Shown here piece by piece: positions 1-50,459 of a stretch of 50,459 bases of DNA (position 1 is its first letter; every line of letters begins with the position of its first letter). Position numbers and translations under genes: made by a program. The notes beneath the pieces are model-generated. The model made no database searches. It was given only the letters and a program-made list of their open reading frames with translations, and was not told the origin of the DNA. Source of the stretch: Phosphitispora fastidiosa (GTDB lineage Bacteria; Bacillota; Thermincolia; Thermincolales; UBA2595); contig NZ_JAHHUL010000026.1 in assembly GCF_019008365.1 (NCBI RefSeq), positions 1 through 50,459 of the forward strand, written 5' to 3'.

Positions 1-78
1 ATTGTTTTTCTTTAATTCTAAAGGGAAAATGGTAGAAGGAACGAATTTTTGGGGGAGGAAACAAAACAGCCAGTTTTA
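1..78. repeat. 78-bp direct repeat, copy 1
   Basis: This stretch is repeated at 2174-2251 in the same orientation with one mismatch that I can see (position 38). The shared sequence contains an A/T-rich part and the block TTTTTGGGGGAGGAAACAAA. The two copies bracket a 2.1-kb segment holding a toxin/antitoxin-like pair and broken IS91 and integrase genes. The window begins inside or at the edge of this copy, so its left boundary is unknown. From 79 to 189 I see no gene. Confidence 0.9.
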
Positions 79-189
79 GCCAGCCTGCGGGCGGGAAAAG
101 TTCATTTAGCCCCAATGCGATAAGCGGCGCCGGGTTAGACGAAATAGCCCATTCTATGAATGTCAAAAAAAAATAGCAGCCTGCAGCCA

Positions 190-447
190 CTATAAATGTT
201 TTTCTATATATTCTTTCATTTCAAGTACATTGCCAAATTTTAATGAATTAGCAATTGCTTTTGCAGTACCGGAAGCGATGACATCTCTATTTTTATGGTA
301 ATCAAACTTACAAGTTCGCCATATTCCATCTTTTCCTATACCGCAAAAAAGATTTGACCCTTTTTGTTGTGGTTTCATGAGAAAATGAGCTAATAGTTTT
401 TTTATCTCTCCTTGCTTAAATCGTATCGGCATAATATTAGAAACCAA
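190..447 (-). CDS. HicA-like putative toxin, 85 aa
   Basis: Small protein with an N-terminal helix (IKKLLAHFL), then KGSNLFCGIGKDG, a basic/His stretch (FDYHKNRDVIASGT) and a C-terminal LKFGNVLEMKEYI. The order KGS, basic beta-strand with His, GT and a C-terminal helix resembles the HicA double-stranded-RNA-binding-like fold that acts as an mRNA interferase, but the match is by eye and distant. It overlaps the 3' end of the upstream gene by 11 bp, as is usual for translationally coupled toxin/antitoxin pairs. Alternative: a small DUF protein without toxic activity. Confidence 0.5.
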   Translation of the reverse strand: MVSNIMPIRFKQGEIKKLLAHFLMKPQQKGSNLFCGIGKDGIWRTCKFDYHKNRDVIASGTAKAIANSLKFGNVLEMKEYIEKHL

Positions 448-898
448 TCGCTTTCCTTATTTTTTCTCTATCACCATTACATCTTAAGAGCTTTAATACA
501 TAGACTTGTTTCACATCAGATTCAACTCTAGAGAACATATCAATTTTGTCAACATAAACGGTTAAGTACTCAAGTATACTTGTGATCAAGTCATCAATAG
601 CTGATTCTACGGTATCTCCTTCGCCGTAAAGATCAATTTCGTTTAATGCAACAGTATGAACTCCTAACTCTTCGTCTTTTTCAACAAGGGGAGAAAAGGT
701 TAACTTGTCTAAAAGATTATCTAAGTATGAAGTCTTGATATGAGATACTTCTTCGCCCTGATTATTAGAATTGTAAGTGATAACTTCGATTCCTTTTAAA
801 GCCATATTATTTAGCTCAGAATAATATTTTTTGGTGTCTCTTATGTTATACCTCGGCATGGTCATACTCATTTTCCCAACCTCCTTGCCAGTGCCCAT
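437..898 (-). CDS. Putative antitoxin partner, 153 aa
   Basis: Acidic protein encoded directly upstream of the HicA-like gene and overlapping its start. The N-terminal part (MPRYNIRDTKKYYSELN) could be a small DNA-binding domain. The C-terminal half has a segment LNEIDLYGEGDTVESAIDDL followed by helices, a layout seen in antitoxins of the stability-system type in clostridia. A start at Met10 or Met12, nearer to MPRYN, is also possible. Function rests on gene order and general resemblance, so the call is tentative. Flanking direct repeats suggest it arrived with the accessory segment. Confidence 0.5.
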   Translation of the reverse strand: MGTGKEVGKMSMTMPRYNIRDTKKYYSELNNMALKGIEVITYNSNNQGEEVSHIKTSYLDNLLDKLTFSPLVEKDEELGVHTVALNEIDLYGEGDTVESAIDDLITSILEYLTVYVDKIDMFSRVESDVKQVYVLKLLRCNGDREKIRKAIGF

Positions 899-1313
899 AT
901 ATTTTACCTCTCTTCCTTCATTATAATTTCATTAGTCATCGTAGTCAAGATGCACACTGTAGTCACGATGGTCTTTATATTATATGTAAGTCAAAAAAGA
1001 AATATTACATGGTTTTTGCTTACTGAGAATGGGCTACATCACCTAACATTTTAGCCGTGTTTCCGCAGTTGAGCATGCAAAAACACCGGTTAAGCACTGG
1101 CCCTACCGGCGTCAAGTCATTACTCAATATGCTCAATTGCGGCAACACGTGTTGGACGAAGCCGTGTGTTCAGAAACACTTATGGGGATTCAAAGTTTTG
1201 TAAACCCCGGCTAAACTCTTGATAACAGCAGAAAGTCAACAGTATTCATACATAAAACGTCATTTGTGATATAATTTGGTAAAGCGATGGATGCACTTTC
1301 TCCCTCCCCAAAA
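899..1313. other. Intergenic, no gene seen
   Basis: No convincing reading frame. It holds a copy of a dispersed repeat (1036-1088) and an imperfect inverted repeat: CCGCAGTTGAGCAT near 1063 faces ATGCTCAATTGCGG near 1128, and a CAACACGTGTTG palindrome follows near 1144. The stretch may be the decayed end of a mobile element. Confidence 0.5.
1036..1088 (+). repeat. Dispersed ~53-bp repeat, copy 1
   Basis: The segment around CTAACATTTTAGCCGTGTTT is found again at 4024-4077 with about 85 percent identity by eye. Both copies lie in the toxin/antitoxin and transposon-remnant zone, outside genes. They may be ends of the same lost element. Confidence 0.6.
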
Positions 1314-1853
1314 TCAGCAAAAATTTATGTAGTTAATTTTGCCTTTACCACACTGTGGACATAGAGTGATATCCCTGCCTGTCAGTTTCAGGAGCAGTTC
1401 TGCAATGTCTGTGATTTTCGTCCTGGATGTACTCAATTTAAATAGGTGCTTACAGGTATTCAGCTTGGTATTACGGTTTCTGTTGCTCAGAATCCCGTAG
1501 TGACGAATCCTGACAAACCTCTGTGGCAGAATATGCAGCAGGAACCGTCGAATGAACTCCTGTGCCCCAAGGGTCATCAGTTTAGTCTTGTTATTGTCCC
1601 GGTAATCCCGCCATTTAAAGGTAACCTTGCTGTCTTCAACATTAATAATTCTATTGTTAGAAATAGCAACCCTGTGAGTGTACTGTCCCAGGTATTGCAG
1701 GACTTTCTCCGGCCCGGCAAATGGAGGTTTACAGTAGACTACCCAATTGGCCTTGGAAAGCGGACTGAGAAAAGAGTTAAACATGTCCCTGCTGCCTAAA
1801 GATTTAATCTTACCTGGGAAAACAAGCTTGCCAAAGAGAAAAGCCTGTTTCAA
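1314..1853 (-). pseudogene. IS91-family transposase, C-terminal remnant
   Basis: The 179-residue frame contains YLGQYTHRVAISNNRI and FIRRFLLHILPQRFVRIRHY, hallmark stretches of the Y2 (rolling-circle) transposase domain of IS91-type elements, and a C-terminal CPQCGKG. The family is usually about 380-420 aa with an N-terminal zinc-binding domain and the catalytic region. Both are missing here, so this is a 5'-truncated remnant. It begins with a TTG overlapping the stop of the upstream integrase fragment, suggesting that an internal deletion fused the two. Confidence 0.85.
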
Positions 1854-2152
1854 AAAAGCAACAGTAAATCAAGAGGGCTCTTCACGTTTAAAACATCCAT
1901 CCTGCGCAAATGAAGATAAATACAGGTAGTACGCAAATCCGTATGCTCTAAAAGCTGTTGGATAAGCAAAATGTCTGTCCCCGCTTCCAGCAGATGAGTG
2001 GCAAAGCCGTGTCTGAGGGTATGAATAGAAACATCCTTTTGAATTCCGGATCTGACCTTGGCATCAACGAAAACCTGCTGCACAGTCCGGATTGAGATAG
2101 GCTTGTCCGCAGGCTTGCCGGGGAAAAGCCAATAAGAAGGCCGGTACTGCAT
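1850..2152 (-). pseudogene. Tyrosine recombinase/integrase fragment
   Basis: Contains the C-terminal catalytic motifs of a phage-type integrase: HTLRHGFATHLLEAG (H-x-x-R), the second His in LLEHTDLRTTCIY and the nucleophile tyrosine in that segment. Only about 100 of the usual ~290 residues remain, and the upstream end abuts the second 78-bp direct repeat. Integrases of this type often sit beside IS91-type transposases, as here. Very unlikely to be active. Confidence 0.85.
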
Positions 2153-2173
2153 CCAGTAACCATCTCCTTAAGA

Positions 2174-2251
2174 ATTGTTTTTCTTTAATTCTAAAGGGAA
2201 AATGGTAGAATGAACGAATTTTTGGGGGAGGAAACAAAACAGCCAGTTTTA
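2174..2251. repeat. 78-bp direct repeat, copy 2
   Basis: Second copy of the sequence at 1-78. It starts 21 bp beyond the 5' end of the integrase fragment, consistent with the repeat marking a recombination junction that truncated the integrase. Confidence 0.9.
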
Positions 2252-2329
2252 CCTTTAGCGAACGCTAAAAGTCTTTAAATAGACAGTTATTTGGGGTCTT
2301 TAAAATTATCGGAAAGCCACTGAGCTAAT

Positions 2330-2668
2330 TTATTGGATGTAAGCGTCACGATTAACCTCGGATACTCTTGATGAAGCTACTTCCATCGATTTCAGATAAC
2401 CGTCATCATCGTCTAAGTTATCGATTAATCCGTTAATGGTGAGAAAAACAATCGTGCTTTGGATACCGACTCTCTTATTTCCGTCAATAAAGCAATGGTC
2501 CTTAGTAAAGAAGAACAGTAACATTGCGGCCTTTTGAAATATGTTGGGATATTTATCATGAGCAAATATCGGATATTGAAGCGATAGGATTGATTCTATG
2601 CGCCCATCAGTATAGTCATAATACCCAGGTTCACCGCCAAATAATATTATACTTTCCTCATGAATCAT
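2330..2668 (-). CDS. doc: Doc-type (Fic fold) toxin, possibly N-truncated
   Basis: The segment HCFIDGNKRVG matches the Doc/Fic active-site motif (H-x-F-x-D-G-N-K-R). Doc phosphorylates EF-Tu and arrests translation; it is neutralised by an antitoxin normally encoded just upstream. The family usually has ten or so residues before the IHEE segment. Here the codons upstream (reading TSFIFQKNLY) look homologous but lack a good start codon and meet a stop, so either translation begins at this ATG without a clear ribosome binding site or the gene is slightly truncated. No Phd-type antitoxin is recognisable. Confidence 0.75.
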   Translation of the reverse strand: MIHEESIILFGGEPGYYDYTDGRIESILSLQYPIFAHDKYPNIFQKAAMLLFFFTKDHCFIDGNKRVGIQSTIVFLTINGLIDNLDDDDGYLKSMEVASSRVSEVNRDAYIQ

Positions 2669-2707
2669 ATATAGGTTCTTTTGAAAGATAAACGATGTTC
2701 ATATTTA

Positions 2708-2836
2708 TTAGGCAAGCTTTTTCAACATTTTAGTATGTTTATTATTGGATTTTGTAATTGCTTTAGCTACAACAGTTTTTGCAGCTATTTTTGGAGTTTT
2801 TTCATTTTTTGGTTGAACCTTTTTCTCTTTTAACAT
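2708..2836 (-). CDS. Small basic protein, 42 aa, possible Doc partner
   Basis: Starts at an ATG with an AAGGTG ribosome binding site seven bases upstream. The product is rich in Lys and Ala (for example KTPKIAAKTVVAKAI). It lies upstream of and in line with the doc-like gene, the position an antitoxin would take, and lysine/alanine-rich small proteins are known near Doc-type toxins. I do not recognise a defined family. A longer frame reaching 2974 is unlikely because it lacks a matching ribosome binding site. Confidence 0.45.
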   Translation of the reverse strand: MLKEKKVQPKNEKTPKIAAKTVVAKAITKSNNKHTKMLKKLA

Positions 2837-3108
2837 GTTATCACCTTCATTATTAGCGTTACTTCTAAGCATATTGTACCACCTTTGTTTGCAGTTGTTC
2901 AACCCAAGATTTATACATAGTATTCGCCAGTTGACGGAAGATGAAACATCAATTTGCGGGCTGGCAAAACACATCGCCTAAACCAGCTAGTAAGTGTCAA
3001 GAGTTTTTTAAAAAATATTTTTTGCCCTTTTAAGAAGGCATAGCAAAACAAGCCTACCAATGGTAGACTTAAGAAAAGCAGTAACCGTGTTGATTCTAGG
3101 TCAAAGTT

Positions 3109-3237
3109 TAAGGGTTCGTTTTTTCGCCACATACCATAGATGATTCTTAGCAGTTTGTTAGCTGTAGCAACCAAGGCTACCAAGGCTAAATGGTTCTGCT
3201 GCGCTCCCCCCGATGCTATTGGTAGAAAAACTCCCAT
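3109..3237 (-). pseudogene. IS110-family transposase C-terminal remnant
   Basis: About 43 residues, including LALVALVATANKLLRIIYG, match the C-terminal helix typical of IS110/IS116/IS902 transposases. The rest of the ~400-aa enzyme is absent. The remaining frame downstream to 2911 (a hydrophobic stretch) does not look like the transposase and is probably random. Confidence 0.7.
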
Positions 3238-3665
3238 TATTGGGAGCGCGATTTTGAAGGCTTTCGTGGTGATGTTTTGGGAGTTTCAGATATGATTGAG
3301 CTTTTGCCAAAGTTGAGAGCAACCAGGCTAAGAATATACTGATTTAGACTAATATCATCTTTTTGGGCTGCAAGTGAAAGTTCTTTATGAAGAAACTTTG
3401 GAAGCCGCAGAGTGAATTTCCCGCTGTATTCGTCTGTTTCTAAACTTGGCAAAGGTACTATTTGTCCTCTTTTGAGGGCAGTAGATATCCAAGTTAACTT
3501 TGCTTCCTCTACATTTTTTAATGCTTCTTCAGGTGTTTCACCGTCCGACATGCATCCTTTTAGTTCTGGTATTTCAGCAAGCCAGCCACCACCGTCTTCT
3601 TCAGAAATAGGGACTAACTTAACTCCATATTTAAGATATTTGTAAGATTCAAGGTCTTTAGTCAT
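3237..3665 (-). CDS. hicB: HicB-type antitoxin, 142 aa
   Basis: The N-terminal part has the partial RNase H-like HicB fold (GGWLAEIPELKGCMSDGETP, then EEALKNVEEA). The C-terminal part KFTLRLPKFLHKELSLAA is a ribbon-helix-helix DNA-binding module. It sits three bases after hicA and has an AGGAG-type ribosome binding site. HicB binds and inhibits HicA and represses the operon. The gene order toxin then antitoxin is the common HicAB arrangement. The last ~20 residues are Ser/Lys-rich and may be added by the junction with the IS110 remnant. Confidence 0.88.
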   Translation of the reverse strand: MTKDLESYKYLKYGVKLVPISEEDGGGWLAEIPELKGCMSDGETPEEALKNVEEAKLTWISTALKRGQIVPLPSLETDEYSGKFTLRLPKFLHKELSLAAQKDDISLNQYILSLVALNFGKSSIISETPKTSPRKPSKSRSQ

Positions 3666-3668
3666 TAT

Positions 3669-3917
3669 TTACTTCTCCTCTCTAATTTCTTTGATGAGAG
3701 CAATCAATTTTTTAACATAGATTGCTTTAACACGGTTATTGTGAACAGGGACGGTCATGTTAGCATCTGACTTTTCGTCGTAAACAGCCCAGTGGCTGCC
3801 ACTTCCTGGAGGTTCGCATACAAAACCAAACTTATTCAGAACTGCTTGAAGCTCGGTCCATTTGATGTCTTTTGGATTATTAAGAATTCGCTCAAACCTT
3901 TTCTCTATCTTGGTCAC
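3669..3917 (-). CDS. hicA: HicA-type toxin, 82 aa
   Basis: The sequence WTELQAVLNKFGFVCEPPGS, GSHWAVYD and TVPVHNNRVKAIYVKKLI follows the HicA double-stranded-RNA-binding-like fold, with the catalytic His in GSHW. I chose the GTG at 3917 because GGAGG lies seven bases upstream; a longer frame to 4037 has no ribosome binding site and adds unrelated residues. HicA cleaves mRNA. It pairs with the hicB gene three bases downstream. Confidence 0.85.
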   Translation of the reverse strand: MTKIEKRFERILNNPKDIKWTELQAVLNKFGFVCEPPGSGSHWAVYDEKSDANMTVPVHNNRVKAIYVKKLIALIKEIREEK

Positions 3918-4023
3918 TTTAACCTCCAGTAATATTGTAGTCAAAGATACCGTATTTGATACCAAAAGAATACGTGTTGGTATTACATATAATACCACAA
4001 AAAGTCGATTCGGGCAAGGGTCA

Positions 4024-4077
4024 ACATCATCTAACATTTTAGCTGTGTTTCCGTAGTTTGAGCATACAAAAATGCCG
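4024..4077 (+). repeat. Dispersed ~53-bp repeat, copy 2
   Basis: Imperfect copy of 1036-1088, located between hicA and the end of the PHP-ATPase gene. It marks the right edge of the accessory zone. Confidence 0.6.
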
Positions 4078-4089
4078 TTTTTGACAGCC

Positions 4090-5364
4090 CTACTCCTTAT
4101 AGTTTTCAGTCAGGTATTGTTTAATCCAGTTGATCACTGCCGGATTGTTCAAGGGGACGTCTTCCAGCTGTTCCCGGAGTTCCCGGGCATCGAAAATTAT
4201 TTCACAAGCATTAATTTTATGGATAAAGGTCAGGTTTAGATTAGGATTTCCCACGATAAGGTTAATGATAGTGTCAATAATGTTTCCCAGAGGGGCCCTG
4301 TCAATATGGCTGTGGCGGAACAAAGCCTTTAGGGTGGTCCCTTTTCCGGGAGCTGATTCGATATTCATACTGCCATCACAGCGTTCCGCGGCAGCCTTGA
4401 GCAGGGGAATACCTAGTCCGACACGTCTTGTGGTCCTGGTGGTAAAAAACGGGTCCATTACTTTAGTCCGAAGTTCTTTGTCCATACCCCGGCCATTATC
4501 TGATATTTCAATGTTAAATGTGTCTGCTGCGGTATCTTCACTTATCGCCAGTTTCACCTCTGTTGCTTCTGCCTCAATGGAATTTTGGACTATGTCTATA
4601 ATGTGCATGGCCAGGTCTTTCATTTTTGCCAACACCTTTCTACCGGAAATGTTTTTTATGGCTTTTACCAGGTCGCTGAAATCCGGGGGAGCTTCTGAAT
4701 AAATCACTGAAGGGTTTGAACCAATGTCCTGAAGACAGTGAGCATCAGATGAACTAATAAAGGTATATCCGGACAATTCAGGCAGGCGCAGCGCCGCTTC
4801 GTCTGCTGACATTTGCCGGGACAGCTCCATCGCCATTACTGACAGACCAGGGGGCACGAAACCCAGAGCGGCCATGAGGCTGTAAGAAGGCCTGTCCACG
4901 TGGGCCGGGATGCACAGTCCCCCCAGACCGGTGACAGTGTTGGCAGTTGTTTCCACAGACATATCTGTTGATATCAGGAGCATTTTGTCCAGTTCCCGAA
5001 TAACCCTGCCGGTGCTGTCCATTACAGACTGGGAACCAAAAACACCGGGGTTGTTTAATTGATTCGGAAGATTATGATACACTTTTTCCTGGCAGGCAAG
5101 ACATGCTTCGAGGTCGGGAAAGAGACAGACCATGTGGACTTCTTCGCGGGTTTGGACTTCCATGCCCGGAATAACAAAAATGCCGCTCCCTTCAGCGGCC
5201 TTTATGGTTGCACCTGTGTTTTCAGCAGTGTTATGGTCGGTTATTGCAATCATCTTAAGGCCTTTGGCCCTTGCTGCATGGATTATTTTGGGCGGTGTCA
5301 TCTCTTGTTCGGCGCAGGGTGAGAGGGCAGTATGGATGTGGAGGTCTATTTTATATGGAATCAC
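4090..5364 (-). CDS. PHP-domain phosphoesterase fused to HATPase_c domain
   Basis: Residues 1-240 are a PHP domain with its metal ligands in place: DLHIHT, AITDHN, GMEVQ, EVHMV, PAHVDR and SSSDAH. From residue 248 an ATPase of the histidine-kinase/anti-sigma type follows, with N box (VQNSIEA), DNGRGM, DPFFTTR and GLGIPLL. In related clostridia I would expect these as two adjacent genes. Here they share one frame, although Met248 (ATG at 4621-4623) has an AAAGGTG upstream, so a separate ATPase could also be made. It is the last gene of the minus-strand operon with the hydrogenase-like sensor, suggesting a signalling or phosphate-transfer role. Confidence 0.8.
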   Translation of the reverse strand: MIPYKIDLHIHTALSPCAEQEMTPPKIIHAARAKGLKMIAITDHNTAENTGATIKAAEGSGIFVIPGMEVQTREEVHMVCLFPDLEACLACQEKVYHNLPNQLNNPGVFGSQSVMDSTGRVIRELDKMLLISTDMSVETTANTVTGLGGLCIPAHVDRPSYSLMAALGFVPPGLSVMAMELSRQMSADEAALRLPELSGYTFISSSDAHCLQDIGSNPSVIYSEAPPDFSDLVKAIKNISGRKVLAKMKDLAMHIIDIVQNSIEAEATEVKLAISEDTAADTFNIEISDNGRGMDKELRTKVMDPFFTTRTTRRVGLGIPLLKAAAERCDGSMNIESAPGKGTTLKALFRHSHIDRAPLGNIIDTIINLIVGNPNLNLTFIHKINACEIIFDARELREQLEDVPLNNPAVINWIKQYLTENYKE

Positions 5365-5380
5365 TGGTTACCACCCCTAT

Positions 5381-5716
5381 TTACTTTTTCAGGAGATTAT
5401 AGAGTCTGCCGGCTGCTTCAAAGGTCGGCAGCTTTGTTGTCAGTATGGGGATATTTTCCTGGGCAGCTTTGGCAACAGTTTCCGGATCAGGTTCGGCGCC
5501 CCTTGAGATTAATATTGCAGACAGTCCAATAAGTGATGCCACGGCAACAATATTGGGATGGGTCTGCAGGGTAATCCAGATGCTGTCTTTTTTGGCGTTT
5601 GCCATGACATCACTCAACAGGTCTGAGCAGTAGCACCAGCTTACGTCCCGGTCCGGTGACAGTTCACAGCATTTAAATTCTGCTTCCAGTTCATGGATCG
5701 TTTCCTTAAGTTTCAT
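5381..5716 (-). CDS. DRTGG-domain protein, 111 aa
   Basis: Small single-domain protein related to the DRTGG regulatory domain: an N-terminal LKETIHELEAEFKCCE, a YCSDLLSDVMANAK block and a C-terminal ILISRGAEPDPETVAKAAQE with IPILTT. Such domains occur as ligand-binding modules and as stand-alone proteins beside [FeFe]-hydrogenase genes in clostridia. It overlaps the stop of the hydrogenase-like gene by four bases (ATGA), which implies coupled translation. A second copy begins the operon at 7933. Confidence 0.75.
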   Translation of the reverse strand: MKLKETIHELEAEFKCCELSPDRDVSWCYCSDLLSDVMANAKKDSIWITLQTHPNIVAVASLIGLSAILISRGAEPDPETVAKAAQENIPILTTKLPTFEAAGRLYNLLKK

Positions 5717-7065
5717 TTTTTGCTCCCCTTTCCCATGTCTCTGATGCGTTTTTCTTTCTTTAAAAGGTTCAGCATATCCTGGGCTGAATCCTGAATATTT
5801 TCCAGAAGCTTGAATATACAGTCAGTAACAGAGGCATACCCCTGGGCGATATCCTCAGCCAGGGCCCGGCAGCTGGGGGAACCACAGGAACAGCAGTCCA
5901 GTCCCGGAAGGGTCCGCAAGATTTCTTCCGCCCGGCTGACCATTTGGATGGCCTTGGAAATGTCCTGATTCAGGGGCATAACCGATTGTGCCTCAATACT
6001 CTTACTGTGATGGAAATAGCCTTCCTGATAGCGGTTATCTATTTTTTCCAGGGTTTGCTGGGGCAGGGAATCAGGCAGTTTTTTAATCAGGTTCCTTGTC
6101 ATTATCCGGGCTAAAAAGGGATTTTCTACAGTCAGCGGACCACCCACACAGCCTCCCTGACAAACCAGGCACTCTATATAGTCAACATCCTTAAAATGCC
6201 CCATTTCGGCTTCCTCAAATATACTGATTACATTATTAAGTCCATCTGCTACCAGATAGTTTGGCGCATTTACGGCAATAGTCTCTCCGCCGGAACGGGC
6301 CCATCCTATGGCCATCCCGGAAGCCTTGGCCAGGCTGCTGTCATCGGGGACAGTATTGAGGGCATTTAAAATATTACCATAAAGGTGAATCATGGCAATT
6401 GCTCCATCAATGGGGGATTTGTCAATACCGACCGGCCTTTTAATAGATGTAACTTTGGCGGTACATGGGGTAATCAGAAAAATGCCAATCTGGTCTTCGG
6501 GGATGCCCTTATTCCTGCTAACCTGTTCCCTGGCCAGTTTGGCCGCAATTTCCATTGGTGACAGGAGTGGGGCTATATTGTCTATGAGGCTGGGGAAACG
6601 TACCTGGATAAGTTTCACAACTGCAGGACATGCCGACGATATCACGGGTTTTTTCAACCGGCGTGACTTAAGCAGGTTGCGGGCAGCTACCATATATGAA
6701 TCCGCGCCGATAGATTCCTGAAAAACATCATCAAAACCCAGAGCCTTTATGGCATTTAAAATTTTCCCCGGTGGCATCACCCGGTGAAATTGGGAATACA
6801 GCACCGGTGAACATAAAGCTATTGTGTATTTGAATTCCCTCAGACGCCTAAGGTCCAGAGGGTCGGTGATGGCAATTTTGGCGTGATATGGGCATGTTCT
6901 GATACAATTGCCGCAGTTGATACAGCGTTCCTCAATGGTAACGGCAGTACCTTTTCTGACCCTGATAGCTTCGGTAGGGCAGTTCTTGACACAGTTAGTA
7001 CATCCTTTGCATTTTTCGGCATCCACAATATCACAGAGAAAATGCTTTTTAGTCACAGGTTTCAC
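5713..7065 (-). CDS. Sensory-type [FeFe]-hydrogenase-like protein
   Basis: Two N-terminal [4Fe-4S] ferredoxin motifs (Cys19-29 and Cys48-58) precede an H-cluster domain. The three H-cluster loops read SSACP (Cys146), TPCTAK (Cys201) and ECLVCQGGC (Cys302, Cys306), so all four cluster ligands are kept, but the proton-transfer Cys of canonical TSCCP is Ala145 and the Met of the third loop is Leu300. A C-terminal CCSCGSPSCRALAED (from 391) should hold another [4Fe-4S]. These changes match the non-catalytic or slow sensory groups (C/D) rather than a production hydrogenase. Unlike many group C proteins I see no PAS domain. The neighbours, all regulatory, support a role in sensing H2 or redox state. 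Confidence 0.82.
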   Translation of the reverse strand: MKPVTKKHFLCDIVDAEKCKGCTNCVKNCPTEAIRVRKGTAVTIEERCINCGNCIRTCPYHAKIAITDPLDLRRLREFKYTIALCSPVLYSQFHRVMPPGKILNAIKALGFDDVFQESIGADSYMVAARNLLKSRRLKKPVISSACPAVVKLIQVRFPSLIDNIAPLLSPMEIAAKLAREQVSRNKGIPEDQIGIFLITPCTAKVTSIKRPVGIDKSPIDGAIAMIHLYGNILNALNTVPDDSSLAKASGMAIGWARSGGETIAVNAPNYLVADGLNNVISIFEEAEMGHFKDVDYIECLVCQGGCVGGPLTVENPFLARIMTRNLIKKLPDSLPQQTLEKIDNRYQEGYFHHSKSIEAQSVMPLNQDISKAIQMVSRAEEILRTLPGLDCCSCGSPSCRALAEDIAQGYASVTDCIFKLLENIQDSAQDMLNLLKKEKRIRDMGKGSKK

Positions 7066-7078
7066 TCCAGACCGACTG

Positions 7079-7525
7079 TTATTGGTTATGGATTATAACC
7101 TTCAGTGTTGTGCCTTCACCCAAAGCTGAATCAAGTGTGAACTCATCAGAAACATTCCTAATGTTGGGAAGGCCCATTCCGGCTCCAAAGCCCATTTCAC
7201 GGATATGGTCGGGAGCAGTGGAGTATCCTTCCTTCATTGCCAGATCGATGTTAGGGATGCCGGGACCGGTATCGGCTGCGATGATTTCAATTCTGTCGGG
7301 GCTGATTGTGGTAATCAAAGCGCCCGCCCGGGCGTGAATGACAATATTCATCTCTGCTTCATAGGCAGCAATAGCTGCCCGCCGGATGATGGCAGGAGCA
7401 AAGCCTATCAGCTGCAGGGTATGCTTGATATTGCTGGAGGCTTCCCCGGCGGCAACAAAATCCATTCCTTTGATAGGGTATTCATGTTTGATGTCTTTAC
7501 TTACCGGTTTTTTGCGTTTTTCCAA
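7079..7525 (-). CDS. Anti-sigma-factor-type ATP-binding protein
   Basis: A single HATPase_c domain of 148 aa: AAYEAEMNIVIHA (N box), ADTGPGIPNID (G1) and GFGAGMGLPNIRNV (G2). The short length and lack of a histidine-phosphorylation domain resemble RsbW/RsbT-type serine kinases. Start is a TTG with AAAGGA upstream. Within this operon it could pass the signal of the hydrogenase-like sensor to a target protein; that is inferred from position. Confidence 0.8.
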   Translation of the reverse strand: MEKRKKPVSKDIKHEYPIKGMDFVAAGEASSNIKHTLQLIGFAPAIIRRAAIAAYEAEMNIVIHARAGALITTISPDRIEIIAADTGPGIPNIDLAMKEGYSTAPDHIREMGFGAGMGLPNIRNVSDEFTLDSALGEGTTLKVIIHNQ

Positions 7526-7558
7526 TTTAACTATCCTTTCGTAACCGGAACTAAATAA

Positions 7559-7933
7559 TCAGTATTTTAATTCATTTTTGGCTGTCTTCATGGGAACATT
7601 TTTCAAGCCGGCTTCATATAGGAGTCCACAGCTTAAATAAAACGTATGGTCTGTGGTCAGTAAAGGGATTCTTTTTCTTCTAGCCAGGTCAAGCATCTCA
7701 TCTGTTGGGGATTTGCCGCGAATAAAAAGTACGGCGGCGATATCGAGCATCTCCGCGGTTCTGATTACCTGGATATTGACCAGACCGGTAACGAGCAGTG
7801 CATTAGGTTCGGAAAACATCAGGATATCACTCATCAGGTCACCGGCACAAACATAAGATATTTCGTTTTCCAAAGATTCTTCACAACAGTGTATCTTGGA
7901 ATCAAGAAGCTTGGACAATTCTCGCAGATTCAA
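7559..7933 (-). CDS. DRTGG-domain protein, 124 aa
   Basis: First gene of the minus-strand operon, paralogous to the 111-aa protein at 5381: it shares CCEESLENEISYVCAGDLMS with the CCELS...CYCSDLLSD pattern, then AAVLFIRGKSPTDEMLDLA and IPLLTT. Start is TTG with AAGGGGGG eight bases upstream. Paired Cys residues near the N-terminus occur in both copies and could be redox-active, which is only a suggestion. Confidence 0.75.
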   Translation of the reverse strand: MNLRELSKLLDSKIHCCEESLENEISYVCAGDLMSDILMFSEPNALLVTGLVNIQVIRTAEMLDIAAVLFIRGKSPTDEMLDLARRKRIPLLTTDHTFYLSCGLLYEAGLKNVPMKTAKNELKY

Positions 7934-8392
7934 GTTAGTCCCCCCTTATGTATCGGGAATCTTGGTTCCTCTTTATGAAAAGTACTACAGACAATTGTAA
8001 ATCACGTTAATATTAGTTCTTCCTGTTTCAGGAAAATCCTTTTAAAAACTGTGCTTCAGGGGACTAGTCGCAAAATTAAGACTTTTCAGGCAGGAATTCT
8101 GCAAGTTTTGTCAAATCAAATAATGAATGGGCATATAGTTTCATAAAACATTTCCCAACAGATATTTGCCTGTAAATATGATACCTTTTTCAATTAATCA
8201 ATAAGTTCTATACTGCTTGGCAATTTCCTGCCTGCTTCGGATGGTATATTCAAAAAATTGAGACAGCTCCGGCAGGAATCACGGTTTATTTGTCTAATAC
8301 TTTACTGTTACCCTGTTTTTCGCGTTACGCCTTTACAATTCCATATCCAAAATAAATAAATGAAAGACTTAAGGAAGGAGGGGAAGAAAATC
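7934..8392. promoter_or_regulatory. Divergent control region, sensor and formate dehydrogenase operons
   Basis: About 460 bases without a gene between the two head-to-head operons. On the plus strand TATACT at 8209-8214 has TTTTCA 16 bases upstream (8187-8192), a plausible sigma-A promoter for the formate dehydrogenase genes. ATATTT-GCCTGT-AAATAT (8162-8179) is an inverted repeat just upstream that could be an operator. I saw no Rex-type site. Confidence 0.4.
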
Positions 8393-8878
8393 ATGTGTCA
8401 GTGTAACTGTGAGGAACCCAAATCAAATGAAGCCCTTGAACTGGAAAAGGTGTATGTTAAGTATGAGGGCAAAAAAGGAGCCTTAATCCCTGTTCTTCAG
8501 GCGGCTCAAGACATCTATGGATACTTGCCTGCAGAGGTGCTGAAGGATATTTCCGCCAGACTGCGCATTCCTGTGAGCAAGATTTATGGGGTTGTTACTT
8601 TTTATGCCCAGTTCCACCTGAATCCCAGAGGCCGCAATATTGTCCGGGTGTGTCTTGGAACTGCCTGTCATGTCCGCGGCGGCGCTAAAATCGCTGAAGC
8701 GGTGACTAAAGCTATCGGGATTAAAGACGGTGAGACAACAGAAGATCTCAGGTATACCTTTGAGTCTGTTGCCTGTCTCGGTGCCTGCGGTCTGGCTCCT
8801 GTTATGATGGTCAATGATGAAACTCATGGCCGTTTAACTCCGGACAAGATTGCAGCTTTACTGGAAAAATACGAGTAA
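8393..8878 (+). CDS. NuoE-like [2Fe-2S] subunit
   Basis: Thioredoxin-fold [2Fe-2S] protein of the NuoE/HndA/HydC family (161 aa). The cluster ligands are in CLGTACHVRGG and ACLGACGLAP, four Cys as expected. I place the start at ATG 8393 because AAGGAGGGGAAG lies eight bases upstream; an ATG at 8360 in the same frame has no such site and would put the ribosome binding site inside the protein. It passes electrons between the flavin subunit and other partners. First gene of a five-gene formate dehydrogenase operon. Confidence 0.93.
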   Translation: MCQCNCEEPKSNEALELEKVYVKYEGKKGALIPVLQAAQDIYGYLPAEVLKDISARLRIPVSKIYGVVTFYAQFHLNPRGRNIVRVCLGTACHVRGGAKIAEAVTKAIGIKDGETTEDLRYTFESVACLGACGLAPVMMVNDETHGRLTPDKIAALLEKYE

Positions 8879-8940
8879 AAACACGAGTAAAAATACGAGT
8901 AAATATGGAATCATCCTATTAAATAAGGAGGTGACCCTTG

Positions 8941-9306
8941 GTGATTAAAAGTTTCGAAGACCTCAAGCGCCTCAAGGAAGAAGCCAAGGCGCTGACCGGT
9001 ATTCGTGCCGGTCAGGGTGTTGAAATAATTGTCGGGATGGGAACCTGCGGTATTGCTGCAGGCGCCAGAGAAGTAATGAGCGCCATCCTCGAAGAACTCA
9101 ACAAGCGTGAATTATCCGATGTAAGGGTTACTCAGACCGGTTGTATCGGTATGTGTGAAAAAGAGGTTCTGGTGGATGTCGTCCGTCCCGGGGAAAAAAG
9201 GATTACTTATGGCAACGTTCAGCCCCAGGATGTATCCAGAATATTCAGTTCCCATGTAATTAACGGTCAGATAGTTGAAGACATTGTAGTTGCCAAGCTT
9301 GACTAA
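8941..9306 (+). CDS. Small thioredoxin-like [2Fe-2S] protein (HndB type)
   Basis: About 121 aa with Cys in GMGTCGIAAGA and QTGCIGMCEKE, the four ligands of a thioredoxin-like ferredoxin. Comparable small subunits sit between the NuoE- and NuoF-like genes of NADP-reducing hydrogenases and bifurcating formate dehydrogenases. AAGGAGGTGA ends eight bases before the GTG; the preceding TTG at 8938 would also serve. Confidence 0.9.
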   Translation: MIKSFEDLKRLKEEAKALTGIRAGQGVEIIVGMGTCGIAAGAREVMSAILEELNKRELSDVRVTQTGCIGMCEKEVLVDVVRPGEKRITYGNVQPQDVSRIFSSHVINGQIVEDIVVAKLD

Positions 9307-9335
9307 ATTTCGGGAGAGAGAGGAGGGAATTTTAA

Positions 9336-11129
9336 ATGCAGTTATATCGTGGTCACGTGCTGGTTTGTGGCGGGACGGGCTGTGTGTCTTCAGGATCAAA
9401 GAAGATTCAGGAGGCCATGGCCAACGAACTGACCAAACAAAATCTTGATAAGGAAATAAAACTTGTTGAGACCGGATGTCACGGTTTTTGTGAAATGGGT
9501 CCGATTGTTATTGTTTACCCTGAAGGAACTTTCTACTGCCAGGTACAGGTTGATGACATTGCAGAGATTGTATCTGAGCACCTGCTTAAAGGCCGGATAG
9601 TACAGAGGCTGTTATTTAAAGCCCCGGTTACCGAGGAACAGGTACCTTCCTACAAAGATATTGCCTTCTATAAAAAACAGCACAGGGTTGTTCTTAGGAA
9701 CTGTGGGCATATTGACCCTGAGCATATCCAGGAATATATTGCCAGGGAAGGTTATGAGGGCCTTGCCAAAGTCCTGACAACCATGACCCCCCAGCAGGTT
9801 GTTGATGAAATGAAAAAATCAGGTCTCAGGGGTCGTGGAGGCGGTGGTTTCCCGACAGGGCTCAAATGGGAATTCGCTTCCAAATCCCCCGGGCCTAAGA
9901 AATACATTATCTGTAATGCAGATGAGGGTGACCCCGGAGCTTTTATGGACCGGAGCGTCCTTGAGGGAGACCCCCATAGTTTGCTTGAAGGGATGCTGAT
10001 TGGCGCTTATGCCATTGGCGCAGACGAAGGTTATATCTATGTCCGGGCCGAGTATCCCCTTGCCATCAAACGGCTGAAAGTAGCTATTGCTCAGGCTGAG
10101 GAACTGGGACTTCTGGGTGATAATATTATGGGTACCGGATTCAGCTGCCAACTGCATATCAAAGAGGGCGCCGGAGCCTTCGTATGTGGTGAAGAGACAG
10201 CTCTGATGGCTTCCATTGAAGGTTCCCGCGGGATGCCAAACCCGAGACCGCCTTTCCCGGCAGTGAAAGGTCTTTGGCAGAAACCGTCAAATATAAACAA
10301 TGTGGAAACATATGCCAACGTACCTGTTATTTTCCTTAATGGCGCTGACCAGTTTGCCACCCTGGGAACGGAAAAAAGCAAGGGTACCAAGGTATTTGCC
10401 CTGACAGGTAAACTGAGGAACACCGGTTTGGCTGAAGTTCCCATGGGCATTGCCCTGAGGGAAATCATCTTTGAAATCGGCGGCGGTATCATGGATGACA
10501 AGAAGTTCAAGGCTGTCCAGATAGGCGGCCCCTCAGGAGGATGTATCCCAGAGCAGCATCTGGATACTCCGGTTGACTATGATTCCCTGATAGCTCTTGG
10601 GGCTATGATGGGTTCCGGTGGTCTTGTGGTCATGGATGAGACCTCCTGTATGGTCGATGTGGCCAGGTTCTTCCTGAACTTTACCCAAAAAGAGTCCTGT
10701 GGCAAATGTACGCCGTGTCGCGAGGGTACCAAAAGGATGCTGGAAATTCTTCAGAAAATCTGTGACGGCAAGGGTATCCCTGAAGATATCACCACTCTGG
10801 AGACTTTGGGTGCAGTTATTAAGAATACCGCCCTCTGCGGTTTGGGGCAGACAGCTCCTAACCCGGTTCTGGCTACTCTGAGGTACTTCCGCCATGAATA
10901 TGAAGCCCATATAAATGATAAGAAGTGTCCTGCGGGCGTTTGCACCGCTCTGCTGGAATACAAAATTATTGCTGATAATTGTAAAGGCTGCGGCGCCTGT
11001 GCCCGTGTCTGCCCGGCTGGAGCAATTACCGGTGAGAAAAAAGAGCCTCATGAAATCGATACATCCAAGTGTATTAAATGCGGAAGCTGTATCGAAAAAT
11101 GCAAATTTGATGCCATCATTAAGGGTTAG
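9336..11129 (+). CDS. NuoF-like NAD(P)/FMN-binding diaphorase subunit
   Basis: 597 aa with an N-terminal thioredoxin-like [2Fe-2S] domain (GGTGCVSSGS and GCHGFCEMGP), an NADH- and FMN-binding core (GLRGRGGGGFPTGLKW, NADEGDPGAFMDR, GAGAYVCGEETAL-like GAGAFVCGEETAL), an SLBB domain, the NuoF [4Fe-4S] site ESCGKCTPCREG, and two C-terminal ferredoxin motifs (CKGCGACARVCP and CIKCGSCIEKC). This matches HydB/HndC-type subunits, which exchange electrons with NAD(P)H and in some complexes bifurcate with ferredoxin. Good AGGAGG site upstream. Confidence 0.95.
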   Translation: MQLYRGHVLVCGGTGCVSSGSKKIQEAMANELTKQNLDKEIKLVETGCHGFCEMGPIVIVYPEGTFYCQVQVDDIAEIVSEHLLKGRIVQRLLFKAPVTEEQVPSYKDIAFYKKQHRVVLRNCGHIDPEHIQEYIAREGYEGLAKVLTTMTPQQVVDEMKKSGLRGRGGGGFPTGLKWEFASKSPGPKKYIICNADEGDPGAFMDRSVLEGDPHSLLEGMLIGAYAIGADEGYIYVRAEYPLAIKRLKVAIAQAEELGLLGDNIMGTGFSCQLHIKEGAGAFVCGEETALMASIEGSRGMPNPRPPFPAVKGLWQKPSNINNVETYANVPVIFLNGADQFATLGTEKSKGTKVFALTGKLRNTGLAEVPMGIALREIIFEIGGGIMDDKKFKAVQIGGPSGGCIPEQHLDTPVDYDSLIALGAMMGSGGLVVMDETSCMVDVARFFLNFTQKESCGKCTPCREGTKRMLEILQKICDGKGIPEDITTLETLGAVIKNTALCGLGQTAPNPVLATLRYFRHEYEAHINDKKCPAGVCTALLEYKIIADNCKGCGACARVCPAGAITGEKKEPHEIDTSKCIKCGSCIEKCKFDAIIKG

Positions 11130-11144
11130 AGGGGGGGCTAAATT

Positions 11145-12080
11145 ATGGCCAATGTGACTTTAACCATAAATGGGCAAAAGGTTACCGTGCCTTCAGGAAT
11201 TATGGTTCTTGAGGCTGCGGAAATGTGTGGTTATTCTGTGCCGACATTCTGTCATGAAAAAGACCTGACAGCGCCGGGCGCTTGCCGCATCTGTGTTGTG
11301 GAAATTAAGGGCTGGAGAAACCTGCCTCCTTCATGTGTAACAGCTGTTGTTGAGGGAATGGAAGTAGAGACTGAGTCTCCTGCGGTTATTGAGGCAAGAA
11401 AGACTATCCTTGAGCTGTTGGTTGCCAATCACCCGCTGGACTGTATGACTTGTGAGAAGAGCGGCAGCTGCAAGCTTCAGGATTATGCCTACCGTTATGG
11501 AGTGAGCAGTCCGACTCCATATGAAGGTGAGAAAAAGCAATTTGCTGTTGATGACAGCAACCCGTATATCTACAGAGATCCTAACAAGTGTATCCTTTGC
11601 GGTAAATGTGTAGCTATCTGTAAGGCTGTCGCTGAGAGAAATGTAATTGATTATGCCTTCAGGGGATTCAATACCAAGATTGCCACCTTCATGGATACTG
11701 AGCTGAAGGATTCTGCGTGTGTTTACTGCAACCGCTGTGTCTCCATCTGTCCTGTCGGAGCCCTATCTGACCGGAATATGATGGGTAAGGGACGTACCTG
11801 GGAGTTTTCCAGGGAGGAAGTTACCTGCACCTTCTGTGACTCCGGATGCAAGTTTGATGTTAATTATAAGAACGGAAAGGTAGTTGGCGTTACTGCCAAG
11901 AACCCTTCTGCCGGCAGGCCTTTGTGCCTGAAGGGCCGGTTGGGTACCGAGTTTATGAAGAATGCTGACAGAACAGATTTGCCGCTGATCAACAAGGATG
12001 GCGAGTTTGTTGAGGTCTCATGGGAAGAAGCCCTCGGTATCGCTCCGATTGTGGAAAAAATCAATGCACTGAAAAAATAG
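11145..12080 (+). CDS. NuoG/FdhA N-terminal-like Fe-S subunit, no Mo domain
   Basis: 311 aa. It carries a [2Fe-2S] domain (CHEKDLTAPGACRICV, then SCVTAV), a NuoG-type His/Cys cluster (NHPLDCMTCEKSGSCKL), two [4Fe-4S] motifs (CILCGKCVAICK, CVYCNRCVSICPVGA) and the FdhA-type Fe4S4 lid (CTFCDSGCKFDV), then stops shortly after WEEALG, exactly where the molybdopterin domain would begin. It is clearly a paralogue of the first ~300 residues of the next gene (long identical stretches such as ACRICVVEIKGWRNLPPSCV), so a tandem duplication followed by loss of the 3' part is likely. The reading frame and ribosome binding site are intact, so it probably works as an electron-transfer subunit. Confidence 0.85.
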   Translation: MANVTLTINGQKVTVPSGIMVLEAAEMCGYSVPTFCHEKDLTAPGACRICVVEIKGWRNLPPSCVTAVVEGMEVETESPAVIEARKTILELLVANHPLDCMTCEKSGSCKLQDYAYRYGVSSPTPYEGEKKQFAVDDSNPYIYRDPNKCILCGKCVAICKAVAERNVIDYAFRGFNTKIATFMDTELKDSACVYCNRCVSICPVGALSDRNMMGKGRTWEFSREEVTCTFCDSGCKFDVNYKNGKVVGVTAKNPSAGRPLCLKGRLGTEFMKNADRTDLPLINKDGEFVEVSWEEALGIAPIVEKINALKK

Positions 12081-12098
12081 GAAGGAGGGGAAGCTGAT

Positions 12099-14801
12099 AT
12101 GGCTGACAACGTAACCCTTACCATAAACGGCCGGAAGGTGACGGTCCAGGCGGGGATAACCGTACTGGAAGCTGCCCAGCAGACTGGGATAGATATCCCG
12201 ACCTTCTGTCATGACCCTGAGCTGTCCAAGCCAGGGGCCTGCCGGATATGTGTGGTTGAAATAAAGGGCTGGCGCAATCTTCCGCCTTCATGTGTAACCG
12301 CGGTTACTGAAGGCATGGAAGTGGAAACAGAATCAACAGCCGTAGTGGAAGCCCGGCGGACCATCCTGGACCTGCTCCTGGCTAACCATCCGCAGGACTG
12401 TATGACCTGCCAGAAGTTCGGGGACTGCCGGCTGGCTGATTATGCATACAGGTATGGGCTGAGAAAGACTACTTTTATTGGAGAACAAACCAATGTGCCG
12501 GTTGACGAATCCAGCGTGGTAATCACCAGGGATGTTAATAAGTGCATTCTCTGCGGCAAATGTGTCCGTGTCTGTGCTGAGATAGTGGGCCGTAATGTGG
12601 TTGATTTTGTTTCCCGCGGTTTTACTACAATAGTAAGCCCGGCCCTTGAAATGGGACTGGGTGAGAAGGAAGCCGGCTGTGTGAACTGCGGCAGTTGTGT
12701 TGCTGTTTGTCCGGTCGGGGCTCTGACTGAGAAGAACATGCAGGGTATCGCCCGCCCATGGGAAGTGGAAAAGGTCAAGACAACCTGTCCATACTGCGGC
12801 TGTGGCTGCAACTTTGATCTTAATGTTAAAGACGGAAAGGTTGTGGGTGTAACCTCCAACCCGACCAGTGCAGTCAATGGCCGGCATCTTTGTGTCAAAG
12901 GCCGTTTCGGCTATGACTTTATCCACAGTTCTGACCGCCTGACACTGCCGCTGATCAAAAAAGGCGGCAAAGATGGCGATTTTGTTGAGGTTTCCTGGGA
13001 TGAAGCCATCAGGTATGTGGCTTCCAGGCTGAAAGAAATCAAGGAGGAAAATGGCAGTGAAGCTATAGGGATACTCAGTTCCGCCCGCTGCACCAATGAG
13101 GAAAACTACCTCATGAACAAGCTGGCACGGGTGGCTTTGGGTACCAACAACATAGACCACTGCGCGCGTCTCTGACACTCCGCTACTGTTGCCGGTCTGG
13201 CAACTTCATTTGGGAGTGGCGCAATGACTAATTCCATTGGAGAAATCAGTGAATGTGATTATCTCTTTGTAATCGGTTCGAATACCACTGAGACCCACCC
13301 CATAATTAGCCTTGAAATGAGAAAAGCTGTCAGTCGTGGGGCCAAACTGGTGGTAGTTGACCCGAGAAAAACTGAGATAGCTGAACTTGCCGATGTGCAT
13401 GTTCCCCTGAGACCGGGGGCCAACATTCCGCTGCTTAATACGATGTGTAATGTAATCATTGCCGAAGGACTGTATGACAAGGAATTTGTGGCCAACCGCA
13501 CCGAAGGCTTTGAAGAACTGAAGTTAGCTGTGGAAAACTTTACCCCGGAGAATTATGCCGGTATCATTGGTGTTCCGGCAGAAACTATCAGGGAAATTGC
13601 CCGCGGCTATGCCAAGGCGGGCAGTGCGGCAATCTTCTATACGATGGGGATTACCCAGCATACTTCCGGTACCAATAACGTCCTGGCTGTCGCTAACCTG
13701 GCAATGCTGACAGGTCAAATAGGCAAACCCAGCAGCGGCGTGAACCCCCTCAGGGGCCAGAACAACGTTCAGGGCGCTTGCGATATGGGGGCGCTGCCAA
13801 ATGTGTTCCCCGGATACCAGGGGGTTGCTGTTCCGGAGAATGTTGAAAAATTTACCAAGGCGTGGGGCGTTCCTCAGTCCGCTAAAGCTGGTCTTACTGT
13901 TGGTGAGATGATGGATGCAGCCCACCATGGTGACATGAAAGCAATGTATATCCTTGGTGAGAACCCTATGCTCAGTGACCCGGATATCACTCACGTCCAG
14001 CAGGCTCTGGAAAATCTGGAATTCCTGGTTGTCCAGGATATCTTCCTGACAGAAACCGCCATGCTGGCTGATGTGGTCCTGCCTGGAGCCAGTTTTGCCG
14101 AGAAAGACGGTACCTTTTCCAATACCGAGCGCCGGGTGCAGCGTGTGCGCAAAGCAATTGAGCCACTGGCCGGCAAGGCTGACTGGGAGGTTATCTCAGA
14201 AGTCCTTACTGCATTGGGATATCCCCATGAGTATGGCAGCGCCTCTGAGATATTTGATGAGGCTGCCGGAGTTACCCCGCAGTATGCTGGTATCTCCTAT
14301 GCCCGCCTTGAGGAAAAAGGCATCCAGTGGCCGTGCCCCAATACGGAGCATCCGGGGACCATTTACCTTCATGATGGTAAATTCTCCCGCGGTCTGGGCA
14401 AGTTTACCGGGGTAGACTTTGAACCTCCGGCAGAGCTGCCGGATGCGGAGTACCCGTTTGTACTCAACACCGGACGCCGCCTGTATCATTATCATACAGG
14501 TACGATGACCCGCCGGACCAAAGGGCTGAATACCATCTATAGCGAGGAATTTATCGAAATAAATCCTGCAGATGCATGCAAACTGGGCATCAGTGACGGT
14601 GAACTGGTTAAAGTCAGTTCCCGCCGCGGTTCGATTAGCGTTAAGGCCCAGGTTACCGATATGGTCCAGCAGGGTATGGTATTTACTTCATTCCACTTCG
14701 CTGAAGCTCCGGTCAATTTCCTGACAAATTCGGCGCGTGATTCTATTTGCAAGATACCTGAACTGAAGGTAGCAGCTGTTAAGGTGGAAAAAGTGAGCTA
14801 A
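12099..14801 (+). CDS. fdhA: Formate dehydrogenase catalytic subunit, selenoprotein
   Basis: One 900-residue frame once the in-frame TGA at 13173-13175 (codon 359) is read as selenocysteine: the context DHCARL-U-HSATVAGLA is the formate dehydrogenase active site, and the frame continues unbroken on both sides. Domains in order: [2Fe-2S] (Cys37, 48, 51, 65), NuoG-type His/Cys cluster, two [4Fe-4S] motifs, Fe4S4 lid (CPYCGCGCNF), molybdopterin domains, and a C-terminal dinucleotide-binding domain (NTGRRLYHYHTGTMTRR). It oxidises formate or reduces CO2 with a Mo/W bis-pterin cofactor. Together with the upstream diaphorase genes this is a cytoplasmic NAD(P)-linked, possibly electron-bifurcating, complex. 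AGGAGG precedes the ATG. Confidence 0.95.
13173..13218 (+). promoter_or_regulatory. Bacterial SECIS element in fdhA
   Basis: Right after the TGA, CACTCC (13176-13181) pairs with GGAGTG (13213-13218), and GTTGCC (13188-13193) pairs with GGCAAC (13199-13204) around a GGTCT loop. The GGUCU apical loop is the same as in the well-studied E. coli fdhF SECIS, which SelB recognises. This supports selenocysteine insertion rather than a nonsense mutation. Confidence 0.9.
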
Positions 14802-14812
14802 AATTTAATATG

Positions 14813-14859
14813 GACAGGGGTAGATGAGTTCCGTGTTCCGGAACACATCTACCCCTGTC
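14813..14859. repeat. 20-bp inverted repeat hairpin after fdhA
   Basis: GACAGGGGTAGATGAGTTCC (14813-14832) pairs with the 3' arm 14840-14859 with one mismatch, leaving a seven-base loop. It lies 11 bases after the fdhA stop and may serve as a terminator, though only a weak T-rich tail follows. The same arms form the ends of the 240-bp element at 24737-24976. Confidence 0.85.
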
Positions 14860-14890
14860 TTATTTCTATATATTTTAGCGGTTTGTGTAT

Positions 14891-15250
14891 TATATTCTTT
14901 CTCTGGTATTGGCTGTGGGAAATGCCTTCTGCATGTGGTGAGGTGTTGTGCAAGATTTTCCTGGCACTGCCGCCGTTGTGAGTCTTGGCTGCAAGCCACC
15001 GACAGCAAGGCAGGGAGTCCCCGCATGTCCGAAGATGGCGAAGGCCGCCGGGGATTTTTGACTTGTCAAAACGAGAGGCGGCCATCTTACTGGTAATGCC
15101 CAATGAGCCATCGAGTTCGGGGACGCTGCCTTGCTGCCGGGGGGGTGGCAGTTTAGACTCACAGGCGGCAGTGCGGAAAATCGGTACAAAACCTCACCAC
15201 ATTCACCCGAAGTCATTTCCCACAGCTACATCTACCGAGAAAGGGTATAA
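14891..15250. repeat. 360-bp imperfect palindromic element
   Basis: The left and right halves are reverse complements over roughly 100-130 bases with gaps. Matching blocks: GCTGTGGGAAATG (14912-14924) with CATTTCCCACAGC (15214-15226); ATGTGGTGAGGT (14933-14944) with ACCTCACCACAT (15191-15202); GATTTTCC with GGAAAATC; CACTGCCGCC with GGCGGCAGTG. No convincing gene lies inside. A shorter relative is at 26471-26571, so this is a dispersed, MITE-like or structured-RNA repeat family. The rest of the 14860-15383 gap shows nothing else. Confidence 0.8.
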
Positions 15251-15383
15251 TGTCATAATACCGCGATAACTTATTTCCCCCCGTCTTTTTATTTTTTGGG
15301 CATTCGACACACCTGATTTTATATAATAGGTTTGAGCAAATCAGACGAGCCCCAAAAAAAAATAATTAAAAAGGCGGGTAGCT

Positions 15384-15941
15384 ATGGATATTTGTTTTCA
15401 TTACAGTGATATTGAAGGACAAAAAAACCTGTTAAACTCCCTGACGAGCCTGTCAATTGATTACCGCGAAATGGTAATCGTATGTGTGGGAACCGACCGT
15501 GTTTCCGGCGACAGCCTGGGACCGATGGTAGGTACCTTCCTGCTGGAAGAATGCAGGTATGCTAATGTTTATGGCACTCTGGACAAGCCGGTACACGCCC
15601 AGAACCTTGATGTAACTATTGAGAGAATAAACCATCTGCATGCTGAGGCCTTTGTGATAGCAATAGATGCCTGCCTGGGCAGGGCAATGAATGTCGAAAA
15701 GATTACTTTCGCCAGGAAACCTTTAAAACCAGGAACCGGGGTGTCCAAGACCCTGCCTGAGGTGGGGCATGTAAATATCCAGGGAATTGTCAATATTGCC
15801 GGGTTCATGCCCCAAATGGTGATTCAGAATACCAGGATGAATACTATTTACAATATGGCCAAGGTAATATCGGGAACTCTTGCCCAAACGGTTATTGCCC
15901 ATAAAAATATTTTTCCTGTTTACAGACTGAAACAGGCTTGA
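15384..15941 (+). CDS. yyaC: YyaC-type spore protease-like protein
   Basis: 185 aa with VCVGTDRVSGDSLGPMVG near residue 35 and AIDACLGRAMNVEKI near residue 92, the pattern of the YyaC/DUF1256 sporulation family, which is related in fold to the germination protease Gpr. Found essentially only in endospore formers, where it is made under sporulation control. AAGGCGGG ribosome binding site upstream. It is transcribed alone, bounded by the repeat element and a terminator. Confidence 0.9.
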   Translation: MDICFHYSDIEGQKNLLNSLTSLSIDYREMVIVCVGTDRVSGDSLGPMVGTFLLEECRYANVYGTLDKPVHAQNLDVTIERINHLHAEAFVIAIDACLGRAMNVEKITFARKPLKPGTGVSKTLPEVGHVNIQGIVNIAGFMPQMVIQNTRMNTIYNMAKVISGTLAQTVIAHKNIFPVYRLKQA

Positions 15942-15960
15942 AGGATGGGAATCCTCTGAA

Positions 15961-15996
15961 ATGCAGCTATCCTTATTCGGGATGGCTGCATTTTTG
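15961..15996 (+). terminator. Intrinsic terminator after yyaC
   Basis: ATGCAGCTATCC pairs with GGGATGGCTGCAT around a short loop and is followed by TTTTT. It overlaps a short reading frame (15938-16126) that I therefore do not accept as a gene. Confidence 0.85.
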
Positions 15997-16148
15997 CGTT
16001 TTGCTCTTATGTATTAAGCAAAGTAGTATTACTTGGATATATTTAGTAGTATTAAGGGAATTGAAGATTGAATCAAGAAATTGGAGGAAATTTGTCAATG
16101 ATTGTAGAAGTATTCAATTAACCTAACAAGAAAAAGGTGGGCATTACC

Positions 16149-18260
16149 GTGGGCTTTATTCAACAGTTTAGAAGGGAACTGAATAGACTTAGCATTAGAA
16201 CCAAGGTCATAGTTATGTTTCTGGCGATTATGGGTGTCTTTGTTTACCGGATAAGTTCCTCAACTCATTATTATATTGTGGAACTCCAGGGCGAGGACAA
16301 AGTAAATGAAATTTTGAGTTTTGCCCATAGCTATCTTTACAGCAGTACCGACAGCTTTTCCCTTAAGACTGATTTGTTGGCCCAGGAAATCAACCACATT
16401 GGCCCAAATGCCGACACATTTCGGATGGTCTGCCGGGAGGCAAAAACCTGGGACCGGCCCCTCAGGCCTGACCTGGTGTTTTACATAGATAACGGAGGGA
16501 ATATTTTATATTCCTGCAACCGGACTTCTGGTTTGAGTGATTATCTCGGGATAAAAAGCAGTTTTATGTCCCTGCAGGCTGTGCAAAAAGGGCTAAAAGG
16601 CCAGCCTGTAAGCGGTTTTGACATTATTCCAGCTGAAGTCCTCCAGGCAGAAGGTCTGTTGGATATGGTAAAGGTTCCGGTTGTGCCGACGCCTAATTCC
16701 AGGGGGGTTAAATATCCGGTGGAAGAACGCGCTATGGCTATGTTTTCGGCTAAACCTGTTTATGTCGGCGGAAAAATGCATGGGGTCTTTGTGACGGCAC
16801 GTATTCTTAATAACAGGTTTGATATAGTTGACCGGCTCAATAGTGAATATAATATTAGTGCGACGATTTTTATGGACAACATCCGCATTTCTACAACAGT
16901 TCCTGATAAAGACGGGAAAAGGGCCATGGGTACCCTGCTGTCAACCCCTGTGGAAGATACGGTCCTTGGTAAGGGAGAAAAGTATCTGGGGCGGGCTTTT
17001 GTGGTAAATGACTGGTATGTTACTGCATATGAGCCCATTCGGGATATTAACAACAGGGTCATCGGTTCCCTCTATGTTGGTCTGAAAGAGGCGCCGCTGC
17101 TGCAGATGCAGCACGAGATGGATAACGAAATTAAAATTACCCTGGCTGTGCTCACTCTGGTTTTTGTTGCGGCCCTGTACTGGCTGTATAGGGCTATAGT
17201 GATACCACTGCAAAGTATGTCGACTTCAGCTATCAGTTTTGCCAGGGGTGAACTGGAAGTCCAGATCCCCACAGATAACCCCAACAGGTGTTGGCTGATT
17301 AAGCAGTGCGAGTTTCCTGAATGTCCGGCATATAACAGCCCAAATCTTAAATGCTGGCTTGTACCCAAGAGCAGATGCTGTGAATCCGATAAAGGTAATC
17401 ATCAGGAGGATGCCTGCAGCCGCTGTATGATATACCGGCAGTTGGCCGGTAATGAAATCGAACAGCTTACTGATGCCTTTAATTATATGGCAGCATCCAT
17501 TCAGGAGTATACCCGTTCTCTCTATGAGTTGAACCTTGAGCTTGAGGGAAAAAACGGTGAACTCACAGATCAGAGGGATGAACTGGAGTGCCAGAAACAA
17601 CAGTTAATGGCGCTTAACCAGGAGTTGGAGGCGTCCTTGAAGGCCCTTGATGACAGCCAGAGTATAATTTACGCCCTTGCTGTTGCTGTTGAGGCTAAAG
17701 ACCCTTATACCAGGGGCCATTCCGAGAGGGTTGCCGAGTTCAGTGTCAGGCTTGCCGATGCTTTGGGATTATATACCCGTGATTTTGGCATAATCCGGGG
17801 GGCGGCCCTGCTGCATGACATTGGTAAAATTGGGATTAGCGGCTCAATTCTCAGAAAGCCGGGTTCGCTGACCGGTATTGAGTTTCAGCAGGTCAAAAAA
17901 CACCCGGGAATTGGGGAACGGATCTGCCTGTCCCTGAAGTTTGCCAGGGATATGCTGCCAATAATCAGGCATCACCATGAGCGGTATGACGGAAAGGGCT
18001 ATCCTGACGGACTGAAGGGAGAAAAAATACCCCTGATGGCAAGAATAGTGGCTGTGGCAGATGCCTTTGACGCTATGACTTCTGACCGTCCGTACCGACC
18101 CGGGATGACTGTTGATGAGGCTCTTAATGAACTTGACGCGGGTGCCGGTTCTCAATGGGACCCCGAATTAGTCGTTGTTTTTATTAATATGATACAGGAA
18201 GGCGGAAGTATCGACTTTATTGCTGCAGCCCTTGAACGCAGTGATCGGGATATAAACTAG
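16149..18260 (+). CDS. Membrane sensor with HAMP, two-CW insert and HD-GYP
   Basis: 703 aa from a GTG with AAGGTGGG seven bases upstream (a GTG 12 bases earlier is possible). A transmembrane helix (VIVMFLAIMGVFVYRI) precedes an extracytoplasmic Cache-like domain of ~270 residues, a second helix (ITLAVLTLVFVAALYWLY), a HAMP region interrupted by a Cys-rich segment (CWLIKQCEFPECPAY ... CW ... CC ... CSRC), a coiled coil, and an HD-GYP domain with HDIGKIG and HHERYDGKGYPDGLKGE. HD-GYP enzymes hydrolyse cyclic di-GMP. The Cys-rich part resembles the 'two-CW' domain found in anaerobe sensors and may bind metal. Catalytic residues look intact. Confidence 0.9.
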   Translation: MGFIQQFRRELNRLSIRTKVIVMFLAIMGVFVYRISSSTHYYIVELQGEDKVNEILSFAHSYLYSSTDSFSLKTDLLAQEINHIGPNADTFRMVCREAKTWDRPLRPDLVFYIDNGGNILYSCNRTSGLSDYLGIKSSFMSLQAVQKGLKGQPVSGFDIIPAEVLQAEGLLDMVKVPVVPTPNSRGVKYPVEERAMAMFSAKPVYVGGKMHGVFVTARILNNRFDIVDRLNSEYNISATIFMDNIRISTTVPDKDGKRAMGTLLSTPVEDTVLGKGEKYLGRAFVVNDWYVTAYEPIRDINNRVIGSLYVGLKEAPLLQMQHEMDNEIKITLAVLTLVFVAALYWLYRAIVIPLQSMSTSAISFARGELEVQIPTDNPNRCWLIKQCEFPECPAYNSPNLKCWLVPKSRCCESDKGNHQEDACSRCMIYRQLAGNEIEQLTDAFNYMAASIQEYTRSLYELNLELEGKNGELTDQRDELECQKQQLMALNQELEASLKALDDSQSIIYALAVAVEAKDPYTRGHSERVAEFSVRLADALGLYTRDFGIIRGAALLHDIGKIGISGSILRKPGSLTGIEFQQVKKHPGIGERICLSLKFARDMLPIIRHHHERYDGKGYPDGLKGEKIPLMARIVAVADAFDAMTSDRPYRPGMTVDEALNELDAGAGSQWDPELVVVFINMIQEGGSIDFIAAALERSDRDIN

Positions 18261-18298
18261 ATTTTACCACTCTTTAGCATGATTTTTGGTGAATTATT

Positions 18299-18338
18299 AA
18301 AAACCCTTCGGCGTACTAGTTACAAAGGAGGGTTTTTT
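18299..18338 (+). promoter_or_regulatory. Hairpin enclosing a ribosome binding site
   Basis: AAAAACCCTTC pairs with GGAGGGTTTTT, the latter holding the AAAGGAGG ribosome binding site of the next gene, and the T-run runs straight into its ATG at 18339. As RNA it can act either as a terminator for the upstream HD-GYP gene or as a lid on the ribosome binding site. Confidence 0.6.
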
Positions 18339-18872
18339 ATGATTATAATAATCAGGAAAATCAGGCTGCTGATACTTGCGGCAGCGCTGATTCTGACAGC
18401 CGCAGGCTTTGCCGTTTTGCAGAGCCATGATATCGGCACAGGCGCTGAAGAAATGGATTACCGCGTTTTTGTGGCCGGTATGGGGACAGTTGCAGGAAAA
18501 TGGTGCGGGCAGGCTGGAATTGCTGTGATTGGTGTGGAAACAAGGCCGGCGGCTGAGGAGGATATGGAACTGAAATTTATCGACCTGCTGGTTGCCAACA
18601 GCGGCAAGACGCAGCTGGACTTTGCCCCTGATATAGGTATTGCTGTTAAGGATGGCAGAAAATATGAACTGCATGGTCCCTCTCAACCCCAGGTAGTGAT
18701 AAAACCGGGCGCACTTTCACAGGGGACTGTCGTAATCAGCATTCCTGAAGGTATTCCGGAAACTGACTGTTCTCTTGAAATCAGAGGGGGGAATTTAAAA
18801 AGTGAAAAAATAATGCTCCCACTAAGGGTGATTACGGTAGAGTATAAAACCCCGAATACTGGCAAGAATTAG
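18339..18872 (+). CDS. Secreted/anchored DUF4352-like protein
   Basis: 177 aa from the ATG at 18339, which has AAAGGAGG upstream; a longer frame from 18279 lacks a site. The N-terminus (IRLLILAAALILTAAGFAVL) is a signal anchor. The rest is a beta-rich domain with KFIDLLVANSGKTQLDF and ISIPEG segments that resemble telokin-like/DUF4352 domains seen on Gram-positive surface proteins. No enzyme motif. Function unknown. It lies between an HD-GYP sensor and selA and need not belong to either. Confidence 0.7.
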   Translation: MIIIIRKIRLLILAAALILTAAGFAVLQSHDIGTGAEEMDYRVFVAGMGTVAGKWCGQAGIAVIGVETRPAAEEDMELKFIDLLVANSGKTQLDFAPDIGIAVKDGRKYELHGPSQPQVVIKPGALSQGTVVISIPEGIPETDCSLEIRGGNLKSEKIMLPLRVITVEYKTPNTGKN

Positions 18873-19043
18873 AAGTACAGGGAATTAATCTGGTAAAACC
18901 AAATGCCGTAAAAAGGAAATAAGGCGGTATTGTAGAAATAAATTATATTGTAGATGAAAGTTCATAATGGAGAAAAAGTCATAATGGAGATAAATAGTTA
19001 TATTGCAAGATTTTACTAGAAGAAATGAAGTTAGGGGTATTTT

Positions 19044-20453
19044 ATGGATAATAAACAGAATTTGTTAAGAAAACTTCCGGCAATAAATATAATCCTGGAA
19101 CAGGCCAGAATTAAGCAGCTCGAATCCCGCTGTCCGCATACCCTGATTTCTGAAGCTGCTTCAGAAACGGTCCAGGGTATCAGGGAAGCTATTCTGGCGG
19201 GAGATGAGACACCGGATACAATAACCGATTTGGACACAATTGCTGCCGTTGTGGCAAAAAAGGTTCAGGAAAAGATCAGCCCAAATCTGAGGAAGGTCAT
19301 AAATGCAACCGGTATTGTATTACACACCAATTTGGGCCGCGCGGTCCTTGCCGGTTCAGCAGTTAAAGCTATTAATGATGTGGCTGCCAATTATTCCAAT
19401 CTTGAGCTGGACCTGAACACAGGCGAACGGGGGACACGGTATTCACATATCGAGAAGCTGCTGTGCCGGCTGACCGGGGCTGAAGCAGGAATGACAGTAA
19501 ATAATAACGCCGCTGCGGTGCTGCTGGTGTTAAACACACTGGCCAAGGACCGGGAAGTTATTGTCTCCCGGGGCCAGTTGGTGGAGATTGGCGGTTCTTT
19601 CCGAATCCCGGATGTTATGTCACAGAGCGGCGCTCTCTTGGTGGAGGTTGGCACTACTAACAAGACCCATTTACGGGATTATGAAAGCGCCGTCACTGAA
19701 GATACTGCGCTGCTGTTAAAGGTACATACCAGTAATTATAAGGTGATCGGTTTTACGGCTGAGGTGTCAGCCGGGGAATTGACAGGCTTGGGCAGGAAAA
19801 AGGGTATTGCTGTATATGAAGACTTGGGCAGCGGAGTCCTGGTTGACTTTATGAAATATGGTATCACACATGAGCCTACTGTTAATGAGAGTATCAAAGC
19901 AGGTGTGGATATTGTGACCTTTAGCGGGGATAAGCTTTTCGGCGGACCCCAGGCAGGCATTATAGTAGGTAAGAAATATATTATCGACAAAATAAGGCAA
20001 AACCCGCTTACCAGGGCTCTCAGGGTGGACAAGTTTACCCTGGCTGCCATGGAGGCAACACTGCGCCTGTACTTTGAAGAGGAGACGGCAGTTGCCGAGA
20101 TACCCACCCTGAGGATGATTATGATGCCGTCTGAGGAAATACGGTTAAGGGCGGAGAAGCTGCAGGGCCTGCTGCGGGAGAAAACAGGAGACAGCATCGA
20201 AACAGAGATAACGGCAGGTTTTTCTCAGGTAGGCGGGGGCGCTCTGCCGGAAGAAAATCTCCCGACATTTCTTGTTTCCGTCAGGCCTCTGTCTATGAGT
20301 GTGAACAAGTTGGAAAAAAGGCTTCGGGAGATGGAACCTCCCATTCTAGCCAGGATCCAGAAAGACCGGCTGTTATTTGACCCAAGGACACTGCTTGCCA
20401 ATGACTGTGAAGTTATTGCCATAAACCTGCAGAGAATCATGGAAACGGGGTGA
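19044..20453 (+). CDS. selA: L-seryl-tRNA(Sec) selenium transferase
   Basis: 469 aa PLP enzyme that turns Ser-tRNA(Sec) into Sec-tRNA(Sec) using selenophosphate. Clear family features: INATGIVLHTNLGRA, the GERGTRY segment, NNNAAAVLL, and the PLP lysine in FSGDKLFGGPQAG. Length is normal. selD follows, its start four bases beyond this gene's stop, so the pair is co-translated. Its presence agrees with the selenoproteins FdhA and SelD in this window; selB and the tRNA(Sec) gene are not here. Confidence 0.96.
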   Translation: MDNKQNLLRKLPAINIILEQARIKQLESRCPHTLISEAASETVQGIREAILAGDETPDTITDLDTIAAVVAKKVQEKISPNLRKVINATGIVLHTNLGRAVLAGSAVKAINDVAANYSNLELDLNTGERGTRYSHIEKLLCRLTGAEAGMTVNNNAAAVLLVLNTLAKDREVIVSRGQLVEIGGSFRIPDVMSQSGALLVEVGTTNKTHLRDYESAVTEDTALLLKVHTSNYKVIGFTAEVSAGELTGLGRKKGIAVYEDLGSGVLVDFMKYGITHEPTVNESIKAGVDIVTFSGDKLFGGPQAGIIVGKKYIIDKIRQNPLTRALRVDKFTLAAMEATLRLYFEEETAVAEIPTLRMIMMPSEEIRLRAEKLQGLLREKTGDSIETEITAGFSQVGGGALPEENLPTFLVSVRPLSMSVNKLEKRLREMEPPILARIQKDRLLFDPRTLLANDCEVIAINLQRIMETG

Positions 20454-20457
20454 GGAT

Positions 20458-21516
20458 TTGACGGAAGCTAAGACAGCACATACACTGACATCGCTTTCAT
20501 GCAAAGCCGGCTGAGCGGCCAAAATAGGTCCGGAGGACCTTGCCGAGGTACTCAGTCTGCTGCCGCCATCCCTGCCTGACCCGAATCTGTTGGTGGGACT
20601 GAATACCAATGACGATGCCGGGGTTTACCGGCTTAATGAGGATACAGCCCTAATCCAGACCGTGGATTTTTTCACCCCAGTTGTTGATGATCCGTATCTG
20701 TTCGGACAGATTGCGGCAGCAAATTCACTAAGTGATGTTTATGCCATGGGGGGGAGACCCCTTACGGCTATGAATATTATCTGCTTTCCTACCGGCAAAC
20801 TGGAACTTGCGGTACTTGCCGAGATTTTAAAAGGGGGGGCTGATAAGGTCAGGGAAGCCGGGGCTGTACTTGTAGGCGGCCATTCTGTAGAGGACGATGA
20901 ACCAAAATACGGCTTGTCGGTTACCGGAGTTGTTCACCCGGACAGGGTGATGGCAAACTCCGGAGCCAAACCGGGTGATGCCCTGGTATTAACCAAACCT
21001 CTGGGAATAGGGATTATTACTACGGCCATTAAAGGTGGTCTGGCTACTGCCGATGAGATTGAGGCTGTCTGCCGGGTAATGTCTGCCCTCAACAGGGAAG
21101 CTGCTGAGGCTATGCAGGAAGTTGGCGCTAACGGATGTACCGATATTACCGGTTTTGGACTGCTGGGCCATGCCTCTGAGATGGCGCGGGGCAGTGATGC
21201 AGCAATCAGCATATATGCATCCCGTGTTCCAGTCCTGGAACCGGCTTACGGATATGCAAAAATGGGTATAGTTCCCGCAGGCACAAGGGCGAATCTCAAA
21301 TATATCAGACAGTTTGTTGATTTTGAGCCGGAAATTGACGAGACTCAGCAATTGATACTTGCTGATGCGATAACATCAGGAGGACTGTTAATTTCCCTTC
21401 CCGGGGAGAAGGTTTCCCTGCTGACAGAAAACCTGCACCGCAGAGGCATTAAAGAGGCTGTAATAATTGGTGAGGTTACCGGGGCCGGCGGAGGCCGGAT
21501 TACCGTGAAACCGTAA
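20458..21516 (+). CDS. selD: Selenophosphate synthetase, itself a selenoprotein
   Basis: 352 aa if TTG 20458 is the start (GGTGAGG just upstream, inside the end of selA) and TGA at 20512-20514 is codon 19, selenocysteine. The context SLSCKAG-U-AAKIGPEDL fits the SelD active site, where Cys or Sec is followed three residues later by the catalytic Lys (here Lys22). Downstream are the ATP/Mg residues NTNDDAGVY and GGHSVEDDEPKYG. The enzyme makes selenophosphate from selenide and ATP. If read without Sec, only an N-truncated protein from 20590 would result, lacking the active site. Confidence 0.93.
20512..20544 (+). promoter_or_regulatory. SECIS-like hairpin in selD
   Basis: Following the TGA, AGGTCC (20526-20531) pairs with GGACCT (20535-20540) around GGA, with GGC/GCC as a possible outer extension. 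The distance from the codon (11 bases) is typical of a bacterial SECIS. Confidence 0.75.
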
Positions 21517-21535
21517 TTTTGAAGGAGAGAGAGTC

Positions 21536-23158
21536 TTGAAACTGGAATCTGCTGCTGTACAATATAAAAGCCCGCTGGTCAATATGTACCTGAATGATTT
21601 TCAACAGGTGGCCCATCTCTTTGAACACGACCCCGGGAATCCCGGTTCCTTTGCTGACAGGCATGACATAATTATGCGGGATTATCATACGGACCGGAAA
21701 ACGCTGGTCTGTATTTTAACTGAATATAACGAAACATTACAGTGTGGCGGCCTGACCAGACAGAACCTGCAAAAACTGGAGGACCCCGGCACCACAGTGG
21801 TAATCACCGGGCAGCAGGCGGGCGTCTTTACCGGCCCACTGTATACAATTTATAAGGCCATTACCGCTGTGCAGCTTGCTGCTGAACTTACTGCCAGGAC
21901 TGGGAGAAGTGTTATTCCCATGTTTTGGGTTGCTGCTGAGGACCATGATTTTGCTGAGGTTGACCACATTTACGTGATTAACCGGGAGAAAAATATTGAG
22001 CGCCTAAGGCTGAAACATGACCCTGGAGGAAAGTATTCAATTGGCCACGTTCGTGTGGATGAGGCGGTTTTTGACCTTATTGCCAGGCTGGAAGAATGTA
22101 CAAACCCCTCGGAATGGAAAGGGGAAATTTTAGAGAAAGTCAGCGAAATGGCTCGGAACAGCGCTAACCTTGCTGAATGGTTTGCCCGTATCATGACCTG
22201 GCTCTTTAAGGATCACGGACTGGTAATGGTGAACCCGCTGCTCAGGGAACTGCGCCGCCTGTGGAGCGGTACTTTTGAGGAATTTCTCGGTAATAGCGCC
22301 CCGGTTAGTGCAAAACTGAGCGCCGTCGCTGACCTGGTAAGGGATTTGGGTGTGGAGCCCCAGGTGGAGAAAGACAACGATAATGCTAATATGTTTATTT
22401 ATGTAAATGGTGAAAGGCTGCCTCTGTTCAGATTGGGCGAAAGCTTTGGCGTGAGGGGCGGAGCAGGGGAATGGACCCTGGAGGAGCTCCTGGCAGCTGC
22501 CAGGGAGACCCCGGAACTCTTCAGCCCCAATGTGGTTTTGCGTCCGGTGGCTCAGGATGTGCTGCTGCCGATAATGGCCTATATTGCAGGACCGGGGGAG
22601 ATTTCCTATTATGCCCTCTACCGGGATATTTACCGGCTGTTTAACCAAAGGATGCCGGTAATTTATCCCAGAGCCAATATTTCGTTGATTGAACCCGGCA
22701 TTGCCAAAAGTATCAAGGAGTACGGGGTTTCACTTGCTGAAGGCGTTGAGGGCCTGCACAGGGAGCTGCAGAAACAGCTTGAAGACAGGGATGTACTTGG
22801 AATTGATAAAATGTTTGACGCTTATGCGGCCGAGGTGGAACAGTCATACCGGAATTTCATCCTGAAGGTTGCCGGAACTGATAAGGAGTTGACCGGACAC
22901 GGAAAGGAAAGCCAGGGCAAGCTGCTCCACCAGTTGGAATACTTCAGGAAAAAAACGCATCAGTACCACCGGAAGTCCTGTGATACCCTGGTCACCAGAT
23001 TTAATAATATTGAAAAACAGCTATTTCCGCGCAATAACTGGCAGGAGCGGGTGTACAACATTTTACCATACCTGTTCAAATACAGAAGCGATTTTATAAA
23101 TGACCTGGCAGGACTTCCTCTGCTGGGTAATAACGACCACAAGCTGCTGTATATTTAA
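21536..23158 (+). CDS. bshC: Bacillithiol synthase BshC
   Basis: 540 aa from a TTG with AAGGAGAGAG upstream. The family signature VVITGQQAGVFTGPLYTIYK and FWVAAEDHDFAEVDH is present, with a C-terminal coiled-coil and PYLFKYRSDFINDL. BshC adds cysteine to GlcN-malate in the last step of bacillithiol synthesis, so the organism probably uses this thiol. bshA and bshB are not in the window. It follows selD by 19 bases; whether the selenium and thiol genes share a function (for example selenide supply) is open. Confidence 0.93.
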   Translation: MKLESAAVQYKSPLVNMYLNDFQQVAHLFEHDPGNPGSFADRHDIIMRDYHTDRKTLVCILTEYNETLQCGGLTRQNLQKLEDPGTTVVITGQQAGVFTGPLYTIYKAITAVQLAAELTARTGRSVIPMFWVAAEDHDFAEVDHIYVINREKNIERLRLKHDPGGKYSIGHVRVDEAVFDLIARLEECTNPSEWKGEILEKVSEMARNSANLAEWFARIMTWLFKDHGLVMVNPLLRELRRLWSGTFEEFLGNSAPVSAKLSAVADLVRDLGVEPQVEKDNDNANMFIYVNGERLPLFRLGESFGVRGGAGEWTLEELLAAARETPELFSPNVVLRPVAQDVLLPIMAYIAGPGEISYYALYRDIYRLFNQRMPVIYPRANISLIEPGIAKSIKEYGVSLAEGVEGLHRELQKQLEDRDVLGIDKMFDAYAAEVEQSYRNFILKVAGTDKELTGHGKESQGKLLHQLEYFRKKTHQYHRKSCDTLVTRFNNIEKQLFPRNNWQERVYNILPYLFKYRSDFINDLAGLPLLGNNDHKLLYI

Positions 23159-23268
23159 CTCATAGTTAGTGCAGGGCAAAAATAAAGGAAACCGGGCAGC
23201 AGTGTCGAATACTATATGTTAACACAGTTAATACGCAATACAGTTAAGACATGAAAGGCGGCGATGTT

Positions 23269-24645
23269 TTGAAAAAGATTTTTATCATCGACACAAATGT
23301 CTTGCTTCATGACCCTTTGGCTGTCTTCAAATTTCAAGACAATGATGTGGTCATCCCGTTGATAGCAATTGAGGAAATGGATAACCAGAAGCGCAGGCAG
23401 GATGAAGTGGGCAGGAATGCGCGCCGTGTCGCCAAGCTGATTGATGAACTGCGTCACAAGGGTAAGATATTTGAAGGGGTACTATTAGAGACGGGCGGGA
23501 CTCTGAAGGTAGAGCTGAATCACCAGAAGGTACAGAATTTGTCTGGCGCTTTAGAGCAGTTTAAGGCGGATAATAGGATTCTCTGTGTTGCTATGGCATA
23601 TAAGGAAGAATTCCCGGACCGGAAAGTTATCCTGGTGACCAAAGACACCTATCTCAGAATTAAGGCTGATGTTGCCGGAGTAGAAGCAGAGGATTACAAA
23701 ACAGATAAGGTGAATATTGAGGAACTTTATTCCGGTAGTCTCGAGATAAAAGTGGCTCCCGAGATAATTAACCAGTTTTATAGCAACAGCTTTCTTCCAT
23801 GGGAGAAGCCGGAAGACGACCCTGAGGAATTGTATGCCAATCAGTTTGCCTACCTGGTGGATATTAAAGAAACAGGGCAGTCTGCTCTGGCCAGATACAA
23901 CCCTGATAAGAAAGGCCTGGTGCCATTAATTCATGCCGGGTCAGAAGCTTGGGGCATCAGGGCTCGGAACAAGGAACAGCGCTATGCTATGGAGCTGCTG
24001 ATGGATGATAACATTAAACTGGTAACTCTGGTAGGCCAGGCCGGTACGGGAAAAACCCTGCTGGCAGTTGCAGCCGGATTGGAAAAGACTATTGATGACG
24101 AAAGTTATAAAAAACTGGTGGTAACCAGGCCGGTAATACCCCTTGGAGGCGATATCGGTTTCCTCCCCGGTGACAAGGAAGAAAAAATGCGGCCCTGGAT
24201 GAGCCCCATTTATGACAACCTGGAATATATTTTCGGTGTCGGGAAAGAGACCAAAAAAGATAAAGTTGACCGGGGTGACCATGATAAACCCAAGTCTACT
24301 AATATCGATACAATGATCCGTTACTTTAAAGACAAAGGACAGCTTGAACTGGAAGCCCTGACCTATATCAGGGGACGGACTATGCCGCGGCAGTACATCA
24401 TAGTTGATGAGGCCCAAAACCTGACACCACACGAAGTTAAGACTATCCTGACCAGGGCCGGAGAAGGCTCTAAGGTAGTCCTTACCGGGGACCCCTACCA
24501 GATTGACCATCCCTATCTTGACTCCAGCAGCAACGGTCTGACATATGTTGTGGAAAAATTCAAGGGGGTTAAGCTGGCCGGTCATGTAACCTTTGTTAAG
24601 GGTGAGCGCTCCGAACTCGCCCAGATTGCGGCTGAACTGATCTGA
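23269..24645 (+). CDS. PIN-PhoH family ATPase
   Basis: 458 aa from TTG 23269, which gives the usual KKIFIIDTNVLLHDP start and has AAGGCGG seven bases upstream; ATG 23251 is an alternative. N-terminal PIN nuclease domain with acidic residues in IDTNVL, IEEMD and VTKDTYLR. C-terminal PhoH-type P-loop ATPase with GQAGTGKT, VVTRPVIPLGGDIGFLPGD, IVDEAQNLTP and TGDPYQID. PIN-PhoH proteins are thought to be RNA-directed helicase/nucleases. Complete and ordinary. Confidence 0.92.
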   Translation: MKKIFIIDTNVLLHDPLAVFKFQDNDVVIPLIAIEEMDNQKRRQDEVGRNARRVAKLIDELRHKGKIFEGVLLETGGTLKVELNHQKVQNLSGALEQFKADNRILCVAMAYKEEFPDRKVILVTKDTYLRIKADVAGVEAEDYKTDKVNIEELYSGSLEIKVAPEIINQFYSNSFLPWEKPEDDPEELYANQFAYLVDIKETGQSALARYNPDKKGLVPLIHAGSEAWGIRARNKEQRYAMELLMDDNIKLVTLVGQAGTGKTLLAVAAGLEKTIDDESYKKLVVTRPVIPLGGDIGFLPGDKEEKMRPWMSPIYDNLEYIFGVGKETKKDKVDRGDHDKPKSTNIDTMIRYFKDKGQLELEALTYIRGRTMPRQYIIVDEAQNLTPHEVKTILTRAGEGSKVVLTGDPYQIDHPYLDSSSNGLTYVVEKFKGVKLAGHVTFVKGERSELAQIAAELI

Positions 24646-24664
24646 AATTAACCATGAAACCAAG

Positions 24665-24690
24665 GAAAGTGGCAGATATCTGCCACTTTC
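24665..24690. terminator. Perfect 26-bp palindrome after phoH-like gene
   Basis: GAAAGTGGCAGAT is followed at once by its exact reverse complement. Likely forms a terminator-type hairpin 19 bases after the PIN-PhoH stop, though no T-run follows. A near copy of its core lies at 25022-25041. Confidence 0.7.
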
Positions 24691-24736
24691 AGCTTATTGA
24701 CAAACCCCATATTTTTAATTATTAAACTGTAACATG

Positions 24737-24976
24737 GACAGGGGTAGATGAATTCCACGGGCGGGGCCCCCAATCCGTTACCGAACCCCGGCCTTTCAGA
24801 AAGGCCGGGGCTTCGACGGATCGGGGGGACCCCCAGACATCTCCGCCGGCAGCCGCTCCCGCTTTGCGGTCTACCCAAAGGGTACAACGGGCTCTAAGCG
24901 CTAAAGCGCAAAGAGCCCGTTCGACGTGCTCGGACGGACGACAGACTCCGCCCTCCGGAACACATCTACCCCTGTC
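24737..24976. repeat. 240-bp GC-rich multi-branched structured element
   Basis: Ends are a 20-bp inverted repeat, GACAGGGGTAGATGAATTCC and its partner at 24957-24976, extended inward by GGGCGG/CCGCCC. Inside are ATCCGT/ACGGAT enclosing a CCCCGGCCTTT/AAAGGCCGGGG hairpin (24786-24810), and AACGGGCTCT/AGAGCCCGTT (24886-24921) enclosing GCGC-TAAA-GCGC. No gene fits. The nested pairing suggests a structured RNA or a hairpin-type mobile repeat. The bare ends occur at 14813-14859. Confidence 0.8.
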
Positions 24977-25021
24977 TCATAACATTTTAAGCTCAAAATT
25001 ACTGACTTTATCAGCAGCCTG

Positions 25022-25045
25022 AGTGGCAGATAACTGCCACTTTTT
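25022..25045 (+). terminator. Intrinsic terminator upstream of amidase
   Basis: AGTGGCAG-ATAA-CTGCCACT followed by TTTT. It shares 21 of 22 bases with the palindrome at 24668-24689, so the two flank the 240-bp element like a duplication. Confidence 0.75.
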
Positions 25046-25127
25046 GTTTTATTGTCTTTTTCATGCTCCGGGGAATAGAATAAACCAGGATTACAGAATG
25101 ATTCTTTTGCAGAAAGGAGTATGGAAA

Positions 25128-25835
25128 ATGACGCCTAAAATAGTAATAGACCCGGGACATGGCGGGCATGACCCGGGTGCACAGGGCTATGGTCTACAGG
25201 AAAAGAATATTAACCTGGATATAGCTCAGAAAATCAGGAATAAGCTGGTTGATTATGCCGATGTAAGCCTGACAAGGAATGGTGATGTTTTTGTCAGTCT
25301 TTCCGACAGGGCCGCGTTTGCAAACAGGGAGGGTGCGGACCTGTTTGTTTCCGTACATGTTAATGCAGGAGGGGGAACGGGTTTTGAAAGCTACATTTAT
25401 CCTGCAGCTTCCACCGCTTCGCGGGAGATAACGAAAGTTATCCACCGGGCGGCGGCGGACTTTTATGTATCAGCCGGTTTTCTTGATAGAGGGTTTAAAG
25501 AGGCCAATTTTGCCGTATTACGGGAAACAGATATGCCGGCAATTCTGACGGAAAATTTATTTATTGATACAAGGGAGGATGCTGCCCGGCTTCAAGACCC
25601 TTTGTTTCGGGATAAAATTGCTGCGGCAACAGTCAATGGCATCATCAGGGCTCTGCAGCTAGCGCCTCCGCAGCCGGCGCCCCAGCAGCCGGAAGCGCCT
25701 CCCCATTGGGCTGTAGAACACTTTAAGCGCCTTAGGGAGGAGGGCTTGGTAGACAGCAGCCACAACCTGGATGCCCCGATTACCTGGGGGGAATTTTCCG
25801 CAGTAATCTCAAGGCTGCTGGATAAGCTCAGTTAA
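25128..25835 (+). CDS. N-acetylmuramoyl-L-alanine amidase (Amidase_3)
   Basis: 235 aa from ATG 25128 with AAAGGAG eight bases upstream. The zinc amidase motifs are IDPGHGGHDPGAQG (His), LFVSVHVNAGG (His) and LTENLFID (Glu), the CwlD/AmiC layout. A proline-rich linker (PQPAPQQPEAPP) leads to a short C-terminal helical module (HWAVEHFKRLREEGLVD) like half of an S-layer-homology repeat. There is no signal peptide at this start, so export may be by another route or it acts from the mother cell. Cuts the peptide side chain from glycan strands. Confidence 0.9.
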   Translation: MTPKIVIDPGHGGHDPGAQGYGLQEKNINLDIAQKIRNKLVDYADVSLTRNGDVFVSLSDRAAFANREGADLFVSVHVNAGGGTGFESYIYPAASTASREITKVIHRAAADFYVSAGFLDRGFKEANFAVLRETDMPAILTENLFIDTREDAARLQDPLFRDKIAAATVNGIIRALQLAPPQPAPQQPEAPPHWAVEHFKRLREEGLVDSSHNLDAPITWGEFSAVISRLLDKLS

Positions 25836-25836
25836 T

Positions 25837-26166
25837 CTATGCCTGTTCAGTGACTACAGCAGTTCCGCTTACAGTAACCATCAGCATACCTTCCCTGATG
25901 ACCTCGTAATCAAGGTCAACCCCGACCACGGCATTTGCTCCCAGACGCTCAGCTCTTTCGGCCATTTCTCTGATGGCAATTGTCCGGGCATCAACTAGCT
26001 TGGTTTCATAAGCCCCGGAACGACCCCCGACGATGTCGGTGATACTGGCGAAAAGATCCCTGACCACATTTGCCCCCATAATAGCCTCGCCGGCGATAAG
26101 ACCGAGGTAACGGGTGATTTTTTGCCCTTCAATACTGGGTGTAGTTGTAATAATCAAATAAAACAC
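25837..26166 (-). CDS. YbjQ/UPF0145 family protein
   Basis: 109 aa with the family's [17 protein letters not shown] start, [21 protein letters not shown], and [21 protein letters not shown] lies seven bases before the ATG. Members form pentameric beta-structures once described as heavy-metal-binding; the function is unclear. Transcribed towards the amidase gene, with only one base between the two stop codons. Confidence 0.9.
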
Positions 26167-26241
26167 TCCTTTTTAATATGATTTTTCATATTATTATTTT
26201 ACCATAATTGGAGACCAGGTATGTAGAATGGTTTGTGCTGA

Positions 26242-26270
26242 TTGCGAAAATCGAATAAAAAAGGTATAAT
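26242..26270 (+). promoter_or_regulatory. Sigma-A promoter of the Moco operon
   Basis: TTGCGA (26242-26247), 17-base spacer, TATAAT (26265-26270). It starts a leader transcript that runs into the structured element below. Confidence 0.7.
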
Positions 26271-26289
26271 ATGAAAATAAGAAGATAAT

Positions 26290-26412
26290 AACTCCGAGTT
26301 GGCATGGCCTAAGACCTTCGGGTACGGCCCGTCAACCGTTGCCGGGTAACCGGCAAAGGGTATCGCAGGAAACTGTGATGCCTCCCGTATTTGGAAAGGA
26401 GATGAATGCTGT
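26290..26412 (+). promoter_or_regulatory. Riboswitch-like leader, probably Moco type
   Basis: Compact folded leader: ACTCC near 26291 can pair with GGAG at 26398; inside are a GACC-TTCG-GGT hairpin, GCCGG-GTAA-CCGGC (26341-26354) and CGCAG-GAAA-CTGTG (26364-26377), two of them with GNRA tetraloops. The segments GCCTCCC and GGAAAGGAGATGA resemble my recollection of the conserved parts of the Moco (molybdenum cofactor) RNA motif, and the genes downstream make that cofactor. A terminator follows immediately. The identity of the ligand is an inference from context. Confidence 0.6.
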
Positions 26413-26416
26413 CACG

Positions 26417-26441
26417 ACACCCCTTTCCCAGGGGTGTTTTT
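26417..26441 (+). terminator. Intrinsic terminator of the Moco leader
   Basis: ACACCCCT pairs with AGGGGTGT around TTCCC, followed by TTTT. It lies between the folded leader and the first gene, as expected for control by transcription attenuation. Confidence 0.88.
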
Positions 26442-26470
26442 GCGCATATATATGTTTTTTACAATCAGCA

Positions 26471-26571
26471 GGCTCTGGAAATGACTCATTTGCAGCTAGA
26501 CTCATAACGGCGGCGGTGCAAGGAAAACCTTATACAATACCTCACCATATTTCGCGGTCATTACCAGAGCC
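26471..26571. repeat. 101-bp MITE-like repeat in Moco leader
   Basis: Ends are 15-bp inverted repeats (GGCTCTGGAAATGAC and, reversed, GGCTCTGGTAATGAC). The interior, from GACTCATAACGGCGG to CCTCACCATATT, matches the right arm of the 360-bp palindrome at 14891-15250, so it is a short family member. Confidence 0.75.
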
Positions 26572-26664
26572 TAAGTTAAGAAAAGAACATAAAGTATAAG
26601 CGCAAAACCTTGAATTAAAAGGAAATCGTATTTCCAAAAGACTTAACAAAGGGAGGTAATAGAG

Positions 26665-26844
26665 ATGGACAAAATTCCTGATAAGGTTTTGGAAGCGGTA
26701 AAAGAAGCGGCTCCGGAGGGCAGGATAAGCTGTGCTGCTGCCCATGAGTTAGCAAAAAGGCTGGATGTGGAATTGCTCATGATAGGAAAAGCGGCTGATG
26801 AGCTGAAGATTAAAATAAAAAGCTGCCAGCTGGGGTGTTTCTAG
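26665..26844 (+). CDS. Small conserved-looking protein upstream of moeA, 59 aa
   Basis: ATG with GGGAGG eight bases upstream. The product begins MDKIPDKVLEAVKEAAPEGR, continues with a helix-turn-helix-like stretch ISCAAAHELAKRLDVE and ends KSCQLGCF. Codon use looks like that of a real gene and the moeA start follows after 35 bases. I know no named family with certainty. The helical pattern suggests a tiny winged-helix-like protein; the C-terminal CxxxC could bind metal or be redox-active. Confidence 0.7.
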   Translation: MDKIPDKVLEAVKEAAPEGRISCAAAHELAKRLDVELLMIGKAADELKIKIKSCQLGCF

Positions 26845-26879
26845 CATAAAGCCAAGCTTTTTAAATAATGGAGGTTCCA

Positions 26880-28118
26880 ATGACTGAACTCTTTAAACTT
26901 ACAAGTGTGGCCGAAGCCTGGAAGGCATTTAGGAATAATATCTCCCTCAACGAACCGGCTGAGGAACAGGTGTCTGTTCTCGATTCCCTTGGCAGGGTTC
27001 TGTCCCGGGATATTGTTTCCGGGATTGATGTTCCGGGCTTCACTCGTTCCACCATGGATGGTTTTGCTGTCAGGGCCGCCGATACCTTTGGAGCTGCTGA
27101 AGCTATGCCTGCCATGCTGGAGGTTTCCGGTGAGGTTATGATGGGGGAAGCAGCCCGGACCGGTCTGGAACCCGGGCACGCAGTGAGGATAGCAACCGGA
27201 GGAATGCTGCCAGATGGCGCTGATGCTGTTGTTATGGTGGAATACACCGAAGAACTGGACAGTGCGACTATCTTGGTCGTGCGGCCCGTTGCACCGGGAG
27301 AGAATGTGGTTCAAAAGGGAGAGGACATCAGAGAAGGTCAGGTTCTGGTAAAAGCCGGGACTGTTATCAGGCCTCAGGAAATGGGCGGGCTGGCCGGCAT
27401 CGGGATTGTATCCTGCCATGTTGCCCGCAAACCGCGGGTAGGCATTTTGTCAACCGGTGACGAGATTGTGGAACCTGATAGGACACCGGGCCCCGGACAG
27501 GTCAGGGATATTAATTCATACGCTATTGCCGGACTCGTGACTGAGGCCGGTGGACAGGCGATAAACTATGGCATTATCAGGGACGATTTTGCCAGCCTTG
27601 AGGAGACCGTGAAAAAGGCGGTAGCAGAAACCGATATTGTTGTTGTCTCTGGGGGCAGCTCAGTAGGGACCAGGGATGTTACTTCCCGGGTGCTTGATAC
27701 CATTGGCAAACCGGGTGTCCTGGTTCACGGCGTCTCGGTGAAACCGGGTAAACCGACCATCCTTGGGGTGGTCAATAATAGGCCGGTTCTGGGACTGCCC
27801 GGTCATCCTGCTTCAGCAATGGTTTTAGCCGATATATTCCTGGTTCCTCTGGTGAGAGCCTTGCTGGGCCTGGATTTTACCTCCCCGGAACGCAGGACGG
27901 TGCGGGCCCTGATGGGCAGGAGTATGGCTTCAGCCAGCGGACGGCTGGACTATATCAGGGTGGCCCTGAAAGACGAAAACGGGGGGCTTAGAGCTGAGCC
28001 TGTTCTGGGTAAATCGGGCCTGATAATGACAATGGTTAAGGCTGATGGGGTAGTGATTGTTCCTATGGCTAAAGAAGGGCTCGAAACTGGAGAAGAGGTA
28101 AAGGTAATTCTGTTTTAA
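26880..28118 (+). CDS. moeA: Molybdopterin molybdenumtransferase MoeA
   Basis: 412 aa from ATG 26880, five bases after GGAGG (an in-frame ATG at 26868 lies before the ribosome binding site). Family motifs: STMDGFAVRA, GGMLPDGADAVVMVE, GENVVQKGEDI, LSTGDEIVEP, VSGGSSVGTRD and VKPGKPTILG. MoeA inserts molybdate (or tungstate) into adenylated molybdopterin. First large gene of the cofactor operon, followed by a second MoeA-type gene. Confidence 0.95.
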   Translation: MTELFKLTSVAEAWKAFRNNISLNEPAEEQVSVLDSLGRVLSRDIVSGIDVPGFTRSTMDGFAVRAADTFGAAEAMPAMLEVSGEVMMGEAARTGLEPGHAVRIATGGMLPDGADAVVMVEYTEELDSATILVVRPVAPGENVVQKGEDIREGQVLVKAGTVIRPQEMGGLAGIGIVSCHVARKPRVGILSTGDEIVEPDRTPGPGQVRDINSYAIAGLVTEAGGQAINYGIIRDDFASLEETVKKAVAETDIVVVSGGSSVGTRDVTSRVLDTIGKPGVLVHGVSVKPGKPTILGVVNNRPVLGLPGHPASAMVLADIFLVPLVRALLGLDFTSPERRTVRALMGRSMASASGRLDYIRVALKDENGGLRAEPVLGKSGLIMTMVKADGVVIVPMAKEGLETGEEVKVILF

Positions 28119-28155
28119 GGCCGTATTGGTTTGAGTTTTTCGAATTCTGTTTGGG

Positions 28156-30096
28156 TTGGTGAAAATATTGGTGAAACGAAATGTCTATTTGGATAATACT
28201 CCTCTGGAGGAGGCTGTTGGCAAGTACTCAGAGAGGCTCAGTGAATTGGACGCCCTGAAACCGCTGCCCGGTGAACTTATAGCTGTGGATGAGGCCCAGG
28301 GGCGCGTCACTGCTGAGCCGGTCTTTGCACAGGTATCATCACCTCACTACCATGCCTGTGCTATGGATGGGATGGCAGTAAAGGCTGAAAATACATTTAA
28401 GGCTGGCGAAACCAACCCTGTAAGGCTCAAGGTTGGTTCAAGGGCATTTCCGGTGGACACCGGGGATCCGCTGCCCGAAGGCTGTGATGCCGTGATTATG
28501 ATTGAACAGGTGCATTTTGCTGCTGACGGTGAAATCGAAATTATTGCGGCAGCAGCTCCCTGGCAGCATGTCCGGCCCCTTGGTGAGGATATTGTGGCAA
28601 CAGAAATGATTGTTCCGGCAAATCATGTACTCCGTTCTATGGATATCGGAGGGATTCTTGCCGGAGGGGTGACTGAAGTTAAGGTCCACAGGCAGCCGGT
28701 GGTTACCGTAATGCCTACCGGGACTGAGTTGGTTCAACCAGGGACAGACCTGAAAAAAGGAGATATCATAGAGTATAATTCCAGGATCATCGGGGGACTG
28801 GTCCGCGAATGGGGCGGACAGGCTGTGCGGACCGCCATCAATGCTGATGAATATGATATTTTAAAAGAACAAATCCGGAATGCAGTTGAGCAGTCAGATA
28901 TAGTTGTTGTCAATGCAGGTTCCTCGGCGGGTTCGGAGGATTTCACCTCTGCAATTATAAGAGAACTGGGAGAAGTTGTGGTCCACGGGGTTGCAATAAA
29001 GCCCGGTAAACCTGTCGTACTCGGAGTTATTAGTGGTAAACCGGTATTGGGTATACCGGGCTACCCGGTGTCAGCAATACTTGATTGTGAGCTATTTTTA
29101 AGACCGGTAATTGCAGCAAAAGCGGGGATTTCCATAGTTGGCAGGCCGGTGATGAATGCCTCCCTGTCACGCAAGCTTGTTTCTCCCCAGGGAGTGGACG
29201 AGTTTGTCCGGGTAAAATTGGGCCGGGTTGGTGAAAAGGTGATTGCCACCCCGATTTCCCGCGGGGCAGGGGTGTTGACTTCTCTGATCAGAGCTGATGG
29301 AATCCTGAAAATCCCCAGGTTTATGGAGGGACATGATGCCGGTAGTGAAGTGGAAGTAGAACTTCTGAGGGACAAAAATGAGATTGAAAATACTATGGTT
29401 ATTATAGGCAGCCATGATGTATCTCTCGATATTCTCGGTAATTCCCTGAGGCAGATGTATCCCGGACGGAGCCTTTCTTCAGCCCATGTAGGCAGTCTTG
29501 GCGGTCTTTTGGCCTTAAGACGCGGGGAAGCACATCTGGCAGGTGTTCATCTCCTGGATGAGGCTACTGGGGAGTATAATGCTGCCTATGTGGAAAAATT
29601 ACTGGCCGGAGTTCCAGTGATACTAATCAACCTGGTATACAGGGAGCAGGGTTTTATGGTGCCCCGCGGGAACCCGCGCAGTGTGCGCAGCTTTGTTGAC
29701 CTGGCACGGCCCAATATGAGGTTTATCAACCGGCAGAAGGGCGCGGGAACCAGAATCCTGCTGGATTATTACCTGAAAAAAGAGGGGGTTGACCCTGAGG
29801 ATATCGAAGGATACGACAGGGAGGATTACACCCATATGGCTGTTGCCGCAGCCGTTGCCGGGGGCAGCGCTGACGTCGGACTCGGCATAAGGGCTGCCGC
29901 CAATGCCCTGAAGCTGGATTTTGTTCCGGTAACCGAGGAGAGGTATGACTTGGTTATTCCACAGGCACACTGGGATACCGATCATATCAAAAGTCTGCTG
30001 GGTGTCCTCAATGACCCCGATTTCCGGACTGCAGTGGAGGGCCTGGGCGGATACAGCACCCGAGCCATGGGGCAGGAGGTTTATCGGAGAGACTAA
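28156..30096 (+). CDS. MoeA fused to PBP-like domain
   Basis: Up to 646 aa. Residues ~10-410 repeat the MoeA fold (CAMDGMAVKAENT, LPEGCDAVIMIEQ, MPTGTELVQPG, NAGSSAGSED, KPGKPVVLG). Residues ~420-646 are a periplasmic-binding-protein-like domain (IIGSHDVSLDILG, INRQKGAGTRILLDYY, GGSADVGLGIRAAA) as found in molybdate-responsive regulators and in MoeA-LysR-type fusions of clostridia. It may sense oxyanion or cofactor load. Such second MoeA proteins are common where both Mo and W enzymes are made. The real start may be the GTG at 28171, giving MKRNVYLDNTPL. Confidence 0.92.
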   Translation: MVKILVKRNVYLDNTPLEEAVGKYSERLSELDALKPLPGELIAVDEAQGRVTAEPVFAQVSSPHYHACAMDGMAVKAENTFKAGETNPVRLKVGSRAFPVDTGDPLPEGCDAVIMIEQVHFAADGEIEIIAAAAPWQHVRPLGEDIVATEMIVPANHVLRSMDIGGILAGGVTEVKVHRQPVVTVMPTGTELVQPGTDLKKGDIIEYNSRIIGGLVREWGGQAVRTAINADEYDILKEQIRNAVEQSDIVVVNAGSSAGSEDFTSAIIRELGEVVVHGVAIKPGKPVVLGVISGKPVLGIPGYPVSAILDCELFLRPVIAAKAGISIVGRPVMNASLSRKLVSPQGVDEFVRVKLGRVGEKVIATPISRGAGVLTSLIRADGILKIPRFMEGHDAGSEVEVELLRDKNEIENTMVIIGSHDVSLDILGNSLRQMYPGRSLSSAHVGSLGGLLALRRGEAHLAGVHLLDEATGEYNAAYVEKLLAGVPVILINLVYREQGFMVPRGNPRSVRSFVDLARPNMRFINRQKGAGTRILLDYYLKKEGVDPEDIEGYDREDYTHMAVAAAVAGGSADVGLGIRAAANALKLDFVPVTEERYDLVIPQAHWDTDHIKSLLGVLNDPDFRTAVEGLGGYSTRAMGQEVYRRD

Positions 30097-30136
30097 GGGT
30101 GTTCTCACCTGAGCTGAGCTGGGAAGGATGATCCGA

Positions 30137-31114
30137 ATGAATGATGCATTTCACCGTAAAATTAATTATCTTAGGATATCTGTTACCGACAGGTGTAATC
30201 TCAGGTGTGTGTACTGTATGCCTGAAGAGGGTGTTGAGCTGATAAACCACGAGGAAATTCTGAGCCTTGAGGAAATTATCAGAGTGATTAACAGTGCGGT
30301 CATGGCAGGAATCAGGAAAATCCGCTTTACCGGAGGGGAACCGCTGGTGCGTAAGGGAATTTCGTCACTTATTGAGAGGGTTAACGATATTCCTGAAATT
30401 GATGATATTGCCCTGACCACTAATGGAATTCTACTGCCCATAATGGCTGCAGAACTGAGGAAAGCCGGATTGAGGAGGGTAAATATCAGCCTGGATACCC
30501 TCGTGCCAGAAAAATTCCGCCGGATTACCAGGGGAGGCAGGCTTAGTGATGCTTGGCTGGGTGTGGAGACTGCTCTTGAAGCCGGGTTTGACCCTGTTAA
30601 AATAAATACAGTAGTTATTCGCGGCTTCAATGAAGAGGAAGTATATGACTTTGCCGAGCTGACTACTAAAATGCCGCTCAATGTCCGTTTCATTGAACTG
30701 ATGCCAATTGGTGTAAGTGATTTAAGGGACCGGAAAAGCTTTGTATCGACTACTGAATTGATTAAGATACTGCAGAACCGGCATGAGCTGGTTCCTGAAA
30801 AGGTTGCCGGGAACGGGCCGGCGAAATCTTACAGGATACCGGGCGCTATGGGGACCATAGGCTTTATCAGCCCTATCAGCAATCATTTCTGTGCTGACTG
30901 TAATAGGCTGCGCCTTACTGCTGAAGGTCAGCTGCGCCCGTGCCTGCAGTCTCCGCAGGAGATTGATCTGAAAACTCCCCTAAGGGAGGGGGCTTCACCT
31001 GAGCAATTGGCTGATGTCATCCGGTTTGCTATCAGCAGCAAACCGGAAAAGCATAATATGGAGCAGGCAGGCTGGGCCGGAAACAGGCGCTGGATGACCC
31101 AGATCGGCGGCTGA
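30137..31114 (+). CDS. moaA: GTP 3',8-cyclase MoaA
   Basis: 325 aa radical-SAM enzyme for the first step of molybdopterin synthesis. N-terminal cluster CNLRCVYC, FTGGEPLVRKG, C-terminal second cluster FCADCNRLRLT with RPCL, and the functional C-terminal GG. I prefer ATG 30137 because AAGGA ends eight bases upstream and directly abuts the earlier ATG at 30128. The stop codon lies in the first unit of a 16-bp tandem repeat. Confidence 0.95.
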   Translation: MNDAFHRKINYLRISVTDRCNLRCVYCMPEEGVELINHEEILSLEEIIRVINSAVMAGIRKIRFTGGEPLVRKGISSLIERVNDIPEIDDIALTTNGILLPIMAAELRKAGLRRVNISLDTLVPEKFRRITRGGRLSDAWLGVETALEAGFDPVKINTVVIRGFNEEEVYDFAELTTKMPLNVRFIELMPIGVSDLRDRKSFVSTTELIKILQNRHELVPEKVAGNGPAKSYRIPGAMGTIGFISPISNHFCADCNRLRLTAEGQLRPCLQSPQEIDLKTPLREGASPEQLADVIRFAISSKPEKHNMEQAGWAGNRRWMTQIGG

Positions 31115-31159
31115 AAAGGGGTGCGGCTGAAAAGGGGCGCGGCTGAAAAGGGGCGCGGC
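31112..31159 (+). repeat. Three 16-bp tandem repeats after moaA
   Basis: Three units of TGAAAAGGGGYGCGGC at 31112, 31128 and 31144. The first TGA is the moaA stop codon, so each repeat carries a copy of it. Probably slipped-strand duplication. Confidence 0.95.
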
Positions 31160-31205
31160 TAAACAGTGATGTGGTTGATGGTGTGACAGACAGGAGTGAA
31201 TTTTA

Positions 31206-31709
31206 TTGAGTGAAATGACCCATTTTAATAAGGATGGACGGGCCAGGATGGTAGATGTGACTGCTAAAAATGACACCATACGGGTTGCGGTTGCCAGAGG
31301 GGAAGTCAGAATGAAACCGGAAACCCTGAAGGCTGTCAGGGAAGGCGGGATTGCCAAGGGTGATGTCCTGGCGGTGGCTCAGGTCGCCGGGATTTTGGCT
31401 GCCAAAAAGACAGGTGACCTCATTCCTATGTGTCACCCGCTGTTTATAACAGGAGCAGATTTGAAGTTTAGACCTGATGAAGCCGGGTCCAGGGTAGAGA
31501 TTCAGGCCACGGTCCGGACAACCGGCAAAACGGGTGTGGAAATGGAGGCCTTGACTGCGGTCTCTGTGGCTGGGCTGACCATTTACGATATGTGTAAAGC
31601 CATAGATAAGGATATGGTGATTGGAGCGGTCAGGCTGGTGGAAAAAACCGGTGGTAAAAGCGGCCGGTATGGAAGGGAAGGAGAAGAGAAATGGGTGGAA
31701 AAATTATAG
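31206..31709 (+). CDS. moaC: Cyclic pyranopterin monophosphate synthase MoaC
   Basis: 167 aa with the active-site stretches [23 protein letters not shown] and the conserved [10 protein letters not shown]. Works right after MoaA to form cyclic pyranopterin monophosphate. Start is the TTG at 31206 or ATG 31215. Overlaps the next gene by 19 bases. Confidence 0.95.
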
Positions 31710-32125
31710 CTGTCTGTACCAGTGAAAAAAAGGGCATGCGGAAAAAGAATATCGGTGAGGGAATATTAAGACCTGACCACGGGCTTGAGGGTGATGCCCA
31801 TGCAGGGGACTGGCACCGCCAGGTAAGCCTGCTGGCTTTAGAAAGCATCGAGAAAATGCGGGCTAAGGGATTGGATGTAAATCCCGGTGACTTTGCTGAA
31901 AATCTTACCACAGAGGGGCTGGTTCTGGTTGACCTGCCTGTGGGGACAAAACTCAGGATTGGCAGTGAGGCCCTGGGGGAGGTCACTCAGATTGGCAAGG
32001 TGTGCCATGACAGGTGTGCCATCTATTACCAGGCAGGTGATTGTGTAATGCCCAAGGAAGGGATTTTCATCAAGGTTCTCACGGGAGGCCTGGTAAAAGT
32101 TGGAGATGCCGTGGAGTTAGCATAA
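31691..32125 (+). CDS. MOSC-domain protein
   Basis: 144 aa; [49 protein letters not shown] and a Cys near 104 are typical of stand-alone MOSC proteins, which bind sulfur or selenium and molybdopterin-type ligands. It sits inside the cofactor operon and may add sulfur to the cofactor or to a Mo enzyme. GGAAGGAGAAG precedes the ATG inside moaC. Confidence 0.92.
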
Positions 32126-32140
32126 CAGGGGGGATTGTTT

Positions 32141-32629
32141 ATGTATAAAGTGGGAATTATCACAGCCAGTGACAAAGGCAGCCGGGGTGAGCGGGAAGAT
32201 ATCAGCGCCGGTGTGATCCGGGAAGAAGTTGCCAGAATAAACGGAGAGGTCCTGGAATACATAGTAGTCCCAGATGAATGTGAAACAATAAAGGATAAAC
32301 TGATTGAATTTGCTGATGTAAAAAAACTTGATCTTATATTTACCACCGGGGGAACCGGGTTCAGCCCCAGAGATGTTACCCCTGAGGCAACTCTTACGGT
32401 TGTTGACCGGATGGTTCCGGGAATACCTGAACTAATGCGCCGGGAGGGGTACAAGGTAACTCCAAGAGCTGTTCTCTCAAGGGCCGCAGCCGGAATCAGA
32501 AAACAGACTCTGATCATAAATCTTCCCGGCAGTCCCAAGGCTGTACGGGAAAACCTGGGATGGATCCTGGAGTGCTTGCCCCATGGTTTGGATATACTCA
32601 AGGGGACAGATTCGGAGTGTGCCCGGTAG
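32141..32629 (+). CDS. mogA: Molybdopterin adenylyltransferase (MogA/MoaB)
   Basis: 162 aa from ATG 32141 with GGGGGG eight bases upstream. The MoCF fold is shown by GIITASDKGSRGERED, FTTGGTGFSPRDVTPEAT and NLPGSPKAV. It adenylates molybdopterin before MoeA inserts the metal. Last gene of the operon; moaD, moaE and moeB are not in this window. Confidence 0.93.
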   Translation: MYKVGIITASDKGSRGEREDISAGVIREEVARINGEVLEYIVVPDECETIKDKLIEFADVKKLDLIFTTGGTGFSPRDVTPEATLTVVDRMVPGIPELMRREGYKVTPRAVLSRAAAGIRKQTLIINLPGSPKAVRENLGWILECLPHGLDILKGTDSECAR

Positions 32630-32851
32630 TGGTTATTTACCTAATAAGGGTTGTCAAAATTTCAGAAAAGCACGGGAATAAATGTATAAATCTATCTCAA
32701 AATGGAAATTAATATTGTGTAGGAATTTAATTGGATTTTAAGGAGAAATTCAATTTAAAGAAATTAAATGATAATGCAAGAAAAATAAGGTAAGATTAAC
32801 GTAAAATGAGATTTTGGACTAAAACACTGTAATTTTGACGATTACAGGAAG

Positions 32852-32880
32852 TTGATTTTCCAATTCTCATTTTATATTAT
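32852..32880 (+). promoter_or_regulatory. Sigma-A promoter of groESL
   Basis: TTGATT (32852-32857), 17-base spacer, TATTAT (32875-32880), ten bases before the CIRCE operator. The rest of the 32630-32850 gap is A/T-rich with no gene. Confidence 0.65.
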
Positions 32881-32890
32881 AAATAGTGTA

Positions 32891-32917
32891 TTAGCACTCG
32901 ACTCTGTTGAGTGCTAA
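32891..32917 (+). promoter_or_regulatory. CIRCE operator (HrcA site)
   Basis: TTAGCACTC, nine-base spacer GACTCTGTT, GAGTGCTAA: a perfect match to the CIRCE consensus. HrcA should repress groESL here under normal temperature. Confidence 0.97.
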
Positions 32918-32958
32918 CAAAAAAGAAAATACTTAAATCCAATAAAGGAGGGGTCGTC

Positions 32959-33246
32959 ATGAATGTAAAACCTTTGGGTGACAGAATCTTAGTAAAACCT
33001 TTGGCTGCTGAGGAGAAAACCGCAAGTGGGATAGTACTTCCCGATACCGCCAAGGAAAAACCACAGCAGGGGGAGGTCCTGGCAGTAGGAAGCGGCAGGC
33101 TTCTGGAAAATGGTCAGAAAGTAGACCTGGAGGTTAAGGTCGGTGACAAGGTTATCTATTCCAAGTATGCCGGCAATGAAATCAAGATTGATGGTGAAGA
33201 ATGCATGATCATGAATGAACGAGACATTCTGGCAATCGTTGAATAA
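32959..33246 (+). CDS. groES: Co-chaperonin GroES
   Basis: 95 aa from ATG 32959 with AAAGGAGGGG upstream (a longer frame from 32911 starts within CIRCE and is not real). Starts [15 protein letters not shown], has the mobile loop around [20 protein letters not shown], and ends with the [17 protein letters not shown] strand. Forms the lid of the GroEL cage. Confidence 0.97.
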
Positions 33247-33297
33247 CAATTCAAACGCAGATTGTTAAATTAAGGAATCCAAGTTCGAGGAGGTTGA

Positions 33298-34929
<1,632 letters not shown>

Positions 34930-34968
34930 AAAAAAAGCCCTCACAATTATGTGGGGGCTTTTTTTTTA
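34930..34968. terminator. Bidirectional terminator, groEL and HEAT gene
   Basis: AAAAAAAAAGCCCTCACA, loop ATTAT and GTGGGGGCTTTTTTTTT, with A- and T-runs on both sides; it serves the two convergent genes and reaches the stop codon of the HEAT-repeat gene. Confidence 0.95.
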
Positions 34969-36405
34969 CATCATTTCCATCAGTTCGGTTGCTTCCTGAA
35001 CCAGTCGTTTATCATCACTATTAAGGGCTTTGGAGACAAGCTGCTTCAGGTAAGTAGGGTTACCGGTAAAGGCATAAAGTGAGTCGATAATTCGTATTTT
35101 ATCCTGCCTGGGAACCTGATCATACAATTCACTGAGAAAGTTCATCGCCTCGGTTGAGTCCAGCGATGCCACTGCTCTCATGGCCTCATGCCTTACCCTG
35201 GGGTTTTTGTCCAGACACAGCATCTGAAATGTAGGCAGGAGTTTTGGGTCAAACAGCGTTCCCAGCGCTTCTATGGCGCGGACCCTGACGACTATTGCCT
35301 TATCATCCAGGCATTTTGTGAGGATTTTCTTCCTTGTCCTGCTGTAGAAACGCCCGATGCCTTGAACAGCTGCTTCCCGTACATGCTGGATGGGGTCATT
35401 GAGTCCCTTTAGGAGATAGCCTCTGGCATCGCTCAAATAACAATTTGCCATAAACAGCATGGCCTTTTTGCGCATATCCGGGTCTGGATGAGATAGCTTG
35501 GGGACAATTTCCGCAAGCGCATCTTCTTCCATACTGAGAAGCCCGGTAAGGGCACATTCACACCCTTCGGGTTCGGTAAAATATATCTCAAGAAGTATTT
35601 CCAGAACCTCATTTCTACCGGTTTTGCCAAGGAGCTCACACAGATGCTCCAGAGTATGTATATCAAGGGACTTAAAATTCTTAAAAAGTCCGAATACTTC
35701 GCTATATCCCTTGTCACCAAGTTTGAGGATTGTTCTGAAAAGGTCATAGGCAAAAAAGTCATTGACATACTGCTTGCCGTCAGGACCGGTTTCCAGAAGG
35801 AGAAACCGTTCTTTCAGAATGGGGATAACACTTTCGTCTTTTGATGCTCCAAGGGCAATGATGGCTTTGAGCACATTATAAATATCATCATCATCCAGCC
35901 TTTTCAGGATATGGGGCACCAACTGCGGGTCCGGGTAGAGAGTTGACGATAACAGGGCATTCCACCTGATATTGTGGTGTTCATCTGTCAGGTATCGGAT
36001 TATTTCTACGGGATTTTCGGTAACTCCGGTCCTCTTGCGGCAAAAAGCCACTTGCCTGTGATGGCGGTCTTTATATAGTATAAATTCATGTCCGGGAAAT
36101 AGCTCCGGCAGCCTCTTCTGCCAGATTTCTTCGACTTTGGCTGCAGATGCTTCAAAGGCTTCCAGGTCCAGGGTAATTCCGGAAAATTTGAATATATCCT
36201 CTTTGGCAAAATCAAGGTGTTCATGAGTGGCAAACAGTTCATATGCAGTCGGGTTGCGTCTGGTGTAACCATCATCCCAGACAACATCTGAATTAATACA
36301 GTCTTTTAACTCTGCATAGTCAAGAGAACTTAAGTTATCAAGATAATTCTTAAATGACCGCAGCATTTTTCGGTATTTAGCCAAATCAATCTCCTCCTGA
36401 CTCAA
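34966..36405 (-). CDS. HEAT-repeat protein
   Basis: 479 aa, single gene converging on groEL. The first ~150 residues are a unique domain. From there on, pairs of helices repeat with the HEAT pattern, for example PDPDMRKKAMLFMANCYLSD, HVREAAVQGIGRFY, VVRVRAIEALGTLFD and RVRHEAMRAVASLDS. Such proteins act as binding scaffolds; no enzymatic motif is visible and the partner is unknown. The start has GGAGGAG upstream. Confidence 0.85.
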   Translation of the reverse strand: MSQEEIDLAKYRKMLRSFKNYLDNLSSLDYAELKDCINSDVVWDDGYTRRNPTAYELFATHEHLDFAKEDIFKFSGITLDLEAFEASAAKVEEIWQKRLPELFPGHEFILYKDRHHRQVAFCRKRTGVTENPVEIIRYLTDEHHNIRWNALLSSTLYPDPQLVPHILKRLDDDDIYNVLKAIIALGASKDESVIPILKERFLLLETGPDGKQYVNDFFAYDLFRTILKLGDKGYSEVFGLFKNFKSLDIHTLEHLCELLGKTGRNEVLEILLEIYFTEPEGCECALTGLLSMEEDALAEIVPKLSHPDPDMRKKAMLFMANCYLSDARGYLLKGLNDPIQHVREAAVQGIGRFYSRTRKKILTKCLDDKAIVVRVRAIEALGTLFDPKLLPTFQMLCLDKNPRVRHEAMRAVASLDSTEAMNFLSELYDQVPRQDKIRIIDSLYAFTGNPTYLKQLVSKALNSDDKRLVQEATELMEMM

Positions 36406-36585
36406 GTTTAATAAAGTAATTCGGCAGATTATTCCTTTTCACCTTCCAGATTACGATATTTTTCTCGAAGGTTGTAGGAAAGCCTATTTTGGGTTTGAAT
36501 GAATAATTATAATTCTAGCAGGATTTAGAGGACAATTAGCAGAATTTAGTAAACATTTACATAATCTATCCACCAGGTGAGAGAT

Positions 36586-37677
36586 ATGAAGAAACTGCCT
36601 GCCGAAAAGGCTGAAAAGGGAATGGTAATAGGAAAGGCCGTTTGTGCCGGTGACGGTTCTGTTTTGCTTACTCCCGGAACTGTGATTAATGAATATCATT
36701 TAAAACAGCTGTCCAGCTCCCAAATAAGATTTGTTGAAATAATTGAAACAGACAGTGTGGTGGTACATAAACTCTTTTCAGCAGCAGAAAATGAGTTTAC
36801 CAGGTTAGAGATTACGCAGACCATAAAAAGCATTTTCAGAGAGATAACTCTGTCCAGCCAGTTAAACAAGGGGACAATAAAACGCACGGTAGACAATATG
36901 CTGCGCACGGTGTTAAAAGACAGAGCGGTCCTGCTGCACCTTACAGAGGTCAGAGAACTGGATACCTATATATTTGGGCATTCCCTTAATGTGTGCATGC
37001 TCTCCCTGATATTGGGGCTGTTTCTTAAACTAAAAAGAGGGCAGCTTAAAAATTTGGGCACAGCGGCGCTGCTCCACGATGTGGGCAGAGCCAGGGTACC
37101 TAAGCACATTTTATACAAGCCCAGTCCACTGACTGTTGAGGAGTTTGCAGAAGTCAAAAAGCATTCGGCTTACGGCTTTGAAATTATCAGGGAGTGTGAT
37201 CACCTGCCTGAGGAGGTTACCCTTGCTGTCCTGCAGCACCATGAGCGCTTGGACGGTTCCGGATATCCGGGGGGGCTCAGGGGAGAAGAGATTGGCCTGT
37301 TTGCACGGATATTGGCAGTAGCGGATGTTTTTGATGCGCTCCTGGCGGACCGGCCTTTCAGGCAGGCCTTTTTTCCTCACCAGGCTGTGGACATCATTAT
37401 TAACTCGACAGGTCAGTTTGACCCTGAAGTCCTCAGGGTATTTATAGAGAATGTGGCCATATATCCTGTTGGCAGCGTTGTTTCCCTGAACACGGGTGAA
37501 ACCGGGATAGTTGTTGATGTTAACAAGGGGCAGCAGACCAGGCCAGTGATACGGGTAATGTATGATTCCAATGAAATTAAACTGCAGTCTATAAAAGAAA
37601 TAGACCTGTCCAAAAACCCGGAGATTTTTATAGCCAGAGTACTCAGGGAAGAACAGGTAGAGAATATTATCGGATAA
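36586..37677 (+). CDS. HD-GYP phosphodiesterase
   Basis: 363 aa from ATG 36586 (AGGTGAGAG just upstream; a GTG at 36577 is less likely). An N-terminal DUF3391-like domain (KAEKGMVIGKAVCAGDG) leads into HD-GYP with LLHDVGRARVP and HHERLDGSGYPGGLRGEE, and a C-terminal small beta domain (VSLNTGETGIVVDVN). Predicted to hydrolyse cyclic di-GMP. Cytoplasmic, no sensor or receiver domain. Second HD-GYP protein of the window. Confidence 0.92.
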   Translation: MKKLPAEKAEKGMVIGKAVCAGDGSVLLTPGTVINEYHLKQLSSSQIRFVEIIETDSVVVHKLFSAAENEFTRLEITQTIKSIFREITLSSQLNKGTIKRTVDNMLRTVLKDRAVLLHLTEVRELDTYIFGHSLNVCMLSLILGLFLKLKRGQLKNLGTAALLHDVGRARVPKHILYKPSPLTVEEFAEVKKHSAYGFEIIRECDHLPEEVTLAVLQHHERLDGSGYPGGLRGEEIGLFARILAVADVFDALLADRPFRQAFFPHQAVDIIINSTGQFDPEVLRVFIENVAIYPVGSVVSLNTGETGIVVDVNKGQQTRPVIRVMYDSNEIKLQSIKEIDLSKNPEIFIARVLREEQVENIIG

Positions 37678-37682
37678 ACTTC

Positions 37683-38231
37683 CTATCTGCCAAAGGCACC
37701 CCCGCTCAAGCCAAGGACTGACATGGCATCACTTACCTTGACCTGTGATGTGTCTGCGTGTTTATCTTCATAGAACATGTCCAGGGCTTCAACAAACCAG
37801 TCTGCATCACGGTTTACCTGAACTCCGGTTATCTCCCAGTTGGACATAGCCCTTTTGACGACATCCAGTTTCTCTTTGCCTGACATGGACAGCCAGGCTG
37901 TACCGTCAGTCTGCCCGGGAACCTTGTCAAGCTCTATATCGGTTGGCAAAGGCTCATTGGCGGGCGGCTGGTTCTCGGAAGGTTCATTCCCGGATGGCTC
38001 ATTATCGGATGGCTTCTTATCGGATGGCTGCTCACCGGTTTCGGAAACCGGCGGGCGGTTATCGGAAACCGGCTGTCCTTCTGGGGCATTTGCCCAGCTT
38101 AACACTATCAGAGTAAGTGTAATTATGGCAACAATTGTCAGGGATACAATGCTGAACTGGGACCAGTTTTTATCACCGGTCTGTTTCCCGGAAGTTTTAT
38201 GTTTGGTATTTTTGTTTTTAGCAGCAGTCAC
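37683..38231 (-). CDS. Membrane-anchored protein with Ser/Pro/Asn-rich linker
   Basis: 182 aa. A basic N-terminus and one transmembrane helix (IVSLTIVAIITLTLIVLSWA) precede a low-complexity linker with repeated PSDNEPSGNEPSENQPP-type units and a C-terminal domain of about 90 residues (KEKLDVVKRAMSNWEITG, WFVEALDMFYEDK). The topology puts the C-terminal domain outside the cell or in the forespore space. I do not recognise the family. Linker repeats are visible in the DNA as recurring CGGATGGC. Ends five bases from the HD-GYP stop. Confidence 0.7.
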   Translation of the reverse strand: MTAAKNKNTKHKTSGKQTGDKNWSQFSIVSLTIVAIITLTLIVLSWANAPEGQPVSDNRPPVSETGEQPSDKKPSDNEPSGNEPSENQPPANEPLPTDIELDKVPGQTDGTAWLSMSGKEKLDVVKRAMSNWEITGVQVNRDADWFVEALDMFYEDKHADTSQVKVSDAMSVLGLSGGAFGR

Positions 38232-38334
38232 TTGCAGTCCTCCTGTTGATATCTATGGCCAAAACTCCATATAAAGTAAGTTTCTTTTATATTAACATAA
38301 CCGTGCTCTTCAAGCCAACAGAAAATTGTCCCTG

Positions 38335-38363
38335 TTGCCTTTGGGGGCGATGTTTGCTATAAT
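38335..38363 (+). promoter_or_regulatory. Sigma-A promoter of tRNA-Thr
   Basis: TTGCCT (38335-38340), 17-base spacer, TATAAT (38358-38363), 31 bases before the mature tRNA. Confidence 0.85.
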
Positions 38364-38394
38364 ATTTGTTGCAGCAAATTTATCTGACTTTGAT

Positions 38395-38469
38395 GCCGAA
38401 GTAGCTCAGTGGTAGAGCAACGCACTCGTAATGCGTAGGTCGAGGGTTCAACTCCCTTCTTCGGCTCCA
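38395..38469 (+). tRNA. tRNA-Thr (anticodon CGT)
   Basis: 75 bases with encoded CCA. Acceptor stem GCCGAAG/CTTCGGC, D-arm GCTCAGTGGTAGAGC, anticodon arm ACGCA-CTCGTAA-TGCGT giving anticodon CGT, and T-arm GAGGG-TTCAACT-CCCTT. The 3' 45 bases are duplicated at 40420-40464, so this tRNA is the integration site of an island. Confidence 0.97.
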
Positions 38470-38482
38470 TTGGAAACCTTAC

Positions 38483-38510
38483 AACCGCAAGCGATTGCGG
38501 TTTTTGTTTT
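38483..38510 (+). terminator. Terminator after tRNA-Thr
   Basis: AACCGCAA-GCGA-TTGCGGTT followed by TTTGTTTTTTT. Confidence 0.88.
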
Positions 38511-38535
38511 TTTGGGGTTATTTTGAGCGGAGACT

Positions 38536-38587
38536 ATTTTGGTGTTTATCTTTAAAAAGTGGGGACTATGGTTAAGCACACCAAAAT
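38536..38587. promoter_or_regulatory. 10-bp inverted repeat, possible operator
   Basis: ATTTTGGTGT at 38536-38545 and ACACCAAAAT at 38578-38587 are perfect reverse complements 32 bases apart, upstream of the island genes. Could be a repressor site or element end; no proof. Confidence 0.4.
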
Positions 38588-38673
38588 TTACCTGGGGAAA
38601 AGGAGGAAAATGCTGTCGTTTAGTTGTATCTTTATAATTAACTGTCGAAAGATTGGTATATTAGGAGGGAAAA

Positions 38674-38947
38674 ATGAAATTACAGGCTGTTAACGAAAAC
38701 AGGGGTTATTGGATTAGAACAGATGGCGGTAGAATGGTTCCTTCCCTCAGATGCCACCGATTAATGACTTTGACGCCCATGTAAAAGCATACACTAAGCT
38801 TGCTCAAGAAGCAGATTCTCAATGCAGCCGAATCATAAGGCACATAAATGAGCATCAGCCCGCTCATGTGTTCGATATATGGTACGATTTTCCTGTATTA
38901 TATTTGAGATTCTATAGCTTGTTACATATTGAATGGGGGCAAATTCG
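38674..38947 (+). pseudogene. Broken small frame in island
   Basis: A 36-residue frame (MKLQAVNENRGYWIRTDGGR ...) with an AGGAGGG site stops at 38784, and a second frame (from 38751, PPINDFDAHVKAYTKLAQEA ...) continues in another phase. The pair reads like one small gene with a frameshift. Family not recognised. Confidence 0.35.
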
Positions 38948-39412
38948 ATGCCAAAGGTTAAAAACTTTAAGGATACTATTTTCGCTAAAGGGACTGAAAT
39001 CGCCGTTATTTCCGACGGAGATGACAATGACCATATTTCTTTGACTGATATTGCAAAGTATAAAACAGACGAAAATCCGGGTTATGTGATACAGAACTGG
39101 ATGCGAAATCGTAACGTAGTGCAATTCCTCGGTTTATGGGAGAGATTAAATAATCCGATTTTCAATTGCCTCGAATTCGAGGCAATTGAAAATGAAGCTG
39201 GACTCAATAGTTTCGTTTTGACACCTAAAAAGTGGATTGAAAAAACAGGAGCTATCGGTATGACTTCGAAACAAGGCCGTTATGCAGCTACCTTTGCGCA
39301 TTCCGATATCGCCTTTGAGTTTGCCTCGTGGATTTCACCAGAGTTTAAACTAATTTATATAAATAACAGAATTCTTCAAACGATTTTAGCCCATCGAATT
39401 CGAGAGGATTAA
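38948..39412 (+). CDS. KilA-N domain protein, probably C-truncated
   Basis: 154 aa from ATG 38948. The KilA-N DNA-binding region is shown by ISLTDIAKYKTDENPGYVIQNWMRNRNVVQFLGLWE, quoted here as ISLTDIAKYKTDENPG and IQNWMRNRNVVQFLGLWE, then KKWIEKTGAIGMTSKQGRYA and DIAFEFASWISPEFKLIYI. Relatives go on for another ~100 residues after SPEFKL; here the frame drifts into an unrelated tail and stops. Phage/island protein, role unknown. Confidence 0.8.
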   Translation: MPKVKNFKDTIFAKGTEIAVISDGDDNDHISLTDIAKYKTDENPGYVIQNWMRNRNVVQFLGLWERLNNPIFNCLEFEAIENEAGLNSFVLTPKKWIEKTGAIGMTSKQGRYAATFAHSDIAFEFASWISPEFKLIYINNRILQTILAHRIRED

Positions 39413-39478
39413 AATCTTAGCAAATCAAATTACTTCGTAATAGAGGTAATTTATTTCATATATAGAAGGTGATACGAG

Positions 39479-40228
39479 TTGAAGCATGAAGATAAAATCA
39501 TTTTATATACGACAGATAGCGGCAAAGTTACCGTTTCAGTTCGTTTTGAAGACGAAAACTTTTGGATGACTCAAAAAGCGATTGCAGAGCTGTTTGAAAC
39601 GACGACCGCCAACATAAACATTCACATCAAAAACATTCTGGATGATGAAGAATTGGATTCAGATTCAACTATTAAGGATTTTTTAATAGTTCAAACCGAG
39701 GGTAGCCGTGAAGTTAGTCGCAAGGTTCAATTCTGTAACCTGACACGAGAATTTTATGCCTTTGTGCAGAATAAGCTCCATTATGCCATAACAGGCAAAA
39801 CTGCAGCAGAATTGATCGCCGAGAGGGTTAATCTTGAGCATCCCACAATGGGGTTAACTACTTGGAAAGCAGCTCCAGACGGGAAAATCATAAAACAAGA
39901 TGTGGCGATTGCGAAAAACTACCTCAATGAAAAGGAACTTTCACGAATGAACCGAATCGTGACAATGTTCATTGACTATGCGGAGTTAATGGCTGAGGAT
40001 GAAGTCCCAATGAGCATGGCGGACTGGCTTCGAGAAACAGATAATTTTTTGCAGAACAACCGCAGAAATGTCCTCGAAGGAAAAGGAAAAGTTTCTCATG
40101 AAGATGCAGTAAAAAAGGCTGAAGAAATTTACGAGCAATTCCGAGTTCGGCAGGACAAGGATTATATTTCGCAGTTTGACAAAGAGATGTCCAAATATCT
40201 GAAGGGTAAAACAGATAAGGACGAGTAG
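39479..40228 (+). CDS. RhuM-family protein with internal deletion
   Basis: 249 aa. The N-terminal part VRFEDENFWMTQKAIAELFE, with NINIHIKNILDDEELD, and the C-terminal part NKLHYAITGKTAAELIAERV, IAKNYLNEKELSRMNRIV and MFIDYAELMAEDE are the two ends of the RhuM family (usually ~330-350 aa). The central block is missing in frame between VQFCNL and TREFYAF. The gene therefore reads through but probably lacks function. RhuM-like genes are frequent on islands; their biochemical role is unknown. Start is TTG 39479 after GAAGGTGAT. Confidence 0.85.
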   Translation: MKHEDKIILYTTDSGKVTVSVRFEDENFWMTQKAIAELFETTTANINIHIKNILDDEELDSDSTIKDFLIVQTEGSREVSRKVQFCNLTREFYAFVQNKLHYAITGKTAAELIAERVNLEHPTMGLTTWKAAPDGKIIKQDVAIAKNYLNEKELSRMNRIVTMFIDYAELMAEDEVPMSMADWLRETDNFLQNNRRNVLEGKGKVSHEDAVKKAEEIYEQFRVRQDKDYISQFDKEMSKYLKGKTDKDE

Positions 40229-40312
40229 GTATGCAATAAAAAATCAAATTAAACAAATCGAGGAAAGGATAAAACCGCATTGTTTGTTGGACAACCAGAT
40301 TTTAATTACAAC

Positions 40313-40396
40313 GTAATGTTAGAAGGATTTATTTGGGATTACTTTGAAAGCCTCGAGATTCAAGGCTTTCTCACATTCATGAAAAATCTAACATTA
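40313..40396. repeat. Inverted repeat near island right end
   Basis: TAATGTTAGA (40313-40322) and TCTAACATTA (40387-40396) are reverse complements, enclosing a second hairpin GAAAGCCT/AGGCTTTC. The stretch 40229-40419 has no gene. Confidence 0.6.
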
Positions 40397-40419
40397 TGCA
40401 AAAGGATTTAAACTAAGTC

Positions 40420-40464
40420 CTCGTAATGCGTAGGTCGAGGGTTCAACTCTCTTCTTCGGCTCCA
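40420..40464 (+). repeat. attR-like copy of tRNA-Thr 3' end
   Basis: 45 bases matching 38425-38469 from the anticodon to CCA, with one C-to-T change in the T-stem. The 5' half of a tRNA is absent, so it is an attachment-site remnant and not a gene. Confidence 0.93.
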
Positions 40465-40475
40465 GTAAAATCAGG

Positions 40476-40507
40476 GCTTCGCGGGTTTTTACCCGGAAGC
40501 TTTTTTG
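40476..40507 (+). terminator. Terminator at island junction
   Basis: GCTTCGCGGGT pairs with ACCCGGAAGC, followed by TTTTTT. Probably the original downstream terminator of tRNA-Thr before the island inserted. Confidence 0.8.
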
Positions 40508-40638
40508 TATTTATTGCCCTATCGGGGTCCCGATTAACTTTATAATGCCGTATTCGGAATATTATGAAAATTATGCAGGAATACAATAACTAATGAAGAA
40601 TTAGTTGATGATAATTTAGAATAGGGGGGATCAATTCC

Positions 40639-41058
40639 GTGTGCCGTTTTCTTTTATTCCTGCTGGTTTCCACGTTGTTTGTAAATGGGTGCAATGATGG
40701 CAGCGGTATAATATTTGAGGGTGAGAGCAGCCACTGGACAGCCAGCTATGTTGAGAAAATACATGAAACCGGGATAAAAAGTTTATCCGGCAAATTTAGT
40801 TACAGCAATACTGTTTCCTGGAATCTAAGTCTAAAATACAAAGGTCCAAACTTGTCAAATGTAGGGCCTGTCAAGTATTCATATAATACAGAGCATGGCG
40901 GAGGGGAGGGAGAAACCTCCCTGGACAGGAACGGATACCTTAACATAACAGGCCGCATTAGCGGAGAAGACGCAGCAATGACAAGCTGCATTGATACTAT
41001 TGCCGTAATCTTGGAATGGCATGGTATGAGTGAGCCCCTTGAGCTAACTGCCAGGTAA
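40639..41058 (+). CDS. Small lipoprotein, 139 aa
   Basis: GTG start with GGGGGG about ten bases upstream. A short signal peptide FLLFLLVSTLFVNGC ends in a lipobox Cys (VNGC), so the protein should be anchored outside. The mature part is beta-rich with a Gly-rich loop (HGGGEGETSLD) and a C-terminal ITGRISGEDAAMTSCIDTI. No family recognised. It is a single gene closed by a terminator; its role is unknown. Confidence 0.75.
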   Translation: MCRFLLFLLVSTLFVNGCNDGSGIIFEGESSHWTASYVEKIHETGIKSLSGKFSYSNTVSWNLSLKYKGPNLSNVGPVKYSYNTEHGGGEGETSLDRNGYLNITGRISGEDAAMTSCIDTIAVILEWHGMSEPLELTAR

Positions 41059-41084
41059 GACATAGGTCAGAGTACTTATAAAAA

Positions 41085-41117
41085 GAGCGGACGGTAAATC
41101 TACCGCCCTCTCTTTTT
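41085..41117 (+). terminator. Terminator after lipoprotein gene
   Basis: GAGCGGACGGTA and TACCGCCCTCTC pair with two mismatches around AATC, followed by TTTTT. Confidence 0.75.
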
Positions 41118-41119
41118 AT

Positions 41120-41159
41120 ATAAGCTAACCACCTGCTATGATGCAGGTGGTTAGCTTAT
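41120..41159. terminator. Perfect 17-bp stem between convergent genes
   Basis: ATAAGCTAACCACCTGC pairs exactly with its partner at 41143-41159 around TATGAT. It ends next to the stop codon of the activator gene and likely terminates it. Confidence 0.85.
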
Positions 41160-41160
41160 T

Positions 41161-42570
41161 TTAAGGGGAATTAAAATCTATATTATATTTCTTTAATTTT
41201 CTCACAATGGTGGACTGATTAACCCCAAATAGCCGGGCCAACTGCCTGGTTGACTTTGAGTTTTTACATGCCTCAATGATCATCTGTTTTTCCGTTATTT
41301 CTTTGACCTCTTTTAGTGACCGTGCTTCTTTTGGAAGAACAGGCAAAATTTGGTTTCCGCAGATTTCTTCCAAAAAGGAATTTGGTAAGTCGTTTTCAGT
41401 TATAATATCCGAATTGCATATAATAACTAATCGTTCAATATAATTTTCTAATTCTCTGACATTTCCTGGCCAATTACATTTCATAATCCTGTCCATAATC
41501 GAAGGGCTTAGTTTCTTTCTCTTATGATAGCGGATGCTGAATTTATCGAGAAAATATTCCACCATAACCGGGATATCTTCCTTGCGTTCTCGTAATGGAG
41601 GGATTGTTATCGGAATAACATTAAGCCGGTAAAAGAGATCTTCTCTGAAGGAGCCTTTGGAAACTTCCTCACGGAGGTTTTTGTTAGAAGCAGTGATTAA
41701 CCTTATATCTAATTTTCTTGGGTTAAGGCCCCCGATTCGGTAGACCTCTCTATCCTGTATAACATGTAAAAGTTTTACTTGTAATTGTAAAGGCATATCT
41801 CCTATTTCATCCAGAAAAACCGTACCTGTATTGGCGTGTTCGAAATACCCGGATTTACCTTCTCTAACGGCGCCGGTAAAGGCGCCCTTGGTATAACCGA
41901 AAAGTTCTGACTCAATTAGATTTTCCGGAATAGCCCCGCAGTTTACCGAAACAAATGGATTATTCCTGCGATTACTGTTATTATGTATGAATTTTGCCAG
42001 TAAACTTTTTCCTACCCCAGATTCACCATAAATAGTTATAGTAGCTTCAGTGTACGCAACCTGATGGGCCATTTCTATTACCTTTTTTATGGTATCACTG
42101 CGCCAAATAAAGTCGTCAAGCTCTACGTTCCGAATTCTTACTATCTCTTTTTGATACCAAGAAATCATTTCTTCTGATTCTCTTAATCGTTTCTCAAGGT
42201 CACTGCAATGGGTAATATCCTTGGAAAAAGTGATTACCTTTTTTAAATTATTGTTATTGTCAAAGATGGGTATAGCTGTAGCCATTATCCTTTTGCCATT
42301 ATTTATGTTCTGAACAAAGGTTTCTTGTTTTTTGCTGTTAATGGCAGTCAGCGTTATAGATTTTGATAGAACACCGTTTTTTTCTAAGTCTTTAACATTC
42401 ATCCCAACCATGTCACGGATACCAAAGGTTATTTCAGGTGGATTGTAAACTTTTTTAATAAATCCTTTATTATCTGAAATAGTAACTTGATCAAAGGCCA
42501 AACCAATAATCAACATCAAGTCCTTTATGTCTTCAGGATCGAGGTGACTTAACTGAGATAAAACACTCAT
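41161..42570 (-). CDS. Sigma-54-dependent activator (PAS, AAA+, Fis HTH)
   Basis: 469 aa. Residues ~20-125 form a PAS-like sensor; a coiled linker follows; then the AAA+ domain with Walker A GESGVGKS, the sigma-54 contact loop GAFTGA, Walker B VFLDEIGD and the arginine region FREDLFYRLNVIPI; the C-terminus is a Fis-type helix-turn-helix (TRQLARLFGVNQSTIVRKL). It activates transcription by sigma-54 RNA polymerase in response to a ligand or signal. Divergent from a sigma-54 promoter with palindromic upstream sites, its likely target. Confidence 0.95.
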   Translation of the reverse strand: MSVLSQLSHLDPEDIKDLMLIIGLAFDQVTISDNKGFIKKVYNPPEITFGIRDMVGMNVKDLEKNGVLSKSITLTAINSKKQETFVQNINNGKRIMATAIPIFDNNNNLKKVITFSKDITHCSDLEKRLRESEEMISWYQKEIVRIRNVELDDFIWRSDTIKKVIEMAHQVAYTEATITIYGESGVGKSLLAKFIHNNSNRRNNPFVSVNCGAIPENLIESELFGYTKGAFTGAVREGKSGYFEHANTGTVFLDEIGDMPLQLQVKLLHVIQDREVYRIGGLNPRKLDIRLITASNKNLREEVSKGSFREDLFYRLNVIPITIPPLRERKEDIPVMVEYFLDKFSIRYHKRKKLSPSIMDRIMKCNWPGNVRELENYIERLVIICNSDIITENDLPNSFLEEICGNQILPVLPKEARSLKEVKEITEKQMIIEACKNSKSTRQLARLFGVNQSTIVRKLKKYNIDFNSP

Positions 42571-42635
42571 TCATTATCCACCCTTCTTATTTGATTTTTC
42601 CTCTGATAGTATTTGGTGTAATTATATGCTAAAAT

Positions 42636-42672
42636 GCATCAAGATGCAATAATGCATCTAATTATTAGATGC
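42636..42672. promoter_or_regulatory. Upstream activator sites, two palindromes
   Basis: GCATCAAGATGC (42636-42647) and GCATCTAATTATTAGATGC (42654-42672) are perfect palindromes sharing the GCATC/GATGC half-site. They lie 50-90 bases upstream of the sigma-54 promoter, the usual place for an enhancer-binding protein, and in front of the activator's own gene. Confidence 0.75.
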
Positions 42673-42723
42673 TATACTGAGACAAATATGGGATAAATCA
42701 AGCATTACCGATGGTAAAACGGC

Positions 42724-42740
42724 TTGGCATGTTTCTTGCT
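42724..42740 (+). promoter_or_regulatory. Sigma-54 (-24/-12) promoter
   Basis: TTGGCATGTTTCTTGCT has GG and GC spaced by ten bases and nearly matches TTGGCAC-N4-TTGCT. It faces the PuuE/ABC operon, whose first start codon is 180 bases downstream. The leader 42741-42920 has no gene I trust, but a 23-codon frame from ATG 42857 ends across the next start. Confidence 0.88.
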
Positions 42741-42920
42741 AATAATTTATTTAATAAATGCATTAATTAGGGCTTTATTTAGCTAAAACGATCGCCCAAT
42801 ATTAAATGGCAAAAAGAAAGGGGGAAGTTTTCGGTTTTTAGAAATCTATGGAGGTGATGTATATCGGCCCAAGATTGATGATGAAGTTTGCTAAAATCCA
42901 ATTCAGAGGTGATATAATCA

Positions 42921-43811
42921 ATGCGTGACTTAGTCGGATATAGTAACAGATTTCCAACTGTAGGTTGGCCCAATGGAGCTCGCTTAGCTATTAATATAGT
43001 TGTGAATTATGAAGAAGGGTCTGAAAGGTCGTTTGCTGCAGGTGATCCGGATCAGGAACCATTGACTGAATGGGGTACTTACCCGCTTCCCCCAGAAATC
43101 CGTAACTTGGCCATGGAGTCTATGTACGAATATGGATCACGTGCAGGTATCTGGCGCACATTACGTACCCTTGAGCAGGCTCAGGTTAAATCAACATTTT
43201 TTGCGTGTGCTGTGGCCTTTGAAAAGGCTCCTGAGGTTGCAAAAGCAGTTGTTGATGGGGGCCACGAGGTGTGCAGCCATGGATACAGGTGGGAGGAAGT
43301 TTTTCGCCTGTCAAAAGATGAAGAACGCGAGCATATCAGGCTTGCCATCGAATCATTTATCCGAACAACAGGGCAGCGTCCGAAAGGCTGGTACTGTCGT
43401 TATGGACCCAGTGTAAACACGAGACAATTGGTTGTAGAAGAAGGCGGATTCTTATATGATTCTGATGCCTACAATGATGATGTACCTTATTTTGTTGAAG
43501 TATCGGGAAAGAAGCATCTGGTGCTTCCATATACTCCGGATGTAAACGACTTCTGCTATTGGCAATCACCTGGCTTTTTAACTGCTGACCACTTTTATAC
43601 CTATTTGAAAGATACTTTTGATGTTTTATACGCTGAATCTGCAACCCATCCCAAAATGATGTCTGTTGGGCTGCATCCCAGGATTATTGGACGCCCGGGT
43701 CGGATTGGCGGGTTGCAGCGGTTTTTAGAGTATGCGAACAGATACACAGATGTCTGGTTTGCCACCCGCGCAGAAATCGCCGAATGGTGGAAGGCAAATT
43801 CCAAAGGGTAG
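42921..43811 (+). CDS. PuuE-type polysaccharide deacetylase-family hydrolase
   Basis: 296 aa with a NodB-homology fold: INIVVNYEEGSE, YEYGSRAGIWRTLRTLE, FFACAVAFEKAPEVAKAVV, GGHEVCSHGYRWEE, GWYCRYGPSVNTR, YDSDAYNDDVPYF and SVGLHPRIIGRPGR. This layout is that of PuuE-like allantoinases and cyclic-imide hydrolases rather than of cell-wall deacetylases, which have signal peptides. Substrate unknown; a ring-opening C-N hydrolase is the best guess. First gene of the sigma-54 operon, AGAGGTGAT site. Confidence 0.82.
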   Translation: MRDLVGYSNRFPTVGWPNGARLAINIVVNYEEGSERSFAAGDPDQEPLTEWGTYPLPPEIRNLAMESMYEYGSRAGIWRTLRTLEQAQVKSTFFACAVAFEKAPEVAKAVVDGGHEVCSHGYRWEEVFRLSKDEEREHIRLAIESFIRTTGQRPKGWYCRYGPSVNTRQLVVEEGGFLYDSDAYNDDVPYFVEVSGKKHLVLPYTPDVNDFCYWQSPGFLTADHFYTYLKDTFDVLYAESATHPKMMSVGLHPRIIGRPGRIGGLQRFLEYANRYTDVWFATRAEIAEWWKANSKG

Positions 43812-43869
43812 CTAGAAACAATTAAATAAGACATTAAATTAAATAAGATATTAATAGGAGGAATGGCAT

Positions 43870-45027
43870 TTGAAACGTGTACAAGTCTTTTTCCTGTTTA
43901 TGGTTTTAATGATTTTTTCCATAACTGCTGTTGCTTGCGGGGGAACGTCGACTTCTTCAAATCCCCCGGCGGATAAACCCGAAGATGCAGATGCAAAAGT
44001 GGATTTGTCCTATGTAACCGAGCAAATTGAGCAGTATAAGACTCTTCCGGAATTCAGAGCCCCAGGGGAACCCTTTGATGCCAAAGCAGTTATGAAGGGA
44101 AAAAGTATCCTAAGTATTCCCGTTTCCAGCGCTAATCCGTTCACTGAGAATATCGAGGTTGGCATGAAAAAAGTAGCAGAGGAAATCGGGTTCGAGTTCA
44201 CTGAATGGTCAAACCAGGGACAACCATCCCAGTGGGTACAGGGAATGAACCATGGTCTTAATCAAAAGTATGACCTAATTGATTTGCTTGGCGGAACCAA
44301 CCCCTCCGTACTCCAACCACAAGTTGAAGCCGCTACAAAAGCCGGGGTGAAAGTAGTTTCCACACATTTAAGTGGTTTTGAACAGGAAATACCCTATGTT
44401 ACGGAAAACCTGGGAATTGATTATAACAAGGCCGGCAGATTATTAGCAGACTGGACCATTCTCAAGACGGATGGTAAACCAAATGTACTTGTAATCAGTT
44501 CAAATGAAGTTGTATCTACAGAGTCCATCGTCAATGGAATTAAGGACGAATTCCAACAGATGTGCCCTTCCGCAAAGGTTACCTATGTCAATGTACCCAT
44601 CCCCGACTGGTCAACAAAAATTCAGTCTGAGGTTCAATCAGCGATAATCAGGGATCCTGAACTTAATTATATTGTTCCAATTTATGACAGTATGTCTCAA
44701 TTTGTAGTACCCGCAATTGAAACCACCCAATCGGCTGACCGGGTAAAAATTGCCACATTTAACGGCACACCATTTGTCCTTGATTTTATTCGTCAAGGCA
44801 AAGTAGAGATGGATATCGGCGAAAACCTTGACTGGATTAGCAGAGCAATTATGGACGCAGAAATGCGACTTATTGCCGGACTGCCTTTTGTAGATAACGA
44901 AAATATTCCACTCTACATTTGGGATGAGAGTAATATAGAGAAGGCCGGTAACCCGGCTCAGCTATCAACAGGCTACGGAGACGCATATTTAGAGGGATAT
45001 AACAAACTGTGGGGAATCTCCAAATAA
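43870..45027 (+). CDS. ABC substrate-binding lipoprotein (RbsB/sugar type)
   Basis: 385 aa. Signal peptide with lipobox ITAVAC, a short Ser/Pro/Asp linker, and a periplasmic-binding-protein type I fold (SILSIPVSSANPFTENIEVG, GLNQKYDLIDLLGG, AGVKVVSTHLSG, VLVISSNEVVSTESIVNGI). Relatives bind sugars, autoinducer-2 or purine-type ligands. Together with the next two genes it forms an importer. Starts at TTG 43870 with AGGAGG upstream. Its ligand should be the operon's substrate. Confidence 0.9.
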   Translation: MKRVQVFFLFMVLMIFSITAVACGGTSTSSNPPADKPEDADAKVDLSYVTEQIEQYKTLPEFRAPGEPFDAKAVMKGKSILSIPVSSANPFTENIEVGMKKVAEEIGFEFTEWSNQGQPSQWVQGMNHGLNQKYDLIDLLGGTNPSVLQPQVEAATKAGVKVVSTHLSGFEQEIPYVTENLGIDYNKAGRLLADWTILKTDGKPNVLVISSNEVVSTESIVNGIKDEFQQMCPSAKVTYVNVPIPDWSTKIQSEVQSAIIRDPELNYIVPIYDSMSQFVVPAIETTQSADRVKIATFNGTPFVLDFIRQGKVEMDIGENLDWISRAIMDAEMRLIAGLPFVDNENIPLYIWDESNIEKAGNPAQLSTGYGDAYLEGYNKLWGISK

Positions 45028-45051
45028 TTCATTTGAAGTAGTTAATCAAAT

Positions 45052-45091
45052 ATATGAACGTTCATATTTTGTTAAATATGAACGTTCATAT
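45052..45091. promoter_or_regulatory. Twin 16-bp palindromes, candidate operator
   Basis: ATATGAACGTTCATAT occurs twice, at 45052-45067 and 45076-45091, centres 24 bases apart. Perfect palindromes of this kind resemble TetR-type operators. They lie between the binding-protein and ATPase genes. Reading them as protein gives a false repeated N-terminus (MNVHI ... MNVHI). Confidence 0.7.
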
Positions 45092-45119
45092 AACAAATTT
45101 TAGGCGTGGGGATGATAGA

Positions 45120-46673
45120 GTGAAAGATAATGTTGATACCCTCGTAATGAAACACATTTCAAAGACTTTCGGAGGTCAACGTGCCCTGAGTGATGCTCAT
45201 ATCAATATAAAGCCAGGAGAAGTGCATGGTTTACTTGGCCAAAACGGCTGCGGAAAGTCCACTCTCATTAAGATATTAGCCGGCTACCACGCTCCGGATC
45301 CGGGTGGAAGTCTGGAAATTAATGGCCGGGTTATAAAGCTTCCTCTCCACGTTGGCGAATTTCGGAAACTTGGCATGAGCTTTGTGCATCAAGATTTGGG
45401 ACTGATACCCTCATTGAGTGTACTTGAAAACCTTCGGATAGGGGAAATAGCATCAAAAAACAGATGGAATATATCCTGGTCTAAAGAACGAAAACTTGCT
45501 AAGGAGATATTCAAGCAATTTAATCTGAATATAGATCCATCTGATAAAGTTTCAGACCTGACCCAGGTGGAACGTGCCTTATTGGCGATAGTGCGTGCAG
45601 TAAAAGAAATCCAGACTCAGGAAGCAGTACAACAATCAAATCGGGGACTGCTTGTTCTGGATGAACCCACTGTATTTTTACCAAGAATGGGAATAGACCA
45701 ACTTTTCGGGCTGGTTCGTGAAATTGCTAAAATCGGGCTAAGTGTCTTGTTTGTCTCACATGACCTGGATGAAGCCAAGGAAATAACAAACAGAATCACA
45801 ATATTGCGAGACGGACATGTAGTTAAAACTGTAGAAACCAGTCAAACAACTAAAGAGCAGCTAATTTCTGCTATTATCGGGCGCGAACTCGAAACAGTTG
45901 ATTTTAGAAACTCCATTACTGATAACAAAAAGATTGATATATTTGTGAATAACCTTTCCGGAAAAATTATCAGGGATGTATCCTTAAGCTTAAGAAAAGG
46001 TGAAATTCTGGGGCTGACCGGTTTGGTTGGGTCGGGGTTTCATGAAATACCATATCTGCTTTTCGGCGCGGATAAAGCCAGCGGTCACCTGGAAATGGAT
46101 GGTGAATCCTTCGATTTGTCGAGAATGAGTCCCAATAAAGCTATTTCGACAGGGCTCGCTTTGATTCCTGGGGATCGCCAGAACTCAGGCGGTATCGGAA
46201 CACTTTCAATACTGGATAATGTGGTTATACAAGTCATTCAAAACTACTTTAGAAAGTTAAGGTTAAATCGAAAAGACATGTATAATGCCACGCACTCCCT
46301 TTTGACTGAGTTTGATGTTCGTCCCGGTAATCCACGTTTAGATTTTCAAAATCTAAGCGGAGGTAATCAACAAAAAGCATTGCTGGCAAAATGGTTTCAA
46401 ACCAATCCTAAGATACTGCTGTTGGATGAACCAACCCAGGGTGTGGATGTAGGCGCCAGGCAGCAGCTATTTAAAATCGTCAGGGAAGCAGCCGAAAGTG
46501 GAACCTCAGTAATCTGTGCAAGTTCTGATTACGAGCAGCTAGCCACAATATGTAACAGGGTTTTGATTTTTGCTCATGGAGTTGTTGTCAGAGAGCTTAT
46601 TGGAATTGATATCACTAAGGAACGTATTACCGAACAGTGCTATAATAGCCTGGACAATGTTGTATCTTTGTGA
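45120..46673 (+). CDS. Sugar-type ABC transporter ATPase (RbsA/MglA type)
   Basis: 517 aa from GTG 45120; a frame from 45054 would translate the operator palindromes and is rejected. Two fused ATPase halves: the first has Walker A GLLGQNGCGKST and Walker B LLVLDEPTVF; the second has a degenerate Walker A (GLTGLVGSGFHEI, normal for this family), the signature LSGGNQQKALLAKWF and LLLDEPTQGVDVGAR. It powers uptake together with the binding protein and permease. Confidence 0.93.
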   Translation: MKDNVDTLVMKHISKTFGGQRALSDAHINIKPGEVHGLLGQNGCGKSTLIKILAGYHAPDPGGSLEINGRVIKLPLHVGEFRKLGMSFVHQDLGLIPSLSVLENLRIGEIASKNRWNISWSKERKLAKEIFKQFNLNIDPSDKVSDLTQVERALLAIVRAVKEIQTQEAVQQSNRGLLVLDEPTVFLPRMGIDQLFGLVREIAKIGLSVLFVSHDLDEAKEITNRITILRDGHVVKTVETSQTTKEQLISAIIGRELETVDFRNSITDNKKIDIFVNNLSGKIIRDVSLSLRKGEILGLTGLVGSGFHEIPYLLFGADKASGHLEMDGESFDLSRMSPNKAISTGLALIPGDRQNSGGIGTLSILDNVVIQVIQNYFRKLRLNRKDMYNATHSLLTEFDVRPGNPRLDFQNLSGGNQQKALLAKWFQTNPKILLLDEPTQGVDVGARQQLFKIVREAAESGTSVICASSDYEQLATICNRVLIFAHGVVVRELIGIDITKERITEQCYNSLDNVVSL

Positions 46674-46689
46674 CAGGAGGAATAACAGA

Positions 46690-47736
46690 ATGGTAGAAAA
46701 AAGTATGAAACAGACGAATGACGAGCCAGTTATTAATAAAGAATGCAAAACCCCAAATGCTAAAAAAAGTAATGTGATAACTTCGGCTATTGAGCGTTAT
46801 GCAATCTTAGGTGCTACAGGTATTGTTATTATTGTATTCGGAATCCTAGCTCCTTCAACATTTCTCACCGGGATGAACTTTGCTACTATTTTGGGTTCAC
46901 AGGCAGTTCTTGTTGTGTTGACTTTAGGTTTGCTAATTCCAATGACGAGCGGAGACATGGATTTATCTATTGCTAGTGTGCTTACTCTTTCAGCGATGAT
47001 GCTTGGGGTTTTAAATGCCCAGCTTCATGTGCCAATTGTTGTAGCAATCCTGGCGGCACTTGCCATGGGGGTTTTGGTTGGTGTGGTAAACGGTGCCTTC
47101 ACGATTTTATTTGATATTGATCCCTTTATTGTTACTTTAGGTGTTGGAACAGTGTTGAATGGGATTGTTTTATTAATAAGTGATTCAATGACCATTAGTG
47201 GTATTTCACCGGGCTTAGTTAATCTAGTGGTGGTGAAAAGGCTTTTGGGAATACCTTTAGAGTTTTATTACGGTTTGATTTTGACTGCATTTGTATGGTA
47301 TCTATATGATTTCACTTCATTTGGACGGCGTATTCTTTTTGTCGGTCGGGGGCGGAATGTTGCCCGGCTGAGCGGCATACGCGTCAATAAGCTGCGTTGG
47401 ATTAACTTAATGTTATCTGGTCTTTTCAGCGCCTTTGCCGGAATACTCTACGCCGGTACAACCGGCGCAGCAGATCCTACATCAGGATTATCCTATATGC
47501 TGCCTGCCTTTGCAGGGGTTTTCCTTGGCTCAACTTCAATTGTTCCGGGCCGGTTCAATCCTTGGGGTTCATTTTTTGCAGTGTACTTTCTGGTCATCGG
47601 AATAACAGGCCTTACAATTTTAGGGCTCCAGACATATGTCCAGCATCTCTTTTATGGAGGAGCGCTAATTATTGCGGTCGTATTCTCTCATATTGCTCGC
47701 AAGCGTCAAGAACAAAAAACGAAGATCAACGGCTAA
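46690..47736 (+). CDS. Sugar-type ABC permease (RbsC type)
   Basis: 348 aa from ATG 46690, which has AGGAGG nine bases upstream (a frame from 46570 overlaps the ATPase gene and is not used). About eight to ten hydrophobic helices, with the family stretch LIPMTSGDMDLSIASVLTLS, FIVTLGVGTVLNGIVLLIS, GRNVARLSGIRVNKLRW and GSTSIVPGRFNPWGS. Forms the membrane channel with the ATPase and binding protein. Confidence 0.93.
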   Translation: MVEKSMKQTNDEPVINKECKTPNAKKSNVITSAIERYAILGATGIVIIVFGILAPSTFLTGMNFATILGSQAVLVVLTLGLLIPMTSGDMDLSIASVLTLSAMMLGVLNAQLHVPIVVAILAALAMGVLVGVVNGAFTILFDIDPFIVTLGVGTVLNGIVLLISDSMTISGISPGLVNLVVVKRLLGIPLEFYYGLILTAFVWYLYDFTSFGRRILFVGRGRNVARLSGIRVNKLRWINLMLSGLFSAFAGILYAGTTGAADPTSGLSYMLPAFAGVFLGSTSIVPGRFNPWGSFFAVYFLVIGITGLTILGLQTYVQHLFYGGALIIAVVFSHIARKRQEQKTKING

Positions 47737-47773
47737 AGTACTAATTGAAAAATAACTTAAATGGAGGTAAGTT

Positions 47774-48136
47774 ATGAGTAAGGCTAAAGTTATTTCCATG
47801 GCTAGCGTTCCCACTAAGAGGCTCGCAAACGATAGTTGGATTAAATTGTTAATAACCAGAGAAACTGTACAAGATAATCATGCATCAGTGGGTTTTTCAT
47901 GTTTTACTCCTGGAACTGTTACCAAACCGATTGCACACAAGGTCGAAGAATTTATGATGGTTGTTAAGGGACAGGGAGAACTCCGTCTAAATGATGAATG
48001 CATCCCGTTTAAGGAAAACGATGCCATTTTTGTCCCGCCGGACATATGGCATTGGGTAGCCAATACCGGGGATGAAGATATAATAATGGTATTTGGTTTT
48101 GCATATTATGAATACCCACCGACTCAGAGCTGCTAA
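47774..48136 (+). CDS. Single-domain cupin protein
   Basis: 120 aa small beta-barrel. Cupin motifs: HKVEEFMMVVKGQGELRLND (His and Glu ligands) and VPPDIWHWVANTG (second His). ATG with TGGAGGTAAGTT upstream. Such cupins act as isomerases, dioxygenases or lyases on small sugars or acids, or as metal-dependent sensors. It belongs to the operon and may process the imported compound. Confidence 0.85.
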   Translation: MSKAKVISMASVPTKRLANDSWIKLLITRETVQDNHASVGFSCFTPGTVTKPIAHKVEEFMMVVKGQGELRLNDECIPFKENDAIFVPPDIWHWVANTGDEDIIMVFGFAYYEYPPTQSC

Positions 48137-48186
48137 TATTTGACTAAAAGTCGGCAAGTAAATTATTCATATTAGGGGGCGATGCC

Positions 48187-49203
48187 GTGGACTTAAAAGA
48201 CATCAGAACAAAGGCACGGGAAAAGTTGAAAGGTTTTTGCCGGGTTTGTCCGGCATGTGACGGCAAAGCCTGTGCCGGTGAAGTCCCGGGAATGGGAGGG
48301 GTTGGCACTGGGGCAGGATTTCAGGTTAATCTGGAGGCTTTGGCAAAATATAAGTTAGCTTTACGTACAATGCATGGCACTATGGAACCGGATTTATCAA
48401 CCAGTTTATTTAATAAGACAATAAGTTTCCCGATATTAGCGGCGCCTATGACTGGAACACCTTATAATATGGGAGGAGCGCTAAGTGAAAGAGAGTTTAT
48501 TGGAACTGTTATTTCTGGGGCCAGGCAGTCAGGGACAATTGGAATGTCGGGAGACGGGGCAGACCCAAGCATGTATAATTCCGGAGTGGATGCAATTAAA
48601 ACTGAAAACGGCTGGGGAATTCCTTTCATTAAGCCCCGCTCAAATGACGAAATAAGACAACGTATTAAACTGGCTGAAGAAGCGGGTGCTTTAGCCATTG
48701 GCATCGATATTGACGGGGCCGGATTGATAACAATGGCTCTGCAGAACCAGCCGGTGGGACCCAAAACAGAGGCAGAACTTTACAGTATAGTTAAGATGAC
48801 GAAACTTCCGTTTATTATTAAGGGTATTATGACAGCAGATGAAGCAAAAATCGCGATGAATGTCGGGGCTGCCGCAATTGTGGTATCAAATCATGGCGGC
48901 AGAATATTGGATCATACTCAGGGAGTGGCTCAGATGCTGCCTGAAATAGCCGAAACCGTTAAAGATGAACTAACTATTCTGGCTGATGGCGGAGTAAGGT
49001 ACGGGGTCGATGTACTAAAATTGATAGCGCTTGGAGCAGATGCTGTGCTTATTGGTCGACCGCTGGTTACGGGAGCTTTTGGCGGAGGTATTGACGGTAT
49101 CAAGGTGGTTATGAAAAAAATGGTCAATGAATTAAAACAGGCGATGATACTCACAGGCTGCAATAGAATTGAAGATATTAATCAAAATATAATTGCCGGT
49201 TAA
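48187..49203 (+). CDS. FMN-dependent alpha-hydroxy-acid oxidase/dehydrogenase
   Basis: 338 aa from a GTG. A TIM barrel with FMN-dh family elements: FPILAAPMTGTPYN, GALAIGIDIDGAG, LPFIIKGIMTADEAKIAMN, the active-site VVSNHGGRILDHTQG and ILADGGVRYGVDVLKLI with ADAVLIGRPL. The N-terminus carries CRVCPACDGKACAGE, a Cys-rich start common in clostridial members and absent from classic lactate or glycolate oxidases. It probably oxidises a 2-hydroxy acid made from the imported substrate. Last gene of the operon. Confidence 0.88.
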   Translation: MDLKDIRTKAREKLKGFCRVCPACDGKACAGEVPGMGGVGTGAGFQVNLEALAKYKLALRTMHGTMEPDLSTSLFNKTISFPILAAPMTGTPYNMGGALSEREFIGTVISGARQSGTIGMSGDGADPSMYNSGVDAIKTENGWGIPFIKPRSNDEIRQRIKLAEEAGALAIGIDIDGAGLITMALQNQPVGPKTEAELYSIVKMTKLPFIIKGIMTADEAKIAMNVGAAAIVVSNHGGRILDHTQGVAQMLPEIAETVKDELTILADGGVRYGVDVLKLIALGADAVLIGRPLVTGAFGGGIDGIKVVMKKMVNELKQAMILTGCNRIEDINQNIIAG

Positions 49204-49211
49204 GTTTAAGC

Positions 49212-49241
49212 AAAAATGGTCTTAGCGGACCATTTTTTTTT
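49212..49241 (+). terminator. Terminator of the sigma-54 operon
   Basis: AAAAATGGTC and GACCATTTTT around TTAGCG, then a T-run of nine. The group II intron begins at the base after the T-run. Confidence 0.93.
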
Positions 49242-50459
49242 GTTCGTCCGGCATGTGTACCGGGCCGATGGGTTGAAAGAAACCCTATCACCTAACCAGC
49301 GGGAAGATAACCCGTAAGCAAGGGCGTCACTGGCTAACGGTGTGGTCTGAAGGAAGCTGAAGGGGGAGTCTGGAACATAGCGGAAGTGAACCGAGGTTGG
49401 CTCTCCAGATGGGTAACCCTGCAAGAAATGGGAAAGCCCGAAAGCTGGAAAATCTGGGGAGTTAGGACGGATGGGTTCAGACTCAGGCAAGTACATTTAA
49501 CCGGAGAAGCCCGGCATCATCCCTCAGTGAAGGGTAGGCTCGAACAAGTGGAAACACAAGGGAGAGGCGAAGTGGTGTGGGGTGGCAGATGAGTACGTAG
49601 TAGTGATAAACTCCCGGCCTGCGAAAGCTGGCAACAGACTGGAGGACAAAACCGGGAGGACACTGCATTCAATTGCAGTGGGGTACAACCAGCCAAAAGC
49701 AGTTGTACTTGCGAAGGGACGAAGGTAAATCAAAGTATGCAACTAAGGAACAGAGCGATGGGACAAGAAGATAACTGAGGATGAAAGGCCGAAGGGAACG
49801 GCCCAATCGGGGGTGACGAACCTGCTGAAGGGTGCGTCCGCTTAGTCAGAGTAAGGTGACAGGAAAGGTAAGATTGCCAGAGAGCTAGAGACGCCTGGAG
49901 AGTTACAAGAAGGAACTGACGCGAAATCGTGAAGAACCGTGGAAGCATACGGCATAAATTTGCAAGAGGAACTAAACCGACTTCATCACCAACTGAAAAC
50001 CGGCATTTACGAACCAGACCCAGTGTTAAGAGTGGAAATACCAAAAGCTGACGGAACTAAACGTCCGCTTGGAATACCCACTGTAAGAGACCGAATAGTT
50101 CAGCAAGCTCTTCTTAACATTCTACAACCTATCTTTGAACCCGACTTTCATCCATCAAGCTATGGATACAGACCGGGACGCTCCTGTCATCAGGCAGTGG
50201 CAAAGGCGGAAATGTTCATAAACAAATATGGCCTATGCCATGTAGTGGATATGGACCTGTCCAAATGCTTTGACCGGCTGGACCATGAATTAATCTTAAA
50301 GGGAATTAACCGAAAAATTAGTGCCGGCAGTATCTTGAAGCTAGTCAAGAAGTTCTTGACAGCGGGAGTAATGAAAGACGGGGTGTGGGAGGAAACAGAC
50401 CTTGGAAGCCCTCAGGGGGGAGTCATTTCTCCATTAATTTCCAATATTTACCTAGATGA
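49242..50459 (+). mobile_element. Group II intron, 5' part, runs off window
   Basis: Starts GTTCGTCCGGCATG, which resembles the GUGYG 5' end of bacterial group II introns, right after a transcription terminator. The next 690 bases are the ribozyme domains (for example GTGTGGTCTGAAGGAAGCTG), with no gene; the short frames there are noise. A reverse transcriptase gene follows. Domains V and VI and the 3' end lie beyond the window. Confidence 0.92.
49939..50459 (+). CDS. ltrA: Group II intron RT/maturase, N-terminal part
   Basis: Partial: 173 codons to the window end. From GTG 49939 it reads VEAYGINLQEELNRLHHQLK, then VEIPKADGTKRPLGIPTVRD, SSYGYRPGRSCHQAVAKAE, HVVDMDLSKCFDRLDHELIL and LGSPQGGVISPLISNIYLD, i.e. 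reverse transcriptase blocks 0 to 4; the YADD block is outside. Upstream in the same frame a TGA at 49930-49932 interrupts a homologous-looking stretch (GTDAKS-stop-RTVEAYG), so the usual N-terminus seems to be lost or mutated. The intron may no longer be mobile on its own. Confidence 0.88.
   Translation, partial: MEAYGINLQEELNRLHHQLKTGIYEPDPVLRVEIPKADGTKRPLGIPTVRDRIVQQALLNILQPIFEPDFHPSSYGYRPGRSCHQAVAKAEMFINKYGLCHVVDMDLSKCFDRLDHELILKGINRKISAGSILKLVKKFLTAGVMKDGVWEETDLGSPQGGVISPLISNIYLD

Follow-up and report, generated by a model that had tools for sequence, protein, structure and literature searches.

RNAs of the Rfam family RF01055 (Moco/tungsten riboswitch) have been known since 2008 (Regulski et al. 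2008, PMC2408646). According to the part of that paper accessible here, the P3-containing RNAs of the 2008 survey were tied only to MPT/Moco genes, the P3 copy of E. coli did not respond to tungstate, and the rule was proposed that P3 goes with Moco and its absence with the tungsten cofactor (Tuco, or WCo). Tungsten-cofactor binding by a P3-less RNA was never directly shown there; direct binding could not be tested. The available passages of two reviews mention Moco and WCo only in general terms.

The window analyzed here (the whole stretch of Phosphitispora fastidiosa DNA, 50,459 nt) holds an ordinary P3-containing member of this family, for which we predict ligand-OFF control, and the same genome carries a second member of different build. 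What is new is the companion, as a variant of a known family; the window element itself is a further RF01055 member.

The window leader and its operon

The initial annotation, made from the letters alone, had described an RNA similar to the Moco motif and proposed an Rfam search as a check. This search was clearly positive: the RF01055 covariance model matches at full length (model positions 1-135 of 135) with 78.3 bits against a gathering threshold of 36 (E 2.3e-17). By model match and fold, P1, P2, P4, P5 and the conserved junction are all present, and the UUCG and two GNRA hairpins noted at the outset fall on P2 (UUCG), P3 (GUAA) and P4 (GAAA), the GAAA loop occurring together with the receptor CCUAAG..UACGG in P2. 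The element sits upstream of Moco/MPT biosynthesis genes. Compared with the P3-containing Moco RNA of PMC2408646, as far as that source is accessible, it has the same P1-P5, the same GAAA loop plus receptor, the same P3, the same biosynthesis-operon context and a terminator-type platform. There is no essential difference; the downstream repeat is inserted.

Table 1. Features of the leader and the genes that follow it, in window positions
Feature	Position	Strand	Basis or remark
Promoter-like hexamers TTGCGA-17-TATAAT, sigma-70-like	26242..26270	+	consensus scan
Moco riboswitch aptamer, P3-containing subtype	26280..26417	+	RF01055 match
P1 5' strand (CUCC), partner 26398-26401	26292..26295	+	covariance model and fold
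P2, tetraloop-receptor-like CCUAAG/UACGG, UUCG tip 26317-26320	26298..26336	+	covariance model and fold
P3 hairpin, 7 pairs, GUAA loop 26346-26349	26339..26356	+	covariance model and fold
P4 hairpin, GAAA tetraloop 26369-26372	26358..26383	+	covariance model and fold
GGAAAGGAG, P5/P1 3' strand; 26393-26399 pairs with 26422-26428 in predicted antiterminator	26393..26401	+	minimum-energy fold
Intrinsic terminator, stem 26416-26438, U-run 26437-26441	26416..26441	+	scan and fold
Internally shortened repeat-family copy after terminator, terminal inverted arms 26470-26485 and 26557-26572	26470..26572	+	genome matches, congener comparison
orf59, 59-aa protein, unannotated family	26665..26844	+	heads Moco operons
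moeA	26868..28118	+	MoeA_N, MoCF_biosynth, MoeA_C
moeA fused to PBP-like domain (moeA-PBP)	28156..30096	+	NF011068 over cut-off
moaA	30128..31114	+	domain match
moaC	31206..31709	+	domain match
MOSC-domain protein	31691..32125	+	domain match
mogA/moaB-like	32135..32629	+	domain match

A promoter, the RNA and then an intrinsic terminator had been proposed ahead of the genes, and this order holds up in comparison with two genomes of the same genus (G001 and G002), in which aptamer, promoter and terminator have the same layout. The promoter scan found one candidate where shuffled sequences give 1.1, so that the scan on its own is no evidence; both congeners have similar hexamers in the corresponding position. 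For the terminator the count was one against 0.4 expected in shuffles, and the stem-loop ACACCCCTTTCCCAGGGGTGT is unchanged in G001 and G002.

Between terminator and first gene the initial annotation had placed a MITE-like repeat, and a multi-copy, terminally inverted family is confirmed there. The arms are of 16 bases each and 94% complementary, and the stretch has 56 matches in its own genome at E<=10, or 49 (itself included) at E<1e-3, several of these being the two arms of one element. No clear target-site duplication was seen by eye in the repeat copies compared. G001 lacks the insert, its terminator running straight into the ribosome-binding region of orf59; G002 has at the same position a full-length copy of roughly 330 bases, relative to which the window copy has lost its middle. 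The repeat is therefore a later insertion rather than part of the switch, and it looks harmless. Could it nevertheless be the repeat, and not the aptamer, that controls the operon, for instance through a second structure or promoter? Its location in the leader, shared by the G002 copy, speaks for this, but G001 carries the same aptamer and terminator without it, and dozens of further family matches lie at other places in the genome; we hold such control to be highly improbable. The family is a genus-level one with long inverted arms; full copies have about 330 bases, and many of the genome matches are inverted pairs at most about 250 bases apart.

The Moco operon that had been read after the leader is there, with moeA, moeA-PBP, moaA, moaC, a MOSC-domain gene and a mogA-like gene (Table 1). 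Its first product, orf59, has no match in Pfam or NCBIfam. Homologs found with tblastn occur in 24 of the 191 riboswitch loci collected below; all 24 are directly before Moco biosynthesis genes, and they cover 24 of the 45 riboswitch loci that precede such genes. The family is about 50-60 aa long with the pattern GRISC ... K[IL]..C.LGCF. A further observation in the window (12936-14207 and 19044-21516) concerns a PF00384 protein that resembles selenocysteine formate dehydrogenases and contains a single in-frame TGA; the ORFs downstream of it look by eye like selA and selD. A group II intron D1-D4-3 match lies near the window end (49327-49495).

A variant architecture in the same genome

The second copy in this genome (G000:C7:113979-114089) just exceeds the RF01055 gathering threshold (36.8 bits against 36) and lies 184 bases ahead of a gene for a 574-aa aldehyde ferredoxin oxidoreductase (AOR; PF01314 and PF02730). 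AORs are a tungsten enzyme family. In this copy P3 and the P2 receptor are missing, P4 carries a GCAA loop, and P5 is formed by CUGC/GCAAAGG instead of the usual CUCC/GGAAAGG, a compensated change. The same build was found in five other matches of a first survey, in which RF01055 was run on 61 related genomes and gave 102 places in 38 genomes. A model made from six such sequences was then searched against 398 genomes from the phylum, 131 of which had matches. The working set of 191 loci consists of all 102 RF01055 places plus 89 loci picked from the matches listed, in most cases for their score and short length, and is accordingly not a random sample.

We call P3-containing RNAs Type I, ordinary P3-less RNAs Type II, and P3-less, receptor-less RNAs with a GCAA/GUAA P4 loop and flipped P5 Type III. 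The set has 37 Type I, 118 Type II and 36 Type III loci, nine of the Type I/II labels having been assigned by eye. Type III was defined after viewing the sequences, by a P5 pattern (35 matches) to which G051_C28_174175 was added by hand. P3 is absent from all 36. A strict P2 receptor pattern occurs in none of them against 61/155 of the others, and a looser pattern in 12/36 against 144/155. In 59 distinct rows of Type III, P1, P2 and P4 have 94.0% of cells paired (74.2 when shuffled) and a covariation score of 0.595 (0.223 when shuffled). The P5 pairs are invariant in these rows and were fixed by the search pattern, so the evidence for P5 is the exchange of CC/GG for GC/GC from one type to the other.

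How does this build relate to what was described before? Like the P3-lacking Moco RNA (the proposed Tuco/WCo riboswitch) in the accessible part of PMC2408646, Type III has no P3 and keeps the junction CCGA..AGGG..AAAGG. Unlike that RNA it has no P2 receptor, a GYAA-type P4 loop and a G-C/C-G P5; it stands ahead of AOR/FDH operons; and the aptamer 3' strand is part of its terminator, whence a predicted ON switch. The same source already notes four GCAA-loop Moco RNAs without a receptor. These are probably Type III members; in the accessible text we found no mention of an AOR link, a P5 change, or a control direction or ON platform for them. Nor did we find a description of Type III, or a link of AOR to the Moco riboswitch, in the one open-access library searched. 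The low yield of the standard Rfam procedure (cmscan, RF01055), which recovers 4 of the 20 Type III elements tried, may explain why the type has escaped notice.

Type III might differ from the P3-less type merely in its tertiary contacts, sharing the ligand and having no role of its own. The shared junction sequence and the four receptor-less RNAs of 2008 fit this reading, and in 37 of 60 rows the GCAA/GUAA loop faces a CC:GG pair close to the tip of P2 that could replace the receptor. We regard it as possible but do not favor it, for the reasons given by gene context and control direction in the following sections.

Genes downstream of Type III

An AOR gene is among the first two ORFs downstream in 28 of 36 Type III loci, in none of 37 Type I and in 1 of 118 Type II loci (1/155 for the other types together; Fisher p 2.8e-25). 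Leaving out the six sequences of the model, the count is 23/30, and by family majority it is 10 of 15 Type III families against 0 of 44 others (p 4.8e-8), the genome G371 being taken as its own family although its family is f16. This difference in gene association counts against a mere variant in tertiary contacts. Two further Type III operons (in G029 and G072) have their AOR gene about 4.5 kb downstream. All 32 genomes with Type III have an AOR gene, as do 225 of the 398 overall. A biosynthesis gene is among the first two ORFs at 23 loci of Type I, at 22 of Type II and at none of the 36 Type III loci of the 191-locus set.

In a set of named genomes, an exact pattern search gave 104 stretches. 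Model R1 matched 60 of the first 80 of these loci and 14 of the other 24; it found nothing in the remaining pattern loci, as expected of chance pattern matches. AOR genes follow 57 of the 74 model matches (43/60 and 14/14). Eight more precede relatives of the molybdopterin oxidoreductases that are formate-dehydrogenase-like, and all five of these that were checked are formate dehydrogenases over the NCBIfam cut-off. Among the other nine, four have less than 1 kb of downstream sequence and no match, three have a ferredoxin-like gene, and one has NuoF-like and ferredoxin-like genes up to the contig end. The last, L303, is a true exception: its receptor is present, it is classed OFF, and it precedes moaC and mogA. 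The named carriers include Moorella thermoacetica, M. stamsii, M. mulderi, Clostridium ragsdalei and Sporomusa silvacetica, and also Levilinea, Bellilinea and Actinomycetota bins. By eye, about a dozen cases of the named set overlap the survey genomes, so that the two sets are not independent confirmations.

Several individual loci deviate in their arrangement. The Type III element of G320 (L155, G320:C1:1059708) precedes a sigma-54 regulator gene and has an AOR gene directly upstream. G051_C4 is a P3-less copy of canonical build before AOR. L076 (G042:C4:114082-116246) has three riboswitch copies in a span of about 2.2 kb, with a Type III element flanked by two of Type II, and the same genome has what looks by eye like a broken ferredoxin-like gene.

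Direction of control and ligand

In most Type III leaders, the 3' strand of the aptamer's P5/P1 doubles as the 5' arm of the hairpin ahead of the U-run. Aptamer and terminator, sharing this strand, exclude each other, and the ligand should therefore allow transcription (ON). The adenine riboswitch of pbuE is an ON-type transcription riboswitch in which the aptamer 3' strand is the 5' arm of the terminator; the logic is the same, while aptamer and ligand differ. In the AOR leader of the window's genome the overlapping hairpin has -21.1 kcal/mol against -1.2 for a separate one, and the leader is classed ON.

The overlap rule used for classing was loosened after it was seen that many Type III hairpins begin one base inside P1. 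Under this looser rule 25 Type III leaders are ON and 5 OFF, with 6 giving no terminator, against 24 ON, 114 OFF and 17 unclassed among the 155 of Types I and II (p 8.7e-12); the five OFF calls are all borderline, the hairpin starting one base past the limit. The stricter rule gives 15 ON, 8 OFF, 6 ambiguous, 5 without terminator and 2 unparsed for Type III, and 11 ON and 123 OFF for Types I and II, a contrast in the same direction. By family majority, 10 of 11 Type III families are ON and 3 of 43 others. This difference in control direction is a second point against Type III being a tertiary-contact variant alone. Type II elements before non-biosynthesis genes are classed OFF in 69 of 94 cases, although these genes may be users of the cofactor, for which OFF control would be odd.

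The ON prediction would be wrong if the Type III hairpin were no terminator but a processing or anti-sequestering element. The copy in the window's genome does have a poor U-run (TTCTGCTTTCC), and the six leaders without a terminator include G053 and both G051 copies. Against this, 58 of the 74 matches in named genomes are classed ON (46/60 and 12/14), whereas shuffled Type III leaders are ON in 26 of 282 cases, and we consider a hairpin of that sort quite improbable.

The window leader, classed OFF, appears to work the other way round. When ligand is scarce, GGAAAGG of the aptamer strand would pair with CCUUUCC in the growing RNA, which would block the terminator and let the operon be transcribed. 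Bound ligand would hold P1 and P5 closed and so keep the strand GGAAAGGAG occupied; the terminator could then form and transcription would end ahead of orf59 and moeA. Folding is consistent with this scheme: for the transcript ending at 26429, before the terminator 3' arm, the antiterminator is the fold of lowest energy (-56.2 kcal/mol), the aptamer alone has -53.0 kcal/mol, and aptamer plus terminator co-fold at -72.3 (26288-26455) or -72.0 kcal/mol (26288-26450). Since the strand that closes the aptamer is also the antiterminator strand, the ligand should cause termination. As a general rule for OFF leaders the antiterminator is weak, as the complement to the P1/P5 strand beats shuffles at p<=0.05 in only 20% of the 114 OFF-classed leaders (mean p 0.43), and the OFF class thus rests mainly on separate terminators. 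It is also the case, against the OFF reading, that P3-containing leaders of the same family before biosynthesis genes in G004 and G007 are classed ON.

Which form of the cofactor would the window RNA sense? The initial annotation had left this in doubt, rightly so, for P3 and gene content point in different directions. Because it carries P3, the window copy should sense Moco under the published rule (PMC2408646, accessible part). The genome has no match to ModA (TIGR01256) or to the xanthine-dehydrogenase-type molybdoenzyme domain PF02738, however, which weakens the case for Moco. It has a TupA-like substrate-binding protein (239.8 bits, below the model cut-off of 400) and three AOR matches, and in four of its five PF00384 matches there is a single in-frame TGA, such as selenocysteine formate dehydrogenases have. 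These features would suit an OFF switch responding, despite P3, to the tungsten form or to both forms. The exclusive link of P3 RNAs to MPT/Moco genes and the tungstate insensitivity of the E. coli copy argue against it, and molybdate may enter through an unrecognized transporter; we think tungsten sensing by the window copy rather unlikely. We infer ligand binding, control direction (from folding) and Moco rather than the tungsten form for this leader, and the best explanation overall, which we put forward with considerable confidence, is that it is a ligand-OFF attenuator of the Moco class and that the Type III leader before AOR in the same genome should go ON.

Both the structure of Type III and its association with particular genes are well supported; the ligand and ON direction of the type are predictions. 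We lean towards the fuller claim that Type III is a third, largely overlooked Moco/Tuco riboswitch architecture and that it senses the tungsten cofactor, serving specifically to turn on AOR and formate dehydrogenase genes, at the least within Bacillota, Chloroflexota and Actinomycetota. Six genomes examined, the window's included, pair Type III with P3-containing family members, and in that genome, G001 and G002 the P3-containing partner is OFF-classed and stands before a biosynthesis operon. Cofactor supply would then repress cofactor synthesis through the window RNA and license a tungsten enzyme through the Type III RNA, and, if this is true, one riboswitch family gives opposite outputs on synthesis and on use of the cofactor. 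The pair matters because whether and how these RNAs tell the Mo from the W cofactor has been open since 2008 (PMC2408646, accessible part). With both architectures, different targets and opposite predicted directions in one genome, a single culture on molybdate or tungstate could decide. In Clostridium autoethanogenum, ethanol formation reportedly begins with AOR (PMC12727526, accessible part); given this role, RNA control of tungsten enzymes would be of interest to gas fermentation as well.

Follow-up and report, generated by a model that had tools for sequence, protein, structure and literature searches.

A horizontally acquired sigma-54-controlled operon of Phosphitispora fastidiosa with a probable role in uptake and ring opening of a cyclic ureide or imide

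In Phosphitispora fastidiosa a PuuE-like hydrolase, a transporter of the ribose type, a cupin and an FMN protein are encoded in one operon, and the question raised by this locus is which compound such a combination would import and break down. The parts of the operon are of known kinds. A search of the literature found no substrate assignment for this version of the transporter or hydrolase, and no description of the gene combination. The analysis of the window, i.e. the whole stretch of 50,459 nucleotides, located the following features.

41161-42570, minus strand: sigma-54 enhancer-binding activator (Pfam PF00158, PF25601, PF18024)
42635-42648, no strand: palindrome TGCATCAAGATGCA, putative activator site
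42654-42672, no strand: palindrome GCATCTAATTATTAGATGC, putative activator site
42725-42740, plus strand: -24/-12 promoter TGGCATGTTTCTTGCT, 12 of 12 consensus positions
42921-43811, plus strand: PuuE-like amidohydrolase, polysaccharide-deacetylase fold (TIGR03212, 358.5 bits)
43870-45027, plus strand: lipoprotein solute-binding protein, RbsB fold, TTG start (PF13407)
45051-45092, no strand: perfect 19-bp inverted repeat with a 4-nt loop, between the binding-protein and ATPase genes
45120-46673, plus strand: two-domain ABC ATPase of the RbsA/XylG kind, GTG start (PF00005, two stretches)
46690-47736, plus strand: permease of the RbsC kind (PF02653)
47774-48136, plus strand: single-domain cupin (PF07883)
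48187-49203, plus strand: FMN-dependent dehydrogenase-family protein (PF01070) with an N-terminal C-x2-C-x2-C-x4-C motif
49212-49237, plus strand: intrinsic terminator closing the operon, an 11-bp stem followed by a T run

Layout and control of the operon

All parts named in the original prediction (activator, palindromes, promoter, PuuE-like hydrolase, RbsABC-type importer, cupin and FMN_dh protein) proved to be real. The activator gene is divergent from the operon and lies outside the region, starting at 42636, to which that prediction was assigned. Its product consists of a weak PAS domain, an AAA+ domain with Walker A and, at residue 229, GAFTGA, and an HTH domain; the best NCBIfam model is PrdR, with a score below the cut-off (413.6 versus 795 bits). 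When TGGCAYRN4TTGCW was used as the consensus, TGGCATGTTTCTTGCT was the sole perfect -24/-12 match in the 50 kb window, where approximately 0.1 would be expected by chance. The presence of both a GAFTGA activator and a -24/-12 promoter supports classing the operon as sigma-54-dependent. The palindrome GCATCTAATTATTAGATGC is perfect with arms of 9, and such a palindrome arises in 1.7% (0.017) of shuffles of the same spacer. The PAS-containing activator would sense the imported compound or a metabolic cue, bind to the two palindromes and drive the promoter.

The genes are closely packed, with good ribosome-binding sites, one promoter and one terminator, as expected of the single sigma-54-controlled unit that had been proposed; this layout counts in favor of the explanation given below. 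Transcription probably continues as far as the terminator at 49212-49237. The inverted repeat at 45051-45092 gave an RNA fold of -26.2 kcal/mol (z -6.1) and can alternatively be read as the palindrome ATATGAACGTTCATAT occurring twice. The ATPase gene that follows it probably starts at GTG 45120 and not at ATG 45054. Together with the binding protein and the permease this ATPase makes up a complete RbsABC set.

Horizontal acquisition and conservation in other phyla

Two congeners have an empty site at this point, and the PuuE-like hydrolase and the binding protein turned up in just 1 of the 398 genomes sampled from the phylum, with no close copy of either gene found in that sample. The operon is therefore foreign DNA that was acquired horizontally, and the empty site also counts in favor of the explanation given below.

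The core of the operon, consisting of the PuuE-like gene, the transporter and often the cupin, recurs in other phyla. It was found in Terriglobia (locus L006), in a metagenome-assembled genome labelled Proteobacteria (L012), in Pseudonocardia (L060, where PuuE and cupin are fused), in Shinella (L086 and L092) and in Salipiger (L087). The ATPase is 51-55% identical to the ATPases of the L012 and L060 modules, the permease is 50-61% identical to its counterparts in L006, L012 and L060, the binding protein is 60% identical to its relative in L006, and the hydrolase is up to 74% identical to one clade in other phyla. The cupin is 43% identical to that of L012, which is encoded between the PuuE-like and ATPase genes, and 33% identical to the L060 fusion. 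Joint conservation of the neighboring genes, the check attached to the original prediction, thus holds for the PuuE-like gene, the transporter and the cupin but not for the activator, which was not found alongside the module at other loci, nor for the FMN gene.

The binding protein and the permease matched exactly the same 7 of 72,556 plasmids, which indicates that the transporter is one discrete family. Ring-opening or ureide-hydrolysing genes were found near 10 of 13 loci of this family, among them RutA/RutB-like genes and amidases in Palleronia and Rhizobium; no ring-opening gene was found at L089, L137 and L139. L006, L012 and both L060 loci are not independent since they were selected via the hydrolase. 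At the loci not selected in this way the proportion was 6 of 9, and both figures are counts for this transporter family alone. In L006, L012 and L060 the module is bordered by N-carbamoylsarcosine-amidase-like hydrolases, and PuuE-like relatives in Proteobacteria and Actinomycetota are grouped with a hydantoinase, ureidoglycolate lyase, nucleoside hydrolases or a xanthine-dehydrogenase-type subunit. In other organisms this transporter family thus has enzymes of the Rut pyrimidine, hydantoinase/carbamoylase and N-carbamoylsarcosine pathways as neighbors, whereas the operon itself lacks genes for all of these enzymes. A Polaromonas plasmid has also been reported to carry genes for a polysaccharide deacetylase, a dihydroorotase/dihydropyrimidinase-like protein, ureidoglycolate lyase and cyanuric acid hydrolase, with no pathway assigned (PMC6015842).

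The hydrolase, the binding protein and the probable substrate

Since other phyla share this core, with genes of ureide and pyrimidine metabolism next to it, the suggestion that the substrate is of the cyclic amide or ureide type is supported. We consider it reasonably probable that the acquired operon serves to import a small cyclic ureide or imide, similar to hydantoin, allantoin or a dihydropyrimidine, and to open its ring by hydrolysis. The RbsABC-type transporter would take up the cyclic compound as a source of nitrogen and/or carbon, the PuuE-like enzyme would hydrolyse a C-N bond of the ring, the cupin would work either on the substrate itself or on the ureido compound formed by ring opening, and oxidation of an intermediate further along may fall to the FMN protein. 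What counts against this explanation, besides the three transporter loci that showed no ring-opening gene and the finding of neither activator nor FMN gene with the module at other loci, is that an enzyme for the ring-opened product was not found in the genome when the isochorismatase family and carbamoylases were searched: the former gave no matches, with positive controls, and the latter only sub-threshold model matches, none being above the cut-off.

The hydrolase shares with the PuuE allantoinases (TIGR03212; PDB 3CL6, 1Z7A) the fold family, the predicted small-ring C-N hydrolase chemistry and alignment over the full length. NYEE (N29-Y30-E31-E32), SHGxRW (H120-G121, R123-W124) and many other PuuE residues are invariant in both its clade and PuuE, and related genes adjoin ureidoglycolate lyase in Salipiger, Thioclava, Aureimonas and Klebsiella. 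These data could be explained if the hydrolase were a divergent allantoinase and the operon served allantoin uptake and ring opening. This is, however, unlikely: the whole protein scores 358.5 bits where TIGR03212 requires 424.6, the other tested members of the clade are likewise below the cut-off (355-358 bits), and in the tree the clade is split from bona fide PuuE with a support of 0.997. Positions E125, V127, F128, C159, S164 and T282 are also fixed differently from PuuE, in a comparison that included only three PuuE sequences. In addition, the operon hydrolase lies outside a uric-acid gene cluster, and in Pseudomonas the neighborhood of the PuuE-like gene differs from the uric-acid cluster that holds PuuE. 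We thus rejected the hydrolase as a PuuE ortholog, and the absence of the known allantoin enzymes from the operon was confirmed. The cupin was also rejected as a ureidoglycine aminohydrolase (TIGR03214, 21 bits versus a cut-off of 200). Cyclic imide chemistry is known for HxnM of Aspergillus and CIH of Pseudomonas putida (PMC9304392, PMC3084791), which share the polysaccharide-deacetylase fold with the operon hydrolase, as does HP0310 (3QBU). Membership in this HP0310/HxnM type was not supported, 3QBU not being the closest solved relative (68 bits versus 324 bits to PuuE); HP0310, unlike PuuE, binds a metal at the active site.

The transporter and the Pfam label of the hydrolase (polysaccharide deacetylase) would also fit an operon for an amino sugar or a sugar acid, which would be imported, deacylated by the hydrolase, isomerised by the cupin and oxidised by the FMN enzyme. 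The binding protein has the RbsB fold (model with mean pLDDT 77 and pTM 0.79, VIA Z of about 25 to RbsB), and among its nearest solved relatives those whose ligand is named are binders of a sugar or a sugar-like signal, which counts against a cyclic ureide or imide. As its structural neighbors are only generic sugar binders, the ligand cannot be read from them. Alignment to 1DBP, using a list of ribose-contacting residues of RbsB, revealed six replacements (D89 to H, R90 to L, R141 to I, N190 to Y, D215 to N and Q235 to E). Judged by this alignment, the protein is without most of the ribose contacts, and ribose, a candidate ligand in the original prediction, is therefore not supported as the substrate. 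The likeness to the ribose importer lies in the three-gene architecture and the fold; the pocket residues differ, and so do the module neighbors at other loci, which are mostly ureide and pyrimidine enzymes. In the hydrolase, moreover, PuuE-type active-site motifs replace the metal-binding motifs of deacetylases, with NYEE at that position. A sugar operon is therefore highly improbable, and a small cyclic ureide or imide remains our preferred substrate.

The FMN protein and the meaning of the operon

The FMN protein shares with the glycolate/lactate oxidase family (FMN_dh, PF01070) the FMN-binding barrel half and the catalytic Lys, His, Arg and Asp; K212, H236, R239 and D267 are invariant in 30 of 30 proteins. 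It differs from that family in the four N-terminal cysteines C18, C21, C24 and C29, a set present in 29 of 30 proteins, and in having no equivalent of Tyr24 and Tyr129, the substrate tyrosines of glycolate oxidase: no Tyr was found before residue 55 or in PFIKPR, the alignment of the middle part being weak. A single-sequence structure prediction was too poor for use (mean pLDDT 35). Because the substrate tyrosines are missing and the family is widespread and stand-alone, the predicted function of hydroxy-acid oxidase is doubtful, although the catalytic residues are kept, and on the residues compared the label is unproven.

It is quite conceivable, if not our first choice, that the FMN gene, as a generic redox gene independent of the others, has only come to occupy the last place in the operon and has no part in the pathway, which would be compatible with the proposed role of the other genes. 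This family, common in Firmicutes, has members in 87 of the 299 genomes of the phylum that were sampled, as against 1 of 398 for the PuuE-like gene. No FMN_dh counterpart was found in the other copies of the module, and in Acetoanaerobium the FMN gene lies among unrelated housekeeping genes. Against this, the gene begins 50 nt after the cupin gene and ahead of the shared terminator, with neither a terminator between the two genes nor a perfect sigma-54 promoter of its own. It is also missing from all eight examined relatives of the host's family, and therefore probably arrived with the island.

A bolder and less likely reading is that a previously undescribed RbsABC-type branch is dedicated to cyclic ureides and not to sugars, and is paired with a second, non-allantoinase branch of PuuE. 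In this probably anaerobic host a sigma-54 activator would control both, along with a four-cysteine FMN dehydrogenase, and the ureide would be broken down by an undescribed route. The preferred explanation would assign a substrate to a mobile module that occurs in several phyla and in which annotation often names the hydrolase an allantoinase, and the transporter an importer of sugars. Recruitment of a sugar-type ABC transporter for ureides could be put to the test here. The operon also highlights a widespread four-cysteine FMN family that is named hydroxy-acid oxidase without having the expected substrate residues.

Structure and control of the operon

Gene calls and domain searches found all seven genes of the original prediction to be present and intact. 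Six of them follow the promoter, beginning with the PuuE-like hydrolase and continuing with lipoprotein binding protein, ATPase, permease, cupin and FMN_dh protein. They are separated by 16 to 92 nt, and each start has a plausible ribosome-binding site ahead of it. The remaining features are:

41161-42570, divergent, activator gene; its product carries GAFTGA
42725-42740, -24/-12 element that agrees with the consensus at each of 12 specified positions
52 to 90 nt upstream of the -24/-12 element, two palindromes
45051-45092, perfect 19-bp inverted repeat (hairpin, z -6.1) between the binding-protein and ATPase genes
49212-49237, intrinsic terminator closing the operon

The -24/-12 element of the predicted sigma-54 promoter is the sole perfect match within the window, where approximately 0.1 would be expected. 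The inverted repeat is composed of two copies of ATATGAACGTTCATAT and had no match in any other locus compared. By protecting the upstream mRNA, this hairpin may determine how much binding protein is made relative to transporter; alternatively, it may represent a pair of repressor sites.

Directly 3′ of the terminator lies a group II intron (Rfam group-II-D1D4-3, 49240-50459) with the start of a reverse transcriptase gene. Such a position directly behind an intrinsic terminator is known for class C introns.

Origin of the operon

In two congeners, G004 and G005, the chromosome passes from the tRNA-Thr region directly into the next conserved gene. G005 can be aligned with the window as far as 41058, after which its own sequence goes on with that gene; nothing from 41161 on could be aligned. 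Of 398 genomes sampled from the phylum, the window's own was the sole one with the PuuE-like gene, and the search for the binding protein had the same outcome. Both the PuuE-like and FMN genes were absent from eight family relatives searched. Based on the empty site in the congeners and this distribution, the whole operon is best explained as a horizontally acquired insertion. Its right end is beyond view because the window stops inside the group II intron. The host is probably a member of the Firmicutes, judging by gene content and by those relatives of the FMN protein that carry an organism name.

Elsewhere in the window, the 3′ end of tRNA-Thr(CGT) is repeated over 45 nt (98%), with copies at 38425-38469 and 40420-40464. 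The approximately 2 kb between the copies contain genes of the KilA-N and RhuM kinds and are missing from G005; the arrangement resembles a small integrated element and its two attachment sites. A Moco RNA riboswitch (molybdenum/tungsten cofactor; 26280-26417, 78 bits) precedes molybdenum cofactor genes.

The FMN-dependent protein

The FMN_dh family (48187-49203 in the window and L093-L121 in other genomes) is widespread in the phylum and has an N-terminal CxxCxxCxxxxC; at least some records give its members the name alpha-hydroxy-acid oxidizing protein. Members with 45-68% identity were found in 29% of the sampled phylum genomes. All 30 compared proteins share K212, H236, R239 and D267, and the 29 of them that cover the relevant part also share C18, C21, C24, C29 and the PGMGG motif. 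The predicted hydroxy-acid oxidase has no tyrosine at the place of glycolate oxidase Tyr24; the expected position of Tyr129 is in the PFIKPR stretch, which has none either, although the alignment is weak there. The protein could plausibly be a flavin dehydrogenase that binds a metal or carries an Fe-S centre; its assignment as a 2-hydroxy-acid oxidase is doubtful.

Hydrolase, transporter and their neighbourhoods

The hydrolase aligned with PuuE allantoinase over its full length (324 bits), whereas alignment with the metal-binding HP0310 group was weak (68 bits). It scored 358.5 bits against the PuuE cut-off of 424.6 (TIGR03212), and four other clade members tested were also under it. Its closest relatives, at no more than 74% identity, are from SAR324, Terriglobia, Proteobacteria and Pseudonocardia, and in the tree this clade is placed apart from bona fide PuuE with support of 0.997. 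The clade keeps PuuE-type motifs but at a number of positions has other fixed residues than the three PuuE sequences compared. The hydrolase probably acts like PuuE, opening a C-N bond of a small ring, and its substrate need not be allantoin. In Marinibacterium (L081, 9020-10888), tandem PuuE-like genes, 55% and 56% identical to the window protein, are followed by an M20-type amidohydrolase.

The predicted structure of the binding protein (pLDDT 77, pTM 0.79) is of the RbsB kind by structure comparison. Six ribose-contacting residues of E. coli RbsB are substituted; N89-P90-F91, Y272-D273, N298-G299 and G317-E318, at these places, are invariant in five family members from several phyla. Searches of 72,556 plasmids with the binding protein and with the permease matched the identical seven, so the transporter is one discrete family.

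We examined 13 transporter loci (L006, Terriglobia; L012, a MAG labelled Proteobacteria; two in L060, Pseudonocardia; L086, Shinella; L087, Salipiger; and L088, L089, L137, L138, L139, L140 and L150), leaving aside L092, a near copy of L086. Ring-opening or ureide-hydrolysing genes lie within about 8 kb at ten: PuuE-like, carbamoylase, ureidoglycolate lyase, hydantoinase-like, N-carbamoylsarcosine-amidase-like, or RutA with RutB-like genes and amidases. None was found within that distance at L089, which carries a flavin reductase, L137 or L139. L006, L012 and both L060 loci had been picked via the hydrolase and are not independent of it; among the other nine, six carry such genes. As evidence linking the transporter family to ring-opening enzymes, these neighbourhoods are good but not quantified against unrelated RbsB-type transporters. 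The cupin is also kept with the module, at 43% identity to the L012 cupin and 33% to a Pseudonocardia protein in which PuuE and cupin are fused, and this conservation connects its role with that of the hydrolase; ureidoglycine aminohydrolase was ruled out by score. Of the genes grouped originally, the PuuE-like gene, transporter and cupin recur together elsewhere, but the activator and the FMN gene do not; no counterpart of the FMN gene was found near other copies of the module.

For the opened product, neither an isochorismatase-family gene nor a carbamoylase gene above cut-off was found in this genome. Other relatives of the hydrolase are grouped with ureidoglycolate lyase in Aureimonas, Skermanella and Klebsiella michiganensis, with a hydantoinase-type gene as well in Aureimonas and K. 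michiganensis; with a class V aminotransferase-like protein, an RpiR-type regulator and dihydropyrimidinase in Pseudomonas; and directly behind a molybdenum hydroxylase subunit in one alphaproteobacterial MAG. On a Pseudarthrobacter plasmid (L065, 2401-14923) the PuuE-like gene is among two nucleoside hydrolases, an M24-family protein, SDRs, a PfkB kinase and glycerate kinase, a context that suggests a nucleoside-derived ureide. Overall, the neighbours of the wider hydrolase family point to small cyclic ureides and imides, some of which may derive from nucleosides.
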